From contig NZ_CP042467.1 in the NCBI RefSeq assembly GCF_007993755.1, forward strand, positions 3,806,001-3,870,000: a stretch of 64,000 bases of DNA, in the 5' to 3' direction. The position numbers were made by a program, and so were the translations under genes. The DNA is from Microvenator marinus (GTDB lineage Bacteria > Myxococcota_A > Bradymonadia > Bradymonadales > Bradymonadaceae). Positions 1-64,000 of this stretch are shown one piece after another; the first letter of the stretch is position 1; each line of letters opens with the position of its first letter. The notes under the pieces were generated by a model. That model was not told the DNA's origin, ran no database searches, and saw only the letters and a program-made list of their open reading frames with translations.

Positions 1-309
1 GTCCTGCGAGGCGCTACCCCTCAAGAGGTCAGTGAGCACCTGCGCAGGGCTGGAGTTTCCAAAGAGATAGTTGCGGCTTTGATGAGCTTTAGGCCACCAC
101 TTTCCGCCGATGCCTCGCGATTCGTAGACCTCGCCCAGCTGCTTCCTGACATGAGACTTGAGACCGATGTCCATTCGAAAACGGGCCAGCTTCTTCTAAG
201 AAAGGATACCGTTTTGTCTTGGGCAAGTATTGAAAGGTTGAGAAATTTCGATCGTGGAGTCGGTGTAGAGACCCCTTTACATGTATCGATGATAACGAGG
301 TGTGTATGA
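1..309 (+). CDS. C-terminal part of a response-regulator-like protein (cut by window start)
   Basis: The frame is open from base 1, so the gene begins outside the window. The last 102 residues are visible. The C-terminal stretch (L..DMRLETDV....G.LLLRKDTVLS...IERLRNF) resembles the short C-terminal module found after receiver domains in response regulators that occur beside HD-GYP and HDOD proteins, where it begins with a 'LxxGMxLxxDV' motif. Its stop codon overlaps the start of the HDOD gene (ATGA), which suggests one operon and a shared signalling job near the flagellar genes. Without the N-terminus the receiver domain cannot be confirmed. Confidence 0.6.
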   Translation, partial: VLRGATPQEVSEHLRRAGVSKEIVAALMSFRPPLSADASRFVDLAQLLPDMRLETDVHSKTGQLLLRKDTVLSWASIERLRNFDRGVGVETPLHVSMITRCV

Positions 310-1115
310 GCGCTGACCTGGTGTCCTCAAGTGCTATCGATGGTAAGTGGTTACTCGAAGTTGTGCGTGGGCCGGACTTCGAGCCGCCGCTACTACCAGA
401 CGTGGCGACTCGAGTGCTCAAGCTGCTAACTCAGCCCGATGTAGACTTCCAAGAGCTTGCGAGACTGGTGTCCTCGGAGCCGCTTCTTGCGGCGCAGATT
501 ATTCGAGTTGCGAGTTCCCCACTCTATGGCAATCAAGAGATCGGTACCGTCGTCTCAGCCCTGATACGCCTTGGGAATCGAACGGTGCGCAATGTCGTCC
601 TTGAATACGGACTTAAGACCTTGAGACACTCTCAGCTTCGGTTCCAAGCCGAGGTCAAGGCGGTGATTGACCACTGTGTTGTGACGGCCAATTTGATGCA
701 TATCGTCTCGAGACGAACGGGAATCACGAACGACGGATTCTTTACGCTCGGTCTCTTGCACGATCTTGGGCTTATTGCGGTGCTAAGCGCATTAAATGGG
801 GTTGAACGGCAAGAACTCACGCAGGCTGATTGGAATGTGCTGAGTCAGACCAGTGAGGAAGCGTTGAGCCAGTTGATCAAAGCTTGGTCGTTGCCCGTCG
901 AGCTTGGAAGGGTTCTCGATGACTACTTTGGTGCGGCTTCCAGTGAGAAGCACGTGCTCCTGGTTGCATCTGCACTGGCAGACGGTCTTGGCTTCAAGTC
1001 GACACCGGAGGCAGGCAGCTCCGTCTCTGGGCTCGAGTCTAGCCTTGAAGCATTGAAGCTTGGGGAGAGCGACTTCGAGGCTATGCTCGAAGAGGCAAAA
1101 AGCGCTGCGTCTTAA
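306..1115 (+). CDS. HDOD domain protein
   Basis: This 269-residue soluble protein has an HDOD domain over roughly residues 20-215, with the typical 'LPPLPxVAxRVLxLL' opening (here PPLLPDVATRVLKLL), a 'PLLAAQIIRVASSPLYG' helix and a later 'LGLLHDLG' segment. HDOD proteins are non-catalytic relatives of HD phosphohydrolases and often act in signalling, motility or nucleotide-second-messenger circuits. The ATG at 306 is chosen because GAGG lies 6 bases before it. It overlaps the preceding response-regulator-like gene by 4 bases. The flagellin gene with its own sigma-28 promoter follows, so a role in control of motility is plausible but inferred from position only. Confidence 0.85.
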   Translation: MSADLVSSSAIDGKWLLEVVRGPDFEPPLLPDVATRVLKLLTQPDVDFQELARLVSSEPLLAAQIIRVASSPLYGNQEIGTVVSALIRLGNRTVRNVVLEYGLKTLRHSQLRFQAEVKAVIDHCVVTANLMHIVSRRTGITNDGFFTLGLLHDLGLIAVLSALNGVERQELTQADWNVLSQTSEEALSQLIKAWSLPVELGRVLDDYFGAASSEKHVLLVASALADGLGFKSTPEAGSSVSGLESSLEALKLGESDFEAMLEEAKSAAS

Positions 1116-1124
1116 CTTTTTTTC

Positions 1125-1151
1125 TAAAGTAATTTTGGAGGGTGCCGATGA
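1125..1151 (+). promoter_or_regulatory. Sigma-28 (FliA) promoter of fliC
   Basis: TAAAGTAA at 1125-1132, an 11-base spacer, then GCCGATGA at 1144-1151. This nearly equals the enterobacterial FliA consensus TAAAGTTT-N11-GCCGATAA. It lies 56 bases before the flagellin start, as expected for a late flagellar gene. Confidence 0.9.
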
Positions 1152-1207
1152 ATGGGTTGTCAATAGTCGGCGAGTTTTCAACCCCACTCGCCCCAAAGGA
1201 GTGAGTC

Positions 1208-2044
1208 ATGATCGGAGTAAGAACAAACGTAGCAAGTCTTGGAGCTCAGCGTCACCTCAACAGCACCAGCAAGGCGCTTCAGGACAATATCGCCAAACTC
1301 TCGAGTGGATTCCGCATCAACAACGCCTCAGACGACGCAGCAGGCTTGGCGGTCTCGGAGGAAATGAAATCTGACATTCGCAGCCTTGGACAAGCCAGCC
1401 GCAACGCGAACGACGCGGTTAGCTTGGTGCAAACGGCGGAAGGAGCACTTGGTCAAGTACACAACATTCTCGGCCGCATGAAGGAGCTCTCGGTACAAGC
1501 CAACAGCGATGGTATCAACGACACCCAGCGCGCCCACATCGACACTGAGTTTCAAGAACTCGTCGCCGAAATCGATGATATCGCTTCAACCACCTCCTTC
1601 AACGGCAACAGCCTACTCGACGGAACTTACAGCGGTACCTTCCAGGTAGGTGCGGAAGCCACCGATACGTTGACCATCGACATCACTCAGGGATTTGCTG
1701 CGGCCGACCTTGAGGATGCGGGCGCAACCACCAACCTCGGTGCCGCGAGCCTGACCTCCACGGCAAACGCCGTCACCGCCATGGGTGTGATCGACAACGC
1801 GATCTCGACCGTGTCGGAGCAGCGCGCAGCACTTGGTGCCTCACAGAACCGATTGGAAGCCAAGATCGAGAACCTCTCGGTGGCACGTGAAAACCTCGAA
1901 GCAGCAAATAGCCGCATCCGCGACGTAGATGTGGCAAGCGAGATGGCTTCTTTGACCAAGAACCAGATCCTTACCCAGGCAGGTGCCTCCATGCTCGCCC
2001 AGGCAAATAGCGGTCCTCAGATTGCCCTCTCCTTGCTCGGATAA
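1208..2044 (+). CDS. fliC: Flagellin
   Basis: The main filament subunit, 278 residues, which is a short flagellin. The conserved N-terminal D0/D1 part (MIGVRTNVASLGAQRHL, then INNASDDAAGLAVSEEM) and the C-terminal D1/D0 part (SRIRDVDVASEMASLTKNQIL, ending near ALSLLG) are both intact. The variable central region is reduced to about 50 residues. AAGGAG lies 8 bases before the ATG. A sigma-28 promoter precedes the gene and a strong terminator follows it, so it forms a single-gene late transcript. Export by the flagellar type III apparatus and a FliS chaperone (encoded downstream) are expected from the family. Confidence 0.97.
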   Translation: MIGVRTNVASLGAQRHLNSTSKALQDNIAKLSSGFRINNASDDAAGLAVSEEMKSDIRSLGQASRNANDAVSLVQTAEGALGQVHNILGRMKELSVQANSDGINDTQRAHIDTEFQELVAEIDDIASTTSFNGNSLLDGTYSGTFQVGAEATDTLTIDITQGFAAADLEDAGATTNLGAASLTSTANAVTAMGVIDNAISTVSEQRAALGASQNRLEAKIENLSVARENLEAANSRIRDVDVASEMASLTKNQILTQAGASMLAQANSGPQIALSLLG

Positions 2045-2072
2045 TCGAGAGTTCCGACCTTGGATGGTTACG

Positions 2073-2097
2073 AGCCAGCCTTCGGGCTGGCTTTTTC
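2073..2097 (+). terminator. Rho-independent terminator of fliC
   Basis: A perfect 8-bp stem AGCCAGCC / GGCTGGCT closes on a TTCG tetraloop and is followed by a T-run. It lies about 28 bases after the flagellin stop. Confidence 0.9.
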
Positions 2098-2117
2098 GTT
2101 TTCTTGAATTTTGGGCC

Positions 2118-2145
2118 TAAAGGTTTTTGCTCAATGTACCGATGA
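2118..2145 (+). promoter_or_regulatory. Sigma-28 promoter of fliD
   Basis: TAAAGGTT at 2118-2125 and ACCGATGA at 2138-2145 are separated by 12 bases. The match is a little weaker than the fliC promoter but the position, directly before fliD and after the fliC terminator, fits. It also shows that the upstream in-frame start at 2111 cannot be the translation start. Confidence 0.75.
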
Positions 2146-2173
2146 ACCTAGTGGAAACCCAATGGAGGTCCCA

Positions 2174-3451
2174 ATGGCAGTGCAATTCGGCGGATTGGTT
2201 AGCGGACTAAACACTAATCAAATGATCTCACAACTCGTGGCAATCGAGAGACAGCCTATCAACAAGCTGAATACGACCAAGCGAACCGTCGAGTCGGATA
2301 TTCGCCGGGTTGGTGAGATGTCGACGCGCCTCAAGGCCCTGGAGAGTGCCGCGAAGGAGCTCGGCACCTTAGAGGGCTTCATGTCCTTCAAGGGATCCTC
2401 CACCAACGAAGAAGCCGTCCGAGTCAGCGCGGATTCGGGCGCCACCGAATCCAGCTTTGATGTGGGTGTTTCCCGATTGGCCAAGCCTGCACGAATGCGA
2501 AGCGACGCCTTCGCCGAAGGTCACACGTTCAGCGCCACGACCATGAATGTCGAGGTTTTTGGGGAAGATGATGTGGAACTCAATATCCCAGATGGAGCGA
2601 GCTTGACCGAGGTTCGTGATATGATTCGAGCGTCCTCCGCCGAGGTTGATGCCACCATCATCAACACGCCGGATGGCGCTCATTTGAGTATCACCTCCAA
2701 GAAGACGGGACACACACCAGGCGGCGATCCCGCGAGCGCTTTGACGGTAAGCGGTCTCAATATGACCAGTGTTCAAACCGCTCAGAACGCACTGATGACA
2801 GTAGATGGTGTCAGCGTGGAGAGCTCCTCGAATACGGTAAGCACCGCGGTCGAGGGCGTGACGTTCGAGCTTTTGGGAGAGGCCGAAGGGGTCAGAGCCG
2901 GTGTAGCTCCGGACCGAGAGGCTATTTTGGAGAAGGTAAAGACCTTCGTCGAAGCTTACAATTCTACTGTCGATGCGATTCGCTCTCAGAGCAACGGCGG
3001 AAACCGTCGGCGATTCGAGGCGGATTTGAGCGAGGCTGTGACCCAGACTGCGATCGACGGACCATTTGTAAACCTGCGGTCGGTGGGAATCTCCTCGGGA
3101 GCGACGGGTAAGCTTGAGCTTGATGAAACGGAGTTCTTCGACCGACTTGAAGAAAATTCCGCTGCGCTCGCCGAGGTGTTTTCGTCTCAGGGAGGCGTGG
3201 CCGCAAAATTGACCGCACAAGTTCAACGCTACACTGGTGGGTCGGGAATCCTTAGCGGCATCGAGGACTCTTTGAAGAGTCAGAGCGATACCATCGATTC
3301 TCAGATCGAGAGAAAAGAGCGTTCGATCGAGACATTTGAAAGCCGTCTTCGCCGTCAGTTTTCTACGCTTGAACAGTTACTCTCTTCGCTCAACGACCAG
3401 AGTGCGAGTTTTGCGTCGCTTGTTCCCCCTTCTTATCAATCCAATCGTTAA
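2174..3451 (+). CDS. fliD: Flagellar filament cap protein FliD (hook-associated protein 2)
   Basis: This 425-residue protein forms the pentameric cap that folds flagellin at the filament tip. The N-terminus (FGGLVSGLNTNQMISQLVAIE) is the FliD_N signature; the C-terminal part (GISSGATGKLELDETEFFDRL, then a coiled coil to the end) is the FliD_C domain. The start at 2174 is preferred because GGAGGT lies 5 bases upstream; an ATG at 2162 contains that site and the open frame to 2111 spans the sigma-28 promoter. fliS and a FliT-like gene follow, the usual late-gene order. Confidence 0.95.
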   Translation: MAVQFGGLVSGLNTNQMISQLVAIERQPINKLNTTKRTVESDIRRVGEMSTRLKALESAAKELGTLEGFMSFKGSSTNEEAVRVSADSGATESSFDVGVSRLAKPARMRSDAFAEGHTFSATTMNVEVFGEDDVELNIPDGASLTEVRDMIRASSAEVDATIINTPDGAHLSITSKKTGHTPGGDPASALTVSGLNMTSVQTAQNALMTVDGVSVESSSNTVSTAVEGVTFELLGEAEGVRAGVAPDREAILEKVKTFVEAYNSTVDAIRSQSNGGNRRRFEADLSEAVTQTAIDGPFVNLRSVGISSGATGKLELDETEFFDRLEENSAALAEVFSSQGGVAAKLTAQVQRYTGGSGILSGIEDSLKSQSDTIDSQIERKERSIETFESRLRRQFSTLEQLLSSLNDQSASFASLVPPSYQSNR

Positions 3452-3478
3452 CGCTGAGTTCGCCAACAAGGAGACCTG

Positions 3479-3862
3479 ATGAAAGCCATCAATACGTATA
3501 AGAGACAATCACTGACAACGGCTGATCCGTGGGCGATCCTGATCGCTCTTTATGATGGGCTTTTGCGTAACCTGCACGGCGCAGTAGAGGCGACCAAGGT
3601 TTCGGACTTTGCCAAGGCAGGCGAGCACTATCGCAAGGCTCTGGCAATCATCTCCGAGCTAGAAGCGGCGGTGAACTTGAACGAAAACGAAGCGTTCGGC
3701 CGGCAGCTACTCTCGCTCTACGGCTTCTTTAGCGACGAGATCTTGAAAGCGAATCTCAGAGCCGAGGTGGATCGCATCGCCGGTATTTTGGAAATCATCT
3801 CTGGCTTGCGCCAGGCGTGGGATGAGGCGGCTAGGTCGCTTCGAGCCGCACGAGTTGCCTGA
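3479..3862 (+). CDS. fliS: Flagellar chaperone FliS
   Basis: A 127-residue helical protein matching FliS: an N-terminal YKRQSLTTADPWAILIALYDGLLRNL segment and a C-terminal 'SGLRQAWDEA' helix. FliS binds the disordered flagellin C-terminus in the cytosol and prevents early polymerisation. AAGGAG sits just before the ATG. It lies 27 bases after fliD and 10 bases before the FliT-like gene, so the three probably share the fliD sigma-28 transcript. Confidence 0.93.
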   Translation: MKAINTYKRQSLTTADPWAILIALYDGLLRNLHGAVEATKVSDFAKAGEHYRKALAIISELEAAVNLNENEAFGRQLLSLYGFFSDEILKANLRAEVDRIAGILEIISGLRQAWDEAARSLRAARVA

Positions 3863-3872
3863 GGAGAAAGTC

Positions 3873-4184
3873 ATGCAAGAGCCGACCTTACGTGCGTGTT
3901 TTGAGCGAACCGAAGTCCTACTTGAATCCATGATAGAGCAGCTGCTCGAAGGCGAAGCTCCCGAGGAAGAGTGGATGAGAGAACGAATGAAGCTCATCGA
4001 TCAAATTCGCAGGCTGACACCCACCGAGAGCGAATGGGAAGAAGCCAGGGATGTGGTCGAGAGTGTCCTTGAACTTGAGACACGCCTGTCTCGTCTCACT
4101 CAGTCGCTGCGGGATCAGAAGGGTCAAGAACTCGAACAGTTCAACCGGAAGAAGCAGGGAGCGAGTCGTTATGCGATGTCTTAA
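3873..4184 (+). CDS. Small helical protein in the FliT position
   Basis: This 103-residue protein is almost entirely charged, predicted helical sequence (Glu/Arg-rich, with ELETRLSRLTQSLRDQKGQELE near the end). Its size, composition and position directly after fliS match FliT-type export chaperones for FliD, but sequence identity to known FliT cannot be judged by eye. GAGGAG lies 6 bases before the ATG at 3873, which is preferred over the upstream in-frame start at 3822 inside fliS. The 3' end overlaps the next gene by 14 bases. Confidence 0.7.
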   Translation: MQEPTLRACFERTEVLLESMIEQLLEGEAPEEEWMRERMKLIDQIRRLTPTESEWEEARDVVESVLELETRLSRLTQSLRDQKGQELEQFNRKKQGASRYAMS

Positions 4185-5208
4185 ACTCCTCGCATTTCTC
4201 CTGGCACTTTGTATGAGTCATGGAGTCATTGCTGCGCCAAATCATGACTTTTCGACGTTTCAGTCGTTTGTACGGATAACACTTCCGGCAAAGATCACCT
4301 GGACCGAGACCGAATTCAATAAGGCTCGAGGACTTCAGACTCTTCGGCTCACTAAGGCTTTGAATGAGGCTCAACGGCAAGGACTCAAAGCGCAACTCAT
4401 GGCCACCGGCGAGGTAAGGTGGGTGGTGATCGAGAATGATGAAGTCCAGATTGCCTATCTCGATCTCAGACGCAAAGTCTTGGAGGTCAGTGAAGGTGTT
4501 TGGGCATTGGTGGTAACGAGGCCGTCGTCTTTCGCTCTTGCCGATTATCTGGACTCGTCGGATTGCCAAACCTGGTTCAACCACTTGAACGAATCGATGC
4601 AACTACTCGCTACGAGTATGTGTTCGGCGAAAGGGCAAACGAGTGTGGAGGTAATCCTTCGCGGCGACGATGAGTTTGCCAAGAGGCTGATAGACGAACT
4701 CATGGGGCCTTCACCCAATTTCAGTCGCTTTCACAGCGAGTTGGAAACACGCCCAAGTCTCTCGCAACGATCTCGGCAGCTACTGCATTTTGTTGAGGCT
4801 ATCCGTTTGTTCAGCACCAACTCAGAGTTACTCGCGCTTGAGCGCCTTCGACTGATCGCATCAACGTCGCCAAACTCAGAGCTTGAGGGCATTGTGATAG
4901 ACCTTGGAGTATCGACCTATTCAAGGCTTCTTGAGGCAGCCCTGGTTCGTGGCGAGGCTCAGCAAGCACTGAAACTCTACGATGTCTTTAAAATTTGGGG
5001 AAAGCTTGAGCCTCATCCGGAACTCGCGTTGATTTTGGCTCAAACTCTTTTGGCGCATGATCGCACCCATGACGCGCTCGATCGAGTGCTCGTCCTGCTC
5101 GAGAGCGATCCAACTGATTTCGCCGCTTTAGACCTCGCGCTCACGATCTACGAGCGTCTAGACCTTCCCTACCAGGCCCACCTGATCAGAAAACGACGCA
5201 AAGACTAG
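4171..5208 (+). CDS. Secreted protein of unknown function, TPR-like C-terminus
   Basis: 345 residues. The first 22 (MRCLKLLAFLLALCMSHGVIA) form a classical signal peptide ending AxA-like, so the protein is exported by Sec. No catalytic motif is recognised. The C-terminal third (LALILAQTLLAHDRTHDALD, then LESDPTDFAALDLALTIYERL) has the helix spacing of tetratricopeptide repeats. It overlaps the FliT-like gene and precedes the flagellar sigma-54 activator, so a periplasmic accessory role in flagellar assembly (for instance near motor or rings) is possible. That is inference from location. Confidence 0.75.
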   Translation: MRCLKLLAFLLALCMSHGVIAAPNHDFSTFQSFVRITLPAKITWTETEFNKARGLQTLRLTKALNEAQRQGLKAQLMATGEVRWVVIENDEVQIAYLDLRRKVLEVSEGVWALVVTRPSSFALADYLDSSDCQTWFNHLNESMQLLATSMCSAKGQTSVEVILRGDDEFAKRLIDELMGPSPNFSRFHSELETRPSLSQRSRQLLHFVEAIRLFSTNSELLALERLRLIASTSPNSELEGIVIDLGVSTYSRLLEAALVRGEAQQALKLYDVFKIWGKLEPHPELALILAQTLLAHDRTHDALDRVLVLLESDPTDFAALDLALTIYERLDLPYQAHLIRKRRKD

Positions 5209-5417
5209 TCGCACTTTTTGCGCAATGGCCCGCGGGGCGAGTCCGTACAACACTCTCAGGGAGTATAGATTTGCGCCAAACTCTGAATTGCGGTCATCCG
5301 TAACCTTTCCGAAGTCTGTGCATCATTGTTGGACAAAACTCGTTGCGGAAAATAGTTGCGATGCACAAGTATTGGCCCTTATCATCCAAAGAGCGAAACC
5401 TGTGCAGTAGAGAGTCG

Positions 5418-6515
5418 ATGGGAGATACACTAGAAAGTTCGTGGGACTATGATTCGATTGATGATTTCCTAAATGATCTATCGGGCGCGGTAATCAACGA
5501 ATCTGGGATCGATGTCATCAGCGTGGATCCGGCAATGCAGCGCGTGATTCGTCTTCTTGATAGCGTTGCCGGAACTCCTGCGACAGTGCTCCTTTCAGGA
5601 GAGTCGGGTGTGGGTAAAGAGGTCTTCGCTCGCTATATTCACGAGCGGTCCCAGGTCTCAAACGGGCCCTTTATAGCTATCAATTGTGCGGCCATTCCAG
5701 AGTCACTTCTTGAAAGCGAACTTTTCGGTCACGAAAAGGGAGCATTCAGTGGTGCCGTCCGGACGCACCAAGGAGTTTTCGAACGTGCCCACAAGGGAAC
5801 ACTCTTGCTCGACGAAATCTCAGAGATGCCGATTGAATTGCAGGCCAAACTCCTGCGTGTGATCCAAGAGCGTCAAATCACGCGTGTCGGTGGCTCAAAG
5901 CCCATTGATATTGATATCCGTATCGTCGCTACGACTAATCGAGAGATGGACGACTGGGTCAACAAGGGGGGCTTTCGTCGAGACCTCTTTTATCGGATTT
6001 CGGTCTTCCCCGTGACGATTCCTCCGCTACGGGACCGCCGCGGTGATATTCTGCCATTGGCAAATTTTTACGCTCGCCATTTTGCCGAAGCTTACGGACA
6101 ACGCGTGATCGGGTACTCCAAGCAGGCCATGAAAAAGTTACGCAGGCACACTTACCCTGGCAATGTCCGCGAACTCGTCAACATTGTTCAACGTGCTCTC
6201 ATCCTTGCGCCTCACAACGGGACCATTGAAGAAGAACATATCGTGTTTCAGGACACCGCGGAAACCATCGACGCGATCAAGAGTTTTGCACATGACACCC
6301 TCGAGATTCAGAAGGATCAGCTTGCGTTTAAGGTGGGAGAACAGTCACTGACCGAAGTCCGACGAGATATGATTTTGGCCACACTGCGGCACTTTGATGG
6401 AAACCGTTCCAAAGCCGCAGAGGTGCTTGGTGTAAGCACTCGAACCATCCGCAATAAACTCGCTCAATACCGCGCACTTGGGGTCGACTTGGCCGGTATC
6501 GACGAGGAAGAATAA
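5418..6515 (+). CDS. Sigma-54-dependent flagellar transcription activator (FlrC/FleR-like, no receiver domain)
   Basis: An AAA+ enhancer-binding protein of 365 residues. Walker A is GESGVGKE (about residue 60), the sigma-54 contact loop reads GAFSGA (about residue 108) in place of GAFTGA, Walker B is TLLLDEI, and the arginine-finger region is [21 protein letters not shown]. The C-terminus is a Fis-type helix-turn-helix ([18 protein letters not shown], about residues 330-347). The N-terminus has only about 35 residues before the AAA+ domain, so there is no receiver domain. The start at 5418 is not certain: the ribosome binding site is weak and TTG 5343 or ATG 5361 remain possible. The sigma-54 promoter of the flgB operon is 150 bases downstream, the likely target. 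Confidence 0.88.
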
Positions 6516-6665
6516 TTCCAAGGTTTTGAGGGGAGAAAAAACTTCCGCCCCCAAGCGGCAGGATGTTCCGCTCTAGTTCTCCAAAGTGTCATCGTCACAT
6601 TCGACTCAGAACTTTAGAAAAAATATCATTAGCTTTTTCGGGGGTTTAAGTCTCTACGCATAGAA

Positions 6666-6681
6666 CGGCATGTGGATTGCT
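6666..6681 (+). promoter_or_regulatory. Sigma-54 promoter of the flgB-flgE operon
   Basis: CGGCATGTGGATTGCT matches TGGCACG-N4-TTGCW at all key positions: GG at -24 and GC at -12 are exactly 10 bases apart. It lies about 37 bases before the flgB start and follows an AAA+ sigma-54 activator gene. Confidence 0.85.
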
Positions 6682-6717
6682 ATATCGATAGGGGAGAAGC
6701 CATCGAGGTAGTTCCCT

Positions 6718-7113
6718 ATGACGATCCTAAACGACTCCACTTTAAGTTTGCTCGAGAGAGGTCTCAACGTAGGCATGCGGCGCCAATTGGTGCTTTCGTC
6801 GAACGTGGCCAATCTGGACACCCCTGGGTTTACCCCATCAGATGTGGACTTCGAGTCTGCATTGTCTAAGGCTCAGGCCGCTGGCAAGCCCGTCGCAACC
6901 AATAGTCGACACCTCTCTTTGAATAGTGCCGAGAGCGACATTCCGACCTCAGAGCGCCCCGACAAGGTCGAGTCTAGGGACGGAAACTCGGTAGACCTCG
7001 ACATGCAGATGGCGCGGTTGGGTCAAAATGCAGTTTCTTATCAAGCAAACATCAAGGCAGCTTCGAAGAAGTTGGCGATTTTGAAATACGCAGCAAGTGA
7101 GGGAGCACTATGA
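6718..7113 (+). CDS. flgB: Flagellar basal-body rod protein FlgB
   Basis: 131 residues, normal for FlgB. The N-terminus (GLNVGMRRQLVLSSNVANLDTPGFTP) carries the rod/hook 'SSNxANxxTPGF' signature, and the C-terminus (VDLDMQMARLGQNAVSYQANI) the matching helix. FlgB forms the proximal rod on the MS ring. It opens the sigma-54 operon; GAGG lies 9 bases before the ATG. The stop overlaps the flgC start by 4 bases. Confidence 0.95.
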   Translation: MTILNDSTLSLLERGLNVGMRRQLVLSSNVANLDTPGFTPSDVDFESALSKAQAAGKPVATNSRHLSLNSAESDIPTSERPDKVESRDGNSVDLDMQMARLGQNAVSYQANIKAASKKLAILKYAASEGAL

Positions 7114-7529
7114 GTTTTATCAATGGGTTTGATATCGCAGCTTCGGCTCTAAGCGCTCAACGTACCCGTCTTACAGTCACGGCTTCAAACCTCGCGAATG
7201 CCGAGACTACGCGTACGGCCGAAGGTGGCGCATATCAGCGCCAGCAAGTTGTCTTTCAAACAGCCGCCGCACGTTTTGGTGACACGCTCAACGATGCCGC
7301 CGTCTCCCGAGTGGAGGTGGCGGGCGTCCAGGCCGATCAACGCGACATGCGTCTGGTCTGGGACCCCGAACACCCCGATGCACGCCCCGATGGCTACGTG
7401 GAGTACCCGAACGTCAACGTGGTTGAAGAGATGGCGGAAATGGTCGTGGCATCGCGAAGCTACGAGGCGAATGTGACGTCCTTTGAGACACTTAAGAAGA
7501 TGGCCCTTCGCGCCCTGAATATTGGATAA
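7110..7529 (+). CDS. flgC: Flagellar basal-body rod protein FlgC
   Basis: 139 residues. The N-terminus has the rod signature FDIAASALSAQRTRLTVTASNLANAETTRT, and the C-terminus has YVEYPNVNVVEEMAEMVVASRSYEANVTSFETLKKMA, the hallmark of FlgC. It builds the proximal rod with FlgB and FlgF. Translation is coupled to flgB by the 4-base ATGA overlap, and fliE starts 5 bases after it. Confidence 0.96.
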   Translation: MSFINGFDIAASALSAQRTRLTVTASNLANAETTRTAEGGAYQRQQVVFQTAAARFGDTLNDAAVSRVEVAGVQADQRDMRLVWDPEHPDARPDGYVEYPNVNVVEEMAEMVVASRSYEANVTSFETLKKMALRALNIG

Positions 7530-7534
7530 AAATC

Positions 7535-7837
7535 ATGACAATACAAAGCGTTGCCTCGATTTCGATTCCTCAGTTGGCCGGTCCAGGGGCTAGCAGTGCT
7601 CCCAAAGCCCAGCCGGTGGAAAAATTTGCCCAGGCCCTTGGGGCTGAGGTTCAGAAGGTCAACGAAACGTTGATCTCCGCAGACACTACGGTCAATCAAC
7701 TGGTCGAGTCTCAAGGGGCAAATATCCACGAGACGATGATCGCCTTGGATAAGGCGGATATCGCCGTGCGACTGACCAATAAGATCGGGCAGAAGCTCGT
7801 TCAAGCCTACAAAGAAATCTCACAGATGCAGGTATAA
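7535..7837 (+). CDS. fliE: Flagellar hook-basal body complex protein FliE
   Basis: A 100-residue rod adaptor between the MS ring (FliF) and FlgB. The C-terminal half (QLVESQGANIHETMIALDKADIAVRLTNKIGQKLVQAYKEI) matches FliE, including the 'hxxMIAxxKAxxxxxL' pattern and the final YKEIMxMxV-like end (here YKEISQMQV). It lies between flgC and fliF as usual. Confidence 0.93.
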   Translation: MTIQSVASISIPQLAGPGASSAPKAQPVEKFAQALGAEVQKVNETLISADTTVNQLVESQGANIHETMIALDKADIAVRLTNKIGQKLVQAYKEISQMQV

Positions 7838-7840
7838 TCG

Positions 7841-9391
7841 ATGGAGAAGCTTCAGCAGTTCAAAGCTCAAATTCTGGGCATTTGGGGCCAGTTCTCTTCG
7901 GCTCAGAAAGCCACCTTTGTGGGTGTGTTGGCCGTGGCAATCCTCGGGTTTGGATGGATCGTTTCGCAGGCGACGCAAACGGACTGGAAGGTCCTTTACT
8001 CAGACCTCGAGCCCACAGCTGCGGCACGGATCACCGAAGAACTCGGAAAGCGACAGATTCCGTTCAAGATCGTCAACGAGAGCACGATTTCTGTGCCTCG
8101 TGAGCGGGTTCATGAGGCTCGACTGCAGATTGCAGGAACTGGAGTGACCGACTCCACTGCGGCTGGGTATGAGCTTTTCGACGAGTCAGACTTCGGGATG
8201 ACCGCGTTCACGCAGAAGGTGAATTTCAAGCGAGCCATGGAGAATGAGCTCGCGCGCACCATCAAACATATCCGAAACGTCAAGGATGCCCGTGTTCACT
8301 TGGTCATGCCTGAGGATTCGCTTTTCGCAGAGAATCAAAAGACCACCACCGCTTCTGTGGTCCTGAAGATGGACGGCGGAGCAACTCTGCCGGCGGCTCA
8401 GGTTCAGGCGATTCAGCATCTTGTAGCTTCGGCTGTGGAAGGGATGAGCCCCGATAACGTCACGCTCGTAGATCAAGATGGCCGACTACTCGCCCGTCCC
8501 GAAACGGACACCCTCTTGGGTGAAGGAGCCATGGCCAACGCTCGCGCATTGGAAGGCAAAATCGAAGAAAGGATCGTCGAGTTACTCGCACCGATCGTGG
8601 GTGCCAGTGGTGTGCGTGCAAAGGTCCATGTGGATATGGATACTAAGGTTGTGGTGGAGACCGCCGAGCTTTTCGACCCCGAACAAACTGCGATTCGTAG
8701 CGAGCAGCGCTCAGAAAGCGTGACCTCGGATGGAAAGGCTGTGGCGGGCGGAGCACCTGGAATTGGGGCGAACCTGAATGCTGAGGTGCAGGAGCGCGCG
8801 CCCGAAAGTGCGACGTCCAGCAAAATCGATCAGGTGACGAACTACGAGGTGAGCAAACGTGTGGTTCAAACCACGCAGAACGGTCAAGGCATCGCGCGGC
8901 TCAGCGTCGCTGTGCTTGTGGACCAAGCCGCACTCAAGGACCCCGCACAACTCACTGAACTCGAGGCGCTTGTTAAGAGTGCTGTCGGCATTGAGGAGGC
9001 TCGTGGTGACGCGTTCGAACTCTCGTCCGCCGCGTTTATGGCGCCACCCGTCGTTGAGGAGAGTCCCATGGACTGGGTGGATCCGGGCGTAATGGTCCCT
9101 GTGGCCCGTTACGCCACGCTTGGGTTCCTTGCCCTTTTGCTCTTCTTCTTTGTGGTGCGGCCAGTGACTCAGTCCTTGAAACCCGCTCCGGCACAACTTG
9201 CGGCGCACAAGCCTGAAGAGGTCGAGGTCGAGATCGTCGGGCGCAGGGTCGGCGAGGTGGGTGAAGTGCCTGCGGTTGAGGGGGCGAAGCTTGGGCAGCT
9301 TCGTCAGGAAGTTATCGGTCTGAGCGAGGGCGATCTCGAGAAGACCGCGATGATTTTGAGCCACTGGATTCGTACCGATAATCACGCTTGA
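7841..9391 (+). CDS. fliF: Flagellar MS-ring protein FliF
   Basis: 516 residues. A membrane segment at about 25-43 (TFVGVLAVAILGFGWIVS) and a second at about 420-440 (TLGFLALLLFFFVVRPV) flank the periplasmic YscJ/FliF ring-building domains. The conserved AYELFDESDFGMTAF-like block (here GYELFDESDFGMTAFTQKV) and the ARVHLVMP motif are present. The C-terminal cytoplasmic tail, which binds FliG, is somewhat compact. It starts 4 bases after fliE with GATGGAGAAG context and is followed by fliG. Confidence 0.96.
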   Translation: MEKLQQFKAQILGIWGQFSSAQKATFVGVLAVAILGFGWIVSQATQTDWKVLYSDLEPTAAARITEELGKRQIPFKIVNESTISVPRERVHEARLQIAGTGVTDSTAAGYELFDESDFGMTAFTQKVNFKRAMENELARTIKHIRNVKDARVHLVMPEDSLFAENQKTTTASVVLKMDGGATLPAAQVQAIQHLVASAVEGMSPDNVTLVDQDGRLLARPETDTLLGEGAMANARALEGKIEERIVELLAPIVGASGVRAKVHVDMDTKVVVETAELFDPEQTAIRSEQRSESVTSDGKAVAGGAPGIGANLNAEVQERAPESATSSKIDQVTNYEVSKRVVQTTQNGQGIARLSVAVLVDQAALKDPAQLTELEALVKSAVGIEEARGDAFELSSAAFMAPPVVEESPMDWVDPGVMVPVARYATLGFLALLLFFFVVRPVTQSLKPAPAQLAAHKPEEVEVEIVGRRVGEVGEVPAVEGAKLGQLRQEVIGLSEGDLEKTAMILSHWIRTDNHA

Positions 9392-9400
9392 GGAATAGAT

Positions 9401-10420
9401 ATGAGACCAAATGCCACCAGGATGATGGATTCAAACGTGAGCGCCGGAGCACGCAAAGCCGCGATCTTCGTGTTGACGGTTGGAGACGAAGTGGCTCGTG
9501 AACTCTTTACGAGGCTCTCGGAAGACGAGATCAGGTATCTGGGCGATGTGGCGCAGCGACTTGAAAACGTAACGCCTGCTGAAGTGGCCGAGGTTCTGCT
9601 TGAGTTCCGGCAGTACTTTCAGGGAGGTCATATTCCGAAGAAGGGGGTTGGTGGCGTGTTTCAGTTGATGATCGAGAGAGCTCTCGGTGAGGACCGCGCA
9701 AAGAATCTCTTTTCGCCCAAGCGACGGCTCGATGACCCATTTGAGCTTTGTAATGCCATCGACACCTCTTTGCTCGCAAAGCTTCTGGAAAACGAGCACC
9801 CACAAACCACAGCAGTAATCTTGGACGGCATCGATCCCAAGCGTTCGAGCGAGGTGCTCTCAAAATTCGACCCCGACCTCGTGCCGGATATCGTCTACCG
9901 CATGGCCCACCTCAAAGGTGTTTCAGAGGAAGTCAGGCAGGAGATTGGCGATACCTTTGCGGCCGAACTTCGAGCCATGAATGTGGCGCAGGAAGAACCC
10001 GGAAACGCGGATCAAAAGACCATTCAGGTCCTGAAATCCATGAAGCCTGACGCCTCGAAGTCAGTGCTGGAGTCGTTGGAGGCGGTCGATCTCGAATTTG
10101 CGCGAGAGCTAAAGGCCAAGCTCTTCACGTTTGACGATTTGACAGCCCTGGATTCCCGCTCCATGCAGCGGCTGCTCCGTGAGCTAGATAGCAAGCAGCT
10201 CGCTGTCGCCATGAAGGGTGCCTCGGACGGCATCAGCAATCTTGTGTTCTCTAGCATGTCGTCGAGAGCCGCAGACATGCTTCGCGACGATATCGATGCC
10301 ATGGGACCGGTGAGGTTGGCCGATGTGGAAGCCGCCCAGAAGTCCATTGTGGATGCCGCTATGAGGCTCGAAGAAGAAGGTGTCCTCACGCTTCCAAGAG
10401 GGGGTGACGATGTTCTCTAA
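9401..10420 (+). CDS. fliG: Flagellar motor switch protein FliG
   Basis: 339 residues, the usual FliG length. The N-terminal FliF-binding domain (GARKAAIFVLTVGDEVARELFTRL), the middle domain (EHPQTTAVILDGIDPKRSSEVLSKF, with the EHPQT motif) and the C-terminal torque-generating domain with charged residues (FDDLTALDSRSMQRLLRELD) are all recognisable. TGAGGA lies before the ATG. The last 11 bases overlap fliH. Confidence 0.96.
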   Translation: MRPNATRMMDSNVSAGARKAAIFVLTVGDEVARELFTRLSEDEIRYLGDVAQRLENVTPAEVAEVLLEFRQYFQGGHIPKKGVGGVFQLMIERALGEDRAKNLFSPKRRLDDPFELCNAIDTSLLAKLLENEHPQTTAVILDGIDPKRSSEVLSKFDPDLVPDIVYRMAHLKGVSEEVRQEIGDTFAAELRAMNVAQEEPGNADQKTIQVLKSMKPDASKSVLESLEAVDLEFARELKAKLFTFDDLTALDSRSMQRLLRELDSKQLAVAMKGASDGISNLVFSSMSSRAADMLRDDIDAMGPVRLADVEAAQKSIVDAAMRLEEEGVLTLPRGGDDVL

Positions 10421-11084
10421 GAAAGACGAAGTGTTTTCGCGGTCCAGTGAGGTTCGGACTGTGGATTTCTCGGCGCTCAAGAGAGTGGAACACGAGCCAC
10501 AATCGCTCGAAGAAGGGTCCTTCGTGTCTGATATCGAGCCTGAGATGGACTACCATGCCGAGCTCGAAGCTGCACGCAAGCAAGCGTATCAAGAGGGGTT
10601 GGCCGAAGGCCGAGCCATTGCCTCAGAAGAATTCCGACGCACTCAGAGCGAAGAACTCGCCCTTGAGAAGGCTCTACTGGACAAGTTGTTGAGCTCGATC
10701 GATGAGCTCACGGATGATGCTGAAGACGCTGTGATTCACTTGTCCCGGGCCTTTGCCGAGGCGATCTTGGAGCGCGAGATCGAGCTTCCTGAGACCGTTG
10801 TACATATCACCAGGGCAGCGATTCAACGGGCGTGTGGTCTCGATACTATTCACGTCTACGTCAATCCGACAGCGGTCCCAATTCTGGAGAATCACCTGCA
10901 CATGCTTCGTCCGGACGACCCCATGGGTAAGAGTATCTCCATCCTCGGGGATAACGCGTTGAGTCCAGGGGACGTCCGCATTGTTTCAGACGGCGGCCAT
11001 ATCGAAGGGATTTTGCAAGATCGCCTCGACAGGCTTGTGGAGTCTGCCTTCGTCTCTATCTCCGAAGTCTCGATGGGGGAGTGA
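10410..11084 (+). CDS. fliH: Flagellar assembly protein FliH (ATPase regulator)
   Basis: 224 residues. The central part (AELEAARKQAYQEGLAEGRAIASEEF) has the small-residue, coiled-coil stretch typical of FliH, and the C-terminal part (LGDNALSPGDVRIVSDGGHIEGILQDRLDRL) matches the FliH/HrpE family end. FliH dimers bind FliI and regulate its ATPase. Start 10410 is chosen for the GAGGGGGTGACG context; the gene overlaps fliG by 11 bases and its TGA overlaps the fliI ATG. Confidence 0.9.
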   Translation: MFSKKDEVFSRSSEVRTVDFSALKRVEHEPQSLEEGSFVSDIEPEMDYHAELEAARKQAYQEGLAEGRAIASEEFRRTQSEELALEKALLDKLLSSIDELTDDAEDAVIHLSRAFAEAILEREIELPETVVHITRAAIQRACGLDTIHVYVNPTAVPILENHLHMLRPDDPMGKSISILGDNALSPGDVRIVSDGGHIEGILQDRLDRLVESAFVSISEVSMGE

Positions 11085-12460
11085 TGTTCAACGCAGAGTG
11101 GTTTCAATCGCTTAAAGAGGTGGACACTTTTGAGTATCGTGGGCGCGTCTCGCGTGTCACCGGGATGATGGTCGAAGCCGTGTTGCCGAATGCAAGTATC
11201 GGTGAGACCTGTGTGCTCGCGCCCCCCAACCAACCCCCCATCATGGCCGAGATAGTCGGTCTTCGTGAAGGTAAGTGTTTGATGATGCCATTAGGGTCGT
11301 CAAAAGGTCTGAGCGTCGGTACCCCTGTTCGGCGCACCAGTGGGGACGGCGGAATCAAAGTCGGGCCAGGGTGCTTAGGCCGCGTGCTTGATGGACTAGG
11401 GCGGCCTATCGACGGACTTGGTGAGCTGGAAGACGTGGTTTCGATCAACAACTCGCCGCGTCCGATCAACCCGCTACATCGAAAGGGTATTCAGCGCCCT
11501 CTTGACCTGGGTGTGCGCGCAATCAACGGACTGCTTACGATCGGTGAAGGTCAGCGGATCGCGATTGTGGCTGGAGCAGGTGTAGGGAAGTCGACGCTGC
11601 TGGGCATGATGGCTCGTAACACCGACGCCGAGGTGGTGGTCATTGGCTTGATCGGAGAGCGCGGCCGTGAGGTTCAAGAGTTTGTTGAAAACGACCTGAG
11701 GGTTGACGGTGCGTTGGCGCGCCACGTGTGTGTTGTGGCTGCTACGGGCGATGAACCCCCTTCGATGCGTCTTCGCGCGGCGAATACCGCCACCACCATT
11801 GCGGAGTACTTCCGCGGGCAAGGGCTGCGCGTGCTTCTTCTGATGGATAGCCTGACTCGTGTGGTGATGGCGCAGCGCGAGATCGGCCTTAGTGTTGGGG
11901 AGCCTCCTGCGACACGTGGTTATCCGCCGAGCGCCTTTGCTCTTATTCCAGGACTTCTTGAACGCACCGGAATGGGTGAGAAAGGCAGTATTACAGCTAT
12001 TTACACGACGTTGGTCGAAGGTGACGACCCAGACGACCCCGTAGGTGATGCCGTACGCGGGACCACCGATGGCCATATTGTTCTCTCGCGCTCTATCGCC
12101 GAGCAGGGGCAATACCCCGCTATCGATGTGGTTAAGAGCGTAAGCCGAGTCATGCGACAAGTTACCGATGAAGTCCACCAGGCCGCCGCACAGACCTTCA
12201 GGCAGTTCATGGTGGATCTCAACAACGCCAACGAACTTGTATCCCTCGGGGCCTATCGAAAAGGCACCAACCCTACCTACGATACCGCACTCCTGATGGC
12301 CCCTAAGCTCAAAGAGTTTCTGGTGCAAAATCCTGACGATGCCGTGGGTTTAGATGCCTCAATCCGGGCGCTTGAAGAGGCTGTGGTCGTGCCGCAGGCC
12401 GAGACTGCCAATCCGTTTAGGCGAGAAGCTTCGCGCTCCTATGTCCCCTTGAAGTCCTAG
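11084..12460 (+). CDS. fliI: Flagellum-specific ATP synthase FliI
   Basis: The type III export ATPase, 458 residues. Walker A is GAGVGKST (about 164-171), followed by VVIGLIGERGREVQEF and Walker B VLLLMDSLTRVVMAQREIGL, then GEPPATRGYPPSAFALIPGLLERTG. All catalytic motifs of F1-beta-like FliI are intact. The start at 11084 overlaps the fliH stop (TGATG) and has GGGGGA upstream. fliJ, which normally follows, is absent; a FliK-like gene comes next. Confidence 0.97.
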   Translation: MFNAEWFQSLKEVDTFEYRGRVSRVTGMMVEAVLPNASIGETCVLAPPNQPPIMAEIVGLREGKCLMMPLGSSKGLSVGTPVRRTSGDGGIKVGPGCLGRVLDGLGRPIDGLGELEDVVSINNSPRPINPLHRKGIQRPLDLGVRAINGLLTIGEGQRIAIVAGAGVGKSTLLGMMARNTDAEVVVIGLIGERGREVQEFVENDLRVDGALARHVCVVAATGDEPPSMRLRAANTATTIAEYFRGQGLRVLLLMDSLTRVVMAQREIGLSVGEPPATRGYPPSAFALIPGLLERTGMGEKGSITAIYTTLVEGDDPDDPVGDAVRGTTDGHIVLSRSIAEQGQYPAIDVVKSVSRVMRQVTDEVHQAAAQTFRQFMVDLNNANELVSLGAYRKGTNPTYDTALLMAPKLKEFLVQNPDDAVGLDASIRALEEAVVVPQAETANPFRREASRSYVPLKS

Positions 12461-12479
12461 CTGAGAGTTCCAAAACGCT

Positions 12480-13379
12480 ATGCAAGACCTTCGAATCCAA
12501 TCCAATGAGCCTCAACCCTCGCGTCCTGAAGTCAAAAGGAAGCCGGAGAAAGACTTCAACCCCGAGCTTGAGGAGGCGAAAAAGGCCGAGAAAAAGCCAT
12601 TGAAGACTCAAAAGGAGAAAAAGAGCGAGCCGGAGAGTATGAGCGCTGAGGTCTTGGCCGAGATGCTCCTCAATGTGCTTACCAAAGCCCCAGAGAAATC
12701 CACGGAAAAGATTGCCCAGGCTGATGGCGGAAAAAAGATCCCCCTTCTGAATTCAGAGCGGAACAAAGTTCCGCCCGCGAAGACACCTGTGAAGACAGCC
12801 GTAGAAGCGAACCAACCTACCGAAGTAAAAACGCCTCTTTCATCCGCACCCCTGCAAGATGGGCAAGGCGCTAAGGTGTTGGCAACGTTGACGGTCGCTC
12901 AACCTAACCAGCCGCTCCAGGTTGAGGCGCCGCCGCAAGTATCGACGCATTTATCTGGACATGAGGTTCGGATGGAGACTGCCTTGAGGTTTGAGCACGC
13001 CGCTACGCCCGCCTCCAATCTGGTGGAGGTTCGAGAGTTTAAGAGCACCAAATCTGGCGGCGAGACACAGATGCGCCTCGATGTGGACGGTGAAAAGGTC
13101 GAGCTCAGGCTGAGTGTTAAAGACGGGGTGGCTCAAGTCTCTATGCGCACCATTCGACCCGAAGTCGCCAAGCTGATTCAGGACAGTGTGCATGAGCTTG
13201 TCGCGGGACTTGAAGCGCAGGGACTCGAGGTCAGCGTAGATGTCTCGCAAGACGAAGGAGCTCATGCCGAAAAGGTGGCCCACAATGTGCAGGAAGAAGG
13301 GGAGAACCATGCCGAGGCGCCGAAAGAACAACGGTGGCACTACATGGCCATTCGCGGCCGGATTTACGTGGTTGCATGA
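12480..13379 (+). CDS. FliK-like hook-length control protein
   Basis: 299 residues. The first 150 are low-complexity, Lys/Glu/Pro-rich and probably disordered, as in FliK rulers. The C-terminal third (GGETQMRLDVDGEKVELRLS, GVAQVSMRTIRPEVAKLI, HELVAGLEAQGLEVSVDVS) has the beta-alpha pattern of the FliK_C / Flg_hook domain. Its position between fliI and flgD is the classical fliK place. Sequence conservation is low, so the assignment rests on domain pattern and synteny. Confidence 0.75.
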   Translation: MQDLRIQSNEPQPSRPEVKRKPEKDFNPELEEAKKAEKKPLKTQKEKKSEPESMSAEVLAEMLLNVLTKAPEKSTEKIAQADGGKKIPLLNSERNKVPPAKTPVKTAVEANQPTEVKTPLSSAPLQDGQGAKVLATLTVAQPNQPLQVEAPPQVSTHLSGHEVRMETALRFEHAATPASNLVEVREFKSTKSGGETQMRLDVDGEKVELRLSVKDGVAQVSMRTIRPEVAKLIQDSVHELVAGLEAQGLEVSVDVSQDEGAHAEKVAHNVQEEGENHAEAPKEQRWHYMAIRGRIYVVA

Positions 13380-13387
13380 GGTAAACG

Positions 13388-14050
13388 ATGAAACTCAACG
13401 ATGTACTCAATGCCAATGCCATGGCCCCACCCAAGGCGCCCAAGAAGGACCTCGATAAAGACGACTTCTTGCGCCTCTTGACCACGCAGCTCGCCCAGCA
13501 AGACCCACTGAGTCCGATGGATAATCAGGCGTTCGTCTCGCAACTCAGTCAGATGGCGACGGTGGAGAAACTCGAAAACTTAAGCTCGAGTATGCAGAAT
13601 ATGGCGATGGCCCAGTCGGCGAATACTAGCGCCCAGGTCGTTTCGTTCATTGGTCAAGACGTTCGAGTTTCGAGTTCTGACGTGGTGGTCAAAGACGGAG
13701 CGGTGTCTCATGGATTCGGCTTCTCCATCGAGGGCGAGGCCTCCGAGGTAGAGGTTCTAGTCAAAGACAAGGACGGACGCGTGGTTCGAACGCTGACACT
13801 CAGTGGCCGTGAACCAGGTGACCACTCCGTCACATGGGATGGAAAAGACGATAACGGCAACACGCTATCCGATGGCACATACACATTCTCGGTTCATGCC
13901 GAGTCAGAGAGCGGCGAGACGGTAGCCACGCAAAACTATGCGACCCGTACGGTCAAAGGCATCACGTTTGCCGATGGATTTCCCCGACTACTTTTTGATG
14001 AAAACACCTCCGCGTCGCTAGGTGAAGTCATCGAAGTCAAAACCATTTAG
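13388..14050 (+). CDS. flgD: Flagellar hook-capping protein FlgD
   Basis: 220 residues. The N-terminal part (DFLRLLTTQLAQQDPLSPMDNQAFVSQLSQMATVEKL) is the FlgD signature; the middle has the FlgD tudor/Ig-like fold (VRTLTLSGREPGDHSVTWDGKDDNGN, the 'GxxxxxWDGxDxxG' motif). FlgD caps the growing hook. It lies 8 bases after the FliK-like gene and 20 bases before flgE. Confidence 0.95.
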   Translation: MKLNDVLNANAMAPPKAPKKDLDKDDFLRLLTTQLAQQDPLSPMDNQAFVSQLSQMATVEKLENLSSSMQNMAMAQSANTSAQVVSFIGQDVRVSSSDVVVKDGAVSHGFGFSIEGEASEVEVLVKDKDGRVVRTLTLSGREPGDHSVTWDGKDDNGNTLSDGTYTFSVHAESESGETVATQNYATRTVKGITFADGFPRLLFDENTSASLGEVIEVKTI

Positions 14051-14070
14051 ACACCTTTAAGGAGCACGAT

Positions 14071-15315
14071 ATGAGCATCATGAAGTCGATGAATACGGGA
14101 CTTAGCGGCCTCAACGCCAACGGCCGAGCCATGTCCATGATCGGGGATAATATTGCGAATGTGAATACAACCGGGTTCAAGGCTGGACGTCTGAATTTCT
14201 CGGATGTGATCGGCAATACGATGCTCGGTATTGGAGACGGAGTCAGCGCTGGGTCGGTACAGCAGCTCTTCGACCAGGGCGCACTTGACATGACCGGTCA
14301 AGTCACTGACCTCGCCATTGCGGGCGGTGGGTTCTTCGTGGTTCGAGGCGAAGTCAACGGTGAGTCCACCGAGTTCTTTTCGCGCGCCGGCCAGTTCGTA
14401 ATTGACCAAGAAGGGTTCATCTCCTCACCACAAGGTCTTAGGTTGCAAGGTTATGGTGTGGACGATGAGGGGCGTGTACTCTCGAGAACGGGAGACCTGC
14501 AGGTCGGCCAGCTAACGTCGCCCCCACAGGCAACTTCCGAGTTGAAGCTGGAGCTCAATCTGGATTCGAGTGCCGAGGTCTTGACTGATCCTTGGGACCC
14601 CGCGAACCCTGCTGCGACGAGCAATTTCTCGTCTTCAACCACGCTTTATGACTCTCTCGGTAATCCGGTTCAGGCGGAAGTCTACTATCGAAAAACGGCC
14701 GATAATCAATGGGAATATCGAGTCCTTGTGGATGGAGAGAGTGTGCAGGGTGGAACGCCCGGTACGCCATCGGAGATCGGTGACGGAACGCTCGAGTTCA
14801 ACACGGACGGTGAGCTCGTGGCCCACACACCGAATGCGATGAACTTCCAACCGGTAGGTGCCACCCAACCCCAAGATTTGGCCTTGGTCTTTGACAAAAC
14901 AACGCAATACTCCGGGGCGTCGACTCAGCGTCGAGCCTCCCAAGATGGGTGGGCGGCCGGCGAGATTCGTGACCTTCGGATCGACGCGGATGGCAGCATT
15001 GTCGGTGTGTTCTCGAATGGTCAGGAGTCGGCACTCGGACAGGTTGCGTTGGCGAATTTCGAAGCGCCTCATGAGCTCGAGCGTGCCGGCGGAAATCTCT
15101 ACAAGCAAACGCCGAAAAGCGGCGACCCGCTCGTCGGTGTGGCGTCTTCGGGCGGGCGTGGGGCCATCATCTCCGGGGCGCTGGAGGCCTCCAATGTGGA
15201 CCTGGCCCATGAGTTTGTGAAGATGATCGCGGCCCAGCGAGGCTACCAGGCCAACTCGCGCACCATCTCGACCAGCGACCAGATGTTGCAAGAGGTTATG
15301 AACATCAAGCGATAA
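14071..15315 (+). CDS. flgE: Flagellar hook protein FlgE
   Basis: 414 residues. The N-terminus (MSIMKSMNTGLSGLNANGRA, then SMIGDNIANVNTTGFKAGR) and the C-terminus (LEASNVDLAHEFVKMIAAQRGYQANSRTI, ending LQEVMNIKR) are the paired FlgE/F/G signatures. The central part contains the hook-specific domain. AAGGAGCACG precedes the ATG. It appears to be the last gene of the sigma-54 operon, since a sigma-28 promoter starts just after the stop. Confidence 0.95.
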   Translation: MSIMKSMNTGLSGLNANGRAMSMIGDNIANVNTTGFKAGRLNFSDVIGNTMLGIGDGVSAGSVQQLFDQGALDMTGQVTDLAIAGGGFFVVRGEVNGESTEFFSRAGQFVIDQEGFISSPQGLRLQGYGVDDEGRVLSRTGDLQVGQLTSPPQATSELKLELNLDSSAEVLTDPWDPANPAATSNFSSSTTLYDSLGNPVQAEVYYRKTADNQWEYRVLVDGESVQGGTPGTPSEIGDGTLEFNTDGELVAHTPNAMNFQPVGATQPQDLALVFDKTTQYSGASTQRRASQDGWAAGEIRDLRIDADGSIVGVFSNGQESALGQVALANFEAPHELERAGGNLYKQTPKSGDPLVGVASSGGRGAIISGALEASNVDLAHEFVKMIAAQRGYQANSRTISTSDQMLQEVMNIKR

Positions 15316-15321
15316 TTCTTC

Positions 15322-15349
15322 TAAAGTTTGCCATGGAGCGTGCCGATGA
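15322..15349 (+). promoter_or_regulatory. Sigma-28 promoter after flgE
   Basis: TAAAGTTT at 15322-15329 is a perfect -35 FliA box; GCCGATGA follows at 15342-15349 after 12 bases. It lies 55 bases before a 57-residue open frame with a strong ribosome binding site, and could also read on into the BtrH-like gene. Confidence 0.8.
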
Positions 15350-15403
15350 GTCTTTTGTGAGAGGTTAAAAAGACCATAAAGAGCCATGAAGAGGAGTTGC
15401 ACC

Positions 15404-15577
15404 ATGGAAGACCAAGAGAAGAAATCCAAAAGGCGGCCACGTTCGATGCGTGTCAGAATGATTACCGAAGTAACCGCGTTTGAGTGGACACTAATCGAGG
15501 CCCTCTCCGAGCCGCAAAAGACCCGAAAATTGTACGCCGTTCCGCGCTCCGAAGAGTCGTCTCAAATCAGCGGCTAG
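15404..15577 (+). CDS. Small basic protein under a sigma-28 promoter
   Basis: 57 residues, beginning MEDQEKKSKRRPRSMRVRMI and rich in Arg/Lys in the first third, then a neutral helix (EWTLIEALSEPQKTRKLYA). GAGGAG lies 7 bases before the ATG at 15404; the in-frame ATG at 15386 is before that site and unlikely. There is no signal peptide, no membrane segment and no recognised domain. The sigma-28 promoter makes co-expression with flagellin likely, so a regulator, chaperone or anti-sigma partner are options, but it does not obviously resemble FlgM. Function unknown. Confidence 0.65.
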   Translation: MEDQEKKSKRRPRSMRVRMITEVTAFEWTLIEALSEPQKTRKLYAVPRSEESSQISG

Positions 15578-15627
15578 ACACTGCGCTTGCTAGAACGTAG
15601 CGTGGCTCGGTGTATACGGAGCGAGCC

Positions 15628-16620
15628 ATGAAGGTTGTAAGCGGATTCGAACATAGTCCAGGGGCGCATTGTGGGAGCACGGCCATGCGCGATCTGGTGC
15701 GCTGGGCCGGGCTTGAACTCAGCGAGCCTATGATTTTTGGTCTCGGTAGTGGGCTCGCGTTCGTCTACCTGAGGGGCGAAGGCTTGAGCCCTACGCGGAC
15801 GGTGATGGGGCGAGGTTGGAATCTTGAGCAGTGTGCGGCCGACCGACTGGGCGTAGAACTTGTTGAGCGCAACACGGATAGCCCTGAAGAAGCCTGGGAG
15901 CATGTCAGAGAGGCGCTCGAAGCCGACAAGCCCGTGATGTTGCAGTGCGACCTCAAAGAACTTCCGTATTGGGGCTCTCGGACGCCGTTTAACGGTCACC
16001 GAATAGTCGTGGCGGGCTGGGATGAGGCCCGCAAGATCGCGCTGGTAGCCGATACCCATTTTGAGGGTTTGCAGGAGGTGCCGCTTGAGGCTCTGGCTTT
16101 GTCGAGGCGCTCGCATCACGGGCCGATGGGCTACGCGCGACACGCGAGTTGGACTCTGGAAGGTTCGCCGGTGGCGCCGGGGCCCGAGGCCGTTCTAAAG
16201 GCCCTCAAAATCAATGCGGAGACAATGGCGGTTGAGAGTGATGTGGCTGGTCTTGGCGCCATGCGCAACTTTGCTGACGATGTGGGCTCGTGGATTGAGC
16301 AACCGGACGCGGCGTGGTGCTACCGATACGCCTACCAGGTGATCGAAAAACGAGGCACGGGTGGCGGAAATTTCAGGCGCCTCTACAGGGATTACTTGAT
16401 GGAAGCGCTGGAGTTTGTGCCTGCGATCAAGGAGGCGCAGCTTCATGTCGGTATGTCTCGTGCCGCGTCGGCTTGGACAACTCTGGCGGATCGCTTTCAG
16501 CTCGCCTCCGAAAGCCAGTCTCCGGACCCTCAGGTGCTCGCCCATATTGAATCGCTCGCCGAAGCTGTGTACCAATTTGAGTCCATGTTTTGGGACCAAG
16601 TCGAAGAAAGGCTTAGCTGA
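15628..16620 (+). CDS. BtrH-like / DUF4872 cysteine-acyltransferase-like protein
   Basis: 330 residues. The N-terminus (FEHSPGAHCGSTAMRDLVRW, Cys at residue 15) matches the BtrH N-terminal domain, a papain-like fold using Cys/His/Asp; the likely His is in FNGHRIVVAGWD and Asp in ALVADTHFEG. The C-terminal half matches the DUF4872 helical domain. BtrH-family members transfer or cleave acyl groups, as in butirosin biosynthesis. Start 15628 has GGAGCGAG upstream. The stop overlaps the start of the alpha/beta hydrolase gene (TGATG), so the two are translated together. Substrate unknown. Confidence 0.75.
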   Translation: MKVVSGFEHSPGAHCGSTAMRDLVRWAGLELSEPMIFGLGSGLAFVYLRGEGLSPTRTVMGRGWNLEQCAADRLGVELVERNTDSPEEAWEHVREALEADKPVMLQCDLKELPYWGSRTPFNGHRIVVAGWDEARKIALVADTHFEGLQEVPLEALALSRRSHHGPMGYARHASWTLEGSPVAPGPEAVLKALKINAETMAVESDVAGLGAMRNFADDVGSWIEQPDAAWCYRYAYQVIEKRGTGGGNFRRLYRDYLMEALEFVPAIKEAQLHVGMSRAASAWTTLADRFQLASESQSPDPQVLAHIESLAEAVYQFESMFWDQVEERLS

Positions 16621-17504
16621 TGTGGCCGCTTAAATGGAAGATTGGGGCCGCACTCATCACCTTGGTCTATTGGTGTGTGCTGGCCGTCTTGGCCAAGCCG
16701 GCAGCTATAGGCTGGGGTTTGCAGCGCGCAGCATTGAGTCTTTCCGGCACGGAACATGCCATCATCGAGACTGCTGGCGGTGATAGGATTTCGTATTTTG
16801 AGGGCGGCGAGGGGCCTACGGTGATCTTGGTGCACGGCCTTCAGGACCATGCAGGTGGCTGGATGCAGACGGTCGGGCCCTTGATGGAAGAACACCATGT
16901 CTTGGTGATGGATTTACCGGCCCATGGTGAGTCAGAGCCTTCGGGATACAAGGTGGATCCGGGCGATCCGCAGAACTTCTTGGGGCGTTTGATCAAAGAG
17001 CGCGTGCCCGCCGGTGAGAAGGTAACGCTGGTTGGAAATTCGCTCGGCGGGTTCGTGGTGGTGCGCTACGCGTTAGATCATCCAGAGCAGGTGGAGCGCG
17101 TGGTTTCGGTCAATGGCGCGGGAATGCCGTATGTGGCCGATCGCCAAATGTTTATGCCGTCATCTACGGGTGGGATGCGCGCGACCTTGCGCAAAGTGAT
17201 GGGCCCGGATGCGATCATGCCGCCGGACATTATGTTGCGCGATTTTATGCGTGAAGGTCGTCTGAGAGTTCCTCGGATTTGGGACGCGATTGAGCAAACG
17301 CCGTCGTTCCGAGATGAGTTGAGCGGGATGCAACCTGAGCTCGAGGTGATCTGGGGTATGGATGATGGCCTTCTCTCGCCCGAGCTCGGCCGCGAAATGG
17401 CAGCACTTGGAAAGGGCAGATTCCATCCGATCGAGAATTGTGCGCACTCACCGCAATTGATGTGCGCCTCGGAATTCAACGCCTTGCTTCTATCTCTCCT
17501 CTAG
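16620..17504 (+). CDS. Alpha/beta hydrolase with N-terminal membrane anchor
   Basis: 294 residues. A hydrophobic N-terminal helix (IGAALITLVYWCVLAVLA) anchors the protein. The fold is clear: oxyanion segment VHGLQDHAGGW, nucleophile elbow GNSLGG (Ser141), acid in GMDDGLLSP, and catalytic His in ENCAHSPQL. It is an esterase, lipase or C-C hydrolase of unknown substrate. It is translationally coupled to the BtrH-like gene, so both may modify the same acylated compound. Confidence 0.88.
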   Translation: MWPLKWKIGAALITLVYWCVLAVLAKPAAIGWGLQRAALSLSGTEHAIIETAGGDRISYFEGGEGPTVILVHGLQDHAGGWMQTVGPLMEEHHVLVMDLPAHGESEPSGYKVDPGDPQNFLGRLIKERVPAGEKVTLVGNSLGGFVVVRYALDHPEQVERVVSVNGAGMPYVADRQMFMPSSTGGMRATLRKVMGPDAIMPPDIMLRDFMREGRLRVPRIWDAIEQTPSFRDELSGMQPELEVIWGMDDGLLSPELGREMAALGKGRFHPIENCAHSPQLMCASEFNALLLSLL

Positions 17505-17579
17505 AGCACAAGGCGCGTGTGTACACCGAGCCCAGATAAGTGTACAAAATAAGGCGACCAAACCCCAAAGGAGCTCCGT

Positions 17580-18710
17580 ATGTCTTTGCATGTTGAAAGG
17601 ACGGCGGCCGACCTGAGCGCGATACCCGCGAACTTCAAGCAACACCTTGAGCCAGGCGCCCCGCCGCAGATGAAGATGATGGCGGCCAAGGGCATGTTGC
17701 CGCTTCCGCCCGAGCAGACTCTGCTTATTCTCTACACGGTTGCGCAGACCGACGACCAGTCCATCCGAGAGGCGGCCACCAAATCAGTCAAGGACATGCC
17801 GCCGGAGATTTTCAACGCTGCGGCGAGGACCGTGAAACACGAAGGGGTTTTGGACTGGCTCGCCGATTATCGGACCGATGAGGCCGGGCTTGAGGCCATG
17901 CTCGCCAACGCCACCATGTCCGGGCTTACCGTGGCGAGGCTCGCCCGCCGTGCTCCGGTGAAGGTTACAGAGATTATTGCCACCAACCAGGTTCGCCTCC
18001 TGGCTACGCCACAGATTATTGAGCAGCTCTACCTCAACCCCAACGCGCGTGCGGCCACCGTGGATCGCGTGGTCGAGCTTGCGCACCGCAATAAAATCAA
18101 GCTCGAGGGAATACCCGGGCTCTCCACCGCACTTGATTCTGGGCAGGATATCTTCAGTGGAGGTGTGGATGCCGAGCATTTTGATAAGGTGGTTAACTGG
18201 GACCAACACCAGCTCAAGGCCAAAGACAAAGGGGCGAAGGTTCCCGATCCAGACTCCGCTGATGAAGAGGAGATCGACGACGAAGTTGAACGCACGCTCG
18301 CCGCCCAGATTGCCGTGATGAGTATTTCACAGAAAATCCGGCTCGCTTCGGTAGGAAGCCGCGAAGCAGTCCATATTCTGGTGCGCGACGCGAACCGACT
18401 TGTGCACAATGCGGCGGTTACAAACCCACGTGTGCAGTATACGGATGCAAAACTCTGGGCTAATAACAAGTCGATGCCGGATGCAGTGATCGCGTACATC
18501 TCGCAGAACCGCGACTGGACTCGGCATTACGATATTCAGAAAGCCCTGGTTGAAAACCCTAAGACCCCGCTTGATAAGACCCTGAGTTTCCTGAATTTCC
18601 TTCGAACCAACGATTTGAAGCAACTTCAGAACAACCGAAACATCCCATCTCAGGTCGCCCGTCAGGCAAAGACGCTTTATGCCAAACGAACTTCAGGTCA
18701 GAAAAGATAG
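17580..18710 (+). CDS. Conserved helical-repeat protein
   Basis: 376 residues, cytosolic. The sequence consists of repeated amphipathic helices with a recurring 'NPxxxxxxVxRVxEL / LVRDANRLVHNAAVTNPRV / LVENPKTPLDKTL' pattern, which is the look of a HEAT-like or leucine-rich-variant repeat protein conserved in deltaproteobacteria; a Glu/Asp-rich linker lies at about residues 220-240. No catalytic motif is seen. AAGGAG precedes the ATG. It stands alone before the kynU pair and may be a scaffold. No function is known to me. Confidence 0.8.
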   Translation: MSLHVERTAADLSAIPANFKQHLEPGAPPQMKMMAAKGMLPLPPEQTLLILYTVAQTDDQSIREAATKSVKDMPPEIFNAAARTVKHEGVLDWLADYRTDEAGLEAMLANATMSGLTVARLARRAPVKVTEIIATNQVRLLATPQIIEQLYLNPNARAATVDRVVELAHRNKIKLEGIPGLSTALDSGQDIFSGGVDAEHFDKVVNWDQHQLKAKDKGAKVPDPDSADEEEIDDEVERTLAAQIAVMSISQKIRLASVGSREAVHILVRDANRLVHNAAVTNPRVQYTDAKLWANNKSMPDAVIAYISQNRDWTRHYDIQKALVENPKTPLDKTLSFLNFLRTNDLKQLQNNRNIPSQVARQAKTLYAKRTSGQKR

Positions 18711-18714
18711 TCCC

Positions 18715-19179
18715 ATGAGTACGACACTTCCTCCCTGTGGAATTTACAAGACGCAGCAGGCTTTGTCCGGAAAAGAAGAGTGGGTCAAAGAAAACCTGCT
18801 GGTCTACTTTCATAACCACTCGCAGCAAGGGCCGCCGCTCCTGCTTTTGCCCGCGTCCAATAGCCAGAACCGCTGGACTTTCCACGATAAGGGTTATCTC
18901 GTCCGAGACCCTGGATTCGTGGAAACCCTCATGCCTCTTAGGCCCGAAGGCTACTATGTGATGAATGAGCCGATCTATCTCTCCCATGACGAGATGATCC
19001 CCGAAAATACTCTCGTTCAGCTCGGGTACAATCGTGTGGCCGACCCCATTTTGTTCCTCGCTGAGTTTGAGAATAACGTCATCAAGTTCCCGAGCAGCGG
19101 CCTCAAATGCACGCTCGAAATCTTCGATATCATCCGTGCGGTTGATTTCCGGGTCCCCGAATTCCGAGATATGCACTGA
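18715..19179 (+). CDS. Unknown protein coupled to kynureninase
   Basis: 154 residues, no signal peptide. Notable segments are LVYFHNHSQQGPPLLLLP, NRWTFHDKGYLVRDP and ENTLVQLGYNR. I do not recognise a family; the many aromatic residues and beta pattern suggest a small barrel. It is not 3-hydroxyanthranilate dioxygenase. Its stop overlaps the kynU start (TGATG), so the products probably act together. An in-frame ATG at 18679 inside the preceding gene is an alternative start; the ribosome binding site of 18715 is weak. Confidence 0.75.
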   Translation: MSTTLPPCGIYKTQQALSGKEEWVKENLLVYFHNHSQQGPPLLLLPASNSQNRWTFHDKGYLVRDPGFVETLMPLRPEGYYVMNEPIYLSHDEMIPENTLVQLGYNRVADPILFLAEFENNVIKFPSSGLKCTLEIFDIIRAVDFRVPEFRDMH

Positions 19180-20378
19180 TGCTCCCCTCATTTAGAGACG
19201 AATTCTTGTTGCCTCGGCACACCGATGGCACACCGGCGGTCTACCTCTGCGGCAACTCCCTTGGCTTGCAGCCTCGTGGCGTTAAAGAGGCCATGCACCA
19301 GGAGCTCGAGGACTGGGCCAATTACGGTGTGGAAGGCCATTTCCACGCCAAAAATCCATGGGTGAGCTACCACGAGCCATTTCGTCGCCCGCTGGCGCAC
19401 GTGCTCGGAGCCAAGGAGCTCGAGGTGGCGGCTTTAGGTACGCTCACAAACAACCTGCACCTCCTCATGGTCTCGTTCTACCGCCCCACTAAAGAGCGGT
19501 TTAAGATCGTGATCGAGGCCGGCGCGTTTCCCTCAGATCAGTACGCAGTGGACTCCCAGGCGCGATTCCATGGCTTTGACCCGAAAGAAGCCGTCGTAGA
19601 ATTCAAGCCTCGAGAAGGCGAGTCGACGCTTAGAACTGAGGACGTCGAGGAGTACTTGGAGAAGGAGGGGGACCAAGTTGCGCTCGTTCTCTTCGGTGGT
19701 GTCAACTACTACACGGGCCAGGCCTTTGATATCGCGCGCATCACTGCGGCTACCCACGCGGCTGGCGCCGTCTCAGGATGGGACCTGGCCCATGCTGCCG
19801 GAAACTTGCACCTCAAGCTTCATGAGTGGGGCGTGGATTTCGCCACCTGGTGTTCCTACAAATATCTGAACGCCGGGCCGGGTGCCGCGAGCGGCATCTT
19901 CGTGCACGAGAAGCATTTTGATGAGGATCTACCTCGTTTTCAGGGTTGGTGGGGGCACGATCCGGACACACGCTTTAAGATGACGCGTGAGTTCAAACCC
20001 GCACGCGGCGCGGATGCCTGGCAGCTCTCGAACGCCCCTGTCTTCAACATGGTGGCGCTTAAGGTTTCGCTCGGGCTTTTTGAAGCCGCTACGATGCCGG
20101 CTCTTCGTGAGCGCTCGGTCGCACTGACGAGCGCTTTGCTCGAGGCACTGCCACAAAACGATTCCTACGAGGTCATCACCCCTCGCGACCCCAAAGACCG
20201 CGGCTCGCAGCTCTCGTTCAGAGTGCCGAAAGGGCGTTCTCTTTTTGAGAAACTCAGCGCCGCCGGCGTGATTTGTGATTGGCGCGAACCAGACGTGATT
20301 CGAATCGCGCTCGCGCCGCTCTACAACGATTTTGATGATGTGGAACGATTCGTCTCGATTCTGAGCACCCTGGCATAA
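19179..20378 (+). CDS. kynU: Kynureninase
   Basis: 399 residues, PLP enzyme cleaving L-kynurenine to anthranilate and alanine (or 3-hydroxykynurenine to 3-hydroxyanthranilate). Recognised by VYLCGNSLGLQPRGV at the N-terminus, the substrate-binding WVSYHEPFRRPLA, PLP-binding FPSDQYAVDSQ and the Schiff-base Lys in WCSYKYLNAGPGA (about residue 227), then FQGWWGHDP. It is full length. No tryptophan dioxygenase or kynurenine formamidase is in the window, so whether it serves tryptophan breakdown or NAD synthesis is open. Confidence 0.95.
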   Translation: MLPSFRDEFLLPRHTDGTPAVYLCGNSLGLQPRGVKEAMHQELEDWANYGVEGHFHAKNPWVSYHEPFRRPLAHVLGAKELEVAALGTLTNNLHLLMVSFYRPTKERFKIVIEAGAFPSDQYAVDSQARFHGFDPKEAVVEFKPREGESTLRTEDVEEYLEKEGDQVALVLFGGVNYYTGQAFDIARITAATHAAGAVSGWDLAHAAGNLHLKLHEWGVDFATWCSYKYLNAGPGAASGIFVHEKHFDEDLPRFQGWWGHDPDTRFKMTREFKPARGADAWQLSNAPVFNMVALKVSLGLFEAATMPALRERSVALTSALLEALPQNDSYEVITPRDPKDRGSQLSFRVPKGRSLFEKLSAAGVICDWREPDVIRIALAPLYNDFDDVERFVSILSTLA

Positions 20379-20381
20379 AAC

Positions 20382-21353
20382 ATGGCCGAACCCTTTGTGT
20401 TTCATTTTTCACCTGGGCTCGACGGGGCACCACTCTTGATGGTCATTGCCGATCTGGATATGGCGTGTGGGCTTTGCAAACACCCTCAGATTCAGCGGTT
20501 CTACCATGCCACACCTTTCGAGGATTTGACCGTTTCTACGTATAAAGAGCTCGTGGCTTGCGCGTACCTCAAGGGCGGCTATGAGTGTGAGAATTGCGGT
20601 GAGCAGTGTGGGCCGGAGCATGTTGAGCGGTCGACGCTGACGCTCGGTTTTCCAGATGATTCAGGCTTGATCCGTGGGTTTTGGGCGCGTAATGCCGGCG
20701 TGCGTTATGTGTTGATTCCTGAGCGCCGCCTTGATCCGCAGGCGCTGCCTGGGTTTTCGCCGCCGCCGGAAGCTGAGGAGTTGTTGACCGAGGCGCAAAT
20801 CTTAGGCCGGCTCGGGCGTCCACTGAGTTTGAGGATGTGTTGGAGAGGGCTCGCCGATCAGGCGTCGAGCGAGGATGACGAGCTCTGGATCGAGATGAAA
20901 TCTGGAACACTCGGCCTCCGTCCGAGTGAGTCGAGCGATGAAGAACCCGAGACAGATGCCGACGAATTCGAGACAGATGAGCTCGAGATAGGCCTGCCTC
21001 CAAATGCCGCAGCGTGGCTAGGCAAGTCGCGCTCACAAAAGCTTACGGATGCCGATTTCGAACTTTTCGCAACCATTGACCTTGAGATTCTTAAGGCAAT
21101 TATCGAGCGGACTTTTGGGGTGGCGCAAATCACCTACGATCTGGATTCAGAGACCCTGGAAATCTCCAATATCAAGACCCCACAAGGCATCGAATTCTCC
21201 GGGAAGCTCAACCTCGAAGCTCTGGCGGAAGAGTCTGTGGTGCGGGGTTTGATGGCCGGCGATTTGGCGCGTCTTAAGGCCGAAGAGGTTGTTGGGCAGC
21301 TCCTGCGGGTGTGGAAGCCGACGCTCTTTGAACACGGGGGCGTGCTTGAGTGA
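20382..21353 (+). CDS. Unknown protein with zinc-ribbon-like N-terminus
   Basis: 323 residues. Two short cysteine pairs (CGLCKH at about residue 27 and CENCGEQC at about residue 66) suggest a metal-binding knuckle. An acidic low-complexity stretch (SSDEEPETDADEFETDELEI) lies in the middle, and the C-terminal part is helical. I recognise no family. It starts 3 bases after kynU and its end overlaps the start of the membrane protein gene, so it belongs to the same operon. Confidence 0.7.
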   Translation: MAEPFVFHFSPGLDGAPLLMVIADLDMACGLCKHPQIQRFYHATPFEDLTVSTYKELVACAYLKGGYECENCGEQCGPEHVERSTLTLGFPDDSGLIRGFWARNAGVRYVLIPERRLDPQALPGFSPPPEAEELLTEAQILGRLGRPLSLRMCWRGLADQASSEDDELWIEMKSGTLGLRPSESSDEEPETDADEFETDELEIGLPPNAAAWLGKSRSQKLTDADFELFATIDLEILKAIIERTFGVAQITYDLDSETLEISNIKTPQGIEFSGKLNLEALAEESVVRGLMAGDLARLKAEEVVGQLLRVWKPTLFEHGGVLE

Positions 21354-22299
21354 ACCGGGCTCCAATCCGCGGAACCTAATCAGGTTCGATTGGCGAATCC
21401 TCCCGATGCTCGCGATCACAGGGCTGATCGTCTGGGTTTTGGTCCAACAGTTGGCGGGTCTAGAGGATTTTTGGGAGGCGGCGAAATCAGCCGACCCTCT
21501 CTGGCTGGCTATTTCCCTCGGGATTATGGTGCTGGCCGTTGTCGCCGCGATTTTCCGGCTGCAGATGGTTCTCAAGGCAATGGGGTATCCCATTCCTTTT
21601 CTGAGGGCCACAGATGCGATTATGTCCACATGGCCACTTGCCCTGATTACGCCGTCTCGCGCAGGCGATCTGGTGCGGGCGTGGATTCTGCGCGACCTCT
21701 GCCCGCCGATGGAAGGCTCGGGAGCCGTAGTTGTGGAGCGGATGATCGACGTGCAATCGCTCTGCCTTCTGACACTCTTTGGAAGTGCGATGGTCGGCTA
21801 TTGGGAGGCTTTCGGGCTGGCCTTGTTGATTCTGCTCGCTGAATGGGTCTTCGTCTTTGGGATTGTGCTCAATCGCGCGTACCACAAGATTCCCGTGATC
21901 AAGAAAAAGGCCGAGAAGCTCGATAGGTTTTTGCACGCGTTTGGGGTGATGCGAGCTAGGCCTTCCGCATTTCTGGCGGTCAACGTCATCAGCATTTTTG
22001 CGTGGATGGCGAATGTTGGAATCGTCTATGCGCTTTTGGTTTCACTCGATGCCGGCGTGAGTTGGATGAATACACTCGCCTCGTGGCCGCTCGCCCTTTT
22101 TGCCGGGCTCTTGCCCGTCACCGTGGGCGGGATGGGTACGCGTGATGCCGGATTTGTGATGGCGCTGGGCCTGCTTGGGCCGGTACCGGAGGCCAAGGTC
22201 TTGGCAGCAAGCCTCGGTTACGCCTTCGTGACCCTCGGTATTTTCAGTGCGGTGGGGCTGCCGTTCATGCTGAACAAAAGCATAAAAGCGGGCTCATAG
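21346..22299 (+). CDS. YbhN/UPF0104-type integral membrane protein (flippase-like)
   Basis: 317 residues with about eight membrane segments, e.g. MLAITGLIVWVLVQQLAG, LWLAISLGIMVLAVVAAI and NVISIFAWMANVGIVYALL. The conserved 'TPSRAGDLVRA' and 'LPVTVGGMGTRDAGFV' motifs are those of the lysylphosphatidylglycerol synthetase membrane domain / YbhN family, which moves lipids or glycolipids. No cytosolic synthetase domain is present. The start is uncertain: TTG at 21346 has a GGGGG site 6 bases before it; TTG 21289 gives a 65-base overlap with the preceding gene, and ATG 21406 would cut into the first helix. Confidence 0.8.
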   Translation: MSEPGSNPRNLIRFDWRILPMLAITGLIVWVLVQQLAGLEDFWEAAKSADPLWLAISLGIMVLAVVAAIFRLQMVLKAMGYPIPFLRATDAIMSTWPLALITPSRAGDLVRAWILRDLCPPMEGSGAVVVERMIDVQSLCLLTLFGSAMVGYWEAFGLALLILLAEWVFVFGIVLNRAYHKIPVIKKKAEKLDRFLHAFGVMRARPSAFLAVNVISIFAWMANVGIVYALLVSLDAGVSWMNTLASWPLALFAGLLPVTVGGMGTRDAGFVMALGLLGPVPEAKVLAASLGYAFVTLGIFSAVGLPFMLNKSIKAGS

Positions 22300-22373
22300 G
22301 CTTGAGCGCGTTCGTCGACATGGGTTTTAGTTTCTGCTAGCCTCCGCGCCGGCAGGGTTCAAGCAGAGGTAGT

Positions 22374-23636
22374 ATGAATCGATTTCTGATGATTGTGATC
22401 GCGAGTTTGGGATGGATAGCGTGTTCGGATGATGGCGCCAAAGAGGAGCCATTGATTATCCTTCCTGGGACCAACAATGACACCGGCTCCAACAACGCAA
22501 ACAATACGATTGCGGACAATAATACGACTGGTGAGACCAACAATGGCACCACTCCCATCGAGCAGCCTCCGCGAGAAGAGATCGTGGAACTCCTCGACAC
22601 GGAGCTCACCACGGGCTTCGACGGAAACTCCGTTGAACTCACGTTCGAGGTCCCCGAGAACACCATCTCGGTCATGGTTGTTGCGGTGGGCGAGTATCCT
22701 ACGTACTGGACCTTATCCGGATGGAGAAATGGGGATGATTCCGCGGTCGTGACCCCCGGTTGGATCACCTCTGATCAGGGCTCGCCGAGTCTTTGCCTCT
22801 CTTGTCCACAGCGGATCTCAGCCTCGGACGGCGCGTTCGCCGCCATCCTTCCGGGTAATCCGAACGTTGCGGTCGTACCGGGCACCCATAAAGTCAATCT
22901 CTATTCCTTTGTGCAGTCCGGTTTCAGCTTCTCGCCGGGTACTCATTCCGCGCAGGTTCAAGTCTTTGCACGCGTAGAAGCCGCTGAACCAACTACCGGT
23001 GTTCTGGACATGAACCTCTGGTTCACGGGCGCTGAAGGCTGGACGGCCGAGACCGCCAAGACCGACCAGACCTTCCAGAACCTGCTCGCTGAAGTTAACC
23101 GAGTGTACGCACAGGTGAACGTCGAGCTCGGCAACATCACCTACAACGATGTCGAAGGCGACTATCGCGTGATCGAGAATTTGATCCGCTCGAGTACGGA
23201 CCTCGCTGAGATGTTCGAGCAATCGGCCCGCGCGCCGCAAGATGCCGTGAATGTATTTTTTGTTGACGAGCTTCTGCAGGGCAACGGCCCGGGCGGCTTC
23301 GGTGTGATTTTGGGGATCTCCGGTGGAATCCCAGGGCCTGCGAATATGCTTGGAACCTCCAAGAACGGTGTGGCGATCGCGGTCAAGCCGAACCCTCAGG
23401 CACCGTCTAATTCGGCACACGTCATGGCACACGAGGTCGGGCACTACCTCGGCCTCTTCCACACGTCCGAGCAGAACTTCGGTGGTGGCCAGCAGATTCA
23501 CGACCAACTCGTCGACACGCCTGAAAATAACATGACCTACTTGATGCACAATTCCGGGGCGGGCACCACCTTGAGCCCCAATCAGGGCCGCACCATGCGC
23601 CTGAACCACTGGATGCGAACAGGAGACGCTCAATGA
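22374..23636 (+). CDS. Secreted zinc metalloprotease lipoprotein (metzincin, M43-like)
   Basis: 420 residues. The lipobox GWIAC puts the protein in a membrane; a Thr/Asn-rich linker (NNTIADNNTTGETNNG region) follows. The C-terminal domain carries the extended zinc motif HEVGHYLGLFH (about residue 350) and a downstream Met-turn (TYLMHNSGAG), the pattern of metzincins such as pappalysin/M43. It probably degrades external or cell-surface protein. The stop overlaps the next gene by 4 bases. Confidence 0.85.
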   Translation: MNRFLMIVIASLGWIACSDDGAKEEPLIILPGTNNDTGSNNANNTIADNNTTGETNNGTTPIEQPPREEIVELLDTELTTGFDGNSVELTFEVPENTISVMVVAVGEYPTYWTLSGWRNGDDSAVVTPGWITSDQGSPSLCLSCPQRISASDGAFAAILPGNPNVAVVPGTHKVNLYSFVQSGFSFSPGTHSAQVQVFARVEAAEPTTGVLDMNLWFTGAEGWTAETAKTDQTFQNLLAEVNRVYAQVNVELGNITYNDVEGDYRVIENLIRSSTDLAEMFEQSARAPQDAVNVFFVDELLQGNGPGGFGVILGISGGIPGPANMLGTSKNGVAIAVKPNPQAPSNSAHVMAHEVGHYLGLFHTSEQNFGGGQQIHDQLVDTPENNMTYLMHNSGAGTTLSPNQGRTMRLNHWMRTGDAQ

Positions 23637-24196
23637 AGAAGTTTTACACATTTTGCGTAGTTCTAGGATGTATGGCTCCTTTTTCGGCCTCGGCACAAGA
23701 CGTGCCAAAACCAGACGTGGTGGTTCCTCAAGCTGAGTCACGATTGCTCGGTATGTTGAGAAGCATTGACGAGGTCTTTACCGCTTCGCAGCTTGAAGCG
23801 GCGCACCCGAATGCGAAGGCTTTCCTTAAAGCCCGCGTGCAAGACTCGAGCGAACAACTCTACGTCAGAAAGCGTGCGCTGACCTTGCTTTCAAACTACA
23901 AAGACGCTGAGACCTTGGTTTTCCTCGAGTCCGCTCAGACGCTGGACCAAGAGGAATTGCGCGCGATGGCGGTCTACACCATCGGCGTAAATTGGGGCGT
24001 AGACGACCCTGAGCGTGCGTTCGCCGCCGCCCGCGACGGCGTGAAGGACTCGAGCCTCTACGTGCGCGAGTGGTCCGTCCGAGCATTGGGCTGGAACGTG
24101 TCTAAAAGGGCCGAAGAGTTGCTCAAGGAGCTTCGAAGTAATGCCGAACTGAACAAACTTGTGGAGCGCTCTGAGCGGCGTCGGAAAGGACTCTGA
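23633..24196 (+). CDS. Periplasmic HEAT-repeat protein
   Basis: 187 residues with a signal peptide ending SASAQ. The rest is a chain of paired helices (e.g. LYVRKRALTLLSNYKDAETL, LRAMAVYTIGVNWG, LYVREWSVRALGWNV) that fits HEAT repeats. Such small periplasmic proteins often serve as protein-binding scaffolds. It overlaps the protease gene by 4 bases and lies 2 bases before the next, so it is co-transcribed; it could be an inhibitor or partner of the protease, which is speculation. Confidence 0.8.
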   Translation: MKKFYTFCVVLGCMAPFSASAQDVPKPDVVVPQAESRLLGMLRSIDEVFTASQLEAAHPNAKAFLKARVQDSSEQLYVRKRALTLLSNYKDAETLVFLESAQTLDQEELRAMAVYTIGVNWGVDDPERAFAAARDGVKDSSLYVREWSVRALGWNVSKRAEELLKELRSNAELNKLVERSERRRKGL

Positions 24197-24198
24197 TT

Positions 24199-25008
24199 AT
24201 GGACCAATACTCGGATAAATTTGTACCCTACGTCCTGACCTTCGGGCCGAACGTCGAGTACTTGCACCTCGGACATGATTTCGGCCAGAAGCTTCACGTA
24301 CTTCATGTCGAAGATGAGGAGAACGCCGAGTTCGGTCGCATTCTTAACTACAACAATCAGCTCGCGTTTGGTGGCCCCAAGGATATGGGCATGCCGATGT
24401 GGGTGATGCTCGACTGCGGCATCCTCCCGACCGCGATGATCGGCTACATGCTGCATAGCGACGATGTGGACGACGACACCTGGGAGTTCCTCGAGCTTGA
24501 GGACGATTACGAAGGTTGGGTGCCGATCTCCGAGTATTGCGCGGCGCTGAGCGTTGAGCCCGGCTGCGTGAGCGGATTCTCGTTGCACAGCCATATTGCG
24601 GGTCAGGGCCTGGCCACGCGCACCAAAGCGCTTGCGCTGGCGGTGCTCGGCGCAAAGACTCAGGTTGGCGTCACGCAGTTCAACAATCCAGCGATCCGAG
24701 TGCACGCGCGCTTTGGACCCATGCAGATTCAGATTCATCGACCGGCGATCCATACACATCCTCAAGATAGCTTTGTGTACCGATTGACCTTGCCGCCGGT
24801 GGAAACCCTTGTGGATATCGCACGCGGCGGGAATATTTTTGGCGTCGAAGAACGTCCACATGGGGTCAAATGGAGCTTCGATCCTTCGAGCGAACAAGAT
24901 CACTTGCGGCTCGCCACGCATCTCTCGCGAGGCGGCAAAGCTTGGATCGTGTCGCCGGGCTGGCGAGGCACGAACGAAGGCTGTGAGATCGATGTGATCC
25001 TCGGATAA
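24199..25008 (+). CDS. Unknown protein with a GNAT-like segment
   Basis: 269 residues, no signal peptide. The middle part (GQGLATRTKALALAVLGA, then TQFNNPAIRVHARFG) has the spacing of GNAT acetyltransferase motif A and B (Q/RxxGxG/A and NxxAxxxYxxxG), but the fold is not certain. The N-terminal and C-terminal parts are unfamiliar. Start at 24199 is 2 bases after the preceding stop, in a run of four to five short genes of the same strand. The role is unknown. Confidence 0.65.
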   Translation: MDQYSDKFVPYVLTFGPNVEYLHLGHDFGQKLHVLHVEDEENAEFGRILNYNNQLAFGGPKDMGMPMWVMLDCGILPTAMIGYMLHSDDVDDDTWEFLELEDDYEGWVPISEYCAALSVEPGCVSGFSLHSHIAGQGLATRTKALALAVLGAKTQVGVTQFNNPAIRVHARFGPMQIQIHRPAIHTHPQDSFVYRLTLPPVETLVDIARGGNIFGVEERPHGVKWSFDPSSEQDHLRLATHLSRGGKAWIVSPGWRGTNEGCEIDVILG

Positions 25009-25105
25009 GGCCCGCGCGAAGTATGGGTCCGAGGGAATCACACGCCAAAAACGTGCATCTACCTAGGGAGATGGTAAATAGGATGAACTATTTAGGGACC
25101 CTTCG

Positions 25106-26173
25106 ATGAAATCAAAATGGTTGTTGATGGCGCTGGCGCTTCTTACTCTGGGCACTTCATGTGGCCGAGAGTTCGACCCGTACTGGCGTATCCTTGATTT
25201 TCGCGTGCTTGCACTTCGCACCTCCGAGCCGGAACTTCGGCCGGGCGAAACCGCGGTCTTAGATGCGCTCGTCTACGTGCCGGACGGTGAGGAAGTTGAG
25301 TATCAATGGGAATGGTGTCCGTTTAGGACGCAGGCAGGCGAAGGCTTTGAGTGTCCGTTCACCAAAGAAGAACTCAACGCATTCGTGGCCGAAGGTGGCG
25401 ACCTTCCAGAGGGTTTTGAGCTTCCAATCCCTGATTTTGACCTCGGCACCGAGCCGACCGCTGAGCTTAGCTACCCCGCAACCCCAGAGCTGATTCAGCT
25501 TTTTTGCGAGAGCTTACAGGAGTCCCTGGCAGATGCACCTCCACAGGTTGCAGCGCTCGTTCCCGTGGTCGATTGCGATCGCGGGCTCGATGTGTCCATC
25601 CGGCTAGTTGCACGAAGCGGCGGTGAAGAGATTATCTCTGGTAAGCGCATGAACCTGTGGACGCAGGCGGAGCTTGAGAATAACAACCCTGACGTTCAGG
25701 CAATTGAGATCCGACCGCTGAAAGTCTCGGACGCTGAGTATCTCATCGACCAAGGCCTCGATTGGGTGGCTGAACCCGTGGACGATATCGAAGAATGGTG
25801 GGTGCCAATTCCCGACGAAGGGTTGGATATTTACGGTGGTGTGCCGCTCGAATTCCGAGCGGTGGTGCGCCCGGAGAGCATCGACCTTTGGACCCCACCC
25901 GCACCGCAAGGCTCGGATCGAGACTTTCTACCCATCGAAAGTGAAGTAGTAGTCTACCGATGGATGACCACTGCGGGCAGCTATGATGAGAGCGAAAAGC
26001 TCTTCAAAGAAGGCTTGAATACGCTTGATGCGTCGAGCGTGACTGAGTACCGAATTGACGAATGCCCGGACAACGAGGCCACCTGCGATATCAAGATTTG
26101 GGCGATTACCCGCGACGGTAGACTTGGGACGGATTGGATTGAGCGTGACCTTCGCGTGGTGGGGAGACGATGA
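25106..26173 (+). CDS. Lipoprotein of unknown function
   Basis: 355 residues with a lipobox LGTSC at about residue 19. The mature part is acidic and beta-rich (WRILDFRVLALRTSEPELRPGE, YQWEWCPFRTQAGEGFECPF) with several Cys pairs, typical of extracellular lipoproteins. The sequence VLALRTSEPELRPGETA has the look of an Ig-like module. The stop overlaps the TonB-receptor start by 4 bases, so it is likely the surface partner of that receptor. Confidence 0.8.
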   Translation: MKSKWLLMALALLTLGTSCGREFDPYWRILDFRVLALRTSEPELRPGETAVLDALVYVPDGEEVEYQWEWCPFRTQAGEGFECPFTKEELNAFVAEGGDLPEGFELPIPDFDLGTEPTAELSYPATPELIQLFCESLQESLADAPPQVAALVPVVDCDRGLDVSIRLVARSGGEEIISGKRMNLWTQAELENNNPDVQAIEIRPLKVSDAEYLIDQGLDWVAEPVDDIEEWWVPIPDEGLDIYGGVPLEFRAVVRPESIDLWTPPAPQGSDRDFLPIESEVVVYRWMTTAGSYDESEKLFKEGLNTLDASSVTEYRIDECPDNEATCDIKIWAITRDGRLGTDWIERDLRVVGRR

Positions 26174-29025
26174 AGAAATTTTGGATATTGATGTTGTTGG
26201 CACTGTGCGTGCCGGGCGTGAGCTTTGCCCAAGATGAAGAACAAGCCGATGTTCGTGTGACCAAGGCTCCGGCGCTCAAAGAAGCCGCTGAAGCTGAGTA
26301 CACTCAAGAGGCGATCGACAACCGTGTCGAAGGGGCGGTTAAGCTCAGGCTAACACTCGACGCGCAGGGCAATGTCACAAAGGTGGAAGTCTTAGAAGGC
26401 CTTGGGTTTGGGCTTGATGAGAACGCTGTGGCTGCGGCTGAGAAGTTCCTCTTTGAACCCGCTGAGATCAACGGTGTTCCTTCGCCCGTTGTGCTCGGGT
26501 TCACGATCACCTTCGAGCTCCCCATTCTGCCGGCGAGTTTCGTCGGTAAGGTCGTAGACAAGGAAACGGGAGAGGGCATCGAGGCCACGGTGCGCATCGC
26601 GTACGCGGGCAACGAATACGACCCTGCGCCAGAGCCCGTGAGCACCACCACCGACGATACCGGCGCATTTTCGTTTACGAACGTGCCACCGGGCGACTAC
26701 CAGGTCACCCTCAGCGTGACCGGTTATGACGACTTCCAGACCGAGATTTCGCTGATTAACGGCGAGGAGAGCTCGGCAACCTATAGCCTTTCGGCCTCGG
26801 CTGAGAATCTTGTGGGTGAGATCCGTGAGTCGGGTACCCGGACGCCACTCTCCGCTGTGCGGGTGGAGCTGGTGGACCAGGATTCTGGCGATCCCATTCA
26901 AGAAGTCTACACCGACAAGGACGGCCGCTATGGCCTTCGCGGTGTGCCTGCAGGTACCTTCACACTCCGCGTGAGCAGTAATGGCTATTTCACGTCTACG
27001 TCCCAGATCGAAGTACGGGCAGGGGAGCGCGCAAGCGCCACGCTCTACATCGAGAAAGAATTCTATGACGAGTACAAGGTCACGACCACCGAGCGCCGCG
27101 CGCGTACCGAGGTCAACCGGCAGCGCATCGACCTCGAAGAGGTGCGGCGAATACCAGGCACCGGTGGTGACGTAGTCCGCGTGGTTCAGAACCTTCCCGG
27201 CGTGGCGCGTGCCCCGTTCGTGAGCGGTCTGGTTGTGGTGCGTGGCTCGGCGCCACAGGACACCAAGACCTTCCTCGAAGGCGATAATATCCCGCTCGTC
27301 TACCACTTCTTCGGTGGCCCAGCCGTTATCAACTCCGAGATGATTCAGAGTATCGACTTCTACCCAGGTAACTTCAGCGCCTACTACGGACGCGCCACGG
27401 GCGGCATCATCGATATCAAGACGCGCGACCCTAAGACCGACCGCTTTCACGGTATGATCGATATCGACCTCTTGGACACCTCGGTGCTCGTCGAAGGGCC
27501 GATTACCGAAGACCTAAGTTTTGCACTCTCAGGGAGGCGCTCGTACTTCGACCTCTTTTTGCCGTTCATCTTGCCTGAGGACGGCCCGGATGTCTTCGTG
27601 GCGCCGCGCTATTACGACTATCAAGGCTGGCTGACTTACAAGGGCTTTAAGGGCCACAAACTCAAGCTCTTCCTCTACGGCTCGGACGACCGTATTGAAG
27701 CACTGCTGCCGCCAGGTGAACCTCAGGGTAACGCCGAGGTTCAGATCACTGGGCTGCGCCTGCAAAACACCTTCAATCGTGGGCAGTTCAGGTGGGAATG
27801 GCGTCCGGACTTGCCTATCGAAAACGACCTGATGGTGGCCTACGGTGTCAACAAGGCCGGATTCGAAGCTGCTGAGAATTTCTTCTTCGATATCACGGCT
27901 GATATCGCTCAAATCCGTAACGACACGCGCCTCAAATTCAGTGACCGCACCACCTTGCGACTCGGCACCGACCTCTTCCTCGGGTATGCGAACTATCAGA
28001 TCGTGACGCCCAGGTTTGAAGACGACGAAGACACGGATAACGGCGAGGGGCAGGGGCGTCCGAACTTTAGCCGTGACGGCGTGACCGCAGACGCGACATC
28101 TGGACAGCTCCAACCTGCCGTCTACGCGGAGTTCGAGCTCAAGCCTGTGGATGCTCTCTCATTGACTCCCGGCGTGCGTGTGGACCACTTCGGACAGATC
28201 AAGAAGACCTCAGTGCAACCTCGGCTTGCCTTCCGATATGAACTCTACAAAGGCGTCACCGCAAAAGGCGGTGTGGGCCTATTCTCGCAGCCGACCATTG
28301 CGGGGTCCGAAGACGCCCAGCTCGGAAACCCGAATCTGACCTTTGAGAAGACCTTGCAGTATGCGCTCGGCGCGGATTGGCGTCCGCGCGACTACCTCGA
28401 GTTCGATACGACCTTCTATTACCGCGACCAGTTTGACGTCCTGAGTCCGACTTCGGCGTTCCGCGTCAACGAAGAGGGCCAAACAGTGCCTCAAATCTGG
28501 GCAAACGATGGTCAGGGCCGTGCGTACGGTATGGAGCTCTTGGTACGCCACTACCCTCAAAACCGTTTCTTCGGCTGGCTCGCCTATACCTTAAGCTGGG
28601 CTGAGCGCCTCGATTTGGATACCAACAAGTACGTGCCGTACGAGTACGACCAACGCCATATCTTGACCCTGGTCGCGGGGTATAACCTGCCGTTCGGCTT
28701 TGATGTGTCTGGCCGTTTCCGGCTTGTGACAGGTGCGCCTGAGACTCCTATTGTGGGTGGCGTGTACAACTCTGAAACGGATGACTACGAGCCTATTTAC
28801 GGTGAGCGTGGCTCGGTGAGAAAGGCTACCTTCCACCAGCTCGACCTTCGGGTGGACAAGAAGTTCGTCTTCGATACCTGGCTGCTCGGTCTCTACTTGG
28901 ACGTTCAGAACGTCTACAATGCGTCCAACCAAGAGGGCATCCGCTACAACTACAACTTCACGGACTCAGAGCCTGTCACGGGCTTGCCGATTCTTCCAAC
29001 ACTCGGTATCTCGGCACAGTTCTGA
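26170..29025 (+). CDS. TonB-dependent receptor with N-terminal TonB-C-like and carboxypeptidase-regulatory domains
   Basis: 951 residues. After the signal peptide (ending VSFAQ) comes a segment at about 37-119 (AVKLRLTLDAQGNVTKVEVL, FLFEPAEINGVPSPVVLGFT) with the fold pattern of the TonB C-terminal domain. Two carboxypeptidase-regulatory-like modules follow (VGKVVDKETGEGIEATVRIA; VGEIRESGTRTPLSAVRVEL), then a TonB plug (RRIPGTGGDVVRVVQNLPGV, VVVRGSAPQDTKTFLEGDNI, YYGRATGGIIDIKTR) and a beta barrel ending in Phe (LGISAQF). It is an outer-membrane importer of unknown substrate. It sits directly after a lipoprotein gene. Confidence 0.9.
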   Translation: MKKFWILMLLALCVPGVSFAQDEEQADVRVTKAPALKEAAEAEYTQEAIDNRVEGAVKLRLTLDAQGNVTKVEVLEGLGFGLDENAVAAAEKFLFEPAEINGVPSPVVLGFTITFELPILPASFVGKVVDKETGEGIEATVRIAYAGNEYDPAPEPVSTTTDDTGAFSFTNVPPGDYQVTLSVTGYDDFQTEISLINGEESSATYSLSASAENLVGEIRESGTRTPLSAVRVELVDQDSGDPIQEVYTDKDGRYGLRGVPAGTFTLRVSSNGYFTSTSQIEVRAGERASATLYIEKEFYDEYKVTTTERRARTEVNRQRIDLEEVRRIPGTGGDVVRVVQNLPGVARAPFVSGLVVVRGSAPQDTKTFLEGDNIPLVYHFFGGPAVINSEMIQSIDFYPGNFSAYYGRATGGIIDIKTRDPKTDRFHGMIDIDLLDTSVLVEGPITEDLSFALSGRRSYFDLFLPFILPEDGPDVFVAPRYYDYQGWLTYKGFKGHKLKLFLYGSDDRIEALLPPGEPQGNAEVQITGLRLQNTFNRGQFRWEWRPDLPIENDLMVAYGVNKAGFEAAENFFFDITADIAQIRNDTRLKFSDRTTLRLGTDLFLGYANYQIVTPRFEDDEDTDNGEGQGRPNFSRDGVTADATSGQLQPAVYAEFELKPVDALSLTPGVRVDHFGQIKKTSVQPRLAFRYELYKGVTAKGGVGLFSQPTIAGSEDAQLGNPNLTFEKTLQYALGADWRPRDYLEFDTTFYYRDQFDVLSPTSAFRVNEEGQTVPQIWANDGQGRAYGMELLVRHYPQNRFFGWLAYTLSWAERLDLDTNKYVPYEYDQRHILTLVAGYNLPFGFDVSGRFRLVTGAPETPIVGGVYNSETDDYEPIYGERGSVRKATFHQLDLRVDKKFVFDTWLLGLYLDVQNVYNASNQEGIRYNYNFTDSEPVTGLPILPTLGISAQF

Positions 29026-29040
29026 TGTAAAAGGAGTCTT

Positions 29041-29454
29041 GTGGCCACAATCCGTTATATGCTCTCGGTTTCGGCCCCGGCCGAACGCGCGTTCAAAGCG
29101 TGGGCGGATTTTCGCGGGCTAGAGAAGCATTTTGCCTTTGCGCAAAACGTTGAGCACAAAGAAGGACACTGGGAAATTGAGTACAAGGGAATCTTTCGGG
29201 CCTCGAAAGTTGTGCTTCAGCACACCGAGATCATCGACTCGAGACTCGTGGCGTTCAAGTCCTGTGAAGGGGTGCCGCTGGCAGGCTCCGTGGCCTTTGA
29301 CGCCGCAGGCGCGAAGACCTATGTGACCTTCGTGCTCTCCTTCGATCCGCCCGCAAACCGTATAGGCGATATCGTGAGCGAGGCCTTTGGATTCCCAGGA
29401 ATACAGCTCGAAGAAGGACTTAAGAAATGGGCTGAGGCCCTGGAGAAATCATGA
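29041..29454 (+). CDS. SRPBCC (CoxG-like) domain protein
   Basis: 137 residues, GTG start with AAAAGGAG upstream. The pattern (IRYMLSVSAPAERAFKAWAD ... LLAxxCxGVPLAGSVAFD ... TFVLSFDPP, and a C-terminal helix EEGLKKWAEALEK) matches START/SRPBCC proteins of the polyketide-cyclase / CoxG group, which bind lipid-like ligands. The C-terminal GLKKW helix is typical. Its stop overlaps the tmk start (4 bases). Confidence 0.75.
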   Translation: MATIRYMLSVSAPAERAFKAWADFRGLEKHFAFAQNVEHKEGHWEIEYKGIFRASKVVLQHTEIIDSRLVAFKSCEGVPLAGSVAFDAAGAKTYVTFVLSFDPPANRIGDIVSEAFGFPGIQLEEGLKKWAEALEKS

Positions 29455-30095
29455 GTTTGTTCGTTGTTTTTGAAGGGCTCGATGGCGCCGGCACCACCAC
29501 TCAAACTCAGTTGATGGTGGAAGCCCTGCGCCAATCAGACCGTCCAGCCATTCAGACACGGGAGCCGAGCGACGGACCCATCGGGGTCTTGATACGGCAG
29601 ATGTTGAGCATGCGCGTTGTAAGCCGCCTCCCCCAGGGCTTTGAGCCCGTCAACCGCGAGTCGCTCGCCCTGCTCTTTGCCGCCGATAGACTCGACCACG
29701 TTCAAAATACCGTCGTGCCCGCGTTGCACGAAGGAAAAGTGGTCATCTCAGACAGGTACTACGCCTCGAGCTTCGTGTATCAGGGTGATGTGGACGAGAG
29801 TGAGCATTTTGATGTGGCCTGGGTTCGTGAGCTAAATTCACGCGCGCGCCGCCCCGATTTGACTATCTTTCTTGAGGCGCCTGTAGACGTCTGCCTTGAG
29901 CGTATGGGGAGCCGCGCTCAACGAGATATCTACGAAACCCAAGAGAAACTCACGCGGCTTCACGGCCGCTACGCGCAGGTGATGAGCCTCCTAGAGGAGG
30001 CCGGCGAGCCGATTCTTAGATTAGATGCCACCCAGGATATCGGCACGATTCACGCGCGGTGTCTTCAAGAGATTCTCAGCCATTTGGCTGATTAG
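29451..30095 (+). CDS. tmk: Thymidylate kinase with altered P-loop
   Basis: 214 residues. It phosphorylates dTMP to dTDP. The fold is clear: VVFEGLDGAGTTTQ at the P-loop, TREPSDGP at the DRX/substrate region, DRYYASSFVYQG (dTMP binding) and a LID with Arg residues (ERMGSRAQRDIYE). The usual P-loop Lys (GxxGxGKST) is Thr here: GAGTTTQ. This could reflect a lineage variant with another residue taking its place. The stop overlaps the convergent aminotransferase gene by 4 bases. Confidence 0.93.
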   Translation: MSLFVVFEGLDGAGTTTQTQLMVEALRQSDRPAIQTREPSDGPIGVLIRQMLSMRVVSRLPQGFEPVNRESLALLFAADRLDHVQNTVVPALHEGKVVISDRYYASSFVYQGDVDESEHFDVAWVRELNSRARRPDLTIFLEAPVDVCLERMGSRAQRDIYETQEKLTRLHGRYAQVMSLLEEAGEPILRLDATQDIGTIHARCLQEILSHLAD

Positions 30096-31411
30096 CCCTC
30101 AAAGGCGCGGTCGGTGATCTCAAGGCCGCGGTCGATAATCTCGAAGCCCTCCTTGAGTTGTTCTTCGGTGATACAAAGAGGTGGGTTGCACATGAAAGAG
30201 CCCCAGCGCACGAACGTGAAGAGTCCGTTGTCGCGGAAGAATTTACCAAGCTCGTTCATCGCCGGATGAGCCCCGTTGTACGGCGCCATTGGCTCACCTT
30301 TTGAGTTCTTCTGGAGGTCCACCATGCCGAACAATCCAAGGGCGCGCCCTTCTTTGAACGATGGGTGTTTCGCCTGAAGTCGGTCCATCTCCGAGCGCAT
30401 CACATGTTGGAGTTTCGCCGCATTCTCGACGAGGCCTTCGTCACGCATCACGTGAATGGTCGCCTCGGCTGCAGCTAGGCCCACACAATGTGAGTTATAG
30501 GTCAGGCCGCCCCAGAACACGTTCTCTTGGAAGTGCGCGGCGAGCTTATCGCTCATGCCCACAGCGCCGAGCGGGATGTACGAGCTGTTCAGGCCTTTCG
30601 CCATAGTCAGGATATCGGGCACAAAATCATAATGTTCAAACGCGAACATCTTGCCCGTGCGGCCAAACCCAGCCATAACCTCGTCACAAACCAAAAGAAT
30701 GCCGTACTTCTCAAGCAAGGCCTTGAGCCCTTTGAGGTATCCGGCCGGAGGAGGCTGCACACCGTTGGTGCCCGTCACCGTTTCTACGAACATCGCCGCG
30801 ATAGTGTGCGGACCTTCGTACATAATGACTTCTTCCAAATACTTTAGGTTCTCGGCGGTCTTCTCTTCGTCGGTTTCACCGAACGAGTAGGTGTACGGCC
30901 GTGGGTCCATGACTTTGATGTAACCTGGACCACCCGGCTCGTTCGCCCAACGTCTTGGGTCACCCGTGAGCTGCATGCAGGCTTCTGTGGCGCCGTGATA
31001 GCTTCTGTAACGGCTTAGGATCTTGTGACGGCCTGTGTACTGCCTCGCAATCTTGATCGCGTTCTCGTTGGCTTCTGCGCCGCCTGAGGTGAAGAAGAAC
31101 GTGTTGATATCACCGGGCACGATCTCGGAGAGCAATTTTGCGGTGCGCGCACGGACAGCCGTTGCCGTTCCGGGATAGACGTAGACCAGCTGCTCGAGCT
31201 GCTTCTTAATGGCCTCGATGACCTTCGGGTGGCCGTGGCCGATGTTGACGCACATCAGCTGGCTGTTGAAGTCGAGGATTCGCTGACCATCTGGCGTGTA
31301 CATGTACACACCTTCGGCGCGTTCTACTGGAATCGGGTCCACGGCATCGCCTTTGGCCCAGGTGTACATGGTGTGCTGCTTGCACAAGTCGATCATTTCT
31401 TTGCTTTCCAC
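30092..31411 (-). CDS. Class III aminotransferase (beta-alanine / taurine type)
   Basis: 439 residues, PLP enzyme. Motifs: DFNSQLMCVNIGHGHPKVIEA, FFTSGGAEANENAIKIAR, ILLVCDEVMAGFGRTG (PLP Asp) and ILTMAKGLNSSYIPLGAV (Schiff-base Lys). The family includes taurine- and beta-alanine-pyruvate aminotransferases. Its operon contains dihydropyrimidine dehydrogenase and malonate-semialdehyde dehydrogenase, so beta-alanine or 3-aminoisobutyrate, the end products of reductive pyrimidine breakdown, are the likely substrates. It is the last gene of the minus-strand operon. Confidence 0.88.
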   Translation of the reverse strand: MESKEMIDLCKQHTMYTWAKGDAVDPIPVERAEGVYMYTPDGQRILDFNSQLMCVNIGHGHPKVIEAIKKQLEQLVYVYPGTATAVRARTAKLLSEIVPGDINTFFFTSGGAEANENAIKIARQYTGRHKILSRYRSYHGATEACMQLTGDPRRWANEPGGPGYIKVMDPRPYTYSFGETDEEKTAENLKYLEEVIMYEGPHTIAAMFVETVTGTNGVQPPPAGYLKGLKALLEKYGILLVCDEVMAGFGRTGKMFAFEHYDFVPDILTMAKGLNSSYIPLGAVGMSDKLAAHFQENVFWGGLTYNSHCVGLAAAEATIHVMRDEGLVENAAKLQHVMRSEMDRLQAKHPSFKEGRALGLFGMVDLQKNSKGEPMAPYNGAHPAMNELGKFFRDNGLFTFVRWGSFMCNPPLCITEEQLKEGFEIIDRGLEITDRAFEG

Positions 31412-31451
31412 GCTCTTCTCTCTTGTTTTGAACTCTATCTATCCGCGTCGA

Positions 31452-32945
31452 CTAACCCATCCAGGTGGTGTCGGTCTGCAAGGCCCACTTGGTGGTGACT
31501 TTGCGAGGCCGCGTCCAGAACCGGTAGCCGTCCATGCCCGTCATGTCTCCATGACCAAATTTGGAGTCGTTCCAACCACCAAACGCGAACGGCTCACGCG
31601 GCACAGGCACGCCCACATTCACGCCGCACATTCCGGCCTCAAATCGGTTGATGGCGTACTCAGCCACACCACCACTTGTGGTGTAGATACACGCCGCGTT
31701 TCCGAACGGATTGGCGTTTTCAATGGCCAAAGCCTCGTCCAGGGTCTTGACGCGGACAACCGTGATGACCGGTCCAAAGATCTCTTCGTGCGCTGCTGGC
31801 ATATCCGCCGTGGCGTGGTCGATGATGGTAGGGCCAACCCACCAACCAGGCTGTCCCTCTACCGTTGCGCCGCGCCCGTCCACCACGATCTTTGCGCCGC
31901 GCTTCTCGGCGTCGTTGATGTAGTGCTCGATGCGCTCCTTAGACTCAGGAGACACCACGGCGCCCATATCCACGCCGGGCCGGATAGCCGCAGCCTGAGA
32001 GATGATATCGTTCATGATGTGGTCCACGTCGCCTACGGCCAGAAGCACAGATGCCGCCATGCAGCGCTGGCCCGCGCAACCCGTGAAAGACGCCACAACG
32101 TTTGCCGCCGTAAGTTCTCTGTCCGCATCCGGGACGATCACAAGGTGATTCTTTGCACCACCGAGGCAGAGCATCTTCTTTCCGAGCGCTGCGCCGCGCC
32201 CGTAGAGAAGTTTCGCAACAGGCGTAGAGCCCACAAAGGCAATCGCAGGAATCTTCGGGTGGTCTACAATGGCTTCCACCACATCCTTCGCCCCGTTGAC
32301 GATATTCAAGATCCCGTCTGGAAGGCCGGCTTCCTTGAAGATTTCAGCCAGACGCATAGCCCCGTAGGGCACCTTCTCGGAAGGCTTTAGGATGAAAGCG
32401 TTTCCGGCCACCAGAGCCTGTGGAATCATCCAAAGCGGCACCATAGTCGGGAAGTTGAAAGGCACGATACCTGCCACAACGCCAATTGGCTCGTGGATCA
32501 CACGGCAGTTCACGCCGCGGCTCACGTCGAGCTGACCACCGTCAGCCATATTCTCCATAGACGCGCCAAACTCGAGGCACTCGATGCCCTTGGCCACGCT
32601 ACCCCGCGCTTGCCCGATGCACTTGCCGTTCTCGTGAGAGAGCAGCCAGCTGAGCTCCTCAAAGTCGCGCTCCATAAGCTGCTTTACTTTGAAGAGAATC
32701 TGGGCGCGCTCGCGTGTAGGCATGGCGCGCCACGCGGCCGAAGCCGCCGCCGCAGACTGATATGCTTTCTCCACATCTCGCGCATCCGAGTAAACAACCG
32801 AGCCCATCTCTTTGGCATGGCGAGGGTTGAAAATCGGCTCCTTTCGCCCGGTTTCGGATGGCAACCATTGGCCTCCGATCCAGTTCAAGGCGTCTACATA
32901 AGGCGTAAATTCATAGCTTCGTGTGGGGAATGCAAACTGTGTCAT
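31452..32945 (-). CDS. mmsA: Methylmalonate/malonate-semialdehyde dehydrogenase (acylating)
   Basis: 497 residues, a CoA-acylating aldehyde dehydrogenase. Key features: NWIGGQWLPS start, FNFPTMVPLWMIPQAL (the MMSDH signature), GSTPVAKLLY and the catalytic Cys in GCAGQRCMA. It turns malonate semialdehyde to acetyl-CoA and methylmalonate semialdehyde to propionyl-CoA. It lies between preA and the aminotransferase, which produces its substrate. Gap to the next gene is 40 bases. Confidence 0.93.
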   Translation of the reverse strand: MTQFAFPTRSYEFTPYVDALNWIGGQWLPSETGRKEPIFNPRHAKEMGSVVYSDARDVEKAYQSAAAASAAWRAMPTRERAQILFKVKQLMERDFEELSWLLSHENGKCIGQARGSVAKGIECLEFGASMENMADGGQLDVSRGVNCRVIHEPIGVVAGIVPFNFPTMVPLWMIPQALVAGNAFILKPSEKVPYGAMRLAEIFKEAGLPDGILNIVNGAKDVVEAIVDHPKIPAIAFVGSTPVAKLLYGRGAALGKKMLCLGGAKNHLVIVPDADRELTAANVVASFTGCAGQRCMAASVLLAVGDVDHIMNDIISQAAAIRPGVDMGAVVSPESKERIEHYINDAEKRGAKIVVDGRGATVEGQPGWWVGPTIIDHATADMPAAHEEIFGPVITVVRVKTLDEALAIENANPFGNAACIYTTSGGVAEYAINRFEAGMCGVNVGVPVPREPFAFGGWNDSKFGHGDMTGMDGYRFWTRPRKVTTKWALQTDTTWMG

Positions 32946-32997
32946 TGGGTCTCCTAATTCTATTGTCTACGCAGACAGAGCCCGCGTGTATTGCTCT

Positions 32998-34278
32998 CTA
33001 ATGTCCCGCCGGTCTCGGTGCCAACTTACCTTCGCCCGACTGGTACTGCTCCCACGAACATGGGTCGAAGCCGGTCGGAATCTCAACCATATCGATACAC
33101 CCATCCACAGGACATACAAGACTACAAAGATTACAACCGACACAGGCGTCCGGCTTGACCTCAACAAAGGTACGCCCGTCCTCACGTCGCCGTGAGAAAA
33201 TCGCCTGGTGCGCGCCGTCTTCGCACGCCGTGTAACAAAGTCCGCAACCGATGCACTTCTCTTGGTCGATGCGCGCGTTGACCTTGTAATTGAGGTCGAG
33301 CTCCTTCCAATCCCGAATCTTCGGAAGGCTCGCGCCGCGAAGCTCGTCCATGGTCATGCCCTTTTCATCCAGGTAATTGCTGAGGCCGTCCACAAGGTCC
33401 TCGATGATTCGGAAACCGTAGTGCATCACGGCTGTACACACCTGAACGCTGCTCGACCCGAGCGCGATGAACTCCGCCGCGTCTCGCCACGTAGACACAC
33501 CACCGATGCCGCTGATCGGCAGACCAAGGGTCTCGGGGTCGGTGCCGATCTGACTTACCATATTGAGGGCGATAGGCTTGACGGCCGGACCACAAAAGCC
33601 TCCGTGAGACCCAAGGCCGTTGACCGGAGGATTCGGCGCCAAGGTGTCCAAATCAAGGCCGATAATCGAGTTGATGGTGTTGATAAGGCTCACACCATCG
33701 CCACCGCCAGCCTTGGCCGCCCGCGCTGCATAGCGGATATCCGCAATATTCGGCGTCAACTTCACGAGCACAGGCACCGTGGCCACTTCCTTAACCCAGC
33801 CGGTAATCTGCTCGATATACTCAGGGACCTGGCCCACAGCGCCGCCCATGCCGCGCTCGCTCATCCCGTGAGGGCAGCCGAAGTTGAGCTCAAGCCCGTC
33901 GCCACCGGCATCCTCAGCCTTCTTGACGATTTCGTGCCAGGCCTCGCGCTTTGACTCCACCATAAGGCTCACGATCACCGCGTGGTTTGGGTAACGCTTC
34001 TTGACCTCGTAAATCTCTTTGAGGTTCACGTCCAAGGGGCGGTCCGTGATGAGCTCGATATTGTTTAGGCCCATCATCTTGACGCCGTTGATATCCACGG
34101 AGCCATAGCGCGACCACACGTTGACAATCGGCTCACCCAGAGTCTTCCAAACGGCGCCGCCCCAACCCGCATCGAACGCGCGCATGATCTGGTCACCCGT
34201 GTTCGTAGGCGGTGCGGACGCGAGCCAGAAAGGGTTCGGCGAGATGATGCCCGCGGTATTACATTTGAGGTCAGCCAT
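32998..34278 (-). CDS. preA: NAD-dependent dihydropyrimidine dehydrogenase subunit PreA
   Basis: 426 residues. An N-terminal dihydroorotate-dehydrogenase-like FMN barrel (SPNPFWLASAPPTNTGDQI, ELNFGCPHGMSERGMG, VKLTPNIADI) is followed by two 4Fe-4S motifs (CIGCGLCYTACEDG and CVGCNLCSLVCPVDGC). It reduces uracil and thymine with PreT. The start at 34278 overlaps the preT stop (TAATG) and has AGGAGC 6 bases upstream. The annotated frame is open further upstream, but that part overlaps preT and lacks family similarity. Confidence 0.95.
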   Translation of the reverse strand: MADLKCNTAGIISPNPFWLASAPPTNTGDQIMRAFDAGWGGAVWKTLGEPIVNVWSRYGSVDINGVKMMGLNNIELITDRPLDVNLKEIYEVKKRYPNHAVIVSLMVESKREAWHEIVKKAEDAGGDGLELNFGCPHGMSERGMGGAVGQVPEYIEQITGWVKEVATVPVLVKLTPNIADIRYAARAAKAGGGDGVSLINTINSIIGLDLDTLAPNPPVNGLGSHGGFCGPAVKPIALNMVSQIGTDPETLGLPISGIGGVSTWRDAAEFIALGSSSVQVCTAVMHYGFRIIEDLVDGLSNYLDEKGMTMDELRGASLPKIRDWKELDLNYKVNARIDQEKCIGCGLCYTACEDGAHQAIFSRRREDGRTFVEVKPDACVGCNLCSLVCPVDGCIDMVEIPTGFDPCSWEQYQSGEGKLAPRPAGH

Positions 34279-35597
34279 TAGTTTGCTCCTAGTTTTGCGT
34301 GGATGGATTGTGCGGCGCGTTTTCCTTCGGCCACAGCATTCACCACTTCTTTTCCGCCGCTGACGCAATCGCCGCCGGTCCAAATTTTGGGGTTCGTGGT
34401 CTGCCCGTCTTCAGCAGATTTAACGCGACCCTTCGAGTCCGTCTCAACCCCGTCAAACATGGCGATAAGCCCGGTCAGCTTCCCCTGACCCGTCGCCCTC
34501 AACACCACGTCGCAATCGAGCACGTATTCTGAGCCATCCACGTACTCAAGTCGGCCATTCACAACCGCGGTTTTCACAAATTTCACGCCCGTAACCTTGC
34601 CGTTTGCGCCTTCTATTCCCACGGGTTGCGCATTGTACACAAAGACGGCGCCGTCCTTTTTGGCGAGCTCCTGTTCGTGCTTGTAGGCGCCCATGGCCGC
34701 GGCATCGCGGCGGTAGGCCATGTATACGCGCTCGGCCCCAAGGCGCGCGGATTGTGTAGTGGCGTCAATGGCTGTATTTCCGCCGCCGAGAACCACTACG
34801 GTCTTACCCACGAGCGAGACTTCTTCCTTAGGACGCACCTTGAGCTCCGCAATGAACTCCAGGCAATCCCGCACGCCGTCCAAGTCTTCGCCTGGAATGC
34901 CTAGTGGCCCCACGCCGTCGAGGCCAATCCCTAAGAAGACCGCGTCGAAATCATTCATCAATGACTCCACCGAGACGTCCTTTCCAACCTCGGTATTGCA
35001 GCGAATCTCCACGCCCATCTGCTGCACCCACTCGATTTCAGCGAGTGCGGTGGCGTAGTCCATTTTGTAGTCGGCGATGCCGTAAGTGTTGAGGCCGCCA
35101 GGCTGAGCCTGCTTCTCAAAACAGACCGTCTCATACCCAAGCTGCGCGAGCTCCGCCGCACACCCAAGGCTCGCCGGACCCGCGCCCACGAGCGCAACGC
35201 GCTTTCCGTTCTTCGGGGCTGCTGCAAAAAGCGGCTTCTTCTCAAGCACCACCCGGTCCGTGGCATAGCGTTGTAGACGCCCAATCTGGATGGGCTCCTC
35301 GTGCAGGTCGTGCAGGACGCATGCGCCTTCGCACAACTCTTGAGTCGGGCAAACCCTGGCACAAGACGCGCCCAGAATATTCGCCTCCAGAATCTTTCGC
35401 GCCGAACCCTTCAGGTTGTCCGTTGCAATCTTCTTGATGAATCCAGGGATATCGATGGCGGTAGGACACGCGCGGATGCACGGTGCATCGAAACAATTAA
35501 GACACCTGTTGGCTTCTACCAGTGCCGCATTGCGATCCATCAACGGCTTATAATCCGCGAAGTTGGTCGCCAACGCAGAGGGTTGGTCGCTCATCAT
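34278..35597 (-). CDS. preT: NAD-dependent dihydropyrimidine dehydrogenase subunit PreT
   Basis: 439 residues, GltD-like flavoprotein. The N-terminus has the Cys clusters CLNCFDAPCIRACP and CARVCPTQELCEGAC for 4Fe-4S clusters, then FAD-binding VALVGAGPASLGCAAEL and NAD-binding VVVLGGGNTAIDATTQ. It supplies electrons from NADH to PreA. Two ATGs (35597, 35594) with AGGAGC upstream are equally possible starts. It is the first gene of the pyrimidine operon; the upstream gap is 85 bases. Confidence 0.95.
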   Translation of the reverse strand: MMSDQPSALATNFADYKPLMDRNAALVEANRCLNCFDAPCIRACPTAIDIPGFIKKIATDNLKGSARKILEANILGASCARVCPTQELCEGACVLHDLHEEPIQIGRLQRYATDRVVLEKKPLFAAAPKNGKRVALVGAGPASLGCAAELAQLGYETVCFEKQAQPGGLNTYGIADYKMDYATALAEIEWVQQMGVEIRCNTEVGKDVSVESLMNDFDAVFLGIGLDGVGPLGIPGEDLDGVRDCLEFIAELKVRPKEEVSLVGKTVVVLGGGNTAIDATTQSARLGAERVYMAYRRDAAAMGAYKHEQELAKKDGAVFVYNAQPVGIEGANGKVTGVKFVKTAVVNGRLEYVDGSEYVLDCDVVLRATGQGKLTGLIAMFDGVETDSKGRVKSAEDGQTTNPKIWTGGDCVSGGKEVVNAVAEGKRAAQSIHAKLGAN

Positions 35598-35682
35598 TCT
35601 GCTCCTATGATGAAATTTCGTAAAACAAGAGGCAGAAGATAGGGCCTTTGCATGCCCTTTTGCAAGCGATTTCAGGTACGAG

Positions 35683-36582
35683 CTAGCTCGCGCGCATGCG
35701 TCTGAAGCCGAATGCGACCAAAAGCAGAAGGAATGAGGCGAATGAGTTGGTGCTTGAGCAGCCAGACTTCTCCCCGTATCGCTGCCAGTTCACGTCCTCT
35801 GTGTTGTTCGGAGGTCCCGCGCACTGGCTGACTTCCTCACGCGCATCCGGAACTCTTTCGACCACCTCTGGGAATTCGCCAGGAGCTACACAGACCTCCC
35901 GAGAGTCCAGTTCATTCATGGCGAGGTCGTTGACCACCACGGTGACGCAGAAGTCGTCGTCGCTCAAGGCGGGGTCGCGCAGTTTGAACGTATTGCTACC
36001 AGAGATATTGATCGCTGCTTGGATACCGGGGTCGCCAACTTCCTGGACGTAAATCACCACCGGCTGGCCAGCTGAGACGTCCACTTTGACCTCGCGGAAG
36101 TACTTGTAACCACTAGGCCAGCACGAAGAACACGACTCACACGAGTCGAAGCAGCCCCCGTCTTGAGTGGGGCAACACACGATATCTAAAATTGACTCGT
36201 GGATTCCAGCTTTGGTCTGTATGTCCAGATTCAGGTCGAGCTTTGGGCCTACCGATACTTCAGCTCCATCACTGCTGTTTTCGTTCGAAACTGAGAGCTC
36301 ATAGTCCCCTTCTGCCAGAGGTTCCGCGGGTCTGAAGATGTGGTAGGCAGTATCCCTAACCGCTTCTGTGGTTCCCGGTATCGTCTCACCGCCGAGTGTG
36401 AGCTCCGCTGTGATCGCGCCTCCCCATCCATCATCAATCACAGTGAACGCGACGCCATCAGGGTTTCCGACCGCGGCGCCGATTTCCAGTGGGTAGATTG
36501 GGGGTGAGCAGGCCCAACTCAGAGAAGGGGCGCACAGCGCAAAAACCGTAACTACAAACAATCCATTCAGTGCATTTTTCAT
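35683..36582 (-). CDS. Secreted Cys-rich protein with MYXO-CTERM-like tail
   Basis: 299 residues. The signal peptide ends near SLSWA. The mature part has a Cys cluster (CCPTQDGGCFDSCESCSSC) and beta pattern. The last 30 residues (a Cys at KSGCSS, hydrophobic FASFLLLLVAFGF, then RRMR) resemble the MYXO-CTERM/GlyGly-CTERM sorting tail: Cys, membrane helix, basic end. The start at 36582 has GGAG 6 bases before it; longer starts up to 36642 are not supported. The protein is probably on the cell surface. Function unknown. Confidence 0.75.
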   Translation of the reverse strand: MKNALNGLFVVTVFALCAPSLSWACSPPIYPLEIGAAVGNPDGVAFTVIDDGWGGAITAELTLGGETIPGTTEAVRDTAYHIFRPAEPLAEGDYELSVSNENSSDGAEVSVGPKLDLNLDIQTKAGIHESILDIVCCPTQDGGCFDSCESCSSCWPSGYKYFREVKVDVSAGQPVVIYVQEVGDPGIQAAINISGSNTFKLRDPALSDDDFCVTVVVNDLAMNELDSREVCVAPGEFPEVVERVPDAREEVSQCAGPPNNTEDVNWQRYGEKSGCSSTNSFASFLLLLVAFGFRRMRAS

Positions 36583-36680
36583 TTCAGACTCCATTCTTAG
36601 GTCAAGAGCGACGAAATGGAATATCTCCATGATCCATGCCAAATATCGAATGTTTGATATTTCAACGGGTTGCCAGTTGT

Positions 36681-37286
36681 CTACTCAGATTTTTGAGGCG
36701 GAGGCGGCATGATATCGTCGGCTTTTCGCGGAATTCCGTCTTCAAACGGCTCTGCCGCAATCTTGTTTTCGGCCGCAACCGTCTTTGTGTACAGATTCCT
36801 CACCAGCTCGCCGGAATAGCGCCTTAAGTCGGGTTGGAACTCGTAGAGTTCGCGCTCACCGTCAAAAAGAGCAAAAGACGTATTTACGCCAGATCCGGAT
36901 GGCGCGCGGTACATAGGGCCCAGCGCATCGATCCGCTTTATCTCATCCCGGTTTTGGTCCAGTCTGAACCCGATATAATCACGCAAAGTCACGGCGTCAT
37001 TGACACGAGTTTGGTCGAGCAGGTCCTTGATGAAACTCTCGAACTCGGGGTCTTTTTCAGCCGTGTAAACATAGGTGTCACCGGGCCCATTTGAAGGATA
37101 ACCCACCTTGGAGGTATCGTATGTGCTTCGGTGGTAGACGACGCGTGTCACGGAAAACTCAGCCATCGGTTTTACCTCGGGCGCAATTTGCGCAAGGGTT
37201 TTTGGAATCTGCGTGTCCATGGGCTCGTCCTTTTGGACGGAACACGCAGCGAGAAGAAGGGCGAAAAGAATGATGTTCTTCGGCAT
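36681..37286 (-). CDS. Lipoprotein of unknown function
   Basis: 201 residues. A short signal sequence ends with lipobox LLAAC. The mature part is highly charged and polar (e.g. DEPMDTQIPKTLAQIAPEVK, TYDTSKVGYPSNGPGDTY), with a Pro-rich C-terminus. No domain is recognised. No clear ribosome binding site is seen. The ATG shares the sequence CATG with the start of a gene on the other strand. Confidence 0.7.
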   Translation of the reverse strand: MPKNIILFALLLAACSVQKDEPMDTQIPKTLAQIAPEVKPMAEFSVTRVVYHRSTYDTSKVGYPSNGPGDTYVYTAEKDPEFESFIKDLLDQTRVNDAVTLRDYIGFRLDQNRDEIKRIDALGPMYRAPSGSGVNTSFALFDGERELYEFQPDLRRYSGELVRNLYTKTVAAENKIAAEPFEDGIPRKADDIMPPPPQKSE

Positions 37287-37695
37287 GCGCGGAGTATTTC
37301 ATGTCGTTGCCCCTCTGGCGAGTTGGATAATCTTGTTACTCGTCTCGGGAGTTGGGCACGCTCAGTCCAAAAACGCCTGTGTTACGCCTGACGAGTATGT
37401 TGAGATCAACTTCCAACTACAAAGCCCTGTGCCAGGCGTCTGGTCGCCATCCGCGGAGCTTTCCATGCTTTCAATCGACTTCTCCGGAATGGTCAAACGT
37501 GAGGTGTTCGCGCTTGGGGGAGATTTTCGGATTGAGCGTCATGGAAAAGGCATCACCCCGGTATTCATCTGCGAGCCCGGCAAGACGCACGTGTACGACA
37601 TGGGCGAGTACATGGTTGCGTGTCCCGCATTTGACGGTGAATCCCTGCGGATCTACGGCGATGAAAACACTTTTTTGAAATCAGGAAGAGTGTGA
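37270..37695 (+). CDS. Small secreted protein (divergent to the lipoprotein)
   Basis: 141 residues from the ATG at 37270 (the next ATGs are 37273 and 37285). The region MRGVFHVVAPLASWIILLLVSGVGHAQ is a signal peptide ending AxA-like. The mature part has four Cys and a beta pattern (EVFALGGDFRIERHGKG, YDMGEYMVACP). I do not recognise a family. GAAGAAGGG lies about 9 bases before 37270. The ATG at 37285 would overlap the opposite lipoprotein ATG exactly (CATG). Confidence 0.6.
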   Translation: MMFFGMRGVFHVVAPLASWIILLLVSGVGHAQSKNACVTPDEYVEINFQLQSPVPGVWSPSAELSMLSIDFSGMVKREVFALGGDFRIERHGKGITPVFICEPGKTHVYDMGEYMVACPAFDGESLRIYGDENTFLKSGRV

Positions 37696-37790
37696 TCCAC
37701 CTTTGAAGCAAAAACCCATCCGATGGTCGTTCTCTAAATTCCTAATCGAAGACGCTGAGACTCGTATCTCTGCCGAATATGAGGGCGAAT

Positions 37791-40721
37791 TCAAAGTCTT
37801 AGAGCCCCACGAACGTCGTGTTTGCGATACCGCTGTGGTCGTAGACCAGTGAGAAGCACCAAGAGGAGGAGCAACCACGAAGGCGAGGCTGCGCCCGTAG
37901 AACAGCCGCTTTGCGCCGAGATCTGAGGCGCGGGTCCCGAGCCCGGTGTTTGTGGCGTTTCGGCACCGGAGCCCGAACCGGAGCCGTCCGGCGCCTGGTA
38001 GTCCGGCATTTCAGGGGCATCCGGCCCCGCGCTCGGCACCATCTCTGGGCCGTCCGGGCTTGCGCCGCACGTGGAGTCGGCATCATCCCAGACCGCCTGG
38101 CATTCGAGCTTTCCGGCAACACAAACCTCTTCGGCACGCATACACGCGGGAACCACATCCAGATCGCAAGACTCGCCCGCATTAACGGGGTTGTTGTCGA
38201 CCACGCCGTCGCAATCGTCGTCGCGGCCATTGCAAAGCTCGTACGCCATGCACTTGGGCCCGCCGAATCGCAATGACGAGTAGTACTTCACGTCTGTCCA
38301 CCCCCCAGCGTTCTTGAACTCGTCCAGGGTTTTGCCCGACCCAAAGCCCGCGCCGTTGGAGGGCACGCACCGCCAACCGGCGGCTGCTCGCGCGCAGAGG
38401 TCCTCTTTGCCGTCGCCATTGAAGTCGCCAAGCTGCATGGTGTTGTAGCGATTCGCGGTGTTCCAGCCCTTCTCGTCCGACCACTCTGGTCCGTTGACCC
38501 GCTTGAACGCCGCGCCGTCCCATCCGTAGCAAATCACGCGCGCATTGGCGCGAATGCACAAGTCCTGCGCGCCATCGCCGTTCGTGTCGCCAAGGCGTAG
38601 CGTGGAGTGGTTCGAGACGTCCGACCAGCCCGAATCGTTGCTCAATGCTGCAACTTCCACGGCAGGCCCGAAGCTATCGCCACGGCTGAAATGGCAGCGC
38701 AATCCGGCTGAGGCTCGTGCGCAGATATCGGCCTTGCCATCGCCGTTGACGTCGCCGAGTCGAATGCTCGACCAGTACGTCAGGTGGCGCCACCCGTTGG
38801 AGTCCTTCCATCCGGGGCCGCGGAAGACCGGTCCAAACCCAGTGCCAGTGCTCAAGCTGCACGCAATACCGCTCGAGTCCCTGATGCACACGTCTTCCTT
38901 GCCGTCACCGTTGATGTCTCCGGTACGAACCGTGCCGTAGTATTTAGCCGACCCAAAGCCTTGTGCGTTGGACCAAGCAGGCCCGTTGACGCCTGCGCCA
39001 AACCCGTTGCCTGTGGACGGCCAGCATCGCCAGCCTCGGCCGGCGCGTGCGCAGAGGTCGTCCTTACCGTCGCCGTTGAAGTCCGTGAGTCGAATCGTGG
39101 AGTAGTGGCGGATGTGGTCCCACCCCGAGTCGTTGCTGAGCTCTGGGCCGTTAAACCGCTTCCATTCGTTTCCTGTCCAGCGCCAGCAAAAGACCCGAGC
39201 CGCTGCGCGTGCACAGACCTCAGCTTTGCCGTCTCCGTTGACGTCGCCCATGCGTATCGTGCTGTGGTACTTAGGGTTTTGCCAGCCGCTCGCGTCGGCC
39301 ATGCCGGCTGCCGGGGTAGGGCTTGCGCTGAACTCGGCACCTTCTGAGAGGTGGCACCAGAATCCGGCACTGCCGCGCCCACACACGTCCGCACGCCCGT
39401 CTCCGTTGACGTCAGTATGCTCCGATGGCGCATAGGTTGTGGGCCTCTCGTTCATCCAGTCGATCTCACAGACCTCGCCCTCATCGACCTGGCCATCGCA
39501 GTCGTTATCGGCACCATCGCAAACTTCGGTGGGTACGGCACCGCAACGCCCGCAGGCATTCTTGACGCCCTCATCCACCTGACCGTCACAATCATTGTCA
39601 CGCCCGTCGCAGGTCTCGGCGCGGGGTGTACATGAGCCCGGAATGGGCGGGAACGTGCGCCCGGTGCGGGTCGAGGATGCTGGCGACAGCTCGATATGAA
39701 GGTGGTCGTGGTGCGGGTGAGGGCCCGTGTACGCACGATGTTTAGGCGCGGCGCGCGAGGCACCCCACGAGGTTCGGTCCCAAACGATGAACTCCACGCC
39801 GAGGTTGACTGCGTTTCGGATCAGGTAATTGGCGATAGGGTCGCCCTTATCATTGTCGGCATCGCCGCTATGTAAGGGCACAAAGAGGTCGATCGCGCGA
39901 CCCGAGGCGTGCACGGAGTACTGGCTTGGGTTCGCCGTGTTGGCGCGGCATGCGTAGCCGCCGTACGAGGTCGCCTGGAAATTTCGCTTCAAGAACTCGG
40001 CGACTTCGCGCGTACCCGCTCTAAACGTACCCGAACACGAGCTCGGCGAGCCGGTGTAGGAAACGTATTGCGTATTGGCAATGGCGAGCACGCTCGCCGG
40101 TGGGATCCAGCGGCCCGGGCGAGAGATGAAGAGCTCGTGGGTTGGGTCCTCGAGCTCTGAGGTCTCTTGACCCCCCTCATGCAGAAACGGGAATTGTTCC
40201 GTGCTCAACGCAAAACGCGCGAACTTCACTTCTTCGGAGCTCCTGATCTGTACGCGCAAACCCGGCTGATCCAGAACGAGGAGCCCCTCGATCGCCGGCG
40301 GATTCGGGTCGTCCATCAAATGCGCCGTATCTACCCAATCCTGAACAACCTCGTTATGGTGGCCGAGAACTCTGATTTCAGAATAGCCGGTGTCCGAGAG
40401 GTGGTACTCCACGCTCCAGAATTCATGATTGGCCTCAACGGAGCGAGGAACGCCGGGGGCCACTTCAAAAAGGTAGTGGATCTCTTCAGCGTGTTCGTGC
40501 GGTGCATCTAAAGTCGGCTCAAAATCAGGTCTTGCGGGGTCTGGCTCGGCCATGAGTTCGGCGAGTTCGGGGTCATTTGGCGCCAGCTGCATGGGGCCAT
40601 CTGTCTCCAGGGCTGCGTTGTCGTCGCTAGAATGCTCGGTGCCCTCAAGTTGTTGATCTTCGGTGTTTTCGAAGCCACAACTGATGAGAATTAGGCTTAA
40701 AAAGATAAGAACTCGATGCAT
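37791..40721 (-). CDS. Large surface lipoprotein: M15-like peptidase domain, MopE motifs, FG-GAP/VCBS repeat region, MYXO-CTERM-like tail
   Basis: 976 residues. The lipobox LILISC gives Cys15. A domain at about 225-345 has SVHASGRAIDLFVP (His271, Asp278) and HPHHDHLHIE (about 335-343), the zinc pattern of D,D-carboxypeptidase/M15-type and extensin-like enzymes. Two MopE motifs (CDGRDNDCDG, CDGADNDCDG) follow at 371 and 401, then about eight FG-GAP/VCBS-type units ('xxxDVNGDGKxDxCxR') over 435-835, another CNGRDDDCDG motif and a Cys-hydrophobic-Arg tail (SGCSTGAASPSWLLLLLVLL, then RPQRYRK). N-terminal lipid and C-terminal sorting tail together are unusual. It may cut or bind cell wall or outside polymer. 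Confidence 0.85.
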   Translation of the reverse strand: MHRVLIFLSLILISCGFENTEDQQLEGTEHSSDDNAALETDGPMQLAPNDPELAELMAEPDPARPDFEPTLDAPHEHAEEIHYLFEVAPGVPRSVEANHEFWSVEYHLSDTGYSEIRVLGHHNEVVQDWVDTAHLMDDPNPPAIEGLLVLDQPGLRVQIRSSEEVKFARFALSTEQFPFLHEGGQETSELEDPTHELFISRPGRWIPPASVLAIANTQYVSYTGSPSSCSGTFRAGTREVAEFLKRNFQATSYGGYACRANTANPSQYSVHASGRAIDLFVPLHSGDADNDKGDPIANYLIRNAVNLGVEFIVWDRTSWGASRAAPKHRAYTGPHPHHDHLHIELSPASSTRTGRTFPPIPGSCTPRAETCDGRDNDCDGQVDEGVKNACGRCGAVPTEVCDGADNDCDGQVDEGEVCEIDWMNERPTTYAPSEHTDVNGDGRADVCGRGSAGFWCHLSEGAEFSASPTPAAGMADASGWQNPKYHSTIRMGDVNGDGKAEVCARAAARVFCWRWTGNEWKRFNGPELSNDSGWDHIRHYSTIRLTDFNGDGKDDLCARAGRGWRCWPSTGNGFGAGVNGPAWSNAQGFGSAKYYGTVRTGDINGDGKEDVCIRDSSGIACSLSTGTGFGPVFRGPGWKDSNGWRHLTYWSSIRLGDVNGDGKADICARASAGLRCHFSRGDSFGPAVEVAALSNDSGWSDVSNHSTLRLGDTNGDGAQDLCIRANARVICYGWDGAAFKRVNGPEWSDEKGWNTANRYNTMQLGDFNGDGKEDLCARAAAGWRCVPSNGAGFGSGKTLDEFKNAGGWTDVKYYSSLRFGGPKCMAYELCNGRDDDCDGVVDNNPVNAGESCDLDVVPACMRAEEVCVAGKLECQAVWDDADSTCGASPDGPEMVPSAGPDAPEMPDYQAPDGSGSGSGAETPQTPGSGPAPQISAQSGCSTGAASPSWLLLLLVLLTGLRPQRYRKHDVRGALRL

Positions 40722-40807
40722 CTTAACCTCGGTGGTTTTACACTACATGCACCTACATCAGCATAAGTCGTGCCACCCCATTCTGGTCTTGAGTTTCAAG
40801 AAACGAA

Positions 40808-40830
40808 AAAACCGGCATGTAGCCGGTTTT
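40808..40830 (-). terminator. Terminator of the tRNA-Leu gene
   Basis: An inverted repeat AAAACCGGC / GCCGGTTTT with loop ATGTA, flanked by A- and T-runs, works on both strands. It lies directly 3' of tRNA-Leu on the minus strand and between it and the surface lipoprotein gene. Confidence 0.8.
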
Positions 40831-40834
40831 TTCA

Positions 40835-40918
<84 letters not shown>

Positions 40919-40979
40919 ACACATCGACTGATTGCTCAATCGATGAGAGCCGGGTTTTTAAGGGGTGTGTAAAAGTCTG

Positions 40980-41922
40980 TCAAGTAGATTTTTCTTGATC
41001 GTCGATCTTTGCTTTGAGTGCCGCCAAATCTGCCTTGAGTTGCTGGATTTCAGTTGAGTATCTCAATTCCGCCTCGACTCTAGCGTTTTCAGCCTCTTTC
41101 AACTGGTCCTTTAATCTTTCAGTGTATTCAAGGACATTGATCCCATCTACGTACATAAAATCGAACATCGTTTCCTCCAATCTCTGGCGTGTAAGTTTAT
41201 CGGTTTTGCTCCTCTTAATCAATGCGGTGGCTCGTTCCACATCTTCCAAGTTGTCGGGAACTCGTACACACATACGCATCCAATCAAACTCAGGCTCATC
41301 AGGTAGTCTCGTGCTTGAAACCATCACGATAGGGCCCATTTCCCAAGAACCGTTGATCCAGATTCCAGGATGTTGTGTAGGTTTGAAGATCTCGGGCTCT
41401 GCCAGCAATTTATCTGGCCGTCTTCGCGTCAGGATCACCATTGAAGGATGCAACACCTGGCCGCGTTCTTTCCTAAGTACTCGTCCACAGTGATTGTGAC
41501 TGGTTGACGGCGAGCAACTCGCCAGGAGGTCGAAGTCGCGCGACGTAGGCGATGCCAGAGCATCGTCGAGGAGCGAGGCGAAGAGATCGTTGTGAGGGGA
41601 CGGCGTCAATTGCTCAGAACCACTGTGGACGAGTACTAAGACTCAGATATCGATACGACGCGTATGCGATCTTCTCGCGACACGACGCGAAGTTCAGCGT
41701 CGATACTGAATCTGAAAAATGTTCAATAAGCACGTCGCGTCGCGTCAGATACGTGGCCAATGGCCCCCAATGGTGAACCGGGTCCGGCATATGCAGTATT
41801 GCATCAACCACTCGGTTCTTTCGAAACCGTTCGTGGGTTCTGAGCTTGCCACATAGAGGCAAGAATAACCTCAGGCACCAGGCCTCATGAGGATTTGGGA
41901 TGTTTGGACTTAGTCTTATCAT
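40980..41922 (-). pseudogene. Unknown gene split by a MITE
   Basis: Two frames on the minus strand form one gene. Part A (41922-41636) encodes 95 residues beginning MIRLSPNIPNPHEAWCLRLF; part B (41472-40980) continues RKERGQVLHPSMVILTRRRP to a coiled-coil end (EYTERLKDQLKEAENARVEA). Removing the MITE and one copy of its 5-bp duplication joins them in frame (780 bases, 259 residues), with no stop. In the present sequence part A runs into the element and stops at 41614; part B is open from a TTG at 41609 within it. The family resembles myxobacterial/cyanobacterial proteins with a 'VLIEHFS' and 'RRRPDKLL' pattern, possibly PD-(D/E)XK-nuclease related, but I cannot name it surely. Confidence 0.8.
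41478..41635. mobile_element. MITE-like element, 158 bp
   Basis: The left end TACTCGTCCACAGTG (41478-41492) and the right end CACTGTGGACGAGTA (41621-41635) are perfect 15-bp terminal inverted repeats, and similarity goes on imperfectly for about 20 bases more. The 5-bp target duplication CTAAG is exact on both sides (41473-41477 and 41636-41640). There is no transposase inside, so it is non-autonomous. Its removal restores a gene (see pseudogene). Confidence 0.88.
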
Positions 41923-42036
41923 ATCGCCCCCTTAATCTGGGTGAAAAGTTGAAATACGAGGGCGGAGATCACGCCCCCAAATACTATTTTTGGACGATTT
42001 GACGAGGTGTTGAGAATTTTTTTTATTTTAAGAAGT

Positions 42037-42064
42037 TTGACGAGGTCTAACCCGCTGTTACGAT
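42037..42064 (+). promoter_or_regulatory. Possible sigma-70 promoter of the amidase gene
   Basis: TTGACG at 42037-42042 and TACGAT at 42059-42064, spaced by 16 bases. An 11-bp direct repeat TTTGACGAGGT lies at 41998-42008 and 42036-42046, which could be an operator overlapping the -35 box. Confidence 0.45.
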
Positions 42065-42114
42065 GCCTTTACACGAAGCCAGAAACCACGGAAGGTAACT
42101 GGAGAGGTTTTCAA

Positions 42115-42996
42115 ATGAAGATTCGCGATATCATAGGTGCAGCCGCACTATGCATCATCTCGGGCAGTGTTTATGCGGTCCCGCCGGCAAATGTCCGCGG
42201 CGTAGACCTGGCCGCAGTACTCGCCGCGCATGATCGCGTGCGCCAGATCACGCACCAACCAAACGAAGATGCCAGACCACTCAGAGCGATCAGGACGATC
42301 GTTTTGGACCCGGGCCACGGCGGAGAGAATCAGGGTGCGCTCGGCGTCTGTGATGTACACGAGAAGTATCTCACCCTTGAGTTGGCCTATGAGCTTCGGG
42401 CACGCCTGCAAGCTGAACATCCAGATGCTCGGATCATCCTGACGCGCTATTGGGACCACGGCCTCGGCCTCTCGGAGCGCATCGAGCTGGCTAATAAGGT
42501 CAACGCCGATCTCTTCATTTCACTGCACTATAACGCCGCCACGCACCCCCGCGCTCTAGGTTTCGAGACCTACTTCTTGCGCGCAAATGAGACCATTCCT
42601 GGGCAGGAAGAGGTCAAAGGCGAGATGGTGGCGTCCAACGGACAGGTAGTCGGGGCGCCGGAAGACCAGGTGGAACAACCCGTCGATCCGATCGTGTTCA
42701 TGCGCGAAGACTTGCTTCGCCAAAAGCAAAACGAAGAGTCCGGGCTCCTCGCTGAAGTGGTCAACTCGAGCCTCGCCGGCCACCTAAACTCTGTGAACCG
42801 CGGCGTTAAACAGGCGAATTTCGGCGTGCTTCGCGGCGCAAAGATGCCCGCAGTCGTCATGGAAGCTGGCTTTGTGTCGCACCCCGAAGAAGGCCATGAC
42901 GTGGTGAGCGTGGAACATCGCACAGCCCTCGTTGACGCTCTACACAACGCGATCCTTGAGTTCGACGAAAAACTCACCCGCAAGAATAATCCGTGA
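42115..42996 (+). CDS. N-acetylmuramoyl-L-alanine amidase (AmiC type, amidase_3)
   Basis: 293 residues, secreted (signal peptide ending SGSVYA). The amidase_3 fold is complete: IVLDPGHGGENQGALG (zinc His), the Glu in DVHEKYLTLELAYELRARL, SLHYNAA (zinc His) and VVMEAGFVSHPEE (catalytic Glu). It splits peptidoglycan between MurNAc and L-Ala. A 50-residue insert (about 175-225, TIPGQEEVKGEMVASNGQVV) is longer than usual. GGAGAGG precedes the ATG at 42115. The next gene overlaps its stop. Confidence 0.93.
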   Translation: MKIRDIIGAAALCIISGSVYAVPPANVRGVDLAAVLAAHDRVRQITHQPNEDARPLRAIRTIVLDPGHGGENQGALGVCDVHEKYLTLELAYELRARLQAEHPDARIILTRYWDHGLGLSERIELANKVNADLFISLHYNAATHPRALGFETYFLRANETIPGQEEVKGEMVASNGQVVGAPEDQVEQPVDPIVFMREDLLRQKQNEESGLLAEVVNSSLAGHLNSVNRGVKQANFGVLRGAKMPAVVMEAGFVSHPEEGHDVVSVEHRTALVDALHNAILEFDEKLTRKNNP

Positions 42997-43652
42997 TTCG
43001 ATTTGTCAGTTTCCTGTGTCTGGTGGGCCTGATCGGGTGTGCGTCTTCGCCGCCCGCCGAAGAACCCCAAGACGTCACCATGCGCCACACCTTGACGGAT
43101 GATGACCGCAAGATCCCCGCGCCCAATATGACGCCGCCTCACAAGAATCCCGAGGTTTCCCAGGGTGAAGACTCGTCTGTTGAGGTGGTCGACTTGGCGC
43201 CAGGGCGTACCCATATCGCGCAGGGTGGGGTGCAGATCACCTTGCTCAACGTCACAGACCGTCAAATTGAGCTGGGTTTCAAAAAGGGCGAAGACGTCCT
43301 CGAAGTAGTCCACGACGGGCGCTACGCAGAAGGTCATGCCTTTGGTTTGGTCTACTCGGCTGATGTGGCGGACACCGTCTACTTCAGGCTGGAGGCGCGT
43401 GAAGGTGCAGGTCCCATTGACCTGACTTCTGCCGGCGAGATCGCCGCGCGTGAAATCCGCGAACGTGTGGATTGTGAGGGCGCTGAAGCCATGCAGTCGG
43501 TGGCGCAAACCAATGGCACCGTGCTCATCCGAGCCATGAAGGGCCAGAACGAGGTCTGCTCGGTACGCGTCGGCCTCTACACCCGCGCGGTGGTTGCCAA
43601 CGAGCCCATCACCGAAATCCCCAAAGATCTGCGGCCCGCTTCAGAACTCTAG
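42993..43652 (+). CDS. Lipoprotein of unknown function
   Basis: 219 residues; GTG start overlapping the amidase stop by 4 bases. The lipobox LIGC (LVGLIGCASS) is clear. The mature part is beta-rich (VDLAPGRTHIAQGGVQITLL, DVLEVVHDGRYAEGHAFGLV) and holds a Cys pair (RVDCEGAEAM, NEVCSVRVGL). Coupling to a cell wall amidase suggests a function in envelope remodelling, for example as an activator. I recognise no family. Confidence 0.8.
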   Translation: MIRFVSFLCLVGLIGCASSPPAEEPQDVTMRHTLTDDDRKIPAPNMTPPHKNPEVSQGEDSSVEVVDLAPGRTHIAQGGVQITLLNVTDRQIELGFKKGEDVLEVVHDGRYAEGHAFGLVYSADVADTVYFRLEAREGAGPIDLTSAGEIAAREIRERVDCEGAEAMQSVAQTNGTVLIRAMKGQNEVCSVRVGLYTRAVVANEPITEIPKDLRPASEL

Positions 43653-43723
43653 ATTTTAACTAGTCATCAGCTGGGTTTGGTTTTATTTAGCCAACGAGGA
43701 TTGCCCCGTTGACAAGGAATACC

Positions 43724-44719
43724 ATGCGCCACTTTCTGAGCACCGAAGATTGGAGCCGAGCCGAACTTCAAACCATCCTGGACGACGCAAGACGCCTAAA
43801 GGAGGTGCGCTACAGCGACGCCTTGAAAGGGAAGTCCATCGCGCTCGTCTTCTTCAATCCGTCGCTTCGGACACGCTCTTCATTTGACCTTGGAATGCAT
43901 CAGCTCGGCGGGCACGCCGTGGTACTTCAACCCGGCGCAGGCTCATGGCCCATCGAGTTCGAAGACGGCGTGGTCATGGACGGTGAGTCCGAGGAACACG
44001 TCAAGGAGGCGGCCCAGGTGCTCTCTCGGTACTTCGATTGCATCGCCGTGCGCGCCTTCCCGAAGTTTAAGGATTGGTCCACGGACCGCGAAGACCACGT
44101 CATCAAACAATTTGCGCGCTACTCCACGGTGCCCGTCATCAACATGGAAACCATCACGCACCCATGCCAGGAGCTCGCGCTGATGATGGCGCTCCAGGAG
44201 AAGCTCGGCACCACAGACCGAAAGAAGTTCGTGCTCACGTGGACCTACCACCCAAAGCCACTCAACACAGCGGTGGCCAACTCGGGCTTGCTCATCTCCT
44301 CAAAATTTGGATTCGATGTCACGCTCCTCTGCCCAACCCCAGAGTACGCGCTAGACCCCCGCTATATGCAGGCCGCCGAGCGATTCTGCTCCGAAAACGG
44401 AGCGAGCTTCACCATGACGCACGACCCTAAAGAAGCCTACGAAGGCGCGCACGTGGTCTACGCCAAGAGCTGGGGCGCGCTTCCCTATTTCGGCCGTTGG
44501 GAAGACGAGAAGCCGATTCGCGACGCACACCAGCACTTTATGGTAGATGCCGAGAAGATGGCGCTCACCGATAACGGCTATTTCAGCCATTGTTTGCCGA
44601 TGCGTCGCAATGTAAAAGTGACCGACGAAGTGGCCGACTCGCCGAATTCCTTGATCATCGAGGAGGCCGAAAACCGGCTGCACGTGCAAAAAGCACTCAT
44701 GAAGCACCTACTCGCCTAA
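43724..44719 (+). CDS. argF': N-acetylornithine carbamoyltransferase
   Basis: 331 residues. It converts N-acetylornithine and carbamoyl phosphate to N-acetylcitrulline. The carbamoyl-phosphate loop is [12 protein letters not shown], followed by [34 protein letters not shown] and [13 protein letters not shown]. The end [13 protein letters not shown] has the Lys that in the Xanthomonas enzyme interacts with the acetyl group; normal ornithine carbamoyltransferases read HCLPAH there. ATG 43724 with AAGGA upstream is chosen over TTG 43709. argG follows. Confidence 0.93.
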
Positions 44720-44748
44720 CCCTAGTTCCCGCCCCGAAGGTATTTCCG

Positions 44749-45954
44749 ATGTCTAAGAAAACAGCTGTTCTCGCGTTCTCCGGTGGTCTCGATACGAGCT
44801 TCTGCGTCCCATATCTGCGCGAGCAGGGCTACGACGTGGTCACGCTTTTTTGCGATACTGGCGGGGTTGATGCCGAAGAAGCGGCGTACATTGAAGAGCG
44901 CGCGCGCGAACTCGGCGCCGTAGAGCATATTCAGTCGGACTCGGGTCAGGACATCTGGGACGAAGTCGTGGTGCCGCTCATCCGCGGCGGCAAGTTCTAC
45001 CAAGACCAGTACCCATTGCTCTGCTCGGACCGCTACTTGATCGTCCGAAAATCGCTCGAGGCCGCAGACGCCCGTGGCACCAAGTTTTTTGCACACGGCT
45101 GCACCGGAATGGGCAACGACCAGGTGCGTTTTGATGTGACGGTACGAGCGCTGGGCGATTACACTATCCTCGCACCGATTCGTGAGATTCAAGCCAGTGT
45201 GGACAACGTGCGAACGTACGAGGCGAAATACCTGGACGAGCGCGGCTTCGGCGTGCGCGCGAAGACTTCGCGTTACACCATCAACGAGAACGTGCTCGGC
45301 GTCACCGTTTCCGGCTCCGAAATCGACGAGTTCAAGGCACCCGGCCCCGAAACCTATAAGATTTGTCGCCCTCGCGCCGAGTGGCCTGCGGAGCCATTGC
45401 GCGTGCAGCTGACTTTTGAGCGCGGCGAGGCCGTAGCGATTGACGGAGTGCCTACGAGCGGCCCTGAGATTCTCAAGACTCTGAACAAAAAGTTTGGTGC
45501 GTATGGCGTTGGCCGCGGCATGTACACGGGCGATACCACGATCGGCCTCAAGGGGCGCATCGTCTTTGAGGCTCCGGGAATCGTGGCGCTGCACACCGCG
45601 CACCGCGCGCTCGAAGAAGGCGTCACCACGTCCAAGCAAAACCAGTTCAAAGAAGTTATCGCCCGCAAATGGGTTGAGCTCGCCTACCAGGGCTTCTTCT
45701 ACGACCCGCTCAAATACGACCTTGAAGCCTACCTTGAGAGCTCGCAGAAGTACGTCAACGGTACCGTCACTCTGGAGACGAATGGCGGCACGGTTCATGC
45801 CGTTGAGGTGGACTCAAAGCATCTGCTTCGCGCGAAAGGCGCAGTCTACGCTCAGTCCGCCGACTGGGGCGTGGCCGAGGCCGAAGGCTTTATCAAGCTA
45901 TTCGGTATGAGCAGTTCACTTCACGCGGAGATCAACCGCAAAGGTTCGAAGTGA
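44749..45954 (+). CDS. argG: Argininosuccinate synthase
   Basis: 401 residues. The N-terminal pyrophosphatase loop [30 protein letters not shown] and [26 protein letters not shown] are clear argG signatures. It joins citrulline and aspartate. If the preceding enzyme makes acetylcitrulline, a deacetylase (argE') outside the window must act between. The long in-frame upstream extension (44590 on) lies inside argF' and is not used. Confidence 0.95.
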
Positions 45955-47942
45955 AAGCCCTGAGGGCAAGTATTCTAGCGGGGCTGGTGTGTTTTGTGCC
46001 GGGGCAGGCCTTCGCCTGGGATTATCTCGAGCACGCCTGGCTCACCGACTACTCATGCCATCACGCGCAAGAGATGCTCGCCGAGCGCCTCGAGGCCGAG
46101 TTCGACCCGGACTTGGCCGCGCGCTACGTGGCTCTGGGTGTTGCTTGCCCTGCCGATTGGCAAAAGCCGTATTGCAAGGACGGCAGGAAGGAGGCGGTGA
46201 GCGCGATCAATCACCTGAGCCCCGAAGACCTTGAGGACGGCGTACACCCAATGTCGCTCGGGGATTATTCGGCTTTTGGGGACCACGTCTCGCGCTTTGG
46301 TCCCGTGCCTGGCATGCCGAACGCCCGCGAACATGGCCTCATTCATCACACCTTGATGTGGATGGTCTACGATGGTGCGGCGGGTGGCACCCTTGAGACC
46401 GTAGCCGAAACCGCCTGTGATACCGAGGTCGCCGAGTTCGAGCAGAATCAGGCGCAGGTCAACGCGGCGCTCAAGGATTTCAAGGCGCGTGGCGAGTGGC
46501 CCGAGATCCCGCATAAACTCTTGCATCCTGGGATAAGGGCCGCGCCCGAGCTTGGGCCGCAAGACCCTTCGGCAGCCTTTTCGTTCTACAATCCGCACTA
46601 CTTGGACTTGGTCCTGAGAAACCACACGCATTTTGGCGATTTGGCGTACTCCGCGTGGACCGGCTTTCATAGCGCGGCCCTCGAGGTCTCCGGGCGCACG
46701 TGTGAGGCTTCGCTCGATTACTCGGCGGAGGAGCTCGAGGATTTGATTGAGGATATCGCAGGTTTTCAGGAGGATGTTTGGGAATCACTGAGCCCGGCCG
46801 GCCAGGTTTCTGAGGCGTGCCGACTTCTCAATCATGCGCTCTCACAGCGAATCGACGCGTGGATTCAGCGCGCGCCCGCCTCCAAGTCAGATCCTGTGAA
46901 GGAGTACTTGGCACAAGGCGTGCCAAAAGAAGTTCTGCCTGCGCTTTTCGGTTTGGTGCTTGAGGCCTCGGGCCTACACTATCTCCAAGACGGCCTTGCG
47001 TCTGGCCATATGCGCACGATCCGGAGCCGAGAGTCCTTGATCGAGGTGCGCCACGACCACGATAATGACAATTTGGAAGGCGTGGTCGCGGTGATGGATA
47101 CCCGGCACCAGCGCCATTCCTATTGGGCTTTTGGCGACAAATTCCTGATTGGACCGCCGAATTCGATGCCTTGCCTCATGGACTGGGACACCTTGGACCG
47201 CGTGCTCTATCCCATCCCTGAGATGCTCACCACCTGTACGCTCCAGCACCAGCGCGGCATCCTGGCCGCGAGCACCACGGCGAGCCTTGTAGATTGGGCG
47301 CTGGGCGGCCCGGTGTATGAGGAGAGTGGGGCGTGTGGGCCGGTGGCGACCGCCGAAGGATTCATCTGCCGAGCCCTGCCGGTGCGCGCAACGCTCGTCT
47401 CGGGCCTTCAGGGCTCGCGTATGGAGCCCGAGCCGCTGGTCCACGGCACAATCCCCGTTCCGCCCAGAGATTACGCCTACGAGTCCCTGAGCATCCGTGC
47501 GGGCCTCGAAATCCCATCGAACGTGCTCCAGCTTGGCGTGTCCATCACCTTCCTCGAGCAGCTCGACTACATGGGCCACTTCCTCACAAGCTGGCGCGCA
47601 GGCCTGAGTACGACCCTCGGCGAGGGCAATGAGAACCAGTGGGTGGCCGACTATGCCTACCAATTCCACTTCAGACTTTCGGCCCGGTTCATGTTTGATG
47701 CGGCGCCCTTTGTCTTTGCCGGCCTGCGCAATATCGACGACGTGGACTTCTTCGCCGGCGTAGGCCCAAGCTTTGGCATCACCGCACTCCCAGAGGGCTG
47801 GATCAACCTCCCTCTGGAAATCGGCCTGACCTATCGCCTACCCCTGGTCATGTTTAGCTCGGAGAACGGCTTCTTCAGCGCCACAGACATCATCGATGGC
47901 CACTGGATCCAGTTCGGAATCGGGCTCGCCTACTCCCACTAA
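45951..47942 (+). CDS. Phospholipase-C-like secreted protein with barrel-like C-terminus
   Basis: 663 residues. The signal peptide ends AFA, so that the mature chain would begin with Trp ([10 protein letters not shown]), the residue that ligates zinc in phospholipase C/P1 nuclease. The His/Asp pattern ([52 protein letters not shown]) is that of zinc-dependent phospholipase C. The last 200 residues alternate hydrophobic and polar (e.g. [39 protein letters not shown]) and end LAYSH, which suggests an outer membrane beta barrel. It overlaps argG by 4 bases, and the convergent next gene by 4. Confidence 0.75.
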
Positions 47943-49786
47943 CGAATGTGTGCAATCTGACGATCACTCGCGCTCTGCCCCAAGACAAAAGACAAGAACT
48001 CCTGAGCATTGTACGACTTCTCCTCTCCCATCTTTGAGGATGCCTGAATGGGGCCGCCGCCCACAATATCATATTTTGTGTAGGTAGTGGTCTTGAACTC
48101 AGGCTTAATCTGAACGATGTCTTGTGGGAGGTCCTGCCAAAACTTCTCCGGATCGATGGTCTTGTTCGCGAGTGCAGCCTCGAGCTGGTCTTTGGACATG
48201 TTTAACGCAGTTGCGGCTTTATCTAGGTCAACCTCCACAACAACTTTTGCGTCCACATCGACCCCACGACTCTTAACATTGGCAGCGAGCGTAAGGACAA
48301 AAGACACATCTCCTGCTGCCGTTGCTTCAACTTTTCCTTCAGCAGAAATCGAGCCGCTAAAACCCTTACCTCCTGCGATTTCCTCGAAGACTTTCATAGC
48401 CGTATCGAGTTGAGGGTTTTCTCGCTTCTCGGCGTAGACTTGCAACGATGGCATCAGCGAGAGTGCCGCACTCCCTTTGGCGGAGACCTCCAATGCTCCA
48501 TTGATCGGATCAACGGCAACTGTTTGAGAGTAGTTAATGTCCACAATGGATAGGATTTCGGCTTCTACTGCTACCGTATTTGAAAATTTCAAAGATTTAG
48601 ACTCAACCACCCCATCAATCTTTCCGTCTCGTGCCAAGCGCAGATATTGGGCAGTGGCGTCGGGTCTGGCAAGTGCTGCAGCTATTGCCGGATCCTTGAT
48701 GATGAACTGCTTTTCTACGCCCAGTTCTCCGCCGACGTCTCCGTCCGCAAGGCTTTCGATTCCTGCTGCTGCCGCTGCCGCCCCATTCAACTTTAATGTA
48801 AGCTGAAATTCTCCGTTCTCTAGTTTTCTCAATTCTGTTTCGGCTTTGACTACTCCCTTGGCCCCTGCTTTGGCAGTAAACTCAGCTTCGAAGCTGATTT
48901 CCTTCTTCAGAACCTGGCCAGGTTGCATGGATTCGACGACAGATGTCGGAGGACCTAGCGCAATCCCCATCATATCCTGAACAGTGTCGGGATTTGAGAG
49001 TTCGCTAAGTGCTTCCTTGGTGTAATTGACAATTCTTTCTCCGACACCGCCGCCATCTGTTGCGACAAGGAGATAACTGGGTGGGAAAAACGTGCCGATT
49101 CCCAGCGTAATCCCGGCCCCAGCAACCTCTCCAAGCGTGTCGAGGATATCGAGTTGCTTCCTCCCGACATTAGTGTTCTTTAAGAACTCGATGTTGTTCT
49201 CGTTCTCTCGCAGAACCTCGGTCGCTGCCAGCAAAGTACCTGTGACGGCTTTGATCTGGTTTTGCGGCAAAGTCACCATTGCGAGGGTGGCATTCCAGTC
49301 AATGTCTTCGAACGAGGACGCCATTTGTGGCGCCTCGTCACCGAAATACTCTCTCAGCTTTTCGTTTGTACGGTCGGCAACTCGTTCCATCGCACCGGGT
49401 ACATCGCCCAATAGCTCCAAGGGCGGCTTGCCGTTTTCAACAATCTGTTCATGGGCGTCCACCAAGACGTCGGTTAGGTCGTCAACCCCTGCAGAAATCC
49501 AGTTGTCACCGATCACGGGTATTTGCTTGACCGCGTCTGCTGCGATGTCCGCGGCTTCAAGAGCGTTGCCGACCGTGAGTCCGTCGTCGAACACGTCACC
49601 CGCCAGGTCCTTGATCCGACCCGCCGTATCGAACAACTTGTCGCTCCAACCCATTTCATCATGCGCTTTGCGCGCTTCGGCTGCGCTCGGTTTGGCTTCT
49701 TCCGCTTTAGGCGGTGTGACATCCGGCTCGATTGGTGTCGGGCAATCCGCTTGATTCGTTTGATTCGTTCCCACCTTGATTGTCAT
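47939..49786 (-). CDS. Unknown protein, 615 residues
   Basis: No signal peptide: the N-terminus is polar (MTIKVGTNQTNQADCPTPIE). The protein has a helical N-terminal half (about residues 30-260) and a beta-rich C-terminal half with lysine/valine-rich strands (e.g. SISAEGKVEATAAGDVSFVL, VDVDAKVVVEVDLDKAATAL). A membrane-active or toxin-like protein is possible, since an Ala/Gly-rich hydrophobic stretch (GEVAGAGITLGIGTFFPPSY) sits near the middle. I recognise no family. The gene stands alone and is AT-richer than its neighbours upstream. Confidence 0.7.
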   Translation of the reverse strand: MTIKVGTNQTNQADCPTPIEPDVTPPKAEEAKPSAAEARKAHDEMGWSDKLFDTAGRIKDLAGDVFDDGLTVGNALEAADIAADAVKQIPVIGDNWISAGVDDLTDVLVDAHEQIVENGKPPLELLGDVPGAMERVADRTNEKLREYFGDEAPQMASSFEDIDWNATLAMVTLPQNQIKAVTGTLLAATEVLRENENNIEFLKNTNVGRKQLDILDTLGEVAGAGITLGIGTFFPPSYLLVATDGGGVGERIVNYTKEALSELSNPDTVQDMMGIALGPPTSVVESMQPGQVLKKEISFEAEFTAKAGAKGVVKAETELRKLENGEFQLTLKLNGAAAAAAGIESLADGDVGGELGVEKQFIIKDPAIAAALARPDATAQYLRLARDGKIDGVVESKSLKFSNTVAVEAEILSIVDINYSQTVAVDPINGALEVSAKGSAALSLMPSLQVYAEKRENPQLDTAMKVFEEIAGGKGFSGSISAEGKVEATAAGDVSFVLTLAANVKSRGVDVDAKVVVEVDLDKAATALNMSKDQLEAALANKTIDPEKFWQDLPQDIVQIKPEFKTTTYTKYDIVGGGPIQASSKMGEEKSYNAQEFLSFVLGQSASDRQIAHIR

Positions 49787-49876
49787 GATCCTCTCCTGTC
49801 CGTTGTTAAAGAAAAAAGTCCCTTTCTTTAATTATCGGACACTTTTCGCAAGTGTTGCGAAATTAGATCATTTTTT

Positions 49877-51277
49877 TCACGGAGAGGTGGGGAATCCGGC
49901 GATCAGAGTGTCGGGGAAAGTGAGAGTCTGGCTTGGGATCTGCAGATCTGCGGCATGCCAAAACTGCCCCTCTGTCGGGAAGAGTTTTGTACGCTCAGTC
50001 TCGAGCGCACCGTTCAAATAGATCCGAACCGTGGCTGTCGAGGCGCCATACCCGTTGTCCTTGTAGTAGTAGACGCCCACAGAGTAGGTGTCTGACGTAG
50101 GATTGTTATGATTGACGTTCTCAGGTCCAGCGCCGTCCGTGTCGTCAATATCCAAGCTGGGGTCGTCGTCGAGTCCAAAATTACCCCAGTCCGATGTGCG
50201 GTTTCGCCAAAAAATATCGCCTGGTTCCTGATTCCAAACGCCGGTGCTGCGTTTGTAGTGAATGTCCATATCAGTTCCCGTCGGATCAGTTTGATCGGGG
50301 TCTGATGGAGTATCCCAAACCAACTGCACGTGTACGTCTTCATCCGCTGTGGCGCGCACAAACACGTTAGCTGGAACGCAAGACTCGACGCCGTTCTCGT
50401 AGACGCGAAGCTCAAAACGGTAGGAGCCGGCGAGGTCGATGAACACGCTCGGGTTCATGACGGTGGCGTTGGGGCTCAACCTCACATTAGAGCCTGTGGG
50501 GCGTTCAAGTACCGACCACTCGTAGCTCAGCGTGCCGCCACTGCCCATGCTTCCGGCCGCGCTGAGGTTTACAGTGTCTAGCGGAATTGCCGCGATGTTG
50601 CCCGAAAAGTTCCCCGAGGTGCCCACTCGGCCGCTCGCCATAGCGGTAGGACACGTGGTGTTTGCAATGCCGGTACCGTTCAGCTGAATGGTGCGCGTTC
50701 CTGCGTTGGTCTCGATCACAATCTGAGAGCTGTACCCGAGCCCTGAGGTTGGTTTGAACTCAACGGCAAAGCTCGTGAGCAACCCATACGGCACCTCGGT
50801 TGCCAGCGGAGCACTTGCGATAAACCTGTCGCCTGCAGCTTCTACGCTATCGATGAGCAAGGTTTTGTTTCGCTCGCTACTGCAGTTTTCAATCGTCACC
50901 ACTGCACGAGCCGTGGAGCCCACGGGAACATCGCCAAAGTTGATCGAGAGCGGGTCCACAAGGATGCACACGTCTGGATCAACGACGATGGTGCCGTTGT
51001 TGGTGTTGTTCGTGTTGTTGGTGTTTTGATTGTTTGTATTTGTGTTGTTGTTGGAATTTGGGTTGTTCGGGTCAACCGTCTGATTGTTGGTCTGATTGTT
51101 TGGGTCAACCGTCTGATTATTGGTTCCCTGCACGGTGCCGTTATTTGAGGCCTGATTGTTGGTCTCGTTGTTCAGGTTGTTGTCCGGCCCGTTAGTATCG
51201 GGCGCAGATTTCTTCTGCAGATCGTCACCGCAAGCCATCAAGCTCAGGCCAAGAAAAAGTATCATTAGGGAACGCAT
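49877..51277 (-). CDS. Asn-rich surface lipoprotein with Hydin/ASH and PKD-like domains (copy 1)
   Basis: 466 residues from the ATG at 51277 with GGAG upstream. The lipobox is LSLMAC; an Asn/Thr-rich linker (NNQTVDPNNQTNNQTV) runs to about residue 95. An Ig-like domain of ASPM/SPD-2/Hydin type follows (PLSINFGDVPVGSTARAVVT, FKPTSGLGYSSQIVIETNAG), then a PKD-like part (LSYEWSVLERPTGSNVRL, YRFELRVYENGVESCVPANV) and a C-terminal domain (DVHVQLVWDTPSD, DIHYKRSTGVWNQEPGDIFW). It is likely a surface adhesin or binding protein. Copy 2 lies 86 bases upstream. Confidence 0.85.
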   Translation of the reverse strand: MRSLMILFLGLSLMACGDDLQKKSAPDTNGPDNNLNNETNNQASNNGTVQGTNNQTVDPNNQTNNQTVDPNNPNSNNNTNTNNQNTNNTNNTNNGTIVVDPDVCILVDPLSINFGDVPVGSTARAVVTIENCSSERNKTLLIDSVEAAGDRFIASAPLATEVPYGLLTSFAVEFKPTSGLGYSSQIVIETNAGTRTIQLNGTGIANTTCPTAMASGRVGTSGNFSGNIAAIPLDTVNLSAAGSMGSGGTLSYEWSVLERPTGSNVRLSPNATVMNPSVFIDLAGSYRFELRVYENGVESCVPANVFVRATADEDVHVQLVWDTPSDPDQTDPTGTDMDIHYKRSTGVWNQEPGDIFWRNRTSDWGNFGLDDDPSLDIDDTDGAGPENVNHNNPTSDTYSVGVYYYKDNGYGASTATVRIYLNGALETERTKLFPTEGQFWHAADLQIPSQTLTFPDTLIAGFPTSP

Positions 51278-51363
51278 GGTCTCTCCTCCATCAAGTCGAT
51301 GGTCATTTTTAGGCATCTCTATATCTCAAATCCACTGAATATGCCTGAAAGAACCTCAATGTC

Positions 51364-52695
51364 TCACGGGAAGCCATTGGTCACGCTATCGATGAAGGTG
51401 AGAGTCTGGCTGGGAATCTGCAGATCAGCTACATGCCAGAATGTTCCGGTGGTTTGCAGCGTCATGGTGCGCTCAGCCTCCAGAGCCCCGTTCAAGTAGA
51501 TACGGACCGTGGCAATGGATGCGCCATATCCGTTGTCGGCGTAGTAATATGCCCCGATCGAATAGGTGTCATTGGTCGGATTGTTGTGGTTGATATTCTC
51601 AGGACCTGCTCCATCAGTATCGTCGATATCCAGGCTTGGGTCGTCCTCCGGCCCAGGATTTCCCCAGTCCGAAGTCTTATTCTGCCAGTAGATGTCTCCG
51701 GGCGCAGCGTTCCAAACACTGGAGCTGCGCTTGTAGTGGAGGTCCAAGTCTGTGCCAAAAGTGTCGCTCTGGTCTGTGTCAGAAGGTGTATCCCAGACCA
51801 GCTGAATGTGGACGTCTTCGTCCGCGGTGGCACGGACAAAAACGGAGGCAGGAGTACACGACTCAACGTTGTTTTCGTACACCCGGAGCTCAAAACGATA
51901 GCTACCGGCAATGTCTATGAAAACACTGGGGTTCATGACGTTAGGGTTCGGATTAAGAGTGGTGGTGGACCCTGGTGGGCGCTCGAGTACCGACCATTCG
52001 TAGCTAAGGGTTCCGCCTCCGCCCGTGCTGCCGGCTGCACTCAAGTTGACCACATCGAGCGGCAGCGCCGCAATATTGCCCGTGAAATTGCCAGAGTCTC
52101 CCACTCGCCCGCTCGCAAGAGCGATGGGGCATGTGCTGTCTACAATGCCAGTTCCGGTCAGCTGAATGCGCCTGACGCCGGCGTTGGTCACGATCACGAT
52201 TTCCGAGCTGTAGGCGCGGCCTGCCGTTGGTTTGAACTCGATCGCGAAGCTCGTGAGCAACCCGAAAGGCACCTCAGTCGCCAACGGGGCGCTCGCCTCA
52301 AATCCAGCGTTGTTTGAGGACACGCTATCAATCAGCAAGGTTTTGTCTCGCTCGCTGCTGCAATTCTCCACGGTCACAACGGCTCGTGCTGTAGAGCCCG
52401 CCGGAACATCACCAAAATTGATGGATAATGGGTCCACCAGAATGCAGACGTCTGGGTCGACAACCACATTATTGATGGGGTTGTTTGGGTCGATCGGGTT
52501 GTTCGGGTCGATCGGGTTGTTCGGGTCGACCGTCTGATTGTTCGATCCTGTGGTGCCGTTGTTGGACCCTTGAGTGTTGTTCTCGTTATTGACGTCGTTG
52601 TTGGGACCGTTGGTGTTCGGCACGGACTTCTTCTGGATATCGTCGCCGCAAGCCATCAAGCTCAAACTAAGTACTAACATTACCAGTGGGCGCAT
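51364..52695 (-). CDS. Asn-rich surface lipoprotein with Hydin/ASH and PKD-like domains (copy 2)
   Basis: 443 residues, lipobox LSLMAC. It has the same layout as copy 1: Asn-rich linker with an 18-bp repeat (NNPIDP), INFGDVPAGSTARAVVTVEN, WSVLERPPGSTTTLNPN, FELRVYENNVESCTPASVFV and VQLVWDTPSDTDQSD. The two share most residues and even parts of their upstream sequence, so they arose by tandem duplication. Function unknown; surface location is inferred. Confidence 0.85.
   Translation of the reverse strand: MRPLVMLVLSLSLMACGDDIQKKSVPNTNGPNNDVNNENNTQGSNNGTTGSNNQTVDPNNPIDPNNPIDPNNPINNVVVDPDVCILVDPLSINFGDVPAGSTARAVVTVENCSSERDKTLLIDSVSSNNAGFEASAPLATEVPFGLLTSFAIEFKPTAGRAYSSEIVIVTNAGVRRIQLTGTGIVDSTCPIALASGRVGDSGNFTGNIAALPLDVVNLSAAGSTGGGGTLSYEWSVLERPPGSTTTLNPNPNVMNPSVFIDIAGSYRFELRVYENNVESCTPASVFVRATADEDVHIQLVWDTPSDTDQSDTFGTDLDLHYKRSSSVWNAAPGDIYWQNKTSDWGNPGPEDDPSLDIDDTDGAGPENINHNNPTNDTYSIGAYYYADNGYGASIATVRIYLNGALEAERTMTLQTTGTFWHVADLQIPSQTLTFIDSVTNGFP
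52478..52531 (-). repeat. 18-bp tandem repeat in lipoprotein linker
   Basis: Three units of GGGTTGTTCGGGTCGATC (first and third with one or two changes), encoding NNPIDP repeats. Such tracts can expand or shrink in frame. Confidence 0.85.
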
Positions 52696-52885
52696 CTTTC
52701 ACCTCTATTCAAATCTATCCAAACATCTATTCAGCTCTGAGCCTCGTATCCACTGAAACGTTCTGAAGAAACCTAGAGTAAACGCGGGCTCTGTCCGCGT
52801 TGGTTGCACGCCAATCAAGAAATGGATTTTCGAGATTTTCGAGTGTGTTGTAGGTTTTGTGTAACTTTCCTATGCCGAGGCAATC

Positions 52886-54703
52886 TTGAATTTCCCCAAA
52901 TTCATCTCAAGCGGACAAAGCCCGCTTGTACTTCTAATCCTTCTAGCTTCGTTCAACCTTTATGCGGCCGAATGGAAGTCCAAGGACTACCGTCTGCTCA
53001 AGGTTGAACATGGCCAGGTTGTTGAGAGCTACCTCTATCCAGCGCCCGTCAAGAATGTAGAGGTCCAGGCGGACCACATAAGCCTTGAGCTCGTCTCAAA
53101 CGATGGGACCTCCCTAAAAATTCAACACGATCCGGAGTTTTTGGGTCGAGGGCCCTGGAGCTCATTCACCAAAGCACATATGGAGAGGCGCTCTGAGCTC
53201 CCAGACGCGATTCACGAGCTCGAGGCCATTGATCAGGCGGCGTGGCGTGAGGCCCTTCCGGAGCTCGTGGCTTTGCAGGTGGAAGACCCAACCGACCCGC
53301 TGCCGCCGCTCTATCGGGCGCTGGGACGCGGGATTTTGGGGGATTCCGACAAGCTTGGCGCCAACCTTGCCCGCGCAGAAGAGCTGAGCACGCATTGGGT
53401 GGATACCCTTGCGCTCTGCGGAGTGGCCGAGCGCCTTGTGGTATCCCACGGTCTTTCGGAATCGTACGCTCAGAAGGCCTGTGACAAGGTTTTGCCCGCG
53501 TTTGAGAAGAGTGGAATGCGCCCAGATTTTGTCTGGAATCTGGTAATCATGGTGGTGGTTACGCACGATTTGCGGGCGGCGATGCAAGCGGCCGTAAACG
53601 CCGGAGATGCCAAAAGTGCGGACCGAATCGCGTCCAGGTTTCATACGTTTTTCCCGGGAGCCGAGGGCTCGCCCATGGCCTGGAGGGCGCTCAGTGATTG
53701 GCTCGCCGCCAATCAGAAGCCCGAGGAAGCCAAGGTTTGGAAGGCGAGGGCGGACGAGCTCAAGGAGAGCCCGTCACATAGGCTCTTTCAAGGGCAGACC
53801 CGCAGGATAGACCTCGCGCTGCTGGTACTCTCCACGTTTGGGTTTGTGATGGTGCTCGTGGGCTTTGCGAGCGGGCGCGCGAGCGCGCTCAGGAATCCGA
53901 CCCGAGAGGGTCTTAAGCGTTGGATCGTGGTGCCAAGCCTGCCCGAGGTCCTTGGAGTTTTGGTCTTCTTGGGGTTTGTAGGCTGGGCGACCCATGTGGC
54001 TACGCGTGGAGTGTCTGAGGTCGGTATCATGGCCTCAGCGCCCTTGGGGGCCATGCAGCAAGGCTATAGCGATCCCGAGGTCATCACGTGGCTCGAGGGA
54101 TTGATGGCGAGCCCCGAGCGAGATGAATTCTTGAAAGTGGCTAAGGCCGAGCAGGATTCCCTTGTTAAGGGAACTCACCACACCGAAGTCCTCCCAAGTG
54201 CCGAGGCTTTTGCGAAAATGGTGCGGGCTCACGCAGACGCCACGAAGAGCTCCAACCCCTTGGCTATTTTCCAAATGGCGAGTGCTATCGATGCCCCGTC
54301 AACGGGCGAGCGGGGACTATTGGCGCAGGTGAGCGGGCCGTTCTTCTTGAGTCTTAGTGCGTTTTCGCTCCTGCTCATCTTTTTTGTACTGGGACGCCAA
54401 GCCGCGTTTGGCTTTGGTCCGAAGAGCCGCGTCTTCTACCTTGTCCCTGCATCGTCTGCCGGTGTTTTGGCAGTAGTAGTCGCCTTCCTCTTCGTAGCGC
54501 CCTTGCTCTACCTCTTGACTCCCGTGGGCTCCATCCTCACGGATATCTCCGTACCTTCGGTCAACAAGTTTTACGGGCTAGAAGGCGTGGGAATGGCGTG
54601 GGAGTCAAAGCCAGACAAACTGTGGTTCATTCTGGCTTTGATAGCCTCCCTCGCCATTCATGGGTTCACCACGTGGTCTTCGGTTCGTCGAAGTGTAGAG
54701 TGA
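52886..54703 (+). CDS. Membrane protein with large periplasmic part
   Basis: 605 residues from a TTG start (GAGG 5 bases before). A signal-like segment (SPLVLLILLASFNLYAA) opens it; about 270 helical residues with TPR-like character follow (LPPLYRALGRGILGDSDKLG, WRALSDWLAANQKPEEAKVW). Then come five hydrophobic helices (e.g. LALLVLSTFGFVMVLVGFA, EVLGVLVFLGFVGWATHVA, FYLVPASSAGVLAVVVAFLF). I recognise no family. Its stop abuts the stop of the convergent MopE gene (54703/54704). Confidence 0.75.
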   Translation: MNFPKFISSGQSPLVLLILLASFNLYAAEWKSKDYRLLKVEHGQVVESYLYPAPVKNVEVQADHISLELVSNDGTSLKIQHDPEFLGRGPWSSFTKAHMERRSELPDAIHELEAIDQAAWREALPELVALQVEDPTDPLPPLYRALGRGILGDSDKLGANLARAEELSTHWVDTLALCGVAERLVVSHGLSESYAQKACDKVLPAFEKSGMRPDFVWNLVIMVVVTHDLRAAMQAAVNAGDAKSADRIASRFHTFFPGAEGSPMAWRALSDWLAANQKPEEAKVWKARADELKESPSHRLFQGQTRRIDLALLVLSTFGFVMVLVGFASGRASALRNPTREGLKRWIVVPSLPEVLGVLVFLGFVGWATHVATRGVSEVGIMASAPLGAMQQGYSDPEVITWLEGLMASPERDEFLKVAKAEQDSLVKGTHHTEVLPSAEAFAKMVRAHADATKSSNPLAIFQMASAIDAPSTGERGLLAQVSGPFFLSLSAFSLLLIFFVLGRQAAFGFGPKSRVFYLVPASSAGVLAVVVAFLFVAPLLYLLTPVGSILTDISVPSVNKFYGLEGVGMAWESKPDKLWFILALIASLAIHGFTTWSSVRRSVE

Positions 54704-56332
54704 TTAGTTACAAAGCTGTTGCACGCTTGTGGTGGTGCGTGTTCCCGGGCAATTTGGTCCACTCCCGCTATACGAACAAGAAGTGTATTGAGCACTAACA
54801 CCACAGGCGGGGGAAGTGCTACCTGTCCATCCGCTTTCGGGGTTTTGAAGGTTGAGCGGAGGTATGCAGCGGTTGTTTAAGGGGAGCGAAAATCCAGGCG
54901 AGCAGGGAGCATTGGGGTTAACGTTCGTATTTGTAAGAATCTTATCTACGCTTCCGTTGCAGTTGAAGTCCCGTGAGTTGGTTCCATTGGCTGGGTCGTT
55001 CATCAATCCCGTAAATCCTGTGGTTTGTCCCGGAAATGCTCTATCGTCGAACGGGCCACAATCAATATTGGACCCGCCAGGCGCAAGTGTAATCCAGACG
55101 GAGTTGTTATTCGCGCAAACTATCTCGGCCGTCTGATTGTCTGGGGTGCCGCATACATTGGTCGTCGCAGCGTTTGAGCCAGCAAAGCCATCACCGTCGC
55201 AATCGGCATAATACGTTGTCGCGTCTGTAGCGTCTTCGTCGATATCGCCATCACAATCATTGTCGATATTATCGCAAACTTCATCGGAGGACGGATTGAT
55301 AGCAGGGTCCGTGTCGTTGCAGTCGTTTCCTCCCTGCGGACATACTGTCGGTGCACCGAGTACCGTAAAGCTGGCGTCGCAATAGCCGTCAGAGTCATCA
55401 TTACAGCCCTCGTCGGTTTGACCATCACAATCATTGTCCTGATTGTCACAAGTGTTTTCTATGGTCTGAGGTGGGGTGCCCGCAACCGCGTTGCACACGG
55501 CAGCTCCTTGAATGCAGATGATAGCGCCGCCGCGTGAACAAACGCCAACGCCTGCACTGCACGTGCTACCTACCCCAAAACCCTCGTCAATTGCGCCATC
55601 GCAATCATTGTCGAGACCGTCGCAAGTTTCGGTTTCTGGCATCCCCGGAAGTACACTACATTCCGTAAGCGTCCCGTCAGCAGAACATACGATGGTGCCC
55701 GTATTCTCGCATGTGCCCGTACCGACAGTGCACTCATCTCCGAGGTCCTCGAAGTCCTCGTCAATCTCCCCATCACAATCATCATCCATAGCGTTGCAGA
55801 GCTCGGCACCGCCTGGCGTTCCGGCGACCGCGTTACACGCGGCGGTTCCGTCTGGTGTACAAGCCACCACTCCGTCGTTGGCGCACGCTCCTTCTCCAGC
55901 CGAACAAGCGTCGCCTAGGGTTTCGAAGTCTTCGTCGGTTTCGCCATCGCAATCGTTGTCGATGCCGTCACAAATCTCGTCCTGTGGTGCCAGCCCGGGA
56001 GGTGCATCACACTCCACGTTGACTTGATCCTCGGCGCAAACGTACACGCCCTCTACGGCGCAAGCCCCGAGACCATCACCACAGCTTTCGCCCAATTCAG
56101 CGAAAGCTTCATCAGTCTCACCATCGCAATCGTTATCGATGCCATCACAAAGCTCGACGCCACCGGCAGAGGGGACGCACTCACCTGTGGTGTTGCCTGT
56201 TGTGTTCCCAGTGGTGTTTTGGGTGGTATTGCCCGTGGTGCCATTGGTGGTCGACGTCGTAGTGCCGACGCTATTGGTCTTCACCACAAGCCAATCCAAG
56301 TGCGGCAAATAGTATCAATAGTGTTTTTTCAT
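54704..56332 (-). pseudogene. MopE-type repeat lipoprotein with frameshifted signal peptide
   Basis: The mature part is a normal gene: Thr/Asn linker (TTGNTTQNTTGNTTG), then six 'CDxxDNDCDGxxDE' metal-binding motifs, an NDCNDTDPAINP segment and a C-terminal domain like that of its neighbour. The expected start, ATG at 56332 with GGGG upstream, leads after MKKHY to a TGA. A frame shifted by one after a run of six A reads TLLILFAALGLACGEDQ, a perfect lipoprotein signal with lipobox GLAC, then a TAG at 56273-56271; the mature frame begins further on. Two compensating indels, or a sequencing error in the A-run plus one more, are needed to join them. The open frame from TTG 56308 lacks a signal. 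Confidence 0.75.
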
Positions 56333-56343
56333 TTTGGATCCCC

Positions 56344-57993
56344 TTATCTACAAGTTTGTGTTTCGTTTCTGGTTTCACGCACACCGACACACACTCCGTT
56401 CTGCACCGTTCCGTAAGTGCAAGTGGTGAAGGCTGCCGAGATGCCGCATGCTGGTGCAGTTGATCCAGTCCATCCCTCCCATGGCGTGCCCCCATTATCG
56501 CGTGGTGGTTTGCAAGCCCCACCAAAAAGTAAAGTACCGTTTGGGCAGCTCGGAGAAGGCGACACATTGATTGTTGTGTAGCGCTGAGTATGGACGCCAT
56601 CACAATTGTAGTCATAGGACAGCCGTTGAATAATATTGTTGATCGGCGTTGCAAAGTAGCTATACTGATTGGGGTGCGCATTGGCGTTGCTTGAGCGACA
56701 ATCTATGCTGTCTCCGTCAAGTGGGGCCCTATCAGTCCAAGATGCGCTACTGAGATTGCATGCAGCCACGGCTATCGAATCCGCAGGGGGCATACACGCA
56801 TCACGTGATGCAACGGTATCGGCCGCATAATCATCACCATCACAGTCTAGATAAAAGGTGGATGCATCTGTCGCATCCTGATCCACCCCGTTGGAACAGT
56901 CGTTGTCTACGCCGTCACAAACCTCAACGGCACCCGGGTTGATGCTGGCGTCCGTGTCATCGCAATCGTTGCCACCTGCTGGGCAAACGGTTGGATTGCC
57001 AACTCGATGCATCCCAGCATCACAATAGTTGTCATTGTCGTCATCACACCCCTCATCAACCGCGCCGTCGCAGTCATTGTCGAGGTTATCGCACGACAAT
57101 TCTGGGTTTTGAGGGGGATTTCCAGCTACGGCATCACACATGGCCTCTCCGGCCCCGTCACAGACGATGCTTCCCGTTTGGCGGCACACACCCATGCCGG
57201 CTGCACAGGAGGTGCCCACGTTGAAGCCCTCGTCGGTATCTCCGTCGCAGTCGTTATCGATGCCATCGCAGATTTCGTCGGTTGGAGTTCCTTCAACGGC
57301 GCCGCAAACAACCCCGGAGCCGTCCATCGCACACACTTGAATACCGCTTGCTGCGCACGCACCCACGCCCACTTCGCACGCATCACCGATGCCCACAAAG
57401 CCTTCGTCGATCTCGCCGTCGCAATCGTCGTCCATATCGTTGCAGAGCTCGGCTCCACCAGGTGTGCCTGCAACCGCGTTACAAGCGGCGGTGCCGTCCG
57501 CTTGACACACCACGGTACCGCTGTTTGAACATGCGCCGTCGCCCGCGGTGCATGCGTCCCCAAGGGTTTCAAAGTCCTCGTCCACTTCGCCATCACAATC
57601 GTTGTCGATCTCGTCGCAGACTTCATCTGAGGGCTCACCCGCAACCGCGTCACACACGGTATCCAGTTGATCCTCAGCACAGACTTTCACGCCTTCAACT
57701 GCGCATGCCCCAAGGCCCGATTCGCATGCTTCGCCTAAATCAGGGAAGTCTTCGTCCACCTCGCCGTCGCAATCGTTATCGATGCCATCGCAGAGTTCGA
57801 CCCCACCCGCGCTCGGCACACACTCGCCGGACGTGCCTCCGGTGTTTCCGGTAGTCATCCCGTTGTTGGATTCCCCGTTGTTGGATTCCCCGTTGTTGTC
57901 ATTATTCCTCGGATTCGGATCCACAGAAGGTGAGCTATCTTCACCACACGACCACGCGAAAACCGCCAAAACACATACTAACCACTTTTTCAT
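56344..57993 (-). CDS. MopE-type repeat lipoprotein
   Basis: 549 residues from ATG 57993. The lipobox is AWSC, then a polar linker (DPNPRNNDNNGESNNGESNN) with 15-bp DNA repeats. Six repeats with the pattern C-D-x-x-D-N-D-C-D-G-x-x-D-E follow (Pfam-type 'putative metal-binding motif', as in Methylococcus MopE, though those repeats resemble Ca-binding loops). A C-terminal domain (SCPNGTLLFGGACKPP, GWTGSTAPACGISAAFTTCT) matches the neighbour gene. It is probably a Ca-stabilised stalk on the cell surface. Confidence 0.88.
   Translation of the reverse strand: MKKWLVCVLAVFAWSCGEDSSPSVDPNPRNNDNNGESNNGESNNGMTTGNTGGTSGECVPSAGGVELCDGIDNDCDGEVDEDFPDLGEACESGLGACAVEGVKVCAEDQLDTVCDAVAGEPSDEVCDEIDNDCDGEVDEDFETLGDACTAGDGACSNSGTVVCQADGTAACNAVAGTPGGAELCNDMDDDCDGEIDEGFVGIGDACEVGVGACAASGIQVCAMDGSGVVCGAVEGTPTDEICDGIDNDCDGDTDEGFNVGTSCAAGMGVCRQTGSIVCDGAGEAMCDAVAGNPPQNPELSCDNLDNDCDGAVDEGCDDDNDNYCDAGMHRVGNPTVCPAGGNDCDDTDASINPGAVEVCDGVDNDCSNGVDQDATDASTFYLDCDGDDYAADTVASRDACMPPADSIAVAACNLSSASWTDRAPLDGDSIDCRSSNANAHPNQYSYFATPINNIIQRLSYDYNCDGVHTQRYTTINVSPSPSCPNGTLLFGGACKPPRDNGGTPWEGWTGSTAPACGISAAFTTCTYGTVQNGVCVGVRETRNETQTCR
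57861..57899 (-). repeat. 15-bp tandem repeat in MopE linker
   Basis: Units of CGTTGTTGGATTCCC repeated two and a half times, encoding GESNN repeats in the Asn-rich linker. Confidence 0.8.
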
Positions 57994-58185
57994 CTTCTTC
58001 CCCACGTCTAAGCGCACCAATGCGCAAAAAATCCAAAAATTCAAACCCCCTGTGGATGAGGGAAAATGCTTGGTTGCGTATTAGTTTCCCCCACCAGAAT
58101 TGCGGGTCATCAAATTGTGAACCTAAAGAAAACCTGAAAAGTCGCGGCGAGTCAAGTCACTTTTTTGGCGGTGCCGAAAATGGCG

Positions 58186-60096
58186 TCAGTAGAGGTAGAC
58201 GGCACCACTATTTTCCTGCGTGTTGTCGGTCAGGTCGCCCCCAAAACCACGGCTGCCGCCGTCTTCGTAACGTGCGCCAACCGCAAGGGTCTGGCCGTCA
58301 TCACTAAGCGCAAGGCTGTTTCCGAACTCGTCATTAGCATCGGAGTTCGAACCCTTAATATAGGCAGTTTGCACCCACTCATCCCCGCCGCGTTTGAACA
58401 CGTAGACGGCGCCGCTGTCTTCCAATGTGTTGTTTGACTCGTCGCCACCAAAGCCTTTGCCCACGCCGTCTTCCTGGGTACTGCCAACGGCCAAAGTACT
58501 GCCGTCAGCCGATAGTTCTACACGAAATCCAAACTCGTCGTTTTCATCCAGATTCGAGGACTTGATGTACGCCTCTTGGACCCACGTGCCTTGATTTCGG
58601 CCAAAGATATAAACGGCGCCACTCCCGGAAACACTATTGTTCGGAGCATCTTCTCCTTTGGCCCCTACAGCCAAAGTATCCCCGGTTTGCGAAAGCGCGA
58701 CGGCTGAGCCGAACGCATCATTCGCCTCTACGTTTGACGCCTTGATATACGCCGCTTGGGTCCAGATTCCGCCCCCTTCGTTGAACACATAGACAGCACC
58801 GCTACCTTGCGCGGAGTTGTCGCTCTGATCCCCATTGATGCCCGAGCCGCCATCTTCAAACTCAGCTCCGACCGCGATGGTTTTCCCGTCACCAGAAATC
58901 GCCAGCGCCAGCCCGAATCGATCACCACTCGCCTGGTTGCTCGCCGTCAGACGACCTGCCGGTGACCACTGACTTCCCTGCCGTGAGAAGACGTAGGCTG
59001 CGCCGAACTGCAGCGCCCCTGAGATGCTCCCTTCAAAAGGCGCACCAGCAACGAGGGTGTTCCCGTCGTCCGAGAGCGCAAGACTAGCTCCGAACTGCTG
59101 CTGTGCCTCGGTGTTGTCGGACTTCAGGTAGGCCTCATTGGACCAGAAATTTCCGGTTCGTGAAAACACGTAGACCGCCCCGCTCGCAAACTCCGAGTTG
59201 TCAGATTGATTGCCGTTCACACCCGTGGCGGCACTCTTCTCTACGGGGGCTCCCACGGCCAGGGTATTGCCGTCTTCTGAAAGCGCGACTCTCGCGCCGA
59301 ACCTATCGTTGGCATCCGCATTAGGCGCCTTGATGTACGCCTGCTGAGTCCACACACCGTCATTACGAACAAACACGTATACGGCGCCGCTTGCGGCTTC
59401 GGAGTTGTCAGCCTGGTCACCGTTGATCGTTCTCGAAGCGCTGTCTTCGCCGTCGGCCCCAACGGCCAGTGTGTTCCCGTCACCCGATAGAGCCACCACG
59501 TTGAAGACATCCAGGGACTCAGAGTTGGACGACTTTACGTAGCCGATCGCGTCGTTCAACACCGGGTTCGCCTCGACCACGTTGCCCGGCGCACAGCCGT
59601 CCGAGTTACACGCGTCGAGTCGGTATTGCGCATTGAGTACGTCCGGCAAGAAGACCTGAAGGTCGTACGCGGTCTCCGCCTCCCCAATCGTGGCAGCCTC
59701 GCTGAAGTCCGCGGCACCGTCGCGCTTTTCCTGAAGCACATACTCCATAGCGCCCGCAACGGGCTCCCACTCGAAGCTCAAAGTCTTGATTTTGGTGGCG
59801 GAGATCGTCACCTCCGGTGCCTCGGGCAGGCACATCACGTCCTCGTCCACCTGGCCGTCACAATCGTTATCCACGCCATCACAGATCTCTGGGCTTGGCG
59901 TACACACAGGTGTTGTGTTGTTATTGGAGTTATTAGAGTTGTTAGAGTTGTTAGAGTTTCCGCCGTTATTGGAGATATTATTAGAGTCTCCATTATTCGA
60001 CGCATTATTTGAGTTGTTGGCGTCAACCACCGGTTCCGAAGAGTCACCACACGATAGTGCAAGACCCGCAACTACAAAAAACAACATCTTTTTCAT
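58186..60096 (-). CDS. FG-GAP beta-propeller lipoprotein
   Basis: 636 residues from ATG 60096 with lipobox LALSC. An Asn/Ser-rich linker of 9-bp DNA repeats is followed by one MopE motif (CDGVDNDCDGQVDED), a fibronectin-III-like domain (TLSFEWEPVAGAMEYVLQEK), and seven FG-GAP-like repeats, each about 60-65 residues and bearing a block like 'FGxxVALSxDGNTLAVGA' and 'SGAVYVFxR'. This is the integrin-alpha-type seven-bladed propeller. It may bind ligands on the cell surface. Confidence 0.88.
   Translation of the reverse strand: MKKMLFFVVAGLALSCGDSSEPVVDANNSNNASNNGDSNNISNNGGNSNNSNNSNNSNNNTTPVCTPSPEICDGVDNDCDGQVDEDVMCLPEAPEVTISATKIKTLSFEWEPVAGAMEYVLQEKRDGAADFSEAATIGEAETAYDLQVFLPDVLNAQYRLDACNSDGCAPGNVVEANPVLNDAIGYVKSSNSESLDVFNVVALSGDGNTLAVGADGEDSASRTINGDQADNSEAASGAVYVFVRNDGVWTQQAYIKAPNADANDRFGARVALSEDGNTLAVGAPVEKSAATGVNGNQSDNSEFASGAVYVFSRTGNFWSNEAYLKSDNTEAQQQFGASLALSDDGNTLVAGAPFEGSISGALQFGAAYVFSRQGSQWSPAGRLTASNQASGDRFGLALAISGDGKTIAVGAEFEDGGSGINGDQSDNSAQGSGAVYVFNEGGGIWTQAAYIKASNVEANDAFGSAVALSQTGDTLAVGAKGEDAPNNSVSGSGAVYIFGRNQGTWVQEAYIKSSNLDENDEFGFRVELSADGSTLAVGSTQEDGVGKGFGGDESNNTLEDSGAVYVFKRGGDEWVQTAYIKGSNSDANDEFGNSLALSDDGQTLAVGARYEDGGSRGFGGDLTDNTQENSGAVYLY
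59921..59956 (-). repeat. 9-bp tandem repeat in FG-GAP linker
   Basis: Four units of TTATTGGAG / TTGTTAGAG encoding Ser-Asn-Asn repeats. Length variation would be in frame. Confidence 0.8.
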
Positions 60097-60213
60097 GTAC
60101 TTCCCGTTCTCTATGCGTAAAATTGGATGACGGCCACAGATCATCGTTCCGAAAGCTTTTCCCGTTCCTGACTATGATCGCACATATAAACGGACCCTAA
60201 CGTGTAGGTTAAA

Positions 60214-63066
60214 ATGAGTTCAACCCAAAAATGGCAGATTCTAGGTGAGGAGGTCGTGGCATCTGAGTCGAGCCCTCCCGCACCCGGTGGCTGGCCTCTC
60301 AACTATGTGCTGGCGTTCGACCAAGAACGCGGCGCTCTCGTGTACGTCCGCGAACCCGAGCACCACCAGTTTGGTGAGGCTTGGCATCTTACCAGCAACG
60401 GTACCTGGATTCAGGATCACGAAGCCATTCAGGCAAGCGCGGACCAGTTTTGGACGGGTCACTACGACTCAAAACGAAAGGGCGTCGTGTGTTGGACTAT
60501 CGAGCGTCAGGCGCGAAACGAGTACCGAATTGCGGGGCTCCTCATCACCGCCGACGGAATCTCGAAGATTGAGACACAAGGCATATTGCCCGTCGATCCT
60601 GAGGCGCTCTCGAGCGACTCGAAAATGATCTTCGCCTTCGACCCGGTGAAAGAGCAGAACCTTGCCATTACTCCCTATTCCGTGTGGTTTCTCGACGACT
60701 CGAACACGTGGCAGAAGCTCGCAGACTTGGGCCCCGAGTTCCCGAAAGAATGGCACAACAACGAAGGCGCGCGTGCCGTTTGGGATTTCGAGGGCAACCG
60801 ATTGATCATCGGCGTTGTAGACGGAGAGGAGTACGAAGGAAGGCTCTTTGCGTTCGACGGAAAGGAGCTCGTTTCGCTAGAAGACGGTCTCTCCGAGGTG
60901 GAGCTCTACACGGACAATTCGACCTTCGTCCTTGCGTCTTGCGAAGGCGAGGGAGTGCTTCTGGTTATGGGCGCCCCTCAGGGTACCTTCCGACTCGAAG
61001 GCGATACCTGGAAGCCCTTGGCTACCCCGGTCAGCGAAGTCCGCCGCTCAAATGCTCTTCGTTCGGCCTTCGATTTGCGTGACCACTCCCTTTGGCTGGG
61101 GCCTGGCCCTTATGAGCTCACGCCCGGAGCCTATGCGAAGAATCAGGAGTTCTTCTACCAACGCTCAAAGGCCGGCGAGTGGAGGGTGTTGGGGCATATC
61201 GTTCAACCGAGCCCAACCGAATGGTACGGGGGCGTGGCCTTGGCAGGCAAAGAGGGCTCTCTTTGGATCGCATCTACGCGCTATCCACTGGGGCTTCGAA
61301 TCGTGGACGAAGACGGATGGCGCGAAGTTGTTGGTGAGGGCAGCGCAAACACCGAAGGTTACGTAGTGAGGCTCGCTCGAGACGGTGCCGGTACCATCCA
61401 CGCCTTCGCCCGCAACGGAGCCGTCTTCAGGTTTGAAGGGGATTGGCATTCGGTCGTCGGTCCGGACGAAGCCACATTTGGCGTGCGCGAAGACTTTCTG
61501 GTCCATTGGGACGTGGCGAATCGTCGGTTTGTGGCGTGGGGAGGAACCGTCAAGAATCGCGCGTCGAATCACACGTTTTATCTCCTTGATTCAGGATGGA
61601 CTAAAGAGAAGAAGTCCTCGCCCAAACCAAGTGACGCACGCCATAAAGAGATGTTCCTGCGCCCAAAGATGGTCTTCGACCCGGTGCAAGGCGCGCTCGT
61701 GAGGTTTGGATTCGATGATGTTTCGGTCCTCACCGACGGAGTTTGGGTTCCTCACGTACCCGAGGGCTGGGAACAAGCGCGCTCTATTGACGCGCCGTTA
61801 GCCGCCGTGGACCCCGAAACCGGAGAAATCCTACTCGTGGACCTCTATGCACGGTCGATCTACCGATTCAACTACGACAAGGTTGAGAAGCTCGGGGAGA
61901 TAGAAAACCATGAGTTTTCGCTCGATCCCATGGAGGTCGGCACCTATGCGGCGGTCCCCCACTTTGTCCGGCGCCGCCTCTACGCCTACGACCAGGACAC
62001 ACGGGCGATCCTCGGCCAATGCGACAAAGACGAAGCCGCGCGTTTCAAGCTCCCACTTTCGGCAGCCTTCGAAGCAGCCGCAGCCCTCGGGCCGCGCAAA
62101 GCCTTCGCGGCATCTCATAACCCCGAGGAGAAGAAGGCCGACGCGGAGTTCGGGTCTAGTGTGAGGCTCTATTGCGCGGATAAGAGCGCCAAATTCTGGT
62201 TCGGGGACGTCTCGGGCGCAACGGTGGTAACGCGATGGGGGTCAGTCTACGATTGGGGGCTTCGGCTTGGACGCGGCACGGATAGCTCCAAGACCGAAGA
62301 GCTAGCCGACGCCAAGGCAGCCCAGAAGAAACTCGCCAAAGAGGCCGCCTCCAAACAGAAAAAGTCCTACATCGGCGCCGCAGAGCTCGACGATGACGCG
62401 ATTAAGGCGCTCTTTACTCAAGACATCATTGTGATGAGTTTGGGTGACGAAGCCGGAAAGTACGATTACGACTACCTCGGCGGTACCCCAAGAGGCTCAG
62501 TTGGAAAAGAGTGGCCAAAGAGAGACGGGCAGCCGCTGGGGCACCTCCTCTCCGTGAGCGTTCCGGACGGGAAAAAGGTTGGCGGAGTGTCGGTCTTTGC
62601 GCCAACAAACGACCTCGCCATGGAAGAGGAAGAACTCGTGGCGGTTATCCGAAGCTCCTCGCAAATGGGGAAGGACCAGGGGCCACGCCCAGGTGATGTG
62701 ACCGTGATCGAGCCTCGTGTTCTGGCCGCCGAGGTCAACGGCTTTCAAATCGATGAGTCACGCACTAGGCCTTTTGAGGAGGCCGACCCCGCTTTCGCTC
62801 AGAGACTGGAGACTTTTCACGAATCCCTCGGCAGTGAAGAGAAGCCTTGGACGCGATGGAGTGGCACCCCGCAGTGGGTACAACACGACGAGTGGCCCGT
62901 TGATGATGATGGTGTGCCTTGGAAGTTCGTGGCCCAAATCGACTTCGACTCGATCGCTCAAGATTTCATCAAAAATGCGTGGCCTGAAGCTTCACTTTTT
63001 GGCGTGTTGTATGTTTTCATCAACCCCGCCGAGACCGAGGCGACCGCGTTCTGGCAGTACACGTGA
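60214..63066 (+). CDS. Large propeller-like protein with WGR-like and DUF1963 domains
   Basis: 950 residues, no signal peptide. The first 620 residues are beta-rich repeats with aromatic turns (e.g. GALVYVREPEHHQFGEAWHL, LWLGPGPYELTPGAYAKNQE), like a propeller or kelch protein. A WGR-like domain follows near 650 (KFWFGDVSGATVVTRWGSVY). The end has DUF1963/YwqG features: YLGGTPRGSVGKEWPKRDGQ, FVAQIDFDSIAQDF and LYVFINPAETEATAFWQYT. The first residues MSSTQKW are repeated in the next gene. It may be a polymorphic-toxin-like or stress protein; function unknown. Confidence 0.7.
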   Translation: MSSTQKWQILGEEVVASESSPPAPGGWPLNYVLAFDQERGALVYVREPEHHQFGEAWHLTSNGTWIQDHEAIQASADQFWTGHYDSKRKGVVCWTIERQARNEYRIAGLLITADGISKIETQGILPVDPEALSSDSKMIFAFDPVKEQNLAITPYSVWFLDDSNTWQKLADLGPEFPKEWHNNEGARAVWDFEGNRLIIGVVDGEEYEGRLFAFDGKELVSLEDGLSEVELYTDNSTFVLASCEGEGVLLVMGAPQGTFRLEGDTWKPLATPVSEVRRSNALRSAFDLRDHSLWLGPGPYELTPGAYAKNQEFFYQRSKAGEWRVLGHIVQPSPTEWYGGVALAGKEGSLWIASTRYPLGLRIVDEDGWREVVGEGSANTEGYVVRLARDGAGTIHAFARNGAVFRFEGDWHSVVGPDEATFGVREDFLVHWDVANRRFVAWGGTVKNRASNHTFYLLDSGWTKEKKSSPKPSDARHKEMFLRPKMVFDPVQGALVRFGFDDVSVLTDGVWVPHVPEGWEQARSIDAPLAAVDPETGEILLVDLYARSIYRFNYDKVEKLGEIENHEFSLDPMEVGTYAAVPHFVRRRLYAYDQDTRAILGQCDKDEAARFKLPLSAAFEAAAALGPRKAFAASHNPEEKKADAEFGSSVRLYCADKSAKFWFGDVSGATVVTRWGSVYDWGLRLGRGTDSSKTEELADAKAAQKKLAKEAASKQKKSYIGAAELDDDAIKALFTQDIIVMSLGDEAGKYDYDYLGGTPRGSVGKEWPKRDGQPLGHLLSVSVPDGKKVGGVSVFAPTNDLAMEEEELVAVIRSSSQMGKDQGPRPGDVTVIEPRVLAAEVNGFQIDESRTRPFEEADPAFAQRLETFHESLGSEEKPWTRWSGTPQWVQHDEWPVDDDGVPWKFVAQIDFDSIAQDFIKNAWPEASLFGVLYVFINPAETEATAFWQYT

Positions 63067-63071
63067 AGGTT

Positions 63072-63713
63072 ATGAGTTCAACGCAAAAATGGTTGATTTT
63101 TGGCGCGGGAGGCCACGGAAAGGTGGTCGCCGACTTGATCCGCGCGGCGGGAATGGACGTGGCGGGGTTTGTGGATCAGTCGGGTGTAGGGCGGGTAGCG
63201 GAGCCCGGTGGGGCGGTCGTGGTGGGTCTGCAAGACGAGTTTCTGAGCGGCGGAAAACCCTCGAGCCTCCCAGCGACGGTCGCCATTGGCAACAACCGAG
63301 TCCGCCTTGAGCTCATTCAAAAACTCACCGAGCTCGGCTGGGAGCTACCCGCACTCATCCACCCCAAAGCCGTCATCAGCCAGTCAGCTACGATTGGACA
63401 CGGCTCGCATGTGATGGCAGGCGCGGTCATCAACGCCGCCTCCCAGATTGGCGAGGGTGTGATCATCAACACCAACGCCACCATCGAGCACGACGTCATC
63501 ATTGACTCCGGGGTCCATATCTCCCCGGGGGCCGTGCTCGCCGGCGAAGTAGAGGTGGGCCAGGGGGCGTGGGTAGGGGCGGGTGCCGTGGTTATCAACG
63601 GCGTTGAGATTGGCGCAAACGCTATCGTGGGCGCCGGCGCCGTGGTGATTAAGGATGTCCCCGCGGGCGCGACGGTGGTAGGAAACCCCTCGCGAGTTAT
63701 CAAAACCCAGTGA
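63072..63713 (+). CDS. Sugar O-acyltransferase (PglD/NeuD type)
   Basis: 213 residues. An N-terminal Rossmann-like part (LIFGAGGHGKVVADLIRAAG) is followed by left-handed beta-helix hexapeptide repeats (ISQSATIGHGSHVMAGAVIN, IGEGVIINTNATIEHDVIID with the catalytic His-type motif, GAVVIKDVPAGATVVGNPSR). Such proteins acetylate amino-sugars of surface glycans. ATG 63072 has AAGG upstream; GTG 63063 is an alternative. rfbC follows 4 bases later, so it belongs to a surface polysaccharide cluster. Confidence 0.92.
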   Translation: MSSTQKWLIFGAGGHGKVVADLIRAAGMDVAGFVDQSGVGRVAEPGGAVVVGLQDEFLSGGKPSSLPATVAIGNNRVRLELIQKLTELGWELPALIHPKAVISQSATIGHGSHVMAGAVINAASQIGEGVIINTNATIEHDVIIDSGVHISPGAVLAGEVEVGQGAWVGAGAVVINGVEIGANAIVGAGAVVIKDVPAGATVVGNPSRVIKTQ

Positions 63714-63717
63714 AGCC

Positions 63718-64000
63718 ATGAACGTCGAAAAAACGCCTATCCCCGGACTCCTCGTAATCAAACCCCGAATCTTCAACGATCCCCGCGGGTTCTTCTTCGA
63801 GAGCTTCAATCACGAGGCCTTTCTCAAGGTGCTCGAAGAAGACGGGCAGCCGACCGTAGATTTTGTGCAGGATAACCACTCGTGCTCGTCCAAGGGCGTT
63901 CTGCGTGGCCTGCATTTCCAGCGCGACCCGCACGCCCAGGGAAAGCTCGTGCGCGTGGTCAAAGGCGCCGCCTGGGACGTCGCCGTTGACATCCGCCCAG
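63718..64000 (+). CDS. rfbC: dTDP-4-dehydrorhamnose 3,5-epimerase, N-terminal part (cut by window end)
   Basis: The first 94 residues are visible and the frame is open to the end. DPRGFFFESFNHEAF, DFVQDNHSCSSKGVLRGLHF and GKLVRVVKGAAWDVAVDIR are the RmlC signatures (catalytic His in LRGLHF). It makes dTDP-L-rhamnose for surface glycans together with genes outside the window. Confidence 0.93.
   Translation, partial: MNVEKTPIPGLLVIKPRIFNDPRGFFFESFNHEAFLKVLEEDGQPTVDFVQDNHSCSSKGVLRGLHFQRDPHAQGKLVRVVKGAAWDVAVDIRP

Follow-up and report, generated by a model that had tools for sequence, protein, structure and literature searches.

MITEs of bacteria are usually taken to be the deletion debris of single insertion sequences and to be private to one lineage. 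Several described systems are close to the element reported here. The terminal inverted repeats (TIRs) of RUP in the pneumococcus match those of IS630-Spn1; RUP has a TA target, was proposed to move in trans and is found inserted in other genes and insertion sequences (PMC2229807). The Correia/NEMIS and ERIC elements are long hairpins with TIRs, TA at the termini and a stable RNA fold, and the CcrM-associated CIR repeats of Caulobacter are MITE-like and expose a conserved motif in a terminal loop of their two-arm fold (PMC2229807). The MITEs of Ca. Thiomargarita nelsonii are hairpins with TATA ends that suggest descent from IS630, and some of them interrupt genes (PMC4853749).

In the window of 64,000 nucleotides from Microvenator marinus (the whole stretch of DNA that was analysed), a hairpin MITE splits a gene. 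The element is like RUP in its length class of about 100 to 160 bp, in TIRs that match those of an IS630-family element and probably in its TA target (PMC2229807), but its sequence and host phylum are different, and an apex common to different families is not described for RUP in that source. The long hairpin, the TIRs, the terminal TA and the stable fold are common to this element, Correia/NEMIS and ERIC, a likeness by description only. Unlike the host of the window MITE, the sources of Correia and ERIC are Neisseria and enterobacteria, respectively, and for neither does the account cited report an apex in common with other MITE families. The CIR motif is GANTC and is alphaproteobacterial, whereas the apex of the window element is a 20-nt stem found over many phyla. 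The MITEs of Ca. Thiomargarita nelsonii are likewise hairpins with an IS630 link and gene interruption, again compared by description only, and the account cited reports no apex motif for them.

The conserved apex, a candidate functional module, appears to be the part of real interest. An earlier note on this locus, made from the sequence alone, had recognised the element; what is new beyond it is that the apex is common to unrelated MITEs across phyla.

The window element and the gene it interrupts

The features of the locus are as follows.

40980 to 41477, minus strand: 3' part of the interrupted gene, with the stop at 40980
41473 to 41477, no strand: left flank CTAAG (target duplication, of which TA is the conserved part), from the sequence and the relatives' copies
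41478 to 41635, no strand: hairpin MITE of 158 bp with perfect 15-bp TIRs, a full-length hairpin and further copies
41478 to 41492, plus strand: left TIR TACTCGTCCACAGTG, from the sequence
41547 to 41570, plus strand: apex motif of the hairpin, A-GGCGATGC-CAGA-GCATCGTC-GAG, common to several MITE families and phyla
41621 to 41635, minus strand: right TIR TACTCGTCCACAGTG, from the sequence
41636 to 41640, no strand: right flank CTAAG, from the sequence
41641 to 41922, minus strand: 5' part of the interrupted gene, with the start codon at 41922 (self match 99%; 42 to 54% to the closest intact paralogues)

The 158-bp element with perfect 15-bp TIRs, as delimited earlier, was borne out by the sequence and by the hairpin fold. 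It is shorter than 500 bp, bears TIRs and has no transposase inside, as is typical of MITEs. Including CTAAG, the arms were 80% complementary across 40 nt. The whole element folded into a single long imperfect hairpin of -83.5 kcal/mol (z -7.7), and none of 200 shuffles was as stable. This value applies to the plus strand, compared with -63.4 kcal/mol for the minus strand. The exact 5-bp duplication proposed in the earlier note was present as CTAAG at both flanks, but judged by the relatives the duplicated bases are TA, usually within CTAG. Because the relatives duplicate TA, with the element reading G...C, the outer boundary is uncertain here by 1 to 3 bp, and the element extends either over 158 bp with CTAAG or over about 160 to 161 bp with TA/TAA.

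As had been predicted, the two frames on the minus strand became one when 163 bp were deleted; the joined open stretch comprises 262 residues, or 259 (780 bases including the stop) when counted from the first Met. The restored protein aligned over its full length with intact paralogues of 268 to 338 aa, without a net indel at the junction, which confirmed the interrupted ancestor gene. About a dozen or more relatives with 30 to 54% identity, most of them intact, are encoded in the same genome, and weak relatives also occur in other families. Pfam and NCBIfam contained no family matching the restored protein. Immediately downstream of the split gene, at window positions 40835 to 40918, the minus strand carries a tRNA gene.

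Further copies with different flanks, for which the earlier note had suggested a search, were present in the same genome and in relatives. In the 5.85-Mb genome of the host (G000), full copies were located at 2839496 (89% identity) and 2819053 (84%), giving three full copies including that of the window, and three pieces. The two additional full copies lack a clean repeat with TA duplication, unlike the window copy with its CTAAG. Genomes G002, G008, G014, G017 and G020, from the same family, also had related copies; this family includes Lujinxingia and belongs to the order Bradymonadales. The full ones were 72 to 74% identical, and most were flanked on both sides by TA, usually as CTAG. BLAST of the window element against plasmids and phages gave no match.

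The copy at 2839496 sits in another member of the paralogue family of the window gene (G000:C1 2839125-2840073). Near-identical paralogues (87 to 93%) without the MITE, at 3128300, 4382800 and 4445900, represent its empty site. The third full copy also separates two frames on the same, minus strand, one of which has repeated EKGIEKG motifs. With two copies in one paralogue family and the third between same-strand frames, all three full copies therefore appear to be intragenic. Two of the three lie within that single paralogue family. A native hairpin terminator or regulatory element instead of an insertion would fit the stable hairpin, but hardly the copies elsewhere with other flanks and with IS630 ends in common; it is contradicted by the uninterrupted paralogues of the second insertion site and by the reading frame that removal of the element restores here, and we consider this explanation barely credible.

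The link to IS630

A search for the TIR, followed by inspection of adjoining transposase ORFs, led to IS630 elements. The full-length transposon with shared TIR that the earlier note had proposed to look for was found in G002:C65:5-1707, an IS630-family element of 1.7 kb. It is complete (contig 65, positions 5 to 1707), with CTAG outside both ends; its transposase is in two pieces with one stop inside. This transposase scored 249 bits against the IS630 model NCBIfam NF033545 (cut-off 100), and its C-terminal part is a DDE_3 domain.

The genome of the window itself contained only one truncated IS630 relative (82% identity over 188 residues, 123 bits), which carries one TIR, CTAGTACACGACCACAGTG. 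The window TIR TACTCGTCCACAGTG is related to the TIR of this relic, CTAGTACACGACCACAGTGAT, from which it differs at 2 of 15 bases, and to the full IS630 in G002. An intact IS630 with exactly the window TIR was not found in this genome. Since the genome keeps only the truncated relic, we can only infer that the MITE was moved in trans by an IS630 transposase.

The MITE reading of the earlier note is upheld by the copies in the same genome, the relatives' copies, the full IS630 with the same ends, the empty site that paralogues provide for the second copy and the intact homologues of the interrupted gene. These copies, ends and empty site indicate that the MITE family is genuine and new and of a kind already known, namely IS630-driven hairpins like RUP. 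The suggestion that the family might be undescribed also held, as neither Rfam nor the literature searched contained a matching family. It is highly probable that the window element is a non-autonomous long-hairpin MITE of the IS630 family, moved by a transposase encoded elsewhere, with the apex as a separable module. An IS630 (DDE_3) transposase from elsewhere would have cut the MITE and pasted it into a TA-containing target; the target gene would be dispensable and multi-copy, and the insertion would have duplicated the target and broken the frame. In G010:C1, around position 382900 (L232), the right-hand end of an IS630 copy abuts an apex-bearing MITE, which is inserted there at a TTAA-like site.

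The apical motif

One part of the window element matched many more places than its ends did. This apex, GGCGATGCNNNAGCATCGTCGAG, turned up within the same family in the middle of hairpins whose TIRs differ, and its general form is A-GGCGATGC-NNNN-GCATCGTC-GAG. A scan of 84,980 species genomes (257 Gb) with the 20 fixed bases gave 68 matching loci, compared with about 0.5 exact matches expected by chance, or 0.7 when GC-rich composition was allowed for (own calculation). Among these loci are Rhodospirillales, Kiloniellaceae, Planctomycetota, Acidobacteriota, Myxococcota, Hydrogenimonas, Saprospiraceae, Thermoleophilaceae and Uhrbacteria. The loci inspected mostly have the apex at the top of a long hairpin. 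Arms and TIRs of such hairpins are unrelated, and the elements come from Bradymonadales, Alphaproteobacteria, Planctomycetota, Acidobacteriota, Bacteroidota, Campylobacterota, Actinobacteriota and CPR. The base 5' of the pattern was A in all 24 of 24 lineages.

The looser pattern ANNCGATGCNNNNGCATCGNNGA gave more than 100 matches in ten bradymonad genomes and six scattered matches in five other phylum genomes. A reversed, equally palindromic control had no match in 284 phylum genomes and again none in 16 more genomes. Among the latter, one Saprospiraceae genome (G295, 5.4 Mb) held 60 apex matches; as the 16 genomes were chosen for holding the motif, their counts give copy number and not prevalence. 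In the same Saprospiraceae MAG (L168, L278, L292), two MITE families with different TIRs have the same apex and flanks.

The pattern was absent from viral contigs, and BLAST of a Kiloniellaceae element against plasmids gave no match. Rfam had no match in the window element, even at a relaxed threshold, and none reaching the gathering score over elements at 18 other apex or MITE loci; for a Rhodospirillales element the relaxed search returned only sub-threshold matches, mostly to eukaryotic microRNA. A literature search for the apex motif or a shared MITE apex yielded nothing relevant. As the sequence on either side of the tip varies freely, the idea that the tip encodes protein was given up.

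The motif may be the relic of one ancestral hairpin element, the TIRs and arms of which were exchanged and the tip of which has no present function. Sharing of the core by MITEs with different TIRs in one genome (L278 and L292 in Saprospiraceae; the Bradymonad families) accords with this, since it indicates that modular exchange happens. Across phyla, however, the arms cannot be aligned, yet 20 to 23 tip bases are identical, whereas neutral relics would drift with their arms. We therefore regard a functionless founder relic as unlikely.

The folded apex has a stem of 8 bp, in which an R.K mismatch (mostly G.T) is conserved, and a 4-nt loop, followed by 3x2 and 2x2 internal loops. In bradymonads the free positions of the pattern are almost always GG and TC, so that the G.T mismatch is kept; in Saprospiraceae the mismatched pair is R.G. 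Arm pairing follows one fixed register, with one pair past the 3x2 loop and then the 2x2 loop. Beyond the tip, the pairs of the arms vary and covary: in 22 representative elements 25 double changes were counted, compared with 13.5 expected, and the covariation score of the arms exceeded that of 500 of 500 shuffles, a control that leaves relatedness in. Invariance of the tip in these 22 elements results from selection by the pattern. Some arm pairing is to be expected because the elements are palindromes, and the fixed register and the loops are the informative part.

The fixed stem sequence and free 4-nt loop also resemble an operator with a spacer, and the apex might thus be a double-stranded palindromic site (8-4-8) for a dimeric DNA-binding protein, the hairpin being incidental. 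This is quite doubtful, as the half-sites keep a mismatch at one position (G.T; in Saprospiraceae R.G), the apex tops a long hairpin in most elements examined and the flanking arms covary at fixed spacing; moreover, an operator fixed over so many phyla would not be expected. What is recognised in the apical module is probably its folded hairpin, as RNA or DNA.

Partner transposases and possible function of the apex

The TIR of planctomycete apex elements also occurs with the decayed relic of an IS5 transposase, two fragments of which, joined as a query, gave an E value of 1.5e-6 to NF033580, below the curated cut-off. GTCCGTCCGGAAA is the terminal sequence both of an alphaproteobacterial IS5 and of Rhodospirillales MITEs that carry the apex. 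Since the window family has IS630 ends and other apex elements have IS5-type ends, the apex does not seem to be a property of one transposase family; on the IS5 side the evidence is partial and consists of a degenerate relic and a 13-nt shared end. The apex was not found inside the IS630 of G002, the IS630 relic of the host genome or the planctomycete IS5 relic, which were inspected as autonomous elements. An IS630 locus examined as a candidate partner of the Lujinxingia MITEs did not have their TIR.

We propose that the apex module is carried by many MITE families with different TIRs, served by at least two transposase families (IS630 and IS5), across phyla. A widely conserved host factor or process would recognise the folded apex, as RNA or extruded ssDNA, and thereby favour survival or spread of the element. 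Reading of the folded apex by a host factor, aiding spread or survival, is the most likely explanation that we infer. The complete proposal, in which the 20-nt apex is a functional, transposase-independent module of MITEs of unrelated insertion sequences across phyla and is read by a host factor as folded RNA or ssDNA, seems to us as apt to be right as wrong. If true, an apex fixed in sequence over transposase families and phyla would show that there is a functional part common to these hairpins. Such a part would explain why hairpin MITEs stay palindromic, and the apex would be a simple search key for such hairpins in any genome.

Alternatively, the apex could act as a signal at the RNA level, read for instance by RNase III or a different nuclease, through which hosts tolerate the insert in their transcripts. 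The better folding of the plus strand is consistent with this, as is an excess of G.U over A.C among the arm mismatches (61:35, pooled p 0.01). By family, however, the excess was uneven (9:2, p 0.065), and planctomycete arms go the opposite way; copies in protein genes, moreover, still break the frame. In a MAG of Candidatus Uhrbacteria (L142:1-460, JAUYIW010000047.1), an apex hairpin element lies inside a 23S rRNA gene, like an intervening sequence, which also favours an RNA signal; if this gene copy is in use, transcription has to include the element, which is then either tolerated or excised. The case for RNA is weak, and a tolerance signal of this kind is possible but rather improbable.

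Besides simple hairpins, branched elements of about 270 to 300 nt, with the apex on one arm and the TIRs at the base, were found in Rhodospirillales, Kiloniellaceae and Hydrogenimonas, and the apex element of one acidobacterium is probably branched as well. The branched elements L120, L149, L150 and L174 have a second arm. In Rhodospirillales and Kiloniellaceae this arm has a different repeated tip, CTTGTGATGCNNNAGCATCACGGCG or a similar sequence, at its end, and the branched element of Hydrogenimonas has the first apex again as a reversed copy.
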